Positions 1-37,047 of a stretch of 37,047 nt of DNA are shown here, in pieces. Below the pieces are notes generated by a model that worked only from the letters and a program-made list of their open reading frames with translations, was not told where the DNA came from and did no database searches. Numbering within the stretch: position 1 is the stretch's first letter; every line of letters starts with the position of its first letter. The stretch lies in NCBI GenBank assembly GCA_947628185.1, contig CANQYW010000018.1, positions 1-37,047 of the forward strand, given 5' to 3'. Position numbers and translations under genes: made by a program. The DNA is from an uncultured Oscillospiraceae bacterium (GTDB lineage Bacteria; Bacillota; Clostridia; Oscillospirales; Oscillospiraceae).

Positions 1-76
1 AACCCATCCCCTTTCATTGTTAATAGGTTAACATAATTTTCGCTCCTCTGCAACTATTTCTTAAGCGATTCCCCTG

Positions 77-114
77 ACGAAATGCTCATGCACCCAAACG
101 AAATGCTCATGCAC
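77..114. repeat. Two 17-bp direct repeats, 21-bp period
   Basis: ACGAAATGCTCATGCAC occurs exactly at 77-93 and again at 98-114, separated by four bases. A period of 21 bp is two helical turns, the usual geometry for a dimeric or cooperative DNA-binding protein. The repeats lie in AT-rich non-coding DNA downstream of the broken TetR gene and in front of whatever lies left of the window. That they are operators is inference; only the repeat is seen. Confidence 0.6.
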
Positions 115-122
115 AAGTATAA

Positions 123-163
123 GCTATAAAAAAGGACACAGCATTTTCGTGCCTTTTTATAGC
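123..163. terminator. Bidirectional hairpin terminator
   Basis: Arms 123-139 and 149-163 pair over about 15 bp, from GCTATAAAAA to TTTTTATAGC, with two single-A bulges on the left and a 9-base loop. The A/T-rich outer stem gives a T tract on either strand. It sits 59 bp beyond the stop of the leftward TetR-type gene and probably ends that transcript. Confidence 0.6.
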
Positions 164-221
164 CTGCCGGACAGTTGCCATATATAGCTAACCTAATCAG
201 CCGAAGTAGGACAGAATAGCT

Positions 222-816
222 TCAAAATATGTTCCGTCCTGTAACATCTTCTGTGATCTTAACCATCTTGTGGATATATGGATCGGCCTTGTCGATATCG
301 CATTTTGTTTCTTTACCCCACTGGCAAATCACACCGGTCAAGAGACGGAGATAAAGATCTACGCGATCACTGCCAAGAGCCGGGGCTTGCGTTCCGGCAG
401 GTAGCCACACCAACCTTAGTTTTGGATATAAGACTTTCAGCATCCGATACAGTATATCTTGAACAGCCATATTGGAGCAAATCTGATAAAATATCTCGCT
501 ATGCTGCGTCATAAAAATAAAGCTGGCCATAAAAAGGCGCTGATTGATATCTGCATTAGTGCCATCAAGTGAAACCCCGTCTAAATACCACTCATACTCC
601 TGATGTAGCCGGCGCTCACAGTCAGGAAGCACCTGATTGATGTTTTTGAAGTATCGAAAAAACACTTGGCGTGGGAACCCGGCAGCTTTTGCTATCTGAC
701 GAACCGTAACACGACAGCGGCATTTCCTCAACGCGATCAAAGTATTAAAAAATGGCGGTCCTGCGCTTATAGTACCGCCGATTATGTGATATTTGCTTAT
801 TATTAGAGTTTTCCAT
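222..816 (-). pseudogene. TetR/AcrR-type regulator broken by one frameshift
   Basis: The family binds DNA through an N-terminal helix-turn-helix and senses a ligand with the C-terminal part. The helix-turn-helix is clear (VTVRQIAKAAGFPRQVFFRY). The long frame opens only at a TTG at 740, too late for a TetR N-terminus. The missing part is in another frame: ATG at 816 gives MENSNNKQISHNRRYYKRR, then AIF and a stop. Removing one T from the T6 run (A6 at 747-752 on the plus strand) joins the halves as AIFNTLIALRKC, as expected for helix 1. The repaired protein would be about 197 residues, a normal TetR length. The stop is at 222-224. No good ribosome site precedes 816. Base composition is more AT-rich than the core genes. 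It may be a real pseudogene, a phase-variable homopolymer or a sequencing error. The ligand is unknown. Confidence 0.7.
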
Positions 817-942
817 GACTATAATGTATCATAATCGCGGACAAATAGTTCGCATTTTACAATGATTATAGATAAATTGAAAGCTTGGGTTTGTGATCCC
901 GATTTTAACAGTTTGTCCGGAAGATGGGGTACAGTTCAATTC

Positions 943-1029
943 TCACGGATAATTCAAAAAGTGGTGCACTGCACCAAAAAGCGCTATTTGAGAGTCAACT
1001 ACGCTCACGCTTAAAAGAATTATCCGTGA
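943..1029. repeat. 13-bp perfect inverted repeats around 61 bp, MITE-like
   Basis: TCACGGATAATTC at 943-955 is the exact reverse complement of 1017-1029. The 61-bp interior holds a second dyad, GGTGCA-C-TGCACC at 963-975. No convincing target-site duplication was found. It lies in the AT-rich gap between the TetR remnant and tRNA-Leu; nothing else in that gap (817-1233) looks coding. A mini transposable element or IS remnant is the simplest reading, but no transposase is present. Confidence 0.5.
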
Positions 1030-1148
1030 CAAAATTGGCGCATGGGCTCCAAATCCGGCTGTTTTACCATATTTGAGCCGACAGAGTCAATAAAGAATCC
1101 GGTGCGATTTGAGTAGCATCAGCTTGCAAGCTCAGAGTGTAATTGGTG

Positions 1149-1190
1149 CAAAAACGAAGGAACGCCCCCGAATAACAGGGGTGTTCCTTA
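1149..1190 (-). terminator. Rho-independent terminator of tRNA-Leu
   Basis: Arms 1157-1168 and 1178-1189 form a 12-bp stem with one mismatch and a 9-base loop. Read leftward, the stem is followed by TTCGTTTTTG. It ends about 45 bases after the tRNA 3' end. Confidence 0.75.
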
Positions 1191-1233
1191 CTGAGTTGCA
1201 CGGCAGGCTGTTCTCCAACCTGACCACGCAAGG

Positions 1234-1318
1234 TGGTGCGCCTGAAGGGAGTCGAACCCACACGCCTCGCGGCACGGGAACCTAAATCCCGCATGTCTAC
1301 CAATTCCATCACAGGCGC
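1234..1318 (-). tRNA. tRNA-Leu (anticodon UAG)
   Basis: On the minus strand the acceptor arm GCGCCTG (from 1318) pairs with CAGGCGC (1244-1238), followed by discriminator A and an encoded CCA (1236-1234). The anticodon stem CGGGA/TCCCG encloses loop TTTAGGT, giving anticodon TAG. The long variable arm (TGCCGCGAGGCGTG) is typical of leucine tRNA, as is the T-arm GGGTTCGACTCCC. It has its own promoter and terminator. Integrative elements often use such 3' ends, but no second copy of this end is present in the window. Confidence 0.95.
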
Positions 1319-1336
1319 GCACTCTAAGTGGTGATT

Positions 1337-1365
1337 ATTTTATCACCCCCGGGGCGGTGTGTCAA
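1337..1365 (-). promoter_or_regulatory. Promoter of tRNA-Leu
   Basis: Minus strand: consensus -35 TTGACA at 1365-1360, 17-bp spacer, -10 TAAAAT at 1342-1337. The start would fall about 12 bases before the mature tRNA 5' end. Near-perfect consensus fits a stable RNA gene. Confidence 0.85.
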
Positions 1366-1394
1366 CTATTTTCCTTCTCTCGCCGCTGAAGGTA

Positions 1395-1423
1395 TTGATT
1401 TACGGCACTTTTCGCTGTAAAAT
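1395..1423 (+). promoter_or_regulatory. Promoter of the GH2 gene
   Basis: -35 TTGATT at 1395-1400, 17-bp spacer, -10 TAAAAT at 1418-1423. Transcription would start near 1430, just before the AAGGGGG ribosome site at 1437-1443. It diverges from the tRNA-Leu promoter. Confidence 0.7.
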
Positions 1424-1450
1424 GGATAAAAAGTCTAAGGGGGCGAGAAC

Positions 1451-3106
1451 ATGTCCCACTGGGATGAATACTATCCCCGGCCGCAGATGCGCCGCGGCAG
1501 TTTCCTGCCGCTCAACTCCGGCTGGACGCTCAACTCAAAGCCCATCACCCTGCCCTGGCCGCCGGAGTCGGAGCTCTCGGAGTTCGAGGGGCCGGTGGGG
1601 CCGGACCTGGTCTACAGGAACGACCTACATCTGCCAAAGGGGTTCCCGCCGCCGGGCCACAGGGCCATACTGCACTTCGGCGCGGTGGACCAGGTGGCGC
1701 GGGTGGAGCTCAACGGCTACGAGATGTTCCGCCACGAGGGCGGCTACCTCCCCTTCTCCGGGGACATAACCGACGCCATCAGCGCGGACGGCAACAGCCT
1801 CGCGGTGTACGTCCGGGACGACCTCTCCCACGACTACCCCTACGGCAAGCAGTCGAAGGACCCCCACGGCATGTGGTACACGCCCATCTCCGGCATATGG
1901 CAGAGCGTCTGGCTGGAGGCGGTGCCGGAGACCGGGGCCATCGAGTCCCTTCGCGTGACGCCGGACACAGAGGGGCTGGAGCTCCATGTGGAGACCCGGG
2001 CCCTGGAGTTCACCGTCTCCATCCCGGAGGCGGGCATCGAGCTCACCAGCCGCCGCAGGACGGTGCGGATAGACATCCCCTCCCCCCGCCTCTGGACGCC
2101 GGAGGACCCGCACCTATACGCCCTCACCGTCTCCACAGCCACGGACACGGTGGAGAGCTACTTCGCCCTGAGGACCGTCACGGTGGAGCGCCGGGGCAAA
2201 TACACCAGGATACTCCTAAACGGCGAGCCCATATTTTTAAACGGCGTCCTCGACCAGGGCTACTACCCCGGCGGGATATACCTCCCCTGGGACCCCCGGG
2301 AGTACGAGCGGGACATAATAAGGATGAAGGAGCTGGGGTACAACACCCTGCGGAAACACGTAAAGGTGGAGCCGGAGGCATTCTACTACGCCTGCGACAA
2401 GCTTGGTATGCTTGTCCTGCAGGACATGGTGAACTCCGGGGACTATAACTTCCTCCGCGACTCCCTCCTCCCAACCCTGGGCCTCACCCGCCGCGGGGAC
2501 ATAGAGGTCCAGGACTCCCCCATAAGGCGGGAGTTCTTCGAGCGGCACATCCAGGACACCGTCCGCCGCCTTATAAACCACCCCTGCGTCATAGGTTACA
2601 CCATCTTCAACGAGGGCTGGGGGCAGTATGAGTCCGACCGGCTCTACAGGATACTCCATGCCCTCGACCCCACCCGGTTCTACATCCCCGCCTCCGGCTG
2701 GTTCGCCCAGAGGGAAGGGGACGGCCGCAGCCGCCACATCTACTTCCTCTCGTGGCGGGTCCGGGCCCGGGACAGGAAACGGTTCCTCATAATCGGCGAG
2801 TGCGGCGGTTTCTCCCGCCGGGTGCCGGGGCACCTCATGGAGGGGCGGCGCAATTACGGCTACGGCCGGAAGTCCTCCTCCGAGGCCGCCCTCACAGCCC
2901 GGGTCTTGGAGCTCTACCAAAAGATGGTCCTACCCTCCATCGAGCAGGGCCTCTGCGGGTGCATCTACACCCAGCTAAACGACGTGGAGGGGGAGACAAA
3001 CGGCCTATACACCTACGACCGGGAGGTGCTGAAGGTGGATGCCGGGGCCCTCATGGATATGTCCCGGCAGCTGCGGGAGGCTTTCTCCAGGGCGCTGGAG
3101 GATTAG
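1451..3106 (+). CDS. Glycoside hydrolase family 2 protein (beta-galactosidase/glucuronidase type)
   Basis: Retaining exo-glycosidase of the GH2 fold, expected to remove a terminal beta-linked sugar; the sugar cannot be told from sequence. The 551 residues divide into an N-terminal jelly-roll (about 1-155, with the GMWYTPISGIWQSVWLE segment typical of GH2), an Ig-like domain (about 160-245) and a TIM barrel (about 250-551). Acid/base Glu388 lies in FNEGWG and nucleophile Glu450 in GECGGF. There is no signal peptide, so it is cytoplasmic and needs an imported substrate, yet no sugar transporter or regulator adjoins it. It is monocistronic, with its own promoter and a good ribosome site (AAGGGGG, 1437-1443). 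It is shorter than LacZ (about 1000) and near beta-glucuronidase length. Confidence 0.88.
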   Translation: MSHWDEYYPRPQMRRGSFLPLNSGWTLNSKPITLPWPPESELSEFEGPVGPDLVYRNDLHLPKGFPPPGHRAILHFGAVDQVARVELNGYEMFRHEGGYLPFSGDITDAISADGNSLAVYVRDDLSHDYPYGKQSKDPHGMWYTPISGIWQSVWLEAVPETGAIESLRVTPDTEGLELHVETRALEFTVSIPEAGIELTSRRRTVRIDIPSPRLWTPEDPHLYALTVSTATDTVESYFALRTVTVERRGKYTRILLNGEPIFLNGVLDQGYYPGGIYLPWDPREYERDIIRMKELGYNTLRKHVKVEPEAFYYACDKLGMLVLQDMVNSGDYNFLRDSLLPTLGLTRRGDIEVQDSPIRREFFERHIQDTVRRLINHPCVIGYTIFNEGWGQYESDRLYRILHALDPTRFYIPASGWFAQREGDGRSRHIYFLSWRVRARDRKRFLIIGECGGFSRRVPGHLMEGRRNYGYGRKSSSEAALTARVLELYQKMVLPSIEQGLCGCIYTQLNDVEGETNGLYTYDREVLKVDAGALMDMSRQLREAFSRALED

Positions 3107-3108
3107 TC

Positions 3109-3137
3109 TCGACTTTCCCGGCGGCGGGGTATATAAT
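3109..3137 (+). promoter_or_regulatory. Promoter of the flavodiiron gene
   Basis: -35 TCGACT at 3109-3114, 17-bp spacer, perfect -10 TATAAT at 3132-3137. The leader is about 28 bases and carries an AGGAGG ribosome site near 3160-3165. Confidence 0.7.
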
Positions 3138-3171
3138 ATAGTCACAAGTTCAAAAACTCAGGAGGAATAAT

Positions 3172-4968
3172 ATGGACAAGAACATAACTACCGACATAAA
3201 GTACGTGGGCGTCAACGACCACGAGGTGGACCTCTTTGAGGGGCAGTACACCGTCCCCAACGGTATGGCCTACAACTCCTACGTCATAAAGGACACCAAG
3301 TGCGCCGTCATGGACACGGTGGACAGGCACTTCACCCACGAGTGGCTGGATAACGTCTCCGCCGCCCTGGGCGGCAAGGCCCCCGACTACCTCATAATCC
3401 AGCACATGGAGCCGGACCACGCCGGGAGCATCGCGGACTTCATGCGGGTGTACCCGGAGGTGACGATAGTCTCCTCCGCCAAGGCTTTCACCATGATGGG
3501 CCAGTTCTTCGGGGACGAGTACGCCGAGCGCCGCGTCGTCGTGGGGGAGGGCGACACCCTCACCCTGGGCCGGCACACCCTCACCTTCGTCACCGCCCCC
3601 ATGGTCCACTGGCCGGAGGTCATCGTGACATACGACTCCGCCGACAAAGTCCTCTTCTCCGCCGACGGTTTCGGCAAGTTCGGCGCCCTCGATGTGGAGG
3701 AGGAGTGGGACTGCGAGGCCCGGCGGTACTACATCGGCATCGTGGGCAAGTACGGCGCCCAGGTGCAGCGGCTCCTCAAGAAGGCCGCTACGCTCGACAT
3801 CTCCGTCATCTGCCCCACCCACGGCCCGGTGCTAAAAGAGAATTTGGGCCACTACATCGGCCTCTACGACACCTGGTCCTCCTACAGGCCTGAGTCCGAG
3901 GGCGTGCTCATCGCCTACACCTCCGTCTACGGCCACACGAAGGAGGCCGTGGAGCTGCTGGCGGCGAAACTCCGGGAGCGGCGCTGCCCCAAGGTCGTGG
4001 TGACGGACCTCGCCCGGGACGACATGGCCGAGGCGGTGGAGGACGCCTTCCGCTACGGCAGGATAGTCCTGGCCACCACCACATATAACGCGGACATCTT
4101 CCCCTTCATGCGCACGTTCATCGACCACCTCACCGAGCGCAATTTCCAGAACCGCACCGTGGCGCTGATGGAGAACGGCACCTGGGCCCCCCAGGCGGCC
4201 AAGACCATGCGCTCCATGCTGGAGGGCTCCAAGAACATAACCTTCGCCGAGCACACCGTCCACATAAAGTCCGCCCTCTCCCAGGAGAGCCGCGCCGAGA
4301 TAGATGCTCTTGCCGACGAGCTCTGCCGGGACTATCTCGCCCAAGAGGAGGAGACCGCCAACAAGAGCGACATGACCGCCCTATTTAAGATTGGCTACGG
4401 CCTATATGTGGTCACCAGCAAGTCCGCCGACGGCCGGGACAACGGCCTCATCGTCAACACCGTCACCCAGCTGACGGACAATCCCTACCGGGTAGCCGTG
4501 AACATAAATAAATCGAACTACTCCCACCACATAATTAAGCAGACGGGCGTTTTGAACGTCAACTGCCTCTCGGTGGAGGCGCCCTTCAAGGTCTTTGAGA
4601 ACTTCGGGTTCCAGAGCGGCAGGACCGCCGACAAGTTCGCCGGCTGCACGCCCCTTCGCTCCGCCAACGGCCTCATATTCCTGCCCCGTTATATAAACGC
4701 CTTCCTCTCCCTCAAGGTGGAGCAGTACGTGGATCTTGGCACCCACGGCATGTTCATCTGCTCCGTCACCGAGGCCCGGGTCATATCCGACAAGGAGACC
4801 ATGACCTACACCTACTACCAGAGCAACGTGAAACCCCGCCCGGACACCAAGGGCAAGAAGGGGTACGTCTGCAAGATATGCGGCTACGTCCACGAGGGCG
4901 AGCTCCCCGACGACTTCGTCTGCCCCCTGTGCAAACACGGCGCGGCGGACTTCGAGCCGATAGTGTAA
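3172..4968 (+). CDS. Flavodiiron protein with flavin-reductase and rubredoxin domains
   Basis: Reduces O2 to water (or NO to N2O) in the cytoplasm and protects an anaerobe from traces of either gas. The 598 residues hold four modules: a metallo-beta-lactamase-like diiron domain (1-240), flavodoxin (about 246-390, starting LIAYTSVYGHTKEA), a flavin-reductase-like FMN domain (about 400-560) and a C-terminal rubredoxin (565-598). Diiron ligands are His78, Glu80, Asp82 and His83 (HMEPDH), His146, Asp165 and His217. Rubredoxin cysteines are 567, 570, 584 and 587. Simple FprA proteins end after flavodoxin; the two added domains suggest that electrons pass to the diiron site within one chain. O2 versus NO preference cannot be read from the sequence. 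The ribosome site AGGAGG fixes the start. Confidence 0.93.
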   Translation: MDKNITTDIKYVGVNDHEVDLFEGQYTVPNGMAYNSYVIKDTKCAVMDTVDRHFTHEWLDNVSAALGGKAPDYLIIQHMEPDHAGSIADFMRVYPEVTIVSSAKAFTMMGQFFGDEYAERRVVVGEGDTLTLGRHTLTFVTAPMVHWPEVIVTYDSADKVLFSADGFGKFGALDVEEEWDCEARRYYIGIVGKYGAQVQRLLKKAATLDISVICPTHGPVLKENLGHYIGLYDTWSSYRPESEGVLIAYTSVYGHTKEAVELLAAKLRERRCPKVVVTDLARDDMAEAVEDAFRYGRIVLATTTYNADIFPFMRTFIDHLTERNFQNRTVALMENGTWAPQAAKTMRSMLEGSKNITFAEHTVHIKSALSQESRAEIDALADELCRDYLAQEEETANKSDMTALFKIGYGLYVVTSKSADGRDNGLIVNTVTQLTDNPYRVAVNINKSNYSHHIIKQTGVLNVNCLSVEAPFKVFENFGFQSGRTADKFAGCTPLRSANGLIFLPRYINAFLSLKVEQYVDLGTHGMFICSVTEARVISDKETMTYTYYQSNVKPRPDTKGKKGYVCKICGYVHEGELPDDFVCPLCKHGAADFEPIV

Positions 4969-4986
4969 CTCCCGGAAGGTGATCGC

Positions 4987-5160
4987 ATGAAGTCGAAAAT
5001 CAGGATCATTTTCGACATCCTGCTCGTGGTAGCGGCGATCGTGGTATTCGCCTACAACTTCTCCACACAATGGGAGATCACGTGCATCGCGTCCATCGTG
5101 ACGGTCTGCGGCACCATCGCCATATTGGTGAGGGATGTTATAGGGCTTAAAAAGAAATAG
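4987..5160 (+). CDS. 57-residue two-helix membrane protein
   Basis: ATG at 4987 follows a GGAAGGTGAT ribosome site and gives 57 residues beginning MKSKIRIIFDILLVVAAIVV and ending LKKKK-like (GLKKK). Two hydrophobic segments (about 7-23 and 32-49) are separated by a short polar turn with Gln-Trp-Glu, and both ends are basic, so both should be cytoplasmic. It starts 18 bases after the flavodiiron stop, so it is probably cotranscribed. I do not recognise the family. Partnership with the flavodiiron protein rests on position only. Confidence 0.65.
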   Translation: MKSKIRIIFDILLVVAAIVVFAYNFSTQWEITCIASIVTVCGTIAILVRDVIGLKKK

Positions 5161-5186
5161 GCAGTTTCCCACCCGCTGAAACACGT

Positions 5187-5235
5187 AAAAGGGACTGTGA
5201 AAGAGTACCGTAGTTGGCACTGATTTCACAGCCCC
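5187..5235 (-). terminator. Terminator of the leftward comEA-kinase-vbhA operon
   Basis: Arms 5191-5202 and 5224-5235 pair over 12 bp with one wobble. Read leftward the stem is followed by TTTT (5190-5187). It lies about 30 bases beyond the VbhA-like stop. On the plus strand it may also end transcription from the flavodiiron gene, though that T tract is poor. Confidence 0.6.
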
Positions 5236-5266
5236 TTCATTATCGCTTAATTGTCGCTTAAAGCCG

Positions 5267-5485
5267 CTATAGCTCGGAATGACAGGCATGGCCGTTCACC
5301 CGCTCCGCAATCTGCTGGTGGTAGAGCCAGAGGGCCTCTTGCGCCTGCTCGTCTGTGAGCTCTCCCCTCACCCAGCTGTTGGAGAGCGCCCTGGCGAAGT
5401 CGGATATGGGCGCGCCCTCGATGGCGTTTATGGCGTCCGCCGTCTTTATGGCCGCGATACGCCTCTTCTGCTCGGCTGTCTGCAC
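5267..5485 (-). CDS. VbhA-type antitoxin-like protein, no Fic toxin nearby
   Basis: VbhA antitoxins bind Fic AMP-transferases and block ATP with an inhibitory helix whose motif is (S/T)xxxE(G/N). This 72-residue protein has the core TADAINAIEGAP followed by WVRGELTDEQAQEALWLY, which lines up with VbhA, including the Gly-Glu-Leu turn. The inhibitory Glu-Gly is kept but the Ser/Thr four residues earlier is Ile. I chose GTG at 5485 because GAGGTGAT lies just upstream, matching the ribosome site of the neighbouring small gene; the frame stays open to a GTG at 5521 that overlaps the kinase stop. No Fic gene (HxFxxGNGR motif) is in the window. It is the last gene of the comEA-kinase operon. Family assignment is from pattern recognition. 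Confidence 0.65.
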   Translation of the reverse strand: MQTAEQKRRIAAIKTADAINAIEGAPISDFARALSNSWVRGELTDEQAQEALWLYHQQIAERVNGHACHSEL

Positions 5486-5517
5486 TGCGATCACCTCACG
5501 AATCCATGGACTTACCC

Positions 5518-6918
5518 TCACTCCCTGGGGCCTGTGTAGGCAGGGAATTTCACGGTGAACCTCATGCCCCCCTCGGGGCGGGCGGAGGCCGTGACCTCGC
5601 CGCCGTGGCGCTCGGCTGTGGCCTTGACTATCGAGAGCCCCAGGCCCGTGCCCCCCTCGTTCCGGCCCCGGGACTTGTCCACCCGGTAGAACCTATCGAA
5701 GATGTAGGGCATGTCCTCCTCCGGTATGCCGGGGCCGGTGTCGGAGACGGCTATGACAACGCTCTCGCCCTCCCGCCGGATGGTCACCGCCACCTGGCCC
5801 CCGGGGTGGTTATATTTTATGGCGTTCTCAGATAGATTATATATGACCTGGAATAGCTCGTCCTTCGTGGCCATTATGCGGCACTCCGGTGAGAGGTCGC
5901 CCGTGAGCTCTATCTCCGCCGACTCGGCGATGGGCTGGAGCGTCCGCAGCACGTTCTCCCCCACCTCCCGGCAGTCCACCACCACCCGGACGGTGGCGGC
6001 GGCCTTGTCGAGTTTCGTCAGGTCCAGCAGCTGCCCGGTGGTGCGGGCCAGGCGCTCGGACTCCTCCCTTATCCCCCCGACGAACTCCTTTATGGTGCCG
6101 GGGTCCATGTTCTCCGTCTCCAATATGCTGTCGCTCAGGAGCCGGATGGCCGCCAGGGGCGTCTTTAGCTCGTGGGAGGCGTCCGCCACGAACTGGCGGC
6201 GTATCTCCTCCGTGTGCTGTAGCCGCCCGGTGAGGCTGTTGAACTCCTCCGAGAGCTGAGCGAGCTCGTCGTGGCCGGAGACGTCTATCCTATAGGTGTA
6301 CTCCCCCTCCCGGACGTTCTTTATGGCCTCCAATATCTTCGTGAGGCGCACGGTGAGCGTCCGCGAGATAAATATGCTCGCCAGCACCGCTATGGCCCCC
6401 AGGGCCAGGGATATCCGCATGAGGTCGTCCCGCAGCCCTAAGATTATCCCGCCCTCGGCGTCGTCGTACTCATAAACGCACACGCTGCCCTCCACCGCGC
6501 CCCCGGAGACTATGGGCACGCAGGAGTAACTTCTAAAGGCCCCGTCCGAGAAGTAGGAGGCGAACTCGTCCGTCACACCCGCCGTGGCGGCGCGCATGAG
6601 GTTGAAGAGCGTCCGCTCGTCGTAGCCCTGGGCGTTATTCGTGACGCTGTAGAGCTCGTCGGAGTTGGCGTTCATCACCGCCACCCGGGAGAGGCCGTCC
6701 GTCTCCAGCATGTTCATGACCTGTCCCACGGTCTCGGGGGTCATGGTCTCCAGGCTCTCAACGGAGCTGGCTATTTGCATCGTCTGGGGGAGGATGGTGT
6801 TCTCCTTTGAGATGAAGACGAGGTCCCGGGATATGGTTATGGGGTATGTGTTAAGGAGCGCTATTGCCACGGCTATAAGGGTGAGGTACGTCAGCAGGTA
6901 TTTCGCCCTTATCCCCAT
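5518..6918 (-). CDS. Membrane sensor histidine kinase (HAMP, HisKA, HATPase)
   Basis: Autophosphorylates on a histidine in response to an outside signal and passes the phosphate to the adjacent regulator. From the start at 6918 (466 residues): transmembrane helix about 6-25, extracytoplasmic sensor about 26-167, second helix 168-185, HAMP 186-240, then HisKA with phospho-acceptor His249 in DASHELKTPL. The ATPase has N box (NLSENAIKYN), G1 (DTGPGIP) and G2 (GTGLGLSI). The frame stays open to 6963, overlapping the regulator stop, but ATG at 6918 has a purine-rich G tract upstream. The layout is that of PhoR/WalK-type kinases; no PAS domain is evident. The signal is unknown. Confidence 0.92.
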   Translation of the reverse strand: MGIRAKYLLTYLTLIAVAIALLNTYPITISRDLVFISKENTILPQTMQIASSVESLETMTPETVGQVMNMLETDGLSRVAVMNANSDELYSVTNNAQGYDERTLFNLMRAATAGVTDEFASYFSDGAFRSYSCVPIVSGGAVEGSVCVYEYDDAEGGIILGLRDDLMRISLALGAIAVLASIFISRTLTVRLTKILEAIKNVREGEYTYRIDVSGHDELAQLSEEFNSLTGRLQHTEEIRRQFVADASHELKTPLAAIRLLSDSILETENMDPGTIKEFVGGIREESERLARTTGQLLDLTKLDKAAATVRVVVDCREVGENVLRTLQPIAESAEIELTGDLSPECRIMATKDELFQVIYNLSENAIKYNHPGGQVAVTIRREGESVVIAVSDTGPGIPEEDMPYIFDRFYRVDKSRGRNEGGTGLGLSIVKATAERHGGEVTASARPEGGMRFTVKFPAYTGPRE

Positions 6919-6940
6919 GAAACGCCGGCCCGCCCCCCTC

Positions 6941-7618
6941 TTAGCCCTTGAAATAGTACCCAACTCCCCACTTGGTGATTATGTACTCCGGCTCCGCCGG
7001 GTTGCGCTCAAGCTTGTCCCGGAGCCGGTGGACGTGTACGTCCACCGTCCTGATGTCGCCCTGGTAGTCGTAGCCCCAGATTATATTGAGCAGGCTCTCC
7101 CGGCTGTAGACCCTGCCGGGGTTCTTCATGAGGAGCTCTATAACGTCAAACTCCCGGCCCGTCAGCTCCACGGGCTCCCCGTCCCGGAATGCGGCGCGCC
7201 TGTCGCAGTCTATGGCGATTGCGCCGTTAGATATGAGCGACCCCTCCGCCTGGCTCTTGAGGGTGGAGCGCCGCAGCAGCGCCCTCACCCGGGCCTTGAG
7301 CTCTAAGATGTTGAAGGGTTTCGTCACGTAGTCGTCCGCCCCGTACTCAAAGCCGATTATCTTGTCCATGTCGTCCGTGCGGGCGGTGAGCATGATTATC
7401 GGCACCATGGAGAACTCCCGTATCCTCATGCAGACCTCCAGCCCGCTGAGCTTGGGCATCATGAGGTCGAGGATTATTAGGTCGAACCCGCCGGTCTTCG
7501 CGAGATTCAACCCCTCCTCGCCGTCGTAGGCGGCCTCCACCTGGTAGCCCTCGTTCTCCAGATTGAATTTTATCCCCCGCACAAGAAGTTTCTCGTCGTC
7601 AACTACAAGTATTTTCAA
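6941..7618 (-). CDS. OmpR/PhoB-family response regulator
   Basis: A DNA-binding regulator of 225 residues controlled by the kinase that follows it. The receiver domain (1-115) has acidic residues Asp7 and Asp8, phospho-acceptor Asp51 in LIILDLMMP, Thr78 and Lys100. The C-terminal winged helix (about 130-225) ends with the typical VHRLRDKLERNP...GVGYYFKG. It starts four bases after the comEA-like stop and is followed closely by the kinase, so the three genes form one transcript. The target genes are unknown. Similarity to WalR/PhoP-type regulators is general, so no symbol is given. Confidence 0.93.
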   Translation of the reverse strand: MKILVVDDEKLLVRGIKFNLENEGYQVEAAYDGEEGLNLAKTGGFDLIILDLMMPKLSGLEVCMRIREFSMVPIIMLTARTDDMDKIIGFEYGADDYVTKPFNILELKARVRALLRRSTLKSQAEGSLISNGAIAIDCDRRAAFRDGEPVELTGREFDVIELLMKNPGRVYSRESLLNIIWGYDYQGDIRTVDVHVHRLRDKLERNPAEPEYIITKWGVGYYFKG

Positions 7619-7622
7619 TCTC

Positions 7623-7970
7623 TCACCCCGCTTTTATAAATTCCGAGAGCACCGCGTATATGCCCTCGCCTATTCCCTCCACATTCATGAGCTCCCCGGT
7701 GCTCTTAAAGTCCCCGTGGGTCTCCCTGTACTCCACGATCCGCCGGGCCAGCACCTCGCCGATGCCCGGGAGGTCCGTGAGCTCCGCCACGTCCGCCGTG
7801 TTTATGTCGATTATGTGCGCCTCACCCGCCGCCGGGTCCCGGAGGGCTGTTATGACGGGCTGGACTTGTGCCTCCCGGCCCCCGGAACGGCCCACCATCA
7901 CCCCGGCGCAGAATGCCACAGCCGCCGCCGTGAGGGCCAGGGCCGCCGCCGCGCCTCTTTTTACTTCCAC
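7623..7970 (-). CDS. ComEA-like membrane-anchored helix-hairpin-helix protein
   Basis: ComEA binds incoming double-stranded DNA at the outer face of the membrane during competence. This 115-residue protein has an N-terminal membrane helix (about 6-26), a short linker and a C-terminal double helix-hairpin-helix (about 53-115, INTADVAELTDLPGIGEVLARRIVEYR, then LMNVEGIGEG). It lacks the SLBB domain between anchor and hairpins found in Bacillus ComEA, so it is the short form. The start is GTG at 7970 behind GGAGGGGG. No comEC is beside it. Instead it leads the two-component operon. A role in DNA uptake is likely by family but unproven. Confidence 0.82.
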   Translation of the reverse strand: MEVKRGAAAALALTAAAVAFCAGVMVGRSGGREAQVQPVITALRDPAAGEAHIIDINTADVAELTDLPGIGEVLARRIVEYRETHGDFKSTGELMNVEGIGEGIYAVLSEFIKAG

Positions 7971-7990
7971 CAGCCGCCCCCTCCCCGGAA

Positions 7991-8020
7991 TTAATACCTT
8001 ATTAAAACAAAATATGACAA
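7991..8020 (-). promoter_or_regulatory. Promoter of the comEA-kinase operon
   Basis: Minus strand: -35 TTGTCA (8020-8015), 18-bp spacer, -10 TATTAA (7996-7991), about 15 bases before the GTG start region. It diverges from the dacF promoter. The match is moderate. Confidence 0.5.
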
Positions 8021-8032
8021 ACCGTATTGATT

Positions 8033-8060
8033 TTGACGGGGAAAAACGCTATTATATATG
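8033..8060 (+). promoter_or_regulatory. Candidate promoter of dacF
   Basis: -35 TTGACG (8033-8038), 16-bp spacer, -10 TATATG (8055-8060). A TATAAT also occurs at 8082-8087 without a good -35. The leader before the ATG at 8146 would be 50-80 bases. Confidence 0.45.
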
Positions 8061-8145
8061 TGTGTCAGAGCCGCAACACTGTATAATGCTGTCCGCCGCC
8101 CCGCCGGCGCCCACACCATTATAACATCTTATCCCGGAGATTTAA

Positions 8146-9615
8146 ATGAAAAATTTTGACCGACAGAAAATAATGAATATCCTCATGAGAGCCTCCTCCC
8201 TGCTGCTTATGCTGGCGGTGTGCCTGGCGCTGTCGCCCCGGGCCTCGGCGCTGGAGGACCCGGACATACAGTCCGCCTCCTCCATCCTCTTTGACGTGGG
8301 CACCGGCCGGGTGCTCTACGAGAAGAACGCCAACGAGCGCCGTGCCCCGGCGAGCCTCACGAAGATAATGACCGCCATGCTGGCCCTGGAGGCCTGCGAC
8401 GCCGGGTCCGTGAGCCTCACGGACGTTGTCACCGTGAAGGACGGCATGTACTTTGACATCTCCGCCGACGGCAGTTCCGTTGGCCTCTCCACGGACGAGG
8501 AGCTGACCCTGGAGCAGCTACTCTACTGCGCGCTGGTGGCCTCCGCCAACGAGGCCTGCAACGTCATAGCTACCCACGTCTCCGGGGACATATCTGAGTT
8601 CGTGGCGCTCATGAACAGGAGGGCCTCGGAGCTGGGCTGCCGGGATACCCACTTCGCCAACACCCACGGCATGCCCAACGACGACCACTACACCACCGCC
8701 TCGGATCTGCTGACCATCGTCCGGGCGGCGCTGGAGAACGACGTATTTCGCCGCATAGTCTCCACCGCCAACTACACCGTCCCGGCCACGAATAAGTCAA
8801 ACGCCCGGAAACTCAGCAGCACCAACAACCTCCTCCACACCGACAGTTACGGATACTACGAGTACGCCACGGGCATCAAAACCGGCTCCACCGACGCCGC
8901 CGGGTACTGTCTCGCGGCCTCGGCCTCCAAGGACGGCCGGGAGCTCATAACCATCGTGCTGGGGGCCCAGTCCACCGTGGGCGACGATGGCCGCACACAG
9001 CTCATGAGTTTCACCGAGACCCGCCGGCTCATGGAGTGGGGGTTCAACAATTTCGCCTACCAGACGCTCCTGGGCACCACGGACCTGGTGGCGGAGATAC
9101 CCGTTGAGCTGGGCCGGGGCGTCAGCAGCGTCGTACTGCGCCCGGCGGAGGAGGTCACGGCCCTCCTGCCTGTGGACATAAACATGGACGACGTGGTGCT
9201 GGAGCGGGAGCTCTTCAATAACGACACCCCCCTCACCGCCCCGGTGGAGCAGAACACCATCCTCGGGCGCGTGACGGTGTTCTATAACTCCGAGGAGTAC
9301 GGCACCGTGAACTTAGTGGCCAACTCCGCCGTGGAGCTGGACCGCCCCGCCTACATATCACAGGAGATCGGCAAGGCCCTCACCAATAAATACGTCCGCA
9401 TAGCCATAACGGCGGTGGCGGCGCTCCTCGTGCTCTACATAGCCTTCATCGTCTACTACAACGTGAACCGCGCCCGCCGCAAGGCCGTGGCCAGGGACCT
9501 GGCCCGCCGGCGCGTGGAGGAGTATAACTCCACCCGGGACACCACCACCAGCAAGAGCTTTGAGGAGATAGAGTCCATGCACCGGAAAATGGAGGAGATG
9601 GGCCGCCGCAAGTGA
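8146..9615 (+). CDS. dacF: D-alanyl-D-alanine carboxypeptidase (PBP5/DacF type)
   Basis: Trims the terminal D-Ala from peptidoglycan stem peptides outside the membrane. The 489-residue S11-family protein has a signal peptide ending near ASA (about 35), then the three active-site motifs: SxxK in ASLTKIM, SxN in SANEACN and KTG in IKTGSTDAAG. A beta-rich C-terminal domain precedes a membrane helix (about 410-432) and a basic cytoplasmic tail rich in Arg/Lys/Glu; Bacillus enzymes usually end in an amphipathic anchor instead. The start is set by GGAGAT six bases upstream. It is monocistronic with a strong terminator. The symbol is by similarity; dacA and dacB are close relatives. Confidence 0.92.
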   Translation: MKNFDRQKIMNILMRASSLLLMLAVCLALSPRASALEDPDIQSASSILFDVGTGRVLYEKNANERRAPASLTKIMTAMLALEACDAGSVSLTDVVTVKDGMYFDISADGSSVGLSTDEELTLEQLLYCALVASANEACNVIATHVSGDISEFVALMNRRASELGCRDTHFANTHGMPNDDHYTTASDLLTIVRAALENDVFRRIVSTANYTVPATNKSNARKLSSTNNLLHTDSYGYYEYATGIKTGSTDAAGYCLAASASKDGRELITIVLGAQSTVGDDGRTQLMSFTETRRLMEWGFNNFAYQTLLGTTDLVAEIPVELGRGVSSVVLRPAEEVTALLPVDINMDDVVLERELFNNDTPLTAPVEQNTILGRVTVFYNSEEYGTVNLVANSAVELDRPAYISQEIGKALTNKYVRIAITAVAALLVLYIAFIVYYNVNRARRKAVARDLARRRVEEYNSTRDTTTSKSFEEIESMHRKMEEMGRRK

Positions 9616-9633
9616 CCCGCCATAGATCGTCAA

Positions 9634-9676
9634 AAAATTGCCTGGGAGACCCGACGCGGCCATCCCAGGCATTTTT
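9634..9676. terminator. Bidirectional terminator between dacF and the switch region
   Basis: Arms 9639-9647 and 9663-9671 (TGCCTGGGA/TCCCAGGCA) form a perfect 9-bp stem. TTTTTG follows rightward and AATTTTTTG leftward. It ends dacF transcripts and would also end the leftward transcript from the promoter at 9750-9778. Confidence 0.85.
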
Positions 9677-9695
9677 GTGTCTATGCGGAATAAAA

Positions 9696-9726
9696 AAATG
9701 TCGCAGATTTGTGTATTCTGCGACAC
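9696..9726 (+). repeat. Left inverted repeat (IRL) of the putative invertible segment
   Basis: A 31-bp sequence matching the reverse complement of 10115-10145 at 28 of 31 positions. The shared non-palindromic core is GATTTGTGTATTC. It is flanked within each arm by GTCGC and GCGAC, so each arm is itself a dyad, as in many site-specific recombinase sites. Confidence 0.8.
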
Positions 9727-9749
9727 CTACCCGACCTTATTACGGGGTT

Positions 9750-9778
9750 ATTATACCATGTTCCATAGTAAATTTCAA
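9750..9778 (-). promoter_or_regulatory. Strong promoter facing away from the adhesin, inside the switch
   Basis: Minus strand: -35 TTGAAA (9778-9773), 17-bp spacer ending TGG, perfect -10 TATAAT (9755-9750). The TGG also makes an extended -10. No leftward gene follows; the transcript would cross IRL and stop at the terminator near 9634, about 110 bases. It is the best promoter in the region and has no gene to serve in this orientation. Confidence 0.75.
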
Positions 9779-9818
9779 TAGAAAGCGCATGTTTTGAGCG
9801 CCCAATTTTTGCGACCGT

Positions 9819-9860
9819 CCCTTTTCTTTGCCATTTCCTGGCGGGAAAGGGGCTTTTTTT
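9819..9860 (+). terminator. Rightward terminator inside the switch segment
   Basis: CCCTTTTC (9819-9826) pairs with GAAAGGGG (9845-9852) with one wobble. An inner GCC/GGC pairing shortens the loop, and C plus seven T follow. In this orientation it would block read-through from dacF into the adhesin. Confidence 0.6.
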
Positions 9861-9866
9861 GAGCAT

Positions 9867-10039
9867 TAAGCCGTCAAATAAGCAGTCAGACACACTCCGC
9901 TTTATTATATGCCAGAGTTTCAAAAATGTGCCTCTCTGGCGTGTTTTCTGCCCTTTGCGCCCAAATAAGTTATTTTGAGCTTGCCCTGTCGCGGGAGGAT
10001 AAGCAGTCAGATTTTTCAGTCAAATTTTAAGCAGTCAAA
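9867..10039 (+). repeat. Repeated 12-bp motif TAAGCAGTCARA
   Basis: TAAGCMGTCARA occurs at 9867-9878 and 9879-9890 (adjacent), 10000-10011 and 10028-10039. A degenerate copy, TTTTCAGTCAAA, lies at 10013-10024. All are in the same orientation inside the putative invertible segment. They could be binding sites for a regulator or an accessory recombination factor. Function is unknown. Confidence 0.6.
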
Positions 10040-10114
10040 TTATATTCTGTCGAAAGCGGCAGAATTTTTGTTTTTTCGGGGAATTTTATCATTTTTGAGG
10101 GAGATTTTCGGAGC

Positions 10115-10145
10115 GTGTCGCGGAATACACAAATCAGCGACGTTT
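10115..10145 (-). repeat. Right inverted repeat (IRR) of the putative invertible segment
   Basis: Reverse-complement partner of 9696-9726 with three mismatches in 31 bp. It lies 131 bp before the adhesin start. In between there is only a weak promoter-like pair (TTCTAA, 17 bp, TATTTT). Confidence 0.8.
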
Positions 10146-10276
10146 GTGCCGGGCCTTTCAAGTGTTCTAAGTATTCCCGAAGTATCGTATTTTATGTGCC
10201 GATTTAGGGGGTATTTCGGGCACAAAACGGGTAAAAACGGGCGATTTTGCAGTTGATTTTCATGGAGGTGGCATTT

Positions 10277-13200
10277 ATGAAAATGGGTAAAGTAAGAAGT
10301 GCCGCAAAGCGTCTGAGGACTGGCCTCCTTGTGGTGGCGGTTCTCCTCTCGCTGGGGTTGTGGTCGGCCCCGGCGGATGCGGCAAGCAGCGGAGGCGGGA
10401 GTGATTTTGCGTTTGTGCCCTACACCAACGAGAGCGTCAATAGTTGGAGCACAATAAAGAGCAAGGCGTCGGTGAATAACGGCACCGTGATCTATCAGTT
10501 GACGGGGAACATCAATGCGGACTCAGAGTGTACCGTCACCGGCGACCTCACCATCGACCTCAACGGCCATACGATAACGGCGAGTAGTAGTCTGAGCTGG
10601 AAACACGTCATGACAGTTAATGGCGGCGGCAAGCTGACGATTACTGACAGCGCGGGATCTGGTAAGTTCACAACGTCATCGAGCGTCAAGCCCTTCAGCC
10701 TTGTGAAGGTGGACGGCGGAAATTTCACTCTCGACGGCGGCACACTCGAGAATAGCAAAGGCGGCTATCACGCCATCCAGATGAACAGCGGCACTACCAC
10801 GATAAACGGTGGCACTATACAGAACTCCGGCGTAGCGAACACCGACCACGGCGGCGGAATCTCCGTGGCGAGCGGGGACCTGACGATCAACGGCGGCACG
10901 ATCAAGAACAACAAAGCGAAGACCGGCGCGGGGATCCAGTTCCAGGGCGGCGGCAACTTCACCATGACCGGCGGTTCAGTCACGAAGAACACAGCCTCAA
11001 GCAACGGCGGAGGGCTGTACTTCAAGGACTGCGCCGGTGAAATTAAGTTCGAGGGCGGCTCCGTCACGGAGAACACCGCCACATGGCACGGCGGCGGACT
11101 CTGGTTTGATAATTGCGGCAACGTGGATATTGGTGGGGATACCCATATAGACAACAACTCAGCTGACACAGCCGGTGGTATCCGTGTGCAGAATGGCACA
11201 AATCTCACCATCACCGGGGGAACTGTGTCCAAGAACACAGCCAGCGGCACAGGCGCAAGTGACGCCGCCGACGGCCTCGGCGGGGGCATAGCCGTGACTC
11301 AGAGCACCATCACGATCACCGGCGGAGAGATAAGCGGCAACACCGCCAAAAACGGCGGCGGAGGAATAGCCCTAAGGCAAGGCGACACCAGCCATTTGAC
11401 CACCGTCACCATGAGCGGGGGCACGATCTCAGATAACAGCGTCACCGGCGGAGAGTGGAAGTACGGCGGCGGCGTGTACCTCCAAGACCACAGCAGATTT
11501 ACCATGACGGACGGTACAATCAGCGGCAACCATAGCATTGGCCAGGGCGGCGGTATCGCCACGGACTACACTGGGGCGGATGGAAAGTGTACCGGCGATA
11601 TGAAAGTCACCATCAACGGCGGTACGATCAGCGGCAACTATTCGACTTTGCACGAGGGCGGCGGCATCGGCATGGGCAGCGGCACCCTCGTCATAGAGGC
11701 GAAGGACGACAATAAGATCTATATCACTGAAAACGAGTCCCGCACGACTGACCACTGGGGCGGCGGCGGAATCATGATCTCGGACAAGTCACAGGCCGTC
11801 ATCGTTAATGCCCTAATCGAAAATAACAGCGCTGGAGGTTTTGGCGGCGGCCTCGGAGCCTGCTCCACCGGCCACGTCTATTACGGCGTCGGGGAGTATG
11901 AGGATAATCCATCTCCTCTGGCGGCCATCTTCGGTAACAGTGCGGATGGCAAGAACCTCTCCGGCGGCAAGAGTAAGAAGGACGCCGACCACAACGCCTA
12001 CAAGAACCCGGTCTTTATGAGCTCCGGCTATCAGGACGTCTACAGCGCCCTTGAGGCGGTCATTAGCGGCGCAATGCTGGGCGGCGGCGACGAGGCGTGG
12101 GTTGGCAGCGCGGACGGCGCACCGGTTACGGTGGGTAAAGACGGTTTCGTCTCGGCCTCCCAGATGCTGGGCCTCACCTCCAACTCCAACGAGGCGGATA
12201 GGGCGAAGGCCAGAGAGGCCGCCAGCGTATTTATCACCGGCAATAAGTCCAACACCCACGGCGGCGGCATCATGTGCAACGGCTCCCTTGCCATGGGCTG
12301 GAGCGCGGAACTTGAAGTGACCCCCGGCCTCAAGATAGGCGGCAAGAAGATGTACGAGGTCAAGGGCACAGCGGCCAGCTCCGTGCCGGAGTTTAAGTAC
12401 GGGATAAGCGATACTGAGCCCACTTGGACTGAGGACGGCTGGAAAGCGGCAGACGGCAGCAACGTCTTTGTGACGAAGAACGGCGTTGACGGCAACTTCG
12501 CCTTTGACTTAACCTTCGGCGAGACTCAGCCCTGTCTCAAGAAAGAGACCGGCGAGCAGACCTTCTACTTCTGGGAAGTGAATGAGGGCGGAAATGGCGT
12601 GACCTACGATCAGTCACTCTACAAGGTGACGGTAAAAGTATCTGAAAAGACCGAAACCAAGGATGTTGCCGGTGCAACGCTCACTATCACCACGTGGAGC
12701 ATTGATAGCGGCAGCGCCAAGGTAGGAAAATGCGGCCCTGAGAGTACGGACTACACCGATGTCACCATCACCCAGGAAGTCGAGAAGAACAATAATAGCT
12801 CAGAGGCTATGCACTGGACGACCCGCACCGTCATAACCCTCACAAACACCGCCTTTACGAACACCTATGACGGCAACGCCAATATCTCAATCGTGAAGGT
12901 GGACGACTCCAGCGCTCCTCTCAGCGGCGTGAAGTTCACACTCTATCGGAAGGACAACAAGGGACAGACGATAGGGGAATGGGACGACAAGTGGACTAAA
13001 GTTAAAGACTACACCTCCAATAATGACGGCGTCATATACAAGGACGTCGAGGGTGGTAGCAATAACCTTCAAGTCGGCACATACCGCATAGTCGAGACCG
13101 AGACACCGGATGGTTTCGGCGCTCTCCCGGGGTACATCGAGTTCGAGATAAAGGGATCTGGGTATCAGAGAATGATATCCTGCCCCTTCGACCCCCTGTT

Positions 13201-13762
13201 TTCCGATCACGTTGAGGTGACGGAGAACGGCCTTAAATTGCGGATAGAGAATGAGCGAATTTTGAAGTCCCTGCGCCTCATCAAGGTTGACGGCAGTCTC
13301 GCGGACCGAAACCTCGCGGGGGCCGAGTTCGAGCTCTGGTCAACTGCTGAGGGCGTCAAGAGCGAAAAGCTCTTTACCGGCGTCTCCGGCGAGGATGGGA
13401 AAATAAATTGGACTGCCGAGGGCGGGACAGGCGAACCGTCGTTTGACCTCACGCTGGGCGTCGGGACGTACCACATCATTGAGACAAAGGCCCCGGATGG
13501 GTACTTTAAGCTGGAGAAACCCATAACTTTGACGGTGGACAAAGACGGCAAAATAACCCTCCAGAGCAGCGAGATAGGAGTGCTCGACGCTGATAAGAAT
13601 GAACCTGTTCTCACCTACAGAATTCCCAACACCAGCGGCTATCTGCTCCCCGAGTCCGGCGGGCCGGGGATATATGGGCTCATCGCCGGGGGTTTGGCCC
13701 TGGTGCTCGTCAGCGCCGCGGCATTTGAGCTCAAAAAACGCGCCGGGAGGCGGGCACGGTGA
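10277..13762 (+). CDS. LPxTG-type cell-wall adhesin: beta-helix repeats plus pilin-like domains
   Basis: A surface protein of 1161 residues. ATG at 10277 is chosen because GGAGGTGG (10264-10271) precedes it; the frame is open further upstream. In order: signal peptide (1-35, cut near ADA-A); right-handed beta-helix of imperfect Gly-rich repeats (about 80-670, units like ITGGTISGN and GGGI); an isopeptide-forming pilin-like domain (about 680-865, FAFDLTF...YFWEVNE); two CnaB/SpaA-like domains (about 868-990 and 996-1117), each ending with an ET(E/K)(T/A)PDG(F/Y) segment; then sorting signal LPESG (1124-1128), a hydrophobic helix and KKRAGRRAR. The sorting motif has Ser in place of Thr. The stop overlaps the sortase start (GTGA). 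Expression is probably governed by the upstream switch. The ligand is unknown. Confidence 0.88.
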   Translation: MKMGKVRSAAKRLRTGLLVVAVLLSLGLWSAPADAASSGGGSDFAFVPYTNESVNSWSTIKSKASVNNGTVIYQLTGNINADSECTVTGDLTIDLNGHTITASSSLSWKHVMTVNGGGKLTITDSAGSGKFTTSSSVKPFSLVKVDGGNFTLDGGTLENSKGGYHAIQMNSGTTTINGGTIQNSGVANTDHGGGISVASGDLTINGGTIKNNKAKTGAGIQFQGGGNFTMTGGSVTKNTASSNGGGLYFKDCAGEIKFEGGSVTENTATWHGGGLWFDNCGNVDIGGDTHIDNNSADTAGGIRVQNGTNLTITGGTVSKNTASGTGASDAADGLGGGIAVTQSTITITGGEISGNTAKNGGGGIALRQGDTSHLTTVTMSGGTISDNSVTGGEWKYGGGVYLQDHSRFTMTDGTISGNHSIGQGGGIATDYTGADGKCTGDMKVTINGGTISGNYSTLHEGGGIGMGSGTLVIEAKDDNKIYITENESRTTDHWGGGGIMISDKSQAVIVNALIENNSAGGFGGGLGACSTGHVYYGVGEYEDNPSPLAAIFGNSADGKNLSGGKSKKDADHNAYKNPVFMSSGYQDVYSALEAVISGAMLGGGDEAWVGSADGAPVTVGKDGFVSASQMLGLTSNSNEADRAKAREAASVFITGNKSNTHGGGIMCNGSLAMGWSAELEVTPGLKIGGKKMYEVKGTAASSVPEFKYGISDTEPTWTEDGWKAADGSNVFVTKNGVDGNFAFDLTFGETQPCLKKETGEQTFYFWEVNEGGNGVTYDQSLYKVTVKVSEKTETKDVAGATLTITTWSIDSGSAKVGKCGPESTDYTDVTITQEVEKNNNSSEAMHWTTRTVITLTNTAFTNTYDGNANISIVKVDDSSAPLSGVKFTLYRKDNKGQTIGEWDDKWTKVKDYTSNNDGVIYKDVEGGSNNLQVGTYRIVETETPDGFGALPGYIEFEIKGSGYQRMISCPFDPLFSDHVEVTENGLKLRIENERILKSLRLIKVDGSLADRNLAGAEFELWSTAEGVKSEKLFTGVSGEDGKINWTAEGGTGEPSFDLTLGVGTYHIIETKAPDGYFKLEKPITLTVDKDGKITLQSSEIGVLDADKNEPVLTYRIPNTSGYLLPESGGPGIYGLIAGGLALVLVSAAAFELKKRAGRRAR

Positions 13763-14487
13763 CGGACGCCGCTAAGAGCGCCGGCGCGGCCCGGGGAAGG
13801 GAGAAAACCGGCGGCCTCTCCATCCTCCCAAAACTTCTCCTTGCCCTTATGTTCCTCGTGAGCCTCTACCTCGTGGCCTACACGCCCATAAATAACTGGC
13901 TACACGACCTGCGCATGGAGGCCCTCATCTCCAGCTACGAAAAGGCCGTCTCGAATCTCACGGCGGAGGAGAGGGCGGATATCTTGAGCGCCGCAGACGA
14001 GTATAACTCAAATCTCGACCTCGGGGCGCACTTCATCCTGAGAGAGGAAGATCTGGCGGAGTACGCTACACTCCTCGACCCCCAGGGCACCGGCATGATG
14101 GGCTACATCGAGATACCGAAAATCGACGTCTATCTCCCCATCTACCACAATGCGGACGAGACAACCATGGCGGAGGCCGTGGGCCACATACCGGGCTCGT
14201 CGCTGCCCGTGGGCGGTGAGAGCTGTCACACCGTCCTCTGCGGCCACCGGGACCAGTCAACGGCTTTCCTATTCCACGACCTCGATAAGCTCTCGCCCGG
14301 CGACACCTTCACCCTCACAGTTCTTGACAGGACCGTGACATATGAGGTCGACAACATCCAAGTGGTCCTCCCGGAGGAGATAGAGAGCCTCGCCATTGAG
14401 GAGGGCGAAGATCACTGCACCCTCGTCACCTGTCACCCCCACGGCAGCAGCGCCTATAGGCTGCTTGTCCGTGGCACGCGGGTGTGA
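13759..14487 (+). CDS. Class C-like sortase dedicated to the adjacent adhesin
   Basis: A membrane transpeptidase of 242 residues that cuts the sorting signal of the neighbouring protein and links it to the wall or to other subunits. It has an N-terminal anchor (about 23-42). The catalytic domain begins at GYIEIPKIDVYLPIYH (115-130) and carries His163 (CGHRD), Cys225 (TLVTC) and Arg234 (YRLLVRG). The sequence fits class C, but I see no DP(W/F) lid motif before the catalytic domain and no C-terminal membrane helix, both usual in pilus sortases. GTG at 13759 overlaps the adhesin stop by four bases, so translation is coupled. With only one substrate gene the product may be a monomeric adhesin or a homopolymer. 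Confidence 0.9.
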   Translation: MTDAAKSAGAARGREKTGGLSILPKLLLALMFLVSLYLVAYTPINNWLHDLRMEALISSYEKAVSNLTAEERADILSAADEYNSNLDLGAHFILREEDLAEYATLLDPQGTGMMGYIEIPKIDVYLPIYHNADETTMAEAVGHIPGSSLPVGGESCHTVLCGHRDQSTAFLFHDLDKLSPGDTFTLTVLDRTVTYEVDNIQVVLPEEIESLAIEEGEDHCTLVTCHPHGSSAYRLLVRGTRV

Positions 14488-14510
14488 AAAAACGAATACC
14501 GAGACGCGCT

Positions 14511-14550
14511 GCGCCCGGGGCTTTGATCGCCCCGGGCGCTGATTATTTAT
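14511..14550 (+). terminator. Terminator after the sortase gene
   Basis: A perfect 11-bp GC stem (14511-14521 with 14529-14539, GCGCCCGGGGC) and a 7-base loop, followed by TGATTATTTATTT. It separates the convergent sortase and gdhA genes. Confidence 0.75.
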
Positions 14551-14570
14551 TTGGTTATTAGGCTCGTGGC

Positions 14571-16032
<1,462 letters not shown>

Positions 16033-16075
16033 TGGGGAAATGGACTATTTTGAATTTTTCGCCGCCTGAACCCCC

Positions 16076-16184
16076 AAAAAAAGGGGGCGGGCCTCGCGGC
16101 CCGCCGAAAATAGGGTTGTGGGATAAAGATATGAGCTTACGGTCTTCGATGAAAAAAGTATTTCAAAGACATCGGATAAGCTGT
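16076..16184 (-). ncRNA. Putative small structured RNA (about 109 nt), unnamed
   Basis: Minus strand. It is bounded by a good promoter (16191-16219) and an intrinsic terminator: GGCGGGCC (16105-16098), loop GCGA, GGCCCGCC (16093-16086), then CCC-type spacer and T7 (16082-16076). The 5' part folds into nested stems: AGCTTA/TAAGCT (16182-16177 with 16139-16134), GTCTT/AAGAC (16170-16166 with 16146-16142) and TGAA/TTCA (16165-16162 with 16153-16150). There is no open reading frame of note. The terminator lies upstream of the gdhA promoter, so it serves no leftward protein gene. It does not match 6S, SRP, tmRNA or a riboswitch that I know. Existence is inferred from signals. Confidence 0.5.
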
Positions 16185-16190
16185 GATATA

Positions 16191-16219
16191 ATAATAAACC
16201 CGGCGCACCCATTTGTAAA
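16191..16219 (-). promoter_or_regulatory. Promoter of the putative small RNA
   Basis: Minus strand: -35 TTTACA (16219-16214), 17-bp spacer, -10 TATTAT (16196-16191). A plus-strand extended -10, TGATATAAT, overlaps at 16184-16192 but has no good -35. Confidence 0.6.
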
Positions 16220-16268
16220 TAGGAGGTTTTGTCGAGCCGGCACTACTTTTGGGGCACAGTCCGCCGCC

Positions 16269-16297
16269 TTGCAAGAGCGGCGGATATGTGCTATTAT
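16269..16297 (+). promoter_or_regulatory. Promoter of the EF-G/NYN fusion gene
   Basis: -35 TTGCAA (16269-16274), 17-bp spacer, -10 TATTAT (16292-16297). The leader would be only about 20 bases, with AGGAAGGAGG before ATG 16326. The -35 sits in the loop of a CCGCCGC/GCGGCGG dyad (16261-16283), which could serve as an operator. Confidence 0.65.
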
Positions 16298-16325
16298 TCA
16301 CCTATACACCAGGAAGGAGGCCGTT

Positions 16326-18878
16326 ATGGGTAACACGGTCATCGGCATATTGGCCCATGTGGACGCGGGGAAGACCACCCTCTCGGAGGCGCTGCTCTAC
16401 CTCTCCGGGGCCATAAGGTCCCTGGGGCGGGTGGACCACGGGGACGCCTTTCTCGATAACTTCACCCTCGAACGGCAGCGGGGCATAACCATCTTCTCGA
16501 AAGAGGCGGTGCTGGACCTGGGCGGCCGGAGCGCCACGCTCCTCGATACCCCCGGCCACGTGGACTTCTCGGCGGAGACCGAGCGGACCCTGGACGTCCT
16601 GGACGCGGCCATACTCGTAATTAGCGCCCCGGAGGGCGTCCAGAGCCACACAAGGACCCTCTGGAAACTCCTCCATGAGCGGCGGATACCCACCTTCGTC
16701 TTTATAAATAAGACCGACCTCCCCGGCCTCACAAAACAGGAGCTCCTTCGCGAGCTGAGTCATGAGCTGGGGGAGGGCTTTTTCGACCCCGGGGAGCCCC
16801 AGGGGGAGGAGCTGGCCCTCTGCGATGAGCCGCTCTTAGAGGCGTATCTTGAGACGGGCGAGCTCACGGAGGAGGCCATACTCGCCGCCTTCCGCCGGGG
16901 GAACGTCCAGCCCTGTTTCTTCGGGGCGGCCCTCAAGCTCTTAGGCGTGGAGGAGTTTCTCTCCGCTCTCGGGCGCATGGCGCCGGAGTGCCCTCCCAAA
17001 GCTGGTTTCGCAGCCCGGGTATTTAAGATATCCCGGGATGGTGAGGGCCGCCGCCTCACCCACATGAAGATAACGGGCGGGGTCCTCCGGGTGCGGGACG
17101 TCCTCACGGCGGGGGGCGTCCAGGAGAAGGTCACCCAGATACGCATATACTCCGGGGCGAAATATAGGACGGTGGAGGAGGTCTACCCCGGGGACGTGGC
17201 GGCGGTGACGGGCCTCTCCGCCACAGCCGCCGGTATGGGCCTCGGCGAGGAGCCGGGGGAGCGGGCCCCGTCCCTGGAGCCGGTGCTCACCTACTCCATC
17301 ATCCTGCCGGAGGGCTGTGACGCCGCCAAGGCGGCCCTCAAGCTCCGGGAGCTGGAGGAGGAGGAGCCGGAACTCAAGCTAAAGTGGGAGCCCCGCACCG
17401 GGGAGATACAGGCGCGTCTCATGGGCCCGGTGCAATTAGAGGTGCTCCACGAGCTCATCGAGAGCCGCTACGGTCTCGACGTCTCCTTCGGCCCAGGCCG
17501 GATAATATACCGGGAGACCATCGCCGCCCCGGTGGAGGGCGTGGGCCACTACGAGCCCCTTCGCCATTACGCGGAGGTCCACCTCATCCTGGAGCCCGGG
17601 GAGCGGGGCAGCGGCATAGAGATAAGCTCAAAGTGCCCGGAGGAGGTGCTATCCGGGAGCTGGCAGCGGCTAATCCTCACGCACCTTGCGGAGAAACAGC
17701 ACCTTGGGGTCCTGACGGGCTCGCCCATAACGGACATAAAGCTCACCCTGGCCTCAGGCCGCGCCCACCCCAAACACACCGAGGGCGGGGACTTCCGGGA
17801 GGCCACATATAGGGCGGTGCGCCAGGGCCTCATGGGGGCGGAGAACATACTCTTAGAGCCCTGGTACGACTTCCGCCTGGACATCCCCGCCGGGAGCGTG
17901 GGGCGGGCCCTCACGGACCTCACCCGCATGGGGACCCGGTTCGAGCCGCCGGAGTCTTCCGGGGAGACGGCGGTGATCCGCGGCAGCGCCCCCGTGGCGG
18001 AGATCGGCGGCTACCCCGCCGCCGTCACGGCATACACCCGGGGCCTTGGCCGCACGGCCCTCGTATTTCACGGCTACGAGCCCTGCGCCAGTCAGGAGGC
18101 GGTGGTGGAGGCCCTGGGCTACGACCCGGAGGCGGATCTTGAGAACCCGCCCCACAGCGTATTTTGCAGTCACGGGGCCGGGTACGTGGTGCCCTGGTAC
18201 CAGGTGCCGGAGAAGATGCACTTGGAGAGCGCCCTTCACCCCCCGGAGCCCGAGGACCCGGTGAAGGAGGCCGCCAGGCGCTACGTGCGTATGGCCGCCA
18301 CGGACAAGGAGCTAATGGCAATATTCGAGCGGACCTACGGCAAGATACCCCGGGGCGAGGAGGCCCTGCGCCGCCCGCCAAAGGCTGAGAGCTCCGCCCC
18401 CAAGCCCGCCAAGACCCCGTCCCGCCCCCAGAAGGACGGCCTTGAGTTCGTGCTGGTGGACGGCTACAACATAATCTTCGCCTGGCCGGATCTCAAGCGC
18501 CTGGCAGGGGGGAGCTTAGACGCCGCCAGGGAGCGGCTAATTGAGAGGCTCCGAAATTACCAGGGGTTCCGCCAGTGCGCCGTCATCGTCGTTTTCGACG
18601 CCTACAAGGTGAAGAATAACCCCGGCAGCATGGAGCGCCTGGGGGGCCTCACGGTGGTCTACACCAAGGAGGCGGAGACGGCGGACATGTACATCGAGCG
18701 GGCCACCTACGACCTGAGCCGCCGCCACCAGGTGCGCGTGGCCACATCAGACGGCATGGAGCAGATGATAATCCTGGGCCGGGGGGCCCTGCGGGTCCCC
18801 GCCGCCGCCTTCGAGGCGGAGGTGCTGGAGGTGGAGCGGGCCATCCGGGATTGCCTTGCTGAGATGGGCAGAAGATAG
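16326..18878 (+). CDS. EF-G/TetM-like ribosomal GTPase fused to a Rae1/YacP-type NYN nuclease
   Basis: 850 residues. Residues 1-670 are an EF-G-family translational GTPase of the TetM branch: P-loop AHVDAGKTTL (10-19), RQRGITIF (51-58), DTPGHVDF (74-81), NKTD (128-131), then domains II-V. Residues 675-704 form a Pro/Lys/Ser linker. Residues 705-850 are a full NYN (PIN-like) domain matching YacP/Rae1: LVDGYNIIFAWPDL with Asp712, VVFDAY with Asp758, ETAD with Asp787 and ATSDGMEQ with Asp809. Bacillus Rae1 cuts mRNA in the ribosomal A site, the same site where EF-G and TetM bind. The fusion suggests GTP-driven delivery of a nuclease to ribosomes. The TetM domain IV tip (YSPVSTPADFR-type) is absent, replaced by HPKHTEGGDFREATYR, so tetracycline resistance is doubtful. 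Start: AGGAAGGAGG precedes ATG 16326. Confidence 0.85.
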   Translation: MGNTVIGILAHVDAGKTTLSEALLYLSGAIRSLGRVDHGDAFLDNFTLERQRGITIFSKEAVLDLGGRSATLLDTPGHVDFSAETERTLDVLDAAILVISAPEGVQSHTRTLWKLLHERRIPTFVFINKTDLPGLTKQELLRELSHELGEGFFDPGEPQGEELALCDEPLLEAYLETGELTEEAILAAFRRGNVQPCFFGAALKLLGVEEFLSALGRMAPECPPKAGFAARVFKISRDGEGRRLTHMKITGGVLRVRDVLTAGGVQEKVTQIRIYSGAKYRTVEEVYPGDVAAVTGLSATAAGMGLGEEPGERAPSLEPVLTYSIILPEGCDAAKAALKLRELEEEEPELKLKWEPRTGEIQARLMGPVQLEVLHELIESRYGLDVSFGPGRIIYRETIAAPVEGVGHYEPLRHYAEVHLILEPGERGSGIEISSKCPEEVLSGSWQRLILTHLAEKQHLGVLTGSPITDIKLTLASGRAHPKHTEGGDFREATYRAVRQGLMGAENILLEPWYDFRLDIPAGSVGRALTDLTRMGTRFEPPESSGETAVIRGSAPVAEIGGYPAAVTAYTRGLGRTALVFHGYEPCASQEAVVEALGYDPEADLENPPHSVFCSHGAGYVVPWYQVPEKMHLESALHPPEPEDPVKEAARRYVRMAATDKELMAIFERTYGKIPRGEEALRRPPKAESSAPKPAKTPSRPQKDGLEFVLVDGYNIIFAWPDLKRLAGGSLDAARERLIERLRNYQGFRQCAVIVVFDAYKVKNNPGSMERLGGLTVVYTKEAETADMYIERATYDLSRRHQVRVATSDGMEQMIILGRGALRVPAAAFEAEVLEVERAIRDCLAEMGRR

Positions 18879-18882
18879 AGTT

Positions 18883-18921
18883 AAAAAACACCCCCGGGAC
18901 CATTAAGCGTTCCGGGGGTGT
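18883..18921 (-). terminator. Terminator of the sigma/anti-sigma operon
   Basis: CACCCCCGGGA (18889-18899) pairs with TCCGGGGGTG (18911-18920) with one bulged base. Read leftward the stem is followed by T6. The plus-strand side lacks a T tract but may also slow transcripts from the EF-G/NYN gene. Confidence 0.8.
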
Positions 18922-18927
18922 ATGATC

Positions 18928-19974
18928 TTATCTACCTGGTCTCAGTTTCGCGTACTCCCTCCAGCCCTGCTCCCGCGCGCTTTTTGCCGTGTCAGTGGCG
19001 TCGGAGTTGCCCAGGGCGCACAGGACCATGTCGCCCTTTATGCCGATCCAGCCGGTGTTTGGGGCCACGCAGACCCACTTATCCCAGTCTACGTTCTCCT
19101 CAAAGCTCTTAGCCACGTCCTCCGGGTCCTCACCGGGGGCAAGGCGGACGATCTGGAGTTCGTAGGGCTCCGCGCCCGTCTCCGGGGCGCAGATGGCGGC
19201 GGCGAGGACGGGGGAGGTGTCCGGGAGGGAGAGCCGGGCCGCGTTTTCGCCCCCCGCGTCCCCCACCCACAGCTCGCTAAAGCTGACGGTGCCGCCGTAG
19301 ATGGCCCGGATCTCCTCCATGAGCGCCGGGTCCACGCTGCCCTCCAGTCGGAAGGTCATCTCGTAGTCCGGCATCTCGGCGGTGAGCGCCTCGAAGAACT
19401 CCGCCGCCTCCTCAAAGGCCGCCTCAAAATCCTCGGGCACAATGCCGGACCAGTCAGCGCTCCAGGTCTCCCCGCTCTCAAATTCCACCTGCATCTGGGC
19501 GCTGCCGCCCTCATCGCCCGTCTCGTTTGTGCCGTCAAAGCGGCCCATGCCGGCCTCCTCCAGCGCGGCGGCCACGGCGGAGAGGGCGTCGGCCTCAAAG
19601 ACCCCCTCCTTGCGGCTGTCCGTCTGACAGCTCACCCCCGCGCCCTCCTCCTCCGTCCAGACGTTGAGGACGCGGTCGCTCTCCCCGGGCCTCTGCACCC
19701 GCAAAAGCGCGTAGGTCACCGGGTCGCCGCTCTCGGCGGCCAGATCCTCCGGCACGGGCCAGATCCCGTACTTCCCCCCGCCTGCGGGCTCGGCGGCATC
19801 CATCCCAGGCTCCCCCCGCTGGGCCGGATAGATGATGTAAAGCGCCGCCGCGGCGAGCACCGCGATCACGGCGGCTCCCGCTCTCAAAATTCCCTCCCGG
19901 CGTCTCTTCTGCCTCTCAAAATACTCGTCCCGGCGGGCGATCACGTCCGCCGCGATGGCCTCAGATGTCCTCAT
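18928..19974 (-). CDS. Single-pass membrane protein, probable anti-sigma factor
   Basis: 348 residues: a charged cytoplasmic N-terminus (1-28, RRDEYFERQKRRREG), one membrane helix (about 29-49) and an acidic extracytoplasmic part of about 295 residues. It overlaps the end of the ECF sigma gene, as membrane anti-sigma factors do, so it probably holds that sigma factor at the membrane until a signal arrives. No zinc-binding HxxxCxxC anti-sigma motif is visible in the short N-terminus. The last 110 residues (QIVRLAPGEDPEDVAKSFEE, then GDMVLCALGNSDATDTA) resemble DUF4358-type extracytoplasmic proteins; that match is tentative. ATG at 19974 has AAGGAGGG upstream; a TTG at 19980 is an alternative start. 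Confidence 0.65.
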   Translation of the reverse strand: MRTSEAIAADVIARRDEYFERQKRRREGILRAGAAVIAVLAAAALYIIYPAQRGEPGMDAAEPAGGGKYGIWPVPEDLAAESGDPVTYALLRVQRPGESDRVLNVWTEEEGAGVSCQTDSRKEGVFEADALSAVAAALEEAGMGRFDGTNETGDEGGSAQMQVEFESGETWSADWSGIVPEDFEAAFEEAAEFFEALTAEMPDYEMTFRLEGSVDPALMEEIRAIYGGTVSFSELWVGDAGGENAARLSLPDTSPVLAAAICAPETGAEPYELQIVRLAPGEDPEDVAKSFEENVDWDKWVCVAPNTGWIGIKGDMVLCALGNSDATDTAKSAREQGWREYAKLRPGR

Positions 19975-20509
19975 AGTCAAAGCCCTCCTTAATAAGCTCT
20001 CGCCGCAGCGCCGCCCTCGCCCGGGAGGTCAGGTTCTCGATCTGCCTCCTGCCCCGGCCCATGACGGCGGCGGCCTGTGCGTTGGTGAGGCCCTCAAAGT
20101 ACACAAGGTGCAGGACCTGGGCGTAGTCCGGGTTCAGCCGCCCCATGGCCCGGTGCACGGCGACGCGCCGCTCGTCCCGCAGGTAGGCGCGCTCCACGCT
20201 CTCCGTCTCCGCGTCCGCCTCCTCCGGCGGCCTGTCCGATAGACGCTTTCGCCGCCGCAGAAGATCCAGCGCCAGGTGCCGCCCCATGGCGTAGAGCCAG
20301 GTCTTGAAACTGCTCTCGCCCCGGAAACGGGGACGGCGGGTCACCAGGCGGAAGAACACCTCCTCCATCAGCTCCTCGGCGTCAAAGATGCTGCCCAGTA
20401 TGCCGTTGAGGTACAGCGTCAGCCCGTCCCTGTAGGCGGATATGATCTCCGTGAGGGCGCTCTCGTCCCCCTCAAGATACCGCGAATAGCTCTCCGCTCC
20501 CGTGTCCAC
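19961..20509 (-). CDS. ECF-type RNA polymerase sigma factor
   Basis: 182 residues with region 2 (about 10-80, DAEELMEEVFFRLV, then FKTWLYAMGRHLALDLLRR) and region 4 (about 115-175, LNPDYAQVLHLVYFEGLTNAQAAAVMG, helix-turn-helix). It redirects RNA polymerase to a stress or envelope regulon. The start is GTG at 20509 behind GAGGTGAGG. Its last codons overlap the membrane protein gene, so the pair is coupled. Upstream (20510-20612) I see no clear promoter; autoregulation would be usual for the family. The regulon cannot be guessed from this window. Confidence 0.92.
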   Translation of the reverse strand: MDTGAESYSRYLEGDESALTEIISAYRDGLTLYLNGILGSIFDAEELMEEVFFRLVTRRPRFRGESSFKTWLYAMGRHLALDLLRRRKRLSDRPPEEADAETESVERAYLRDERRVAVHRAMGRLNPDYAQVLHLVYFEGLTNAQAAAVMGRGRRQIENLTSRARAALRRELIKEGFDYEDI

Positions 20510-20607
20510 TGCCTCACCTCCCCGTTGATGAAATGGTAAAATGATAAAATGGGCCCATTCATCCCTTAGACGGCGGAGTGCTCGAAAACGCTCATAGGAA
20601 TAAGCAA

Positions 20608-20640
20608 AATAACACCCCCGGGAAAATGGTCCTGGGGGTG
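20608..20640 (-). terminator. Terminator of wecB
   Basis: CACCCCCGGGA (20613-20623) pairs with TCCTGGGGGTG (20630-20640) with one wobble; TTATTTTG follows leftward. It is near-identical in sequence to the terminator at 18883-18921. Confidence 0.7.
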
Positions 20641-20647
20641 TAAAAGC

Positions 20648-21754
20648 TTATACATTTGTCTTGCCTTTTATTAGTATATCCGCTATGCGGACGGAGGCCA
20701 GGCCGTCGCCGTAGGGGTTCTGGGCGCGGCTCATGGCGTTGTAGCGGGCCTCGTCCGTGAGGAGGGCCCGGAACTCCTCGTAGATGACCTCCTCCCTGGT
20801 GCCGATGACACGGAGTGTGCCGGCCTTCACGCCCTCGGGGCGCTCGGTGACGTCCCGCAGCACCAGCACCGGTTTGCCGAGGCTCGGCGCCTCCTCCTGG
20901 ATGCCCCCGGAGTCCGTCAAGATCATGTAGGACCGGGCCAGGAAGTTGTGGAAGGCTATGACGTCCATGGGCTCTATTATCCTCACCCTGTCGCAGCCGG
21001 AGAGCTCCTCCTCCGCCGCGGAGCGCACCAGGGGGTTTAGGTGTATGGGGTAGAGGACCTTCACCTCCGGGTACTCCTCCACCACCCGCCGGACGGCCCT
21101 GAATATCCTATGTAACGGCTCGCCCCAGTTCTCCCGCCGGTGGGCGGTGAGGATGACGAGCCGGGACCCCTGGGCCCAGTCAAGCTCCGGGTGGGTGAAG
21201 TCGTTGACAACCGTTGTGCCCAGGGCGTCGATGGCGGTGTTCCCGGTGATGAATATGCTCTTGGGGTCCTTGCCCTCCCGGAGTAGATTGTCCCTCGCCA
21301 GCTCCGTGGGGGCGAAGTTGTAGTCCGCTATGGAGCTCACGGCCTCCCGGTTAAATTCCTCGGGGTAGGGGGCGCGGACGTTGTAGGTCCTGAGTCCCGC
21401 CTCCACGTGCCCCACGGGTATGCCCAGATAGTACGCCGCCAGGGCCGAGGCGAAGGTGGTGGTGGTGTCCCCGTGGACCAGCACCACGTCGGGCCGGACC
21501 TCCTCCAGCACCCGGCGCATACCGGACATCACCCGCCCCGTGAGGTCGAAGAGCGTCTGCCCCTCCTCCATCACCGCCAGGTTGTAGTCCGGCTCCACCT
21601 TGAAGGCCGTCAGCACCTGGGAGAGCATCTCCCGGTGCTGCCCCGTGACACACACCACCGTCTCCACACTGCGGCGGTCCTTCAGCTCGTTCACCAGCGG
21701 GCACATCTTTATGGCCTCCGGCCTCGTGCCGAAGACAAGTAATATTTTTTTCAT
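20648..21754 (-). CDS. wecB: UDP-N-acetylglucosamine 2-epimerase (non-hydrolysing)
   Basis: Converts UDP-GlcNAc to UDP-ManNAc in the cytoplasm, feeding teichoic acid linkage units or capsule and wall polysaccharides. 368 residues, normal length. Family landmarks are the N-terminal FGTRPEAIKMCPLV, VHGDTTTTFASALAAYYLGIPVGHVEAGLRT, ITAHRRENWG and LTDSGGIQEEAPSLGKPVLVLR. The start at 21754 follows AAAGGTGAT. It is monocistronic, with its own promoter and terminator and no other polysaccharide gene beside it. The symbol mnaA is used in some Gram-positives. Confidence 0.95.
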   Translation of the reverse strand: MKKILLVFGTRPEAIKMCPLVNELKDRRSVETVVCVTGQHREMLSQVLTAFKVEPDYNLAVMEEGQTLFDLTGRVMSGMRRVLEEVRPDVVLVHGDTTTTFASALAAYYLGIPVGHVEAGLRTYNVRAPYPEEFNREAVSSIADYNFAPTELARDNLLREGKDPKSIFITGNTAIDALGTTVVNDFTHPELDWAQGSRLVILTAHRRENWGEPLHRIFRAVRRVVEEYPEVKVLYPIHLNPLVRSAAEEELSGCDRVRIIEPMDVIAFHNFLARSYMILTDSGGIQEEAPSLGKPVLVLRDVTERPEGVKAGTLRVIGTREEVIYEEFRALLTDEARYNAMSRAQNPYGDGLASVRIADILIKGKTNV

Positions 21755-21808
21755 GGCATCACCTTTATATGTAATAAATTGATTATATTTCCACTGTTCA
21801 CCGGCCCC

Positions 21809-21837
21809 ATTTTACCACACATCGACGAAAAAAACAA
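21809..21837 (-). promoter_or_regulatory. Promoter of wecB
   Basis: Minus strand: -35 TTGTTT (21837-21832), 17-bp spacer, -10 TAAAAT (21814-21809). A TATAAT further downstream lacks a good -35. Confidence 0.5.
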
Positions 21838-21843
21838 GAGCTT

Positions 21844-21868
21844 GCCCCCGGACCTTAGATCCGGGGGC
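21844..21868 (-). terminator. Terminator-like hairpin after the small membrane protein gene
   Basis: GCCCCCGGA (21844-21852) pairs perfectly with TCCGGGGGC (21860-21868). Read leftward, a T7 run lies ten bases further, where it also forms part of the wecB -35. Confidence 0.6.
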
Positions 21869-21882
21869 CTCCTGGAGCCTTC

Positions 21883-22152
21883 TTAAATTAGCGCCGAGAT
21901 GAGCCACACGAGGCCCACCGCCCCGGCGCCTATGAGCGTATATAGGAGGGGCGGCAGCTTTTTTAGCGTCCCCGTCTCCTTTTTGCTCCTGACGTAGTTC
22001 TCGGCCACGTTCTGGGCCTCCCGAAGGATCTCCTCATATGTGACGCCGGGCTTTCGCGCCCCCTCGTCACGGACTATGAAGATCGCCTCGTCAAAGATCT
22101 GCGGGTCCGGCGATTTTATCATGACCACCCGCCGCGTGATCCCCTTTACCAT
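21883..22152 (-). CDS. Small C-tail-anchored membrane protein
   Basis: 89 residues. A cytoplasmic N-terminal part (1-62; IKSPDPQIFDEAIFIVRDEG, then YEEILREAQNVAENYVRSKK) is followed by one C-terminal membrane helix (about 68-87), a tail-anchor layout. It starts after AGGGGTGAT, 75 bp downstream of the spoIIE stop on the same strand, so it may be cotranscribed. I do not recognise a named family. A sporulation link is only positional. Confidence 0.65.
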   Translation of the reverse strand: MVKGITRRVVMIKSPDPQIFDEAIFIVRDEGARKPGVTYEEILREAQNVAENYVRSKKETGTLKKLPPLLYTLIGAGAVGLVWLISALI

Positions 22153-22227
22153 CACATCACCCCTGAAAACCGGATGTTTCCAGTGTTCCCGGATTTTTCC
22201 GGGGATATACGCGGGAATTTAAACTTT

Positions 22228-24567
22228 CTAACTCCGGGAGTCCACCTTCACGGCGATGACGGTGGCGTCGTCCGTGAGGCCGCCCCGGGCGGAGGCGGCC
22301 TCCAGGATGCTTTTGGCGAGCTCCGAGGCGTCGCCGGTGTGGGCGGAGACCAGCTCCCGCAGCCACTTGTCCTCCCCGCCGGAGGTGACGCCGTCGGAGA
22401 TCATGACAGCCCAGGCGCCGCCCGTGAGGCGCATCTTGGCATAGACGTTCCTGAGCGGCGGCGAGGAGCGGAACCCCACCGGCAGGGCGAAACCCGTGAG
22501 CCGCCGGACGGAGGTATTTTTGCGGATATACGATGGCGCGGCGCCGTACTTGAATATTCCGGCCTCCCCGGTGAACATATTAAGGCACAGGAGATCCACC
22601 GTGGCGCTCTCTATGTCCGTCTCGTTTTTGAGGAGGAATATGTCAGAGAGTATCCTCAGCGCCACGTCCGGCTCCACCCCGGCCTTTAAGAACCGCTCCA
22701 GCACGCCCAATGCCTCCTCGGCGCTCTTGGCGGCCTCCGGCCCGCTGCCCATGCCGTCGGAGAGCGCCACATATAGGTACCCCTCGTCGGTGCGGAAACA
22801 GCGGCTCCTGTCGCCGGAGACGCTCTCCCCCGCCCGCTTGGAGCCCGCCACGCCCACCGCCGCCGCCAGGGGCTCGGCCTCTAAGAGCACCAGTCTATCC
22901 TGGTCCTGGGGCCCCTCGGCGGTGCAGAGCCGCACACCCAGGACCTCAGAGAGTTTATCGAGGTACTGCTTGTCCCGCTTTAGGACGTAGAGGCTCTTTG
23001 AGCGTATCTCCGCCCGGAGACGCCCGCCCCGCAGGCGGAACACCGCGATGGAGGCGTCTATGGCCATGCCCCGCAGGTACTTGCGGAGCCTTATCTCCAG
23101 GGCCGGTTCCACCTCGATCTCGCCCCCCAGCTCCCGGGCCAGGGATGCGAGGACCGCGGAGATGTCGTAATACTGGTTGTAGGCGGCGCCACGGCTCTCC
23201 CGGAGCCGGGCCCTGTACTGCCGGCGGGTGAGGAACACCCGGGCCTCGGCGTTTATGGCGCCAACGAGCCTCTCGGGCCGCTGACAGGACTCCCGAAACC
23301 GCTCCGGCAGGTCCGCGAGGTCCGCGCTGCCGCGCTCGGTGAGTATGGGCGTCAGATTATTCATTATGTCCAGCGTGTCCACGTACTCCTGCTGCCAGCA
23401 CCTGGGGGACATGGGACAGCTGCGGCAGACGGCGTCAGAGGCCCGGTCGAATATCTCCGCTATGTTCTCGCCGTACTGGCTGTCCGAGGCCCGGACGGCC
23501 TCGTATATCCCCCGGAAGGCCTGGGCGCAGAGCTCCACCCGGTCCCGGGTGTACTCCCGGGCCTTCAAAAAGCCGAAACCCGAGGCGCCGGAGGGGAGGA
23601 GGTAGCGAAGGCGGGAGAGCAGTTCCTCCGGCAGGGCCATGAATATGACGGAGGCGGCGAAATTCTCATATAGCGGCGGCGCCCCCACCCCCCAGGGCCG
23701 GGCCCACAGCACCGAGATGGCCCCGGAGGCCGCGTAGACGAGGAGGAACACCAGCCGCCCCTCCCGGGTGAATATCCCGGCTATGAGGGCGCACATGGTG
23801 TAGGAGAGGGTGAAGAAGGGGGGCCCCGACTGGGCGAGGTCCATGAGGAGCCCCAGGGCCGCCGCCGCCACGCAGCCCGTGGAGGTGCCGCCCTTGAAGA
23901 CCGCGAACATTATGACCACCACCGCGAGGCACCTGCCCACCGACATGGCCCCGAAGAGCTCAAGACTCCCCAGGGACATGAGGAGCGTCCCCAATAGCGT
24001 GAGGGAGCTCACGCTCTGCAGCGCCCTTAAGTCCCGCGCGGCCTCGGAGCCGCCCATGGGCGAGAGGGCCACCTCGTAGAAATAGACAGTCCCCGCCGCC
24101 AGGAACACCTCCACCACATAGAAGGCCGCCTGCGTCACCTCCCAGTTGGCGTCCCAGACGTACACCGCCCCTATCACCGCCATCGCCGCGAATGTGACGC
24201 CCATCTTGGCGGGCTTGGAGCCCAGTTCCGGGAAGAAGTGGAGCGTCGCCCGCACGAGCATCGCCGCCGCTATGTACTTTATGGATATGTAGAGGTCCCC
24301 CAAGGTGAGTGACCCCGCCAGCACCCCCAGGAGCGTCACGAGCCCCCGGAGCCCGTCCGGCGAGGCGGCGGCGAAGGCCACCCCGAAGGGCGATATCGCC
24401 CCGAATAGCCGGGCCCTCCCAAGTATCAGCCCCATTATGGCCCTCGCGGCGTACTCCGCCAGGGTGTAGATGTCCAGTTTCCTCACGCGCCCCGTGAGCC
24501 CCGAGACGGCGGCGGTTTCCTTGACTTGCACAGTATACTCCCTTTCGTTTTGGTTTACCGTAATCAT
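22228..24567 (-). CDS. spoIIE: Stage II sporulation protein E (membrane PP2C phosphatase)
   Basis: Dephosphorylates the anti-anti-sigma factor SpoIIAA in the forespore, releasing sigma-F, and localises to the asymmetric septum. 779 residues from ATG 24567: cytoplasmic N-terminus, about ten membrane helices (about 50-300), a central regulatory region (about 310-560, with a Cys cluster CRSCPMSPRCWQQ) and a C-terminal PP2C domain with metal-binding SDGMGSGPEAAKSAEEAL and a later ISDGVTSGGEDKWL. Bacillus SpoIIE is 827 residues. The open frame reaches 24645, but no better start is visible and the ribosome site is weak. No Spo0A box could be assigned upstream. This gene shows that the organism belongs to a spore-forming lineage. 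Confidence 0.95.
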   Translation of the reverse strand: MITVNQNEREYTVQVKETAAVSGLTGRVRKLDIYTLAEYAARAIMGLILGRARLFGAISPFGVAFAAASPDGLRGLVTLLGVLAGSLTLGDLYISIKYIAAAMLVRATLHFFPELGSKPAKMGVTFAAMAVIGAVYVWDANWEVTQAAFYVVEVFLAAGTVYFYEVALSPMGGSEAARDLRALQSVSSLTLLGTLLMSLGSLELFGAMSVGRCLAVVVIMFAVFKGGTSTGCVAAAALGLLMDLAQSGPPFFTLSYTMCALIAGIFTREGRLVFLLVYAASGAISVLWARPWGVGAPPLYENFAASVIFMALPEELLSRLRYLLPSGASGFGFLKAREYTRDRVELCAQAFRGIYEAVRASDSQYGENIAEIFDRASDAVCRSCPMSPRCWQQEYVDTLDIMNNLTPILTERGSADLADLPERFRESCQRPERLVGAINAEARVFLTRRQYRARLRESRGAAYNQYYDISAVLASLARELGGEIEVEPALEIRLRKYLRGMAIDASIAVFRLRGGRLRAEIRSKSLYVLKRDKQYLDKLSEVLGVRLCTAEGPQDQDRLVLLEAEPLAAAVGVAGSKRAGESVSGDRSRCFRTDEGYLYVALSDGMGSGPEAAKSAEEALGVLERFLKAGVEPDVALRILSDIFLLKNETDIESATVDLLCLNMFTGEAGIFKYGAAPSYIRKNTSVRRLTGFALPVGFRSSPPLRNVYAKMRLTGGAWAVMISDGVTSGGEDKWLRELVSAHTGDASELAKSILEAASARGGLTDDATVIAVKVDSRS

Positions 24568-24738
24568 ATAACCGCCGGCGGGGTGAATTGCGTCACAATA
24601 TGTTGGGACACAAAATTTTATTGTTCGGGAGTCGTACTTGTGCAACCTTACAATTTTTGTCCGGCCCGCGAGCTAAGAAGGACGAAAAAAGGGGAAAAAT
24701 GTCACGAATTTTGCCCTCCCTCCAAGGGCCGGGAACCG

Positions 24739-24787
24739 TTACAGTATATAGTGTTATGCCAAAGACCGGGCACACAATATGTACGGT
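24739..24787 (+). promoter_or_regulatory. Two NrdR-box-like sites upstream of nrdD
   Basis: Box 1 TTACAGTATATAGTGT (24739-24754) and box 2 ACACAATATGTACGGT (24772-24787) each match 13 of 16 positions of the NrdR consensus acaCwAtATaTwGtgt. Their centres are 33 bp apart, about three helical turns, as in known NrdR-regulated promoters. They lie just upstream of the nrdD -35. NrdR is a dATP/ATP-sensing repressor of ribonucleotide reductase genes. Regulation is inferred. Confidence 0.7.
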
Positions 24788-24794
24788 TTGTCTA

Positions 24795-24823
24795 TTGACC
24801 TGGGGGGCAAAAAGTGATACACT
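24795..24823 (+). promoter_or_regulatory. Promoter of nrdD
   Basis: -35 TTGACC (24795-24800), 17-bp spacer, -10 TACACT (24818-24823). The leader is about 25 bases, with GAGGTGAT before ATG 24855. Confidence 0.7.
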
Positions 24824-24854
24824 TTAGTAACATTCGGCTCTTGAGGTGATACAC

Positions 24855-27035
24855 ATGAAGATAATCAAACGAAACGGGTCAGAGATGCCCTTTGACATCG
24901 AGCGCATAGAGAACGCCATAAGCAAGGCCAACGCCTCCGTGGAGGAGAGTGCCCGCATGACGCCCCTGCAGATAAAGCGGATAGCCCAGTCGGTGCAGCT
25001 GGACTGCGAGAACCTTGGCCGCTCCCCCTCTGTGGAGGAGATACAGGACATGGTGGAGAAACAGATAATGGCCCACGGGGCCTTTGAGGTGGCGAAGAAC
25101 TATATAACCTACCGCTACACCCGCTCCCTCGTCCGCCAGGTGAACACCACCGACGAGAAGATACTCTCCCTCATCGAGTGCTGCAACGAGGAGGCAAAGC
25201 AGGAGAACTCCAACAAGAACCCGGTGGTGAACTCCACCCAGCGGGACTACATGGCCGGCGAGGTCTCAAGGGACCTCTCCGAGCGCGTACTGCTGCCCAA
25301 GGACATAGTGGAGGCCCACGAGCAGGGCATAATCCACTTCCACGACACGGACTACTACGCCCAGCACATGCACAACTGCGACCTTGTGAATCTGGAGGAC
25401 ATGCTGCAAAATGGGACCGTCATCACCGGCACCCTCATCGAGCGCCCCCACAGTTTCTCCACCGCCTGCAACATCGCCACCCAGATAATCGCCCAGGTGG
25501 CCTCCAACCAGTACGGCGGCCAGTCCATCTCCCTCACGCACCTCGCGCCCTTTGTGGACGTGTCCCGGAAGAAGATACGCAAGGTGGTGGAGCAGGAGCT
25601 CCAGATCCTGGGCGTCGCTCCCAGTGAGGAGAAGATATCCGAGATCGTGGAGACGCGCCTCCGGGAGGAGATACGCCGGGGCGTCCAGACCATACAGTAC
25701 CAGGTGGTGACGCTCCTCACCACCAACGGACAGGCCCCCTTCGTCACCGTGTTCATGTACCTCGGGGAGGCCAAGGAGGGCCAGGAGCGCCATGATCTCG
25801 CGCTCATAATAGAGGAGGTCTTAGAGCAGCGCTACCAGGGCACGAAGAACGAGGACGGCGTCTGGGTGACGCCCGCCTTCCCCAAGCTCATATACGTGCT
25901 GGAGGAGTCCAACATCCACGAGGACTCGGAGTACTACTACCTCACGAAACTGGCCGCCAAGTGCACCGCCCGCCGGATGGTGCCTGACTATATAAGCGAG
26001 AAGAAGATGCTGGAGCTCAAGGTGGACAAGAACGGCCAGGGCCACTGCTACACCTGCATGGGCTGCCGCAGTTTCCTGACGCCCTACGTGGACCCGGAGA
26101 CAAACGAGCCCAAGTACTACGGCCGCTTTAACCAGGGCGTGGTCACCATCAACCTGCCCGACGTGGCCCTCTCCTCCGGCGGCGACATGGACAAGTTCTG
26201 GAAGATATTTGACGAGCGCCTGGAGCTCTGCCACAGGGCCCTCATGTGCCGCCACGAGCGCCTGAAGGGCACCCCCTCCGACGTGGCCCCCATCCTCTGG
26301 CAGTACGGCGCGCTGGCCCGGCTCAAGAAGGGCGAGACCATCGACAAGCTCCTCTACGGCGGCTACTCCACCATCTCCCTGGGCTACGCCGGGCTCTATG
26401 AGTGCGTGAAGTACATGACCGGCCGCTCCCACACCGACCCCGAGGCCACCCCCTTCGCCCTGCAGGTGATGGAGACCATGAACGCCGCCTGCCGGAAGTG
26501 GAAGGCCCAGCACAACATCGACTTCTCCCTCTACGGCACCCCCCTGGAGTCCACCACCTACAAGTTCGCCAAGTGCCTCCAGCGCCGTTTCGGCATAATC
26601 GAGGGCATAACCGACAAGGGATATATAACGAACTCCTACCACGTCCACGTGACGGAGCAGATAGACGCCTTCACCAAGCTCAAATTTGAGGCGGAGTTCC
26701 AGCACCTCTCCCCCGGCGGCGCCATAAGCTACGTGGAGGTGCCCGACATGCAGAATAACCTGGAGGCCGTCCTCCAGGTCATGAAGTTCATCTACGACAA
26801 CATCATCTACGCTGAGCTCAACACCAAGTCCGACTACTGCCAGGTCTGCGGCTGGGACGGCGAGATATCCATCGTGGAGGACGAGGACGGCAAGCTCATC
26901 TGGCGCTGCCCCAAGTGCGGCAACACCGACCAGAACAAGATGAACGTGGCCCGCCGCACCTGCGGGTACATCGGCACCCAGTTCTGGAACCAGGGACGCA
27001 CCCAGGAGATACGCGACCGGGTCTTGCATCTCTAA
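24855..27035 (+). CDS. nrdD: Anaerobic (class III) ribonucleoside-triphosphate reductase
   Basis: Makes deoxyribonucleotides without oxygen, using a glycyl radical. 726 residues: an N-terminal ATP-cone allosteric domain (about 1-90, IIKRNGSEMPFDIERIENAI), the ten-stranded catalytic barrel, a C-terminal zinc site (CQVCGWDG then CPKCGN) and the glycyl-radical loop RRTCGYIGTQFWNQGR close to the C-terminus, where Gly in CGYIG carries the radical. The start at 24855 follows GAGGTGAT. It is followed by its activase nrdG, but a terminator lies between the two. NrdR-like boxes upstream suggest repression when dATP is high. Confidence 0.97.
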   Translation: MKIIKRNGSEMPFDIERIENAISKANASVEESARMTPLQIKRIAQSVQLDCENLGRSPSVEEIQDMVEKQIMAHGAFEVAKNYITYRYTRSLVRQVNTTDEKILSLIECCNEEAKQENSNKNPVVNSTQRDYMAGEVSRDLSERVLLPKDIVEAHEQGIIHFHDTDYYAQHMHNCDLVNLEDMLQNGTVITGTLIERPHSFSTACNIATQIIAQVASNQYGGQSISLTHLAPFVDVSRKKIRKVVEQELQILGVAPSEEKISEIVETRLREEIRRGVQTIQYQVVTLLTTNGQAPFVTVFMYLGEAKEGQERHDLALIIEEVLEQRYQGTKNEDGVWVTPAFPKLIYVLEESNIHEDSEYYYLTKLAAKCTARRMVPDYISEKKMLELKVDKNGQGHCYTCMGCRSFLTPYVDPETNEPKYYGRFNQGVVTINLPDVALSSGGDMDKFWKIFDERLELCHRALMCRHERLKGTPSDVAPILWQYGALARLKKGETIDKLLYGGYSTISLGYAGLYECVKYMTGRSHTDPEATPFALQVMETMNAACRKWKAQHNIDFSLYGTPLESTTYKFAKCLQRRFGIIEGITDKGYITNSYHVHVTEQIDAFTKLKFEAEFQHLSPGGAISYVEVPDMQNNLEAVLQVMKFIYDNIIYAELNTKSDYCQVCGWDGEISIVEDEDGKLIWRCPKCGNTDQNKMNVARRTCGYIGTQFWNQGRTQEIRDRVLHL

Positions 27036-27050
27036 AATTTTGCGGAATAA

Positions 27051-27096
27051 AGCACCGGAAAAATTTTCGCGAACTTTTCCGGTGCTTTTGCTTTTG
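27051..27096 (+). terminator. Terminator between nrdD and nrdG
   Basis: AGCACCGGAAAA (27051-27062) pairs perfectly with TTTTCCGGTGCT (27075-27086); TTTGCTTTTG follows. It should reduce nrdG transcription relative to nrdD. The AT-rich GATAATATATATA after it could carry a weak nrdG promoter, with no good -35. Confidence 0.8.
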
Positions 27097-27119
27097 ATAA
27101 TATATATACGAGGTGGCCC

Positions 27120-27644
27120 ATGAACTACGGAGAGATAAAAAACTGCGACATCGCCAACGGCCAGGGCGTCCGGGTGACGCTCTTCGTCTCCGGCTGCACG
27201 AACCACTGCCCCGGGTGCTTTCAGCCCCAGACCTGGGACTTTAACTACGGCCGTCCCTTCACAAAGGAGACGGAGCGGGAACTTATAGATCTCCTCGCCC
27301 CCAGCTATATTAACGGTCTCACGCTCCTGGGCGGCGAGCCCATGGAGCCGGAGAACCAGCGGGCGCTCCTCCCATTCCTCCACCGGGTGCGGGACACGTA
27401 CCCCAAGAAGACAATATGGTGTTTCACCGGGTTCACCTACGAGGATCTTCTGCGGGAGGGCTCCCACCCCCACACGGAGGTGACGGAGGAGATGCTCTCC
27501 CTCATAGACGTCCTGGTGGACGGGAGGTTCGTCCAGGAGCTAAAGGACATTTCCCTGCGATTCCGGGGCTCCTCCAACCAGCGCCTCATCGACCTCAACG
27601 CCACCCGCGAAAAGGGCGAGATCGTCCCCTGGGATGGAATATAA
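27120..27644 (+). CDS. nrdG: Anaerobic ribonucleotide reductase activating protein (radical SAM)
   Basis: Generates the glycyl radical of NrdD using a 4Fe-4S cluster and S-adenosylmethionine. 174 residues, normal length. The cluster motif CxxxCxxC is in SGCTNHCPGC near residues 28-37, and the SAM-binding LLGGEPM segment follows. The start at 27120 follows GAGGTGG. It is separated from nrdD by a terminator. Confidence 0.95.
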   Translation: MNYGEIKNCDIANGQGVRVTLFVSGCTNHCPGCFQPQTWDFNYGRPFTKETERELIDLLAPSYINGLTLLGGEPMEPENQRALLPFLHRVRDTYPKKTIWCFTGFTYEDLLREGSHPHTEVTEEMLSLIDVLVDGRFVQELKDISLRFRGSSNQRLIDLNATREKGEIVPWDGI

Positions 27645-27650
27645 GCTGCT

Positions 27651-27686
27651 AAACGGCTCAAAAGCTTGATTTTGGGCCGTTTTATT
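27651..27686. terminator. Bidirectional terminator between convergent genes
   Basis: AAACGGCTCAAAA (27651-27663) pairs with TTTTGGGCCGTTT (27670-27682) with one wobble, followed rightward by TATTC after the T run. It ends nrdG and lies at the stop of the leftward membrane protein gene. Confidence 0.75.
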
Positions 27687-28479
27687 CTTCCTCGTCCTGC
27701 TCAGAACTGCGTTCCTCAAGGGCGGAGATGGCCCTCACAAGCTGCTGGAGCGTAAAGACAGCAGCAGCGGCCAGGATAAGCTTAAAGCCCAGGGGGTGGC
27801 TGTCCGGCAGCGTCACGAGGATGGCGTACACCGCGAGGTGCCCGTAGAATATGAGGCCCCTTGTGAGGCGCCTTGAGTAGGCGCAGCCGGCCATAGTGCA
27901 GAGCGCCATGGCGGTGAGGCCCACGGCGAGGCACCCCGGCGCGAAGTCCCAGAGGAACGGGTTGCTGGCGTTGGCCCGGTAGAGGCAGGTGAGGGTGTAG
28001 GCAAAGAACACCGGGGGCATGACGGAGAAGAGCATGAGCCCCGGCCCGCTCTTGCCGGTGTAACCCGCGGCGGACATGACGAGCATCCCCACCCCCGAGA
28101 GGGCCGCGAGGCCCAGGAACACGTACCTCGCGAAACCCGCAAGGCCGAATAGCTCCGACGTGCTGAAGAGTATGCCGGCCCCGAGGATGGAGACGCACCC
28201 CGTGAGGGTGGAGAGCACGAAGGAGAGGTACCTTGCGGTGTGGAACGCCTTGCCGTAGGACTTGGGCAGGCTGTGCCTCCACCCCAGGGCCAGGGCGAGT
28301 ATGGCCGAGAGCGCGAGGACCACGGCGCCCAGTATGGTCAGGAGTCCGGCGCTGCCGTCGCCGGGGACGGGCATACCGCTGATGGGCTCAAAGCCCGTCT
28401 TTAGCTGTTGGTACCTCACCACGGCGCCCGCCAACCCCATCAAGAGCGCCAGCAGCGGCGTGAATGATAATTTACGCAT
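27682..28479 (-). CDS. Polytopic membrane protein of unknown function
   Basis: 265 residues with about eight hydrophobic segments and an acidic C-terminal tail (LEERSSEQDEEE). ATG at 28479 (MRKLSFTPLLALLMGLAGAV) is chosen because the hydrophobic N-terminus begins there and a GGGTGG ribosome site precedes it; the open frame reaches 28692 but would include spurious sequence. I see no catalytic or transport motif. It is monocistronic, divergent from spoIID and with its own promoter. Confidence 0.75.
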   Translation of the reverse strand: MRKLSFTPLLALLMGLAGAVVRYQQLKTGFEPISGMPVPGDGSAGLLTILGAVVLALSAILALALGWRHSLPKSYGKAFHTARYLSFVLSTLTGCVSILGAGILFSTSELFGLAGFARYVFLGLAALSGVGMLVMSAAGYTGKSGPGLMLFSVMPPVFFAYTLTCLYRANASNPFLWDFAPGCLAVGLTAMALCTMAGCAYSRRLTRGLIFYGHLAVYAILVTLPDSHPLGFKLILAAAAVFTLQQLVRAISALEERSSEQDEEE

Positions 28480-28550
28480 ATGTGACCACCCGCCTGAATA
28501 GATTCTATGGAGGGCTCCCGCCGGAAGGCTCCGGCGCGGCCCACTTCGAT

Positions 28551-28580
28551 ATTTTACATCAGACCCGCCCGGCAAGTCAA
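28551..28580 (-). promoter_or_regulatory. Promoter of the polytopic membrane protein gene
   Basis: Minus strand: -35 TTGACT (28580-28575), 18-bp spacer, -10 TAAAAT (28556-28551). The leader is about 65 bases and holds a GCCGGA/TCCGGC dyad. Confidence 0.65.
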
Positions 28581-28642
28581 TGGCGCTTTGCACCCCTTGC
28601 GGACAAACCGGCGAATTTTTCCGGCGGGAGAAGGAGCGTACA

Positions 28643-29668
28643 ATGAAGGCTGTTATCTTAGCGGCGGTGATACTCGTTATCTTCGCCCTCATATTCCCCC
28701 TGATGGTGGCCTACCCCAACACCCGGACGGCGGACAAGCCCGGCGGCCCCGCCGGGGACTCGGAGGGCCCGGAGGAGGTTGGCGACACCGTCCCCGAGGT
28801 GGAGGACACCGGCACCATGGACGGGGAGTTTAAACTGACGCTCCTTGACGGCGGCGAGGTGCGGGAGATGAGCCTCGCCCAGTACCTCCGGGGGTCCCTG
28901 GGGGCGGAGATGCCCGCCTCCTTCGAGCCCGAGGCCCTGAAGGCACAGGCCGTTGCGCTCAGGACCTACCTCCTCTACAAGCTCCGTGTGAACCCCTCGG
29001 ACGCCCACCCGGAGGCGGACATATGCTCCGACAGCACCTGCTGCGCCGCCTGGCGGGACCCGGAGTCGCTGCGGGAGAAGTGGGGCGGGGACTTTGACGC
29101 GAACTTTGCCAAGATAGCCTCCGCCGTGGCGGAGACGGACGGGCTATACATATCCTACGGCGGCGAGCCGGCCCTGGCGGTCTTCCACTCCTCCTCCGCC
29201 GGGAGGACTGAGGACAGTGGAAACGTGTGGAACAGCTCCCTCCCCTACCTTGTGAGCGTGGAGAGCCCGGAGAGCGCCGGGGACGTACCAAATTACGTCT
29301 CCACCGTCACCGTGACGCCGGAGGAATTTAGCTCCGCCGTCGCCGCCGCCCACCCGGAGGCGGACTTCACCGGCGAGACGTCAGACTGGATAGGCACGCC
29401 GGTGTACTCAGAGTCCGGGCGGCTCCTCACCGTGACCATCGGCGGCATAGATGTCTCGGGCCGGGAACTGAGGAGCCTATTCTCCCTTCGCAGCACCGCC
29501 GTCACCTTCAACGTCACCGGGGAGGCGATAGAGATGACCACCACCGGCTACGGCCACGGCGTGGGCATGAGCCAGTACGGCGCCAACGCCATGGCGAAGT
29601 CCGGCAGCACCTTCCGGGAGATATTGGAGAACTACTACCCCGGCACGGAGATAGTGGAGAACCGTTAG
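28643..29668 (+). CDS. spoIID: SpoIID/LytB-domain protein (sporulation peptidoglycan lytic enzyme)
   Basis: SpoIID is a membrane-anchored lytic transglycosylase that, with SpoIIP, thins septal peptidoglycan during engulfment. 341 residues: an N-terminal anchor (about 3-22), an acidic Pro/Gly-rich linker, then the SpoIID domain (about 65-341) with QYLRGSLGAEMPASFEPEALKAQAVALRTYLLY, whose Glu in GAEMP is the expected catalytic residue. FHSSSAGRTEDSGNVW and GYGHGVGMSQYGANAMA follow, both family hallmarks. The start at 28643 follows GAAGGAG. SpoIID paralogues of unknown role exist, so the exact orthologue is likely rather than certain. Confidence 0.88.
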   Translation: MKAVILAAVILVIFALIFPLMVAYPNTRTADKPGGPAGDSEGPEEVGDTVPEVEDTGTMDGEFKLTLLDGGEVREMSLAQYLRGSLGAEMPASFEPEALKAQAVALRTYLLYKLRVNPSDAHPEADICSDSTCCAAWRDPESLREKWGGDFDANFAKIASAVAETDGLYISYGGEPALAVFHSSSAGRTEDSGNVWNSSLPYLVSVESPESAGDVPNYVSTVTVTPEEFSSAVAAAHPEADFTGETSDWIGTPVYSESGRLLTVTIGGIDVSGRELRSLFSLRSTAVTFNVTGEAIEMTTTGYGHGVGMSQYGANAMAKSGSTFREILENYYPGTEIVENR

Positions 29669-31488
29669 ACGAGCCTCACGCCGTACCGCTTGAGCCAGAA
29701 GTTCACCTGCAGGAAGTAGGCCATTGTCTGGGGGGTCGTCATGAGCTGTCCGTACCAGGGGACGGCCCTATCGGAGGTGATGAGCTCCTCCAGCGCCTCC
29801 TCCCGGACTATGTCGTGCAGCGGCTCCGAGGGGTCGTCCATCACCCGCCTCAGCTCCTCCGTCACCGCCGCCCTGTAGCTGGGGTTGTGGGTCTTGGGGT
29901 AGGGGCTCTTCTTCCGCCATAGGACCTCCTCCGGGAGCCAGCCCCGCATGGCCTCCCGGAGGAGGCCCTTTTCGTACCCGTCGTGGTCCTTAAATTCCCA
30001 GGGCACGGTGTAAAGATACTCCGCTATCCTGTGGTCGCAGAAGGGCACCCGGACCTCGAGAGACGACCACATGCTCATTCTGTCCTTCCTGTCAAGGAGC
30101 GTCTGCATGAACCAGTCAACGTTCAGGTTCATCATCTCCTTCATGCGCCGCTCCAATGGCGGCGTCCCCGGCAGTATGGAGCTCTCGGAGACCGTCTTGC
30201 GGTAGTAGCTGTCCACGTACTCCCCGGGGTCTATGCCCCCGAGGACGCCCTCCCTCAGGAAACCCGCCCGCCAGATGGTGGACTGGGCCCAGGGGAACCC
30301 CTCCCGCTCCCGGATCTCCGGGTCCCGGTACCAGGGGTAGCCCCCGAATATCTCGTCCGCGCACTCGCCGGAGACCGCCACCGTGGCCACCTTCTTTATC
30401 TCCTTGCAGAAGAGGAGGAGCGAGGAGTCCACGTCCGCCATCCCGGGGAGGTCCCGCGCCTCCACGGCGTCGTAGAGGGCCTGAACGAGCTCGGGGGTGT
30501 CCAGCGTCACCAGATGGTGCCGCCCGCTCAGATACTCCCGCATCCTCATTATGAACTCGGGGTCGGAGTTTGGCTGGAATTTGCCGGGCTTAAAGAACTT
30601 GGCGTTGTCCCGGTAGTCCACGGACACCGTCTCCAGTATCTCCCCCCGCTCCGCGAAGTACCCGTGGGCCACGGAGGATATGAGGCTGGAGTCCAGGCCC
30701 CCGGAGAGGAAGGTGCAGAGGGGCACGTCGGAGACCAGCTGACGCCTTATGGCGTCGGTGACGAGGAAACGCACCTTCTCCGCCGTCTCCTCGAATGTGT
30801 CCCCGTGGGGGGCGTCGGTGAGACGCCAGTAGCGGCGCAGGCTCAATTTGTCCCCCTCCGGGTCGTAAAAGCCGCACTCCCCCGGAAGGAGCTCCCGCAC
30901 GTTCCTAAACACCCCGCTGCCGGGGACCCGGCCGGGGCCCAGGAGCATCACCTGGGCGAGGCCCTCCCGGTCCACCTCCGGCTCCACCCAGGGGTGGCAG
31001 AGCATCGCCTTGAGCTCGGAGGCGAATATGAGGCACCCCCGGCGGCGGGCGTAGAATAGGGGTTTCACGCCCATCCTGTCCCGGGCGAGAAATAGCCGCC
31101 TCTGGCGGCTGTCCCAGACGGCGAAGGCGTATATGCCGTTGAGCCGCTCAAGGCACGCCTCCCCCCACTGGGCGAAGGCGTGGAGAAGGACCTCCGTGTC
31201 CGAGCTCCCCTCAAAGGTGTGCCCCAGGGCCGCGAGCTCCGCCCTCAGCTCCGGGGTATTGTATATTTCGCCGTTATAGACCATGGTGTGCTCCCCGAAG
31301 GCCATGGGCTGGGCCCCCCGCTCCGGGTCCATGACGGCGAGCCTATCGTGAATGAGCGCCGCCCCCTCAAAGTACGCCGTCCCGCGCCCGTCCGGGCCCC
31401 GGCGGCCCAGCACCGCCTGCATCTTCAAAAACGCGGGCTCCATCTCCCGCCGGTCGAAGGATCCTACCATCCCCGCAATACCGCACAT
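29665..31488 (-). CDS. asnB: Asparagine synthetase B (glutamine-hydrolysing)
   Basis: Makes asparagine from aspartate, glutamine and ATP in the cytoplasm. 607 residues. ATG at 31488 gives MCGIAGMVG, so Cys2 becomes the N-terminal nucleophile of the glutaminase domain (2-200); the longer open frame must be wrong, since that Cys has to be terminal. The synthetase domain has the PP-loop FLSGGLDSSLIS and later GECADEIFGGYPWY. The ribosome site GGAGG lies nine bases upstream. Its stop overlaps the last bases of the convergent spoIID gene. It lies 85 bp downstream of coaBC on the same strand, with a strong hairpin in the leader. Confidence 0.95.
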   Translation of the reverse strand: MCGIAGMVGSFDRREMEPAFLKMQAVLGRRGPDGRGTAYFEGAALIHDRLAVMDPERGAQPMAFGEHTMVYNGEIYNTPELRAELAALGHTFEGSSDTEVLLHAFAQWGEACLERLNGIYAFAVWDSRQRRLFLARDRMGVKPLFYARRRGCLIFASELKAMLCHPWVEPEVDREGLAQVMLLGPGRVPGSGVFRNVRELLPGECGFYDPEGDKLSLRRYWRLTDAPHGDTFEETAEKVRFLVTDAIRRQLVSDVPLCTFLSGGLDSSLISSVAHGYFAERGEILETVSVDYRDNAKFFKPGKFQPNSDPEFIMRMREYLSGRHHLVTLDTPELVQALYDAVEARDLPGMADVDSSLLLFCKEIKKVATVAVSGECADEIFGGYPWYRDPEIREREGFPWAQSTIWRAGFLREGVLGGIDPGEYVDSYYRKTVSESSILPGTPPLERRMKEMMNLNVDWFMQTLLDRKDRMSMWSSLEVRVPFCDHRIAEYLYTVPWEFKDHDGYEKGLLREAMRGWLPEEVLWRKKSPYPKTHNPSYRAAVTEELRRVMDDPSEPLHDIVREEALEELITSDRAVPWYGQLMTTPQTMAYFLQVNFWLKRYGVRLV

Positions 31489-31510
31489 AATACCGAACCT
31501 CCAAAAGTTT

Positions 31511-31534
31511 GGCGTCCACCGTACCGTGGACGCC
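31511..31534 (-). promoter_or_regulatory. Perfect 9-bp dyad in the asnB leader
   Basis: GGCGTCCAC (31511-31519) pairs with GTGGACGCC (31526-31534) around a 6-base loop. It lies between a TATAAT-like -10 (31552-31547, weak -35) and the asnB ribosome site. No T tract follows, so it is not a terminator. It could be an operator or an mRNA-stabilising hairpin. Confidence 0.5.
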
Positions 31535-31573
31535 ATTGTCGATATTATTATATGCGCTATCCCGGAAAAAGCC

Positions 31574-32758
31574 TCATTTGCCAAGTATGGCGTCGAGGAT
31601 CCTGTGGGCCGCCTGCTCCTTGCTCATAAGGGGGAGCTCCGTCTCCCCCTGCCTCGTTATGATGGTTATGGCGTTGGTGTCCGCGCCGAAACCCGCCCCC
31701 TCCCTTATGGAGTTGGCGCATATCATGTCGCAGTTCTTGGATATGAGTTTCCCGCGGGAATTTTCAATTAGGTCCTTCGTCTCCATGGAGAACCCGCATA
31801 TATACTGCCCCTCCCGCCGGTGCTCGCCCAAATATTTTAAGATGTCCTCAGTCCTCGTGAGAGCCAGGGTCATCTCCCCGTCCCGCTTTTTTATCTTCTC
31901 CCCGGCGGGGTCAAGGGGCGTGTAGTCCGAGACCGCCGCCGCCTTTATGACGATATCCGTCTCTGGGAACCTCGCGGCCACGGCCTCCATCATGTCCCGG
32001 GCGCTCACCACCGGCACCACCTCCACAAAGCGGGGGGGCTCCACCTCCATGTGGGCCGCCACGAGAGTGACCTCCGCCCCCCGGAGCATGGCCGCCCGGG
32101 CGAGGGCGCAGCCCATCTTGCCGGAGGAGTGGTTCGTTATAAAGCGCACTGGGTCTATGGCCTCCCGGGTGGCGCCGGAGGTCACCAGCACCCGCCGGCC
32201 TTTCAGGTCCTTCTCAAAGCCTATGGCCCGGAGGACATACTCAAATAATAGTGCCTCCTCCGGCATACGGCCGTCGCCGCTGTCGCCGTTTGCCAGCATA
32301 CCCGTGGCGGGGGTTATGACCTCGTAGCCGAAACGCCGGAGCTTTTCAAGGTTGTCCTGGACGATGGGGTTGTGGTACATGTTGTGGTTCATGGCGGGGG
32401 CTATGAGCTTTGGGCAGGGGCAGGCCATGACGGTGGTGGTCAGCATGTCGTCCGCTATGCCGGAGGCTATCTTGCCTATGACGTTGGCGCTGGCCGGGGC
32501 CACGAGAACGGCGTCGGCGCGTTTGGCCAGGGCCACATGCTCCACGCTGAACTCAAAGTTCCGGTCAAATGTGTCCACCAGGCACTTGCGGCCTGTCAAG
32601 CTCTCAAACGTTATGGGGTTTATGAAATTCTCCGCGTTTTTCGTCATCAGCACCTCCACCTGGGCTCCGGCGCGGAGGAACATCCTGGCGAGGTTCGGTA
32701 TCTTGTACGCCGCGATGCTGCCCGTCACGGCCAGCACCACTGTCTTTCCCTTTAGCAT
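31574..32758 (-). CDS. coaBC: Phosphopantothenoylcysteine decarboxylase / phosphopantothenate-cysteine ligase
   Basis: A bifunctional enzyme for two coenzyme A steps: the C-terminal CoaB joins cysteine to 4'-phosphopantothenate, and the N-terminal CoaC decarboxylates the product with FMN. 394 residues. CoaC (about 1-175) starts VVLAVTGSIAAYK and has the APAMNHNMYHNP substrate loop. CoaB (about 185-394) begins RRVLVTSGATREAIDPVRFITNHSSGKMG. The start at 32758 follows GGAGGTGAT. It is divergent from panT and coaX, and the three genes form a CoA cluster. Confidence 0.96.
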   Translation of the reverse strand: MLKGKTVVLAVTGSIAAYKIPNLARMFLRAGAQVEVLMTKNAENFINPITFESLTGRKCLVDTFDRNFEFSVEHVALAKRADAVLVAPASANVIGKIASGIADDMLTTTVMACPCPKLIAPAMNHNMYHNPIVQDNLEKLRRFGYEVITPATGMLANGDSGDGRMPEEALLFEYVLRAIGFEKDLKGRRVLVTSGATREAIDPVRFITNHSSGKMGCALARAAMLRGAEVTLVAAHMEVEPPRFVEVVPVVSARDMMEAVAARFPETDIVIKAAAVSDYTPLDPAGEKIKKRDGEMTLALTRTEDILKYLGEHRREGQYICGFSMETKDLIENSRGKLISKNCDMICANSIREGAGFGADTNAITIITRQGETELPLMSKEQAAHRILDAILGK

Positions 32759-32776
32759 ATTATCACCTCCGGGCCA

Positions 32777-32785
32777 TTGTAGCAC
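32777..32785 (-). promoter_or_regulatory. Extended -10 promoter of coaBC
   Basis: Minus strand TGCTACAAT, an extended -10, about 20 bases before the coaBC start. The -35 is poor. It is back-to-back with a similar element for panT. Confidence 0.5.
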
Positions 32786-32824
32786 AAGTTTTGAAAAAAT
32801 CATATACCATTTTTGCAAAACCTA

Positions 32825-32833
32825 TGCTATAAT
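32825..32833 (+). promoter_or_regulatory. Extended -10 promoter of panT-coaX
   Basis: TGCTATAAT, a perfect extended -10, with a weak -35. The leader to ATG 32896 is about 55 bases and contains a TGCCGC/GCGGCA pairing (32841-32846, 32862-32867). No known riboswitch was recognised. Confidence 0.6.
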
Positions 32834-32895
32834 ACGCCCGTGCCGCATCCCGGGCAGGCGAGCGGCAACACACATCTTTTTGGAGGGATCTCACA

Positions 32896-33522
32896 ATGAA
32901 AAAAGGTTTCAAGCCGAGAGAGCTGGCGCTCCTTGGACTTCTGACCGCCGTATTGCTGGTACTGGCCTTCACCCCGCTGGGGTACATGAACATAGGGCCG
33001 CTGGCGATAACAATGAACATGATACCCGTGGCCATAGGCGCGATAGCTCTCGGCCCCCTGGGCGGCATGATACTGGGCGGGGTCTTCGGACTCACGAGTT
33101 TCATGCAGTGCCTGGGCATCGGCGGCTCCAGCCTCATGGGCGTGACGCTCTTCGGCATAAGCCCGGTGCTCGCCTTCGTGCAGCGGTTCGTCCCCCGGGT
33201 GCTGGTGGGACTGCTGGCGGCGTATGTCTACAGGTTAATTAAGAAGATAACGAAAAACACCCCGAAGGGCCGGTCTCTCGCCGCCTTCATAACGGGTTTC
33301 TGCGCGGCGTTCTTTAATACGCTCCTATTCATGGGCCTCCTGGTGCTCCTATTCTCGAATACCGAGTATCTCCAGGGGCTCATCTCCGGCGATAACGTGA
33401 TAGTCTGGATATGCTCCTTCGTGGGGATAAACGCGGTCTTTGAGATGTTCCTCTCGACGCTCCTCACGGGCGTCATAGCCACGGCCCTCGACAGGGCGAA
33501 ACTCATAGGGGACAGGTCATGA
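32896..33522 (+). CDS. panT: ECF transporter S component, probably for pantothenate
   Basis: S components are small membrane proteins that bind a vitamin and use a shared energising module (EcfA, EcfA', EcfT) to import it. 208 residues, about six membrane helices. The N-terminus has the helix typical of ECF S components (KPRELALLGLLTAVLLVLAF), followed by Gly-rich loops (ALGPLGGMILGGVFGL). The substrate is inferred from place: its last four bases overlap coaX (ATGA), and coaBC is divergent next door, so pantothenate is the best guess. No EcfA or EcfT genes are nearby, as usual for group II systems. GGAGGGA precedes the start. Confidence 0.8.
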   Translation: MKKGFKPRELALLGLLTAVLLVLAFTPLGYMNIGPLAITMNMIPVAIGAIALGPLGGMILGGVFGLTSFMQCLGIGGSSLMGVTLFGISPVLAFVQRFVPRVLVGLLAAYVYRLIKKITKNTPKGRSLAAFITGFCAAFFNTLLFMGLLVLLFSNTEYLQGLISGDNVIVWICSFVGINAVFEMFLSTLLTGVIATALDRAKLIGDRS

Positions 33523-34283
33523 TCTTAGCGGTGGATGTGGGCAACAGCAACATAGTTGTGGGCCTCAGTGACGGTCTCCGTTTCCTCGCGGTGGAGCGCC
33601 TGGGCACTGAGCGCGGCGCCACCGAGATAGAGTACGCCGTCAGCATAAAGCGGCTCTTGGAGCTCAAAGGTCTCGGCGGGGAGGCGCTGGAGGACGCCAT
33701 TCTCTCCTCCGTCGTGCCCTCCGCCACCGGGTCGCTCCGCGGCGCGCTGCGGCTCCTCACGGGCCGGGAACCCCTGGTGCTGGCCCCCGGCGTTCGGACG
33801 GGCCTCGATATACGCACCGACGAGCCCTCCGCCGTGGGGGCGGACAGGATAGCGGACGCCGTGGCGGCGAAAACCCTCTACGGCGCGCCCGTCATAATAA
33901 TTGACATGGGCACCGCCAACACCGTCTCGGTGCTGGACGCCCACGGGCGGTTCCTGGGGGGCGTCATCATGCCGGGCCTTCGCCTCTCCGCCGCCGCGCT
34001 GGCGGAGGTCACCTCCCAGCTGCCCCACATCGGCCTGGAGCCCCCCGGGCGCGTCATAGGCCGCAGCACCGTGGAGAGCCTGCGCAGCGGCCTCATCCTC
34101 GGCTGCGCCGCCACCCTCGATAACCTCATCCGCCGCATAGAGGAGGAACTTGGGTACCCCTGCGCGGCAGTTGCCACGGGCGGCATGTGCCCCCTGGTCC
34201 TGCCCCACTGCCGCCGGGCCATCACCCACGCCCCGGACCTCCTGCTCCAGGGCCTCATGACGATATACAAGCTCAATAGATAA
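33519..34283 (+). CDS. coaX: Type III pantothenate kinase
   Basis: Phosphorylates pantothenate, the first committed step of coenzyme A synthesis; the type III enzyme is not inhibited by CoA. 254 residues, normal length. It belongs to the ASKHA fold: phosphate-1 LAVDVGNSNIVVGL (3-16), VGADRIADAVAA with the catalytic-site Asp, and phosphate-2 IDMGTANTVSVLD. It overlaps the S-component gene by four bases, so uptake and phosphorylation are translationally coupled. Confidence 0.95.
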   Translation: MILAVDVGNSNIVVGLSDGLRFLAVERLGTERGATEIEYAVSIKRLLELKGLGGEALEDAILSSVVPSATGSLRGALRLLTGREPLVLAPGVRTGLDIRTDEPSAVGADRIADAVAAKTLYGAPVIIIDMGTANTVSVLDAHGRFLGGVIMPGLRLSAAALAEVTSQLPHIGLEPPGRVIGRSTVESLRSGLILGCAATLDNLIRRIEEELGYPCAAVATGGMCPLVLPHCRRAITHAPDLLLQGLMTIYKLNR

Positions 34284-34289
34284 AAATAG

Positions 34290-34320
34290 GCCGCCCAGCG
34301 CTTTTTTAGTGCTGGACGGC
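34290..34320. terminator. Terminator between convergent coaX and gltD
   Basis: GCCGCCCAGCGC (34290-34301) pairs with GTGCTGGACGGC (34309-34320) with mismatches, around a T-rich loop. Leftward, CCTATTTTT follows; rightward the tail is GATTTATAT. Confidence 0.6.
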
Positions 34321-34331
34321 GATTTATATGC

Positions 34332-35786
34332 TCACCTATTAGTATTAAACATCTCATCCACTTCCCGGGCGGCGGCGCGGCCCTCATGGATGGCCCACAC
34401 AACGAGGGATTGGCCCCGGCGCATGTCGCCGGCGGCGAACACCTTGGGGACGGATGTGGCGTGGCCGCCGGGGGCGGTGCTAAGACACGTCCTCTCGTTT
34501 CGCTCCGCGCCGAATGCCTCCGGCACGTAGCTCTCTGGGCCCAAAAATCCCGCCGCTATGAGGAGGAGCCCGCATTTTAGCTCCTGCTCCGTGCCCTCCA
34601 CGGGGATTGACACGGCGCGGCCCTCCCGCACCTCGCGGCGGAGGCCCACGGTGACGACGGCCCGGACGGACCCGTCCTCCCCGGGCAGTATCTCCCGCAC
34701 TGTGCGCTCGTAGAGCCTGGGGTCCCGGCCAAATATAGCCGCGGCCTCCTCCTGGCCGTAACCTGTCCTCTCCACCCTCGGCCACTCGGGCCAGGCGTTA
34801 CTACGGGTGAGGGGCGGGCGCGGCATCATCTCAAGCTGGGTGACGGAGACGGCCCCCTCCCGGATGGCGGTGGCCACGCAGTCGTTGCCGGTGTCGCCGC
34901 CGCCAACTATTATGACGTCCTTCCCATAGGCGGTGTCCGGCGTATTACCCGCAAGGAGCGCCCTTGTGGCGGAAGTTAGGTAGTCCACAGCGAACATGAC
35001 GCCCCGGCTCTCCCGGCCTGGGACGGTAATGTCCCGGGGGTTCTTGGCCCCGCAGCAGAGGATGACGGCGTCAAACTCCCGCGTTAAATCCTCCGCCGGG
35101 ATGTCTCTCCCCACGTCCGCGCCAAAGCGGAACATAACGCCCTCCCGCTCCATGAGCTCCCGGCGGCGCTCCACCACGGACTTATCGAGTTTCATATTTG
35201 GTATGCCGTACATGAGGAGCCCCCCGGCCCGGTCCTCCCGCTCGAAGACCGTCACGTTGTGGCCCCGCTGATTTAGTACGTCCGCCGCCGCGAGGCCCGC
35301 CGGCCCCGCGCCCACCACCGCCACGCGCTTATCCGTGCGCAGCGACGGCGCCCGGGGTTTCAGGTACCCCAGGCGGAAGGCGTCCTCCGCTATGCCCAGC
35401 TCGTTCTCCCGGACGGTCACCGGCTGGCCGTGGAGGCCGCAGGTGCAGGCCGCCTCGCAGAGGGCGGGGCAGACCCGGCCTGTGAACTCCGGGAAGTTAT
35501 TCGTCTTTCGCAGCCTCTCAAAGGCGTAATCTATGTTTCCTGTGTAGACGAGGTCGTTCCACTCCGGCGCTAAATTGTGGAGCGGACAGCCGGTGAAGGC
35601 CCCGCCCAGCTCCATGCCCGACTGGCAGAAGGGCACACCGCAGTCCATGCACCGGCCCCCCTGGCGCTGGCGCTCCGCAAGGGGCAGGGGCTCTTTAAAC
35701 TCGTTAAAGTGCCTCACCCGGCTCTCCGGCGGCTCCTGGGTGTAGTCCGCGCGCTTGAAGTCCAGGAATCCCGTTGTCTTGCCCAT
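34332..35786 (-). CDS. gltD: Glutamate synthase small subunit
   Basis: Supplies NADPH electrons to the large subunit, which makes two glutamates from glutamine and 2-oxoglutarate. 484 residues. The N-terminal Fe-S region has GRCMDCGVPFCQSG, GCPLHN and RVCPALCEAACTC. Then come the FAD-binding VAVVGAGPAGLAAADVLNQRGH and the NADPH-binding VIIVGGGDTGNDCVATA. Its ATG overlaps the gltB stop by one base (TGATG), so subunits are coupled. Confidence 0.96.
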   Translation of the reverse strand: MGKTTGFLDFKRADYTQEPPESRVRHFNEFKEPLPLAERQRQGGRCMDCGVPFCQSGMELGGAFTGCPLHNLAPEWNDLVYTGNIDYAFERLRKTNNFPEFTGRVCPALCEAACTCGLHGQPVTVRENELGIAEDAFRLGYLKPRAPSLRTDKRVAVVGAGPAGLAAADVLNQRGHNVTVFEREDRAGGLLMYGIPNMKLDKSVVERRRELMEREGVMFRFGADVGRDIPAEDLTREFDAVILCCGAKNPRDITVPGRESRGVMFAVDYLTSATRALLAGNTPDTAYGKDVIIVGGGDTGNDCVATAIREGAVSVTQLEMMPRPPLTRSNAWPEWPRVERTGYGQEEAAAIFGRDPRLYERTVREILPGEDGSVRAVVTVGLRREVREGRAVSIPVEGTEQELKCGLLLIAAGFLGPESYVPEAFGAERNERTCLSTAPGGHATSVPKVFAAGDMRRGQSLVVWAIHEGRAAAREVDEMFNTNR

Positions 35787-37047
35787 CAGCCGGCGCCCCC
35801 TCTCGTTATGGCGTAGAATGCCTCCGTCTCGGCCTCCTGGTGGCTCATGCCCCGCTCCTCGAACTGGGAGGTGGCCTTGAGCATCCGCTCGAAGTCCCTG
35901 GGCATTATCTTCTTAAATAGCGCCGCGTTTTTGGGGAAGTCCTCAAGTATCCGCCGGGCGTTCTGGGAGCCCGTGGCCTCAAAGTGGGCCTCTATGAGCT
36001 CACGGAGTTCCTCCAGGTCGTGTTTCTCCGTCACGGGCCCCAGGCTCACCATGGATTTGTTGACCCGCTTATATAGATCCCGGTCCCGGTCGAACACGTA
36101 GGCTATCCCCCCGGACATGCCGGCGGCGAAGTTCCGGCCCGTGGGGCCCAGCACCACCACGCGCCCGCCGGTCATGTACTCACAGCCGTGGTCGCCCACG
36201 CCCTCCACCACCGCGAGGGCCCCGGAGTTCCGGACGGCGAACCGCTCCCCGGCCACGCCCCCAACGAAAGCGCTGCCGCTGGTGGCGCCGTAGAGGGCCA
36301 CGTTCCCGATTATCACGTTCTCCTCCGGCACGTACCTGCCCCCCTCCGGGGCGCGGACGATGAGCTTGCCGCCGGAGAGGCCCTTCCCGAAGTAGTCGTT
36401 GGAGTCCCCGGTGAGGCGCAGCGTCAGCCCCTTTGGTATGAACGCCCCGAAGGACTGTCCCCCGGCCCCGCGGCAGTTGAGGACGTATGTGTCCTCCGGG
36501 AGGGTATTTCTGTATCTTCTCGTTATCTCGGAGCCTATTATGGCCCCGATGGCCCTGTCGCCGTTCCGCACCGGCACGTCGATCTCCTGATGGCGGCGGC
36601 TCGTCACGTCGAGCTCCCCAGAGAGGAGCCGCATGTCGGCTGTGCGCTCTAAGTGGAAGTCGTAGACGGCCTCCCGCTCAAAGTGCTGGGGGACGGAGTA
36701 GTCGCTCCTCAGCACCGGGGCCATATCTACGCTGGCGGCGCGTTTTGTCACCTGGCGCGGCCTCACCCGCAGTAGATCCGTGCGCCCCACCAGGTCCTCC
36801 ACCCGGCGGACGCCCAGTTTTGCCATTATCTCCCGCAGCTCCATCGCCACAAAGCGCATGAAACTCATGACGTACTCCGGTTTCCCGGCGAACCGCCGCC
36901 GGAGCTCCGGGTTCTGGGTGGCTATGCCCATGGGGCAGGTATCGAGGTTGCAGACGCGCATCATGACGCACCCGAGGGAGACGAGAGGGGCCGTCGCGAA
37001 TCCGAACTCCTCCGCCCCCAGCATACATGCTATGGACACGTCCCGGC
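35786..37047 (-). CDS. gltB: Glutamate synthase large subunit, 3' part only
   Basis: The C-terminal 420 residues of a protein that normally has about 1500; the rest lies beyond the right edge, and the frame is open to the edge (RDVSIACMLGAEEFGFATAP). Visible are the end of the FMN/2-oxoglutarate synthase domain with the 3Fe-4S cysteines in CVMMRVCNLDTCPMGIAT, and the complete right-handed beta-helix (GXGXG) C-terminal domain with repeated GG turns (RGAGGQSFGAF, GLSGGKLIV, YMTGGRVVVLG, GMSGGIAYV). The glutaminase domain is outside the window. It is cotranscribed with gltD. Confidence 0.96.
   Translation of the reverse strand, partial: RDVSIACMLGAEEFGFATAPLVSLGCVMMRVCNLDTCPMGIATQNPELRRRFAGKPEYVMSFMRFVAMELREIMAKLGVRRVEDLVGRTDLLRVRPRQVTKRAASVDMAPVLRSDYSVPQHFEREAVYDFHLERTADMRLLSGELDVTSRRHQEIDVPVRNGDRAIGAIIGSEITRRYRNTLPEDTYVLNCRGAGGQSFGAFIPKGLTLRLTGDSNDYFGKGLSGGKLIVRAPEGGRYVPEENVIIGNVALYGATSGSAFVGGVAGERFAVRNSGALAVVEGVGDHGCEYMTGGRVVVLGPTGRNFAAGMSGGIAYVFDRDRDLYKRVNKSMVSLGPVTEKHDLEELRELIEAHFEATGSQNARRILEDFPKNAALFKKIMPRDFERMLKATSQFEERGMSHQEAETEAFYAITRGGAG

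Follow-up and report, generated by a model that had tools for sequence, protein, structure and literature searches.

In the 37,047-nt stretch of DNA analysed here (hereafter the window), which stems from an uncultured Oscillospiraceae bacterium, the segment at positions 9696-10145 is very likely, judged from comparative sequence analysis, a non-autonomous mini-inverton, that is, an invertible promoter that is served in trans by a tyrosine integrase of the Tn916/Tn1549 type. The initial annotation had read the segment as an invertible promoter, and this reading is supported by a paralogue in opposite orientation in the same genome, by a promoter-like site inside the segment, and by an integrase gene that lies between the repeats in homologous segments of relatives. 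Under the mechanism that we propose, the two inverted core sites, each consisting of 8-bp half-sites that flank a 7-nt spacer, and the paired arm sites would be bound by an integrase acting in trans, which would then invert the 388-bp interior. As assembled, the switch would be OFF, with its promoter directed away from an adhesin gene and two terminator-like hairpins facing that gene; after inversion (ON), transcription starting at this promoter would cross the gene-side repeat and a short leader before reaching the adhesin-sortase pair.

The element is delimited by 31-nt inverted arms at 9696..9726 (plus strand) and 10115..10145 (minus strand), which are complementary at 28/31 positions (90%), differ at the remaining 3/31, and are separated by 388 nt; the coordinates annotated initially hold, as does the location of the interior directly 5′ of an adhesin-sortase pair. 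Both arms are proposed recombinase sites with the same 7-nt spacer, inverted in the right one, and the 23-nt left core site (9701-9723, plus strand) reads TCGCAGAT-TTGTGTA-TTCTGCGA. The arms, for each of which the initial annotation gave a GTCGC/GCGAC dyad, are better described as integrase-type core sites that are accompanied by overlooked arm-type repeats. A 25-nt site pattern, allowing up to three mismatches, matched twice in the window as compared to no match in 100 shuffles of it. A search of the genome for further copies of the arm had been suggested; the 1.82-Mb assembly contains exactly two occurrences of the 13-nt core, both in the window element, and because it is confined to these two places, the arm is not a scattered repeat.

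Close to the left arm, a promoter-like site (TTGAAA-17-TATAAT with TG before the -10 box; 9750..9778, minus strand) matches the consensus at 11/12 positions and faces outward, away from the adhesin (OFF), while the right end reaches only 7/12, both values being based on consensus scoring only. Altogether, the region contains four promoter-like sites (shuffle mean 1.0), all of them on the minus strand and none facing the adhesin, with the other three being weaker than the one at 9750..9778. A terminator-like hairpin followed by a T run (9818..9860, plus strand; fold z -2.75) points toward the adhesin in the OFF state and would be reversed in the ON state; the terminator scan of the region did not report it, and its copy in the paralogous element described below folds at z -3.93. 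The only site reported by that scan, with 1.1 expected by chance, is an intrinsic-terminator-like hairpin with a T run near the gene-side repeat (10044..10075, plus strand; z -4.0), which likewise faces the adhesin in the OFF state. Paired GTCA repeats are present at both ends of the element as putative integrase arm sites, namely a left pair at 9870..9889 (plus strand; CCGTCAAATAAGCAGTC) and a right pair at 10004..10021 (plus strand; CAGTCAGATTTTTCAGTC), with an extra copy of the right repeat at 10027-10039. Alignments of the ends suggest that the middle stretch (9913..9998, no strand assigned) corresponds to the position of the integrase gene in autonomous relatives. Promoter, terminator, and arm-site functions are all predicted from these sequence features. 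Gene-side of the right arm lies a leader (10146..10178, plus strand) that is shared with the paralogous locus and serves as the gene-side marker of both switches. A further terminator-like hairpin, located after a carboxypeptidase gene at 9633-9677, has an 82% copy elsewhere in the same genome (C15:17625-17673).

A blastn search with 731 bp around the element against 99 genomes (its own and 98 relatives) revealed a full second copy in the own genome (C2:120348-120800; 82% identical over the arm-to-arm segment), no copy in the 98 other genomes, and no third copy in the own assembly at an E value of 0.001. Similarly, searching the own genome for arm pairs without mismatches retrieved only these two elements, whereas the two matches with two mismatches had no repeats above noise and seven further matches appeared at three mismatches. 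Downstream of the C2 copy lie the genes for a SpaA-type surface protein of 1757 aa and for a further sortase of class C. In a gene-to-gene alignment of both loci, the gene-side flank agrees right up to the arm (33 nt with one 4-nt indel, to position 10178), while the inter-arm segment can be aligned on the opposite strand only, and the two switches therefore lie in opposite orientations. In both copies the promoter-like site ends 23-24 nt inside one arm and scores 11/12, yet it faces its gene at C2 (ON) and faces away from it in the window (OFF); both orientations are thus found in paralogues of one genome, not at one locus. On the far side, the flanks share an A-run beside the arm and do not align beyond it. 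These unaligned far flanks, together with the existence of two copies with terminal inverted repeats, would also fit a MITE-like repeat that was transposed and landed before two adhesin genes in opposite orientations. We consider this very improbable and rejected it in view of the common gene-side flank, the tyrosine integrase carried by homologous segments, and the lack of a third copy at the above threshold; since the gene-side flank is shared up to the arm, one ancestral site with subsequent inversion is the simpler explanation.

When aligned with the ends of integrase-bearing cassettes from relatives, the window and C2 elements both prove to retain a left end with site, promoter, and GTCA pair as well as a right end with GTCA pair and site, but neither has the integrase gene; as this gene is missing from the 388-bp interior, we term the window element a non-autonomous derivative. 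These cassettes came to light in a site-pattern scan of the genome_contigs collection (from which records very near the genome of the window may have been excluded), which yielded two loci, both in MAGs of Lachnospiraceae with Lapin as isolate name. The cassettes of the relatives are about 1.5 kb long and harbor a tyrosine integrase gene between inverted repeats. At one locus (L038), two identical 28-nt arms surround a gene for a 371-aa tyrosine integrase (P0005), and the cassette precedes the gene of a protein that shares 43% identity with the C2 adhesin across 386 residues. The same genome (G463) contains a second cassette (at C58) directly before a homologue of the window adhesin (57% identical) and a sortase (56% identical). 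Another locus (L037) has retained the integrase and one arm beside a sortase remnant, with no bracketing repeat.

P0005 matches the Pfam families Phage_integrase and Phage_int_SAM_3, and its closest solved structures by sequence are those of an Int protein (PDB 6en0, 6emy, and 6emz; E 1.5e-19), which we take to be Tn1549 Int. In an alignment of 21 of the integrases (omitting those of L097 and L099, which are shorter at the N-terminus), the residues R206, K253, H315, R318, H341, and Y351, presumably the catalytic R-K-H-R-H-Y set, are invariant. An N-terminal stretch of about 60 residues is conserved as well, with a Pfam arm-domain match in 2/21 sequences (best E 0.017). In the integrases of L097 and L099, the match to P0005 does not begin until residue 65 or 68, and the left ends of their elements are devoid of an arm pair; possibly, they represent an arm-independent form.

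Among 400 family genomes, 28 contain homologues of P0005 with E values up to 1e-60, amounting to 37 matches. Of the 32 integrase genes that were found by protein similarity alone (32 of the 37 matches), 26 are bracketed by inverted repeats located no more than 600 nt away on either side, compared with only 1/236 control intervals in the same loci. Among the 18 best matches, 16 are bracketed (all but L088 and L101), as are 10 of the 14 weaker matches with a locus; an eleventh positive, L076, is left uncounted, being the same gene as L100. A bracketing repeat is lacking at L088, L101, L037, L061, L063, L065, and L068, two of these (L065 and L101) being truncated where their contigs end. Five further integrase loci count less, having been found via the sites themselves: both cassettes of G463 and those of G011 and G031 are bracketed, while L037 is not. 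In one genome (G341), two paralogous cassettes occur in opposite orientations before homologous genes; the flanks between inverted repeat and gene are 75% identical, and the interiors are 85% identical over 1318 nt with the cassette reversed.

A scan of 12 genes neighboring the cassettes, chosen by eye, returned above cut-off SLH, Cna_B/beta-helix, Listeria-Bacteroides repeat, glycosyltransferase, ABC-2 transporter, signal peptidase, and Rrf2 matches, in addition to DUF7601 in long proteins (with VWA or DUF11 below cut-off) and two weakly phage-integrase-like proteins. In G341, the switch-facing gene (L084, 2221-3084; L085, 5609-6472) weakly matches tyrosine recombinases, and the adjacent genes look polysaccharide-synthesis-like by eye. 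To the right of the integrase at L088 (G431), there are two direct copies of a core-like site (CGCAGAGTGCCGAACTCAGCG), for which an inverted mate was not found. In a congener (L120; G001:C5, around position 3857), one core site that is still intact, an arm pair, and the beginning of an integrase gene can be made out by eye before the sequence turns into wreckage; tblastn with P0005 gave nothing there at 1e-5, and the locus looks like a decayed cassette. Seven stretches with sortase homologues from six congeners contained no such element. The site patterns also produced many single unpaired sites in relatives (including L123-L125), and a site search of 34 genomes retrieved 12 sites in 10 genomes, six of them mateless (two in G026 and one each in G025, G007, G029, and G003). 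Finally, a perfect inverted repeat of another sequence (23/23, with 279 bp between its arms; L043, G012:C66, 5573-5874) lies between a distant tyrosine-recombinase match (24% identical to P0005) and a sortase gene, and is perhaps another, unrelated inverton.

Common features were compiled for 22 elements, comprising the 18 best integrase loci, two congeners, the window, and C2, with a family repeat motif of GTCGCAGA-N9-TCTGCGAC; in the window, the core sites are dyads resembling GTCGCAGA, and their spacer is locus-specific. The 7-nt spacer is equal in both arms of all elements (22/22), a figure partly dictated by the 10-nt exact seed with which the repeats were located, but is the same in only 6/462 ordered comparisons between loci, which the seed does not affect. 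This pattern bears on the reading that the arms do nothing but form RNA hairpins, as terminator or attenuator, on either side of an ordinary leader. The left arm indeed folds well as RNA (z -5.5); a hairpin, however, has no need of a loop that is identical within each pair and different between loci, and we rejected this reading, which we regard as barely credible, on the grounds of spacer identity within pairs and divergence between loci.

Directly repeated pairs of the type CxGTCA-N-GTC, which presumably resemble the arm sites of lambda- or Tn916-type integrases, occur at 16/22 left and 20/22 right ends, as compared to 0 and 0 on the reverse strand and to shuffle means of 0.14 (left) and 0.08 (right), the pattern having been drawn up post hoc from these same ends. 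As background, seven other stretches with a total of about 71 kb contain 11 occurrences on both strands. An outward promoter scoring at least 9/12 is found at the left end of 17/22 elements and at the right end of 1/22, with 3/22 scoring 9 on the inward strand; a good outward promoter is lacking in 5/22 (L091, L094, L096, L097, and L121).

Turning to candidate recombinases, the own assembly (83% complete) contains three matching genes, namely XerD and a XerC-like protein by PF00589 and one large serine recombinase by PF00239. All three lie on contigs other than that of the window, so that the initial statement that the window carries no recombinase holds for these two Pfam families. The initial proposal that the recombinase would act from elsewhere fits. 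An integrase of the P0005 family is absent from this 83%-complete assembly, in which P0005 matches only XerD (E 8.8e-6). Conceivably, the element is a real switch that is operated by one of the three, i.e. a XerC/XerD-like or the large serine recombinase, these being the only recombinases found in the assembly with the two Pfam models. We deem this quite unlikely, as the sites and arm pairs match those around a different integrase family in relatives. Alternatively, the absence of a P0005-family integrase, the imperfect arms, and the apparently wrecked cassette of the congener (L120) could indicate a locked relict that flipped once before its integrase was lost, with the adhesin now fixed OFF in the window and ON at C2. 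This appears fairly unlikely in light of the distribution of identities between the window and C2 elements: the left core, promoter, and first terminator-like stretch are 92-93% identical, as opposed to about 81-82% overall, a moderate contrast (the left arm pair reaches 86%, the right core 84%, the right arm region 80%, and other stretches 60-81%). It is also disfavored by a second genome (G467), in which six mini-elements have little in common but sites, arms, and promoter.

This genome is among the 15 that were matched in a site search of 400 family genomes and stood out by a recombinase-less element; it is 100% complete and belongs to a genus other than that of the window. An arm-pair search in G467 produced 13 matches at 0-2 mismatches, all of them inside six elements, and 11 scattered ones at three mismatches, as compared to six matches at up to three mismatches for a reversed-pattern control. 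The six elements measure 453-487 bp, carry no recombinase, and have arms that match at 18-23/23 positions, while the runner-up pairs reach 15-17. Four of the six have an outward promoter that scores 9/12 or better (at the right end, one of six), and each element precedes a large surface-like gene, directly or after a small ORF, with the promoter directed away from that gene, all six being OFF-like. Scans of four of these large proteins detected DUF7601, DUF5979, DUF11, or SpaA domains of the kind seen in surface proteins; the remaining two were assessed by eye, and most of the six run to the end of the fetched stretch. Alignment of the six elements leaves little in common except sites, promoter, two arm pairs, and a central TGTCC/GGACA-like motif. 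The latter (TGTCC...GGACA-like) is seen mid-element in L168-L172 and L145 within differing surroundings and is possibly the site of an accessory protein. A small HU-type gene lies between switch and large surface gene in L170 (5685-6050, Bac_DNA_binding) and L145 (1361-1747, by likeness), perhaps encoding a co-switched DNA-bending factor.

G467 encodes one integrase of the P0005 family (47% identical over 369 residues), which stands alone: its 4.1-kb locus contains no arm pair and no core-like bracketing repeat, with the best inverted pair around it (19/23) being unlike the sites. The other four P0005 matches in this genome are partial (26-31% identical), and the integrase and the mini-elements are linked by co-occurrence only. 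By analogy, the genome of the window would be arranged like G467, with mini-elements and one stand-alone integrase, whose gene would reside in the unassembled part; the window element would still flip, with a P0005-family integrase as its probable recombinase. On a broader scale, it seems reasonably likely that arm-binding integrases of the Tn916/Tn1549 type became phase-variation invertases in Clostridia, in the form of both self-contained cassettes, with the integrase inside the flipping segment, and split systems, where several 450-490-bp mini-invertons, each before a large surface protein, depend on a single stand-alone integrase; the window and C2 elements would belong to such a split system.

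The proposed controlled gene (10277..13762, plus strand) encodes a surface protein of 1161 aa with SpaA-type domains, an N-terminal beta-helix-like part, and an LPESGG anchor. While the initial description as an anchored 1161-residue adhesin thus stands, its motif is LPESGG instead of the canonical LPxTG. The sortase gene coupled to it was recognized correctly; it encodes a class C enzyme (13759..14487, plus strand; NF033745, 220.9 bits with a cut-off of 160), and its start overlaps the end of the adhesin gene. The proposed beta-helix is consistent with the data, albeit unproven: no Pfam beta-helix family matched the adhesin at an E value of 0.001, and an AlphaFold2 model of residues 36-640 (mean pLDDT 73, two input sequences) is strand-rich. 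None of its structural look-alikes in the PDB reached E 0.001; the top ones are, as we understand them, mostly beta-helix proteins. A third sortase gene of the same kind is located on C29, where the contig ends inside its adhesin gene. The LPESGGPG anchor (in the window at about 13646) is common to the adhesins of all three sortase loci (window, C2, and C29) of this genome, which suggests a matched specificity of the class C sortases. Further downstream, at 16026-18878, the window encodes a 950-aa translation-GTPase-like protein that matches ribosomal-protection and EF-G models far below their cut-offs.

With regard to known systems, E. coli fimS is closest in logic, being a short invertible segment with a promoter inside, inverted repeats, and a tyrosine recombinase (PMC2784873; PMC9993118). 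Its recombinases (FimB/FimE), however, are encoded beside the switch, whereas the window element presumably depends on a Tn916-type integrase from elsewhere and features arm-like repeats inside the segment. The initial annotation had instead invoked cwpV of C. difficile. This analogy is apt inasmuch as cwpV encodes a Gram-positive surface protein and is switched by RecV, a trans-acting tyrosine recombinase of the XerC/XerD family, but the segment inverting at cwpV is described as devoid of a promoter, with termination being proposed as the mode of regulation (PMC2784873); fimS is therefore the better analogue. The window likewise departs from the cwpV type, for which the promoter would lie outside the segment, as its promoter-like site is inside and the far side has a terminator-like hairpin. 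Invertible DNA that contains a recombinase gene, the arrangement seen in the autonomous relatives, is known from a fimbrial locus of Providencia stuartii (an invertible segment with 14-bp repeats that encloses a recombinase ORF) and from Hin, which is located within its own invertible segment (PMC5903667) and is a serine recombinase (PMC3798978).

The nearest solved relatives of the cassette integrase belong to the Tn1549 Int/IntTn916 subgroup, and integrases with arm-binding domains have been described as linked to mobile elements (PMC8138268). While the Int proteins of Tn1549 and Tn916 move conjugative transposons, the sites of the cassettes are inverted, which supports inversion. In the hCom2 survey, inverton group 139 (33 invertons, 32 of them from Clostridia) was linked to invertase group 35 of tyrosine-type recombinases/integrases (PMC11892184). 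This group may be the same family as the window element; the accessible description of both groups includes no recombinase-less members, arm sites, or stand-alone integrase (PMC11892184). The literature searched, with subscription papers and supplements outside its scope, names no recombinase-less Clostridia inverton that is served by a Tn916-type integrase; invertible promoters as such are already known, and we would tentatively regard the form that lacks a recombinase gene, carries arm sites, and is paired with a stand-alone integrase as apparently undescribed.

If correct, an arm-binding integrase that acts as master invertase over several loci would represent a new role for these enzymes, and spacers that differ from locus to locus would account for the ability of a single enzyme to serve several loci without scrambling the chromosome. 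Moreover, the signature of core dyad, locus-specific spacer, arm pairs, and outward promoter would permit genome-wide prediction, and the little-studied Clostridia would gain a recognizable modular switch for surface adhesins, pili, and glycans.
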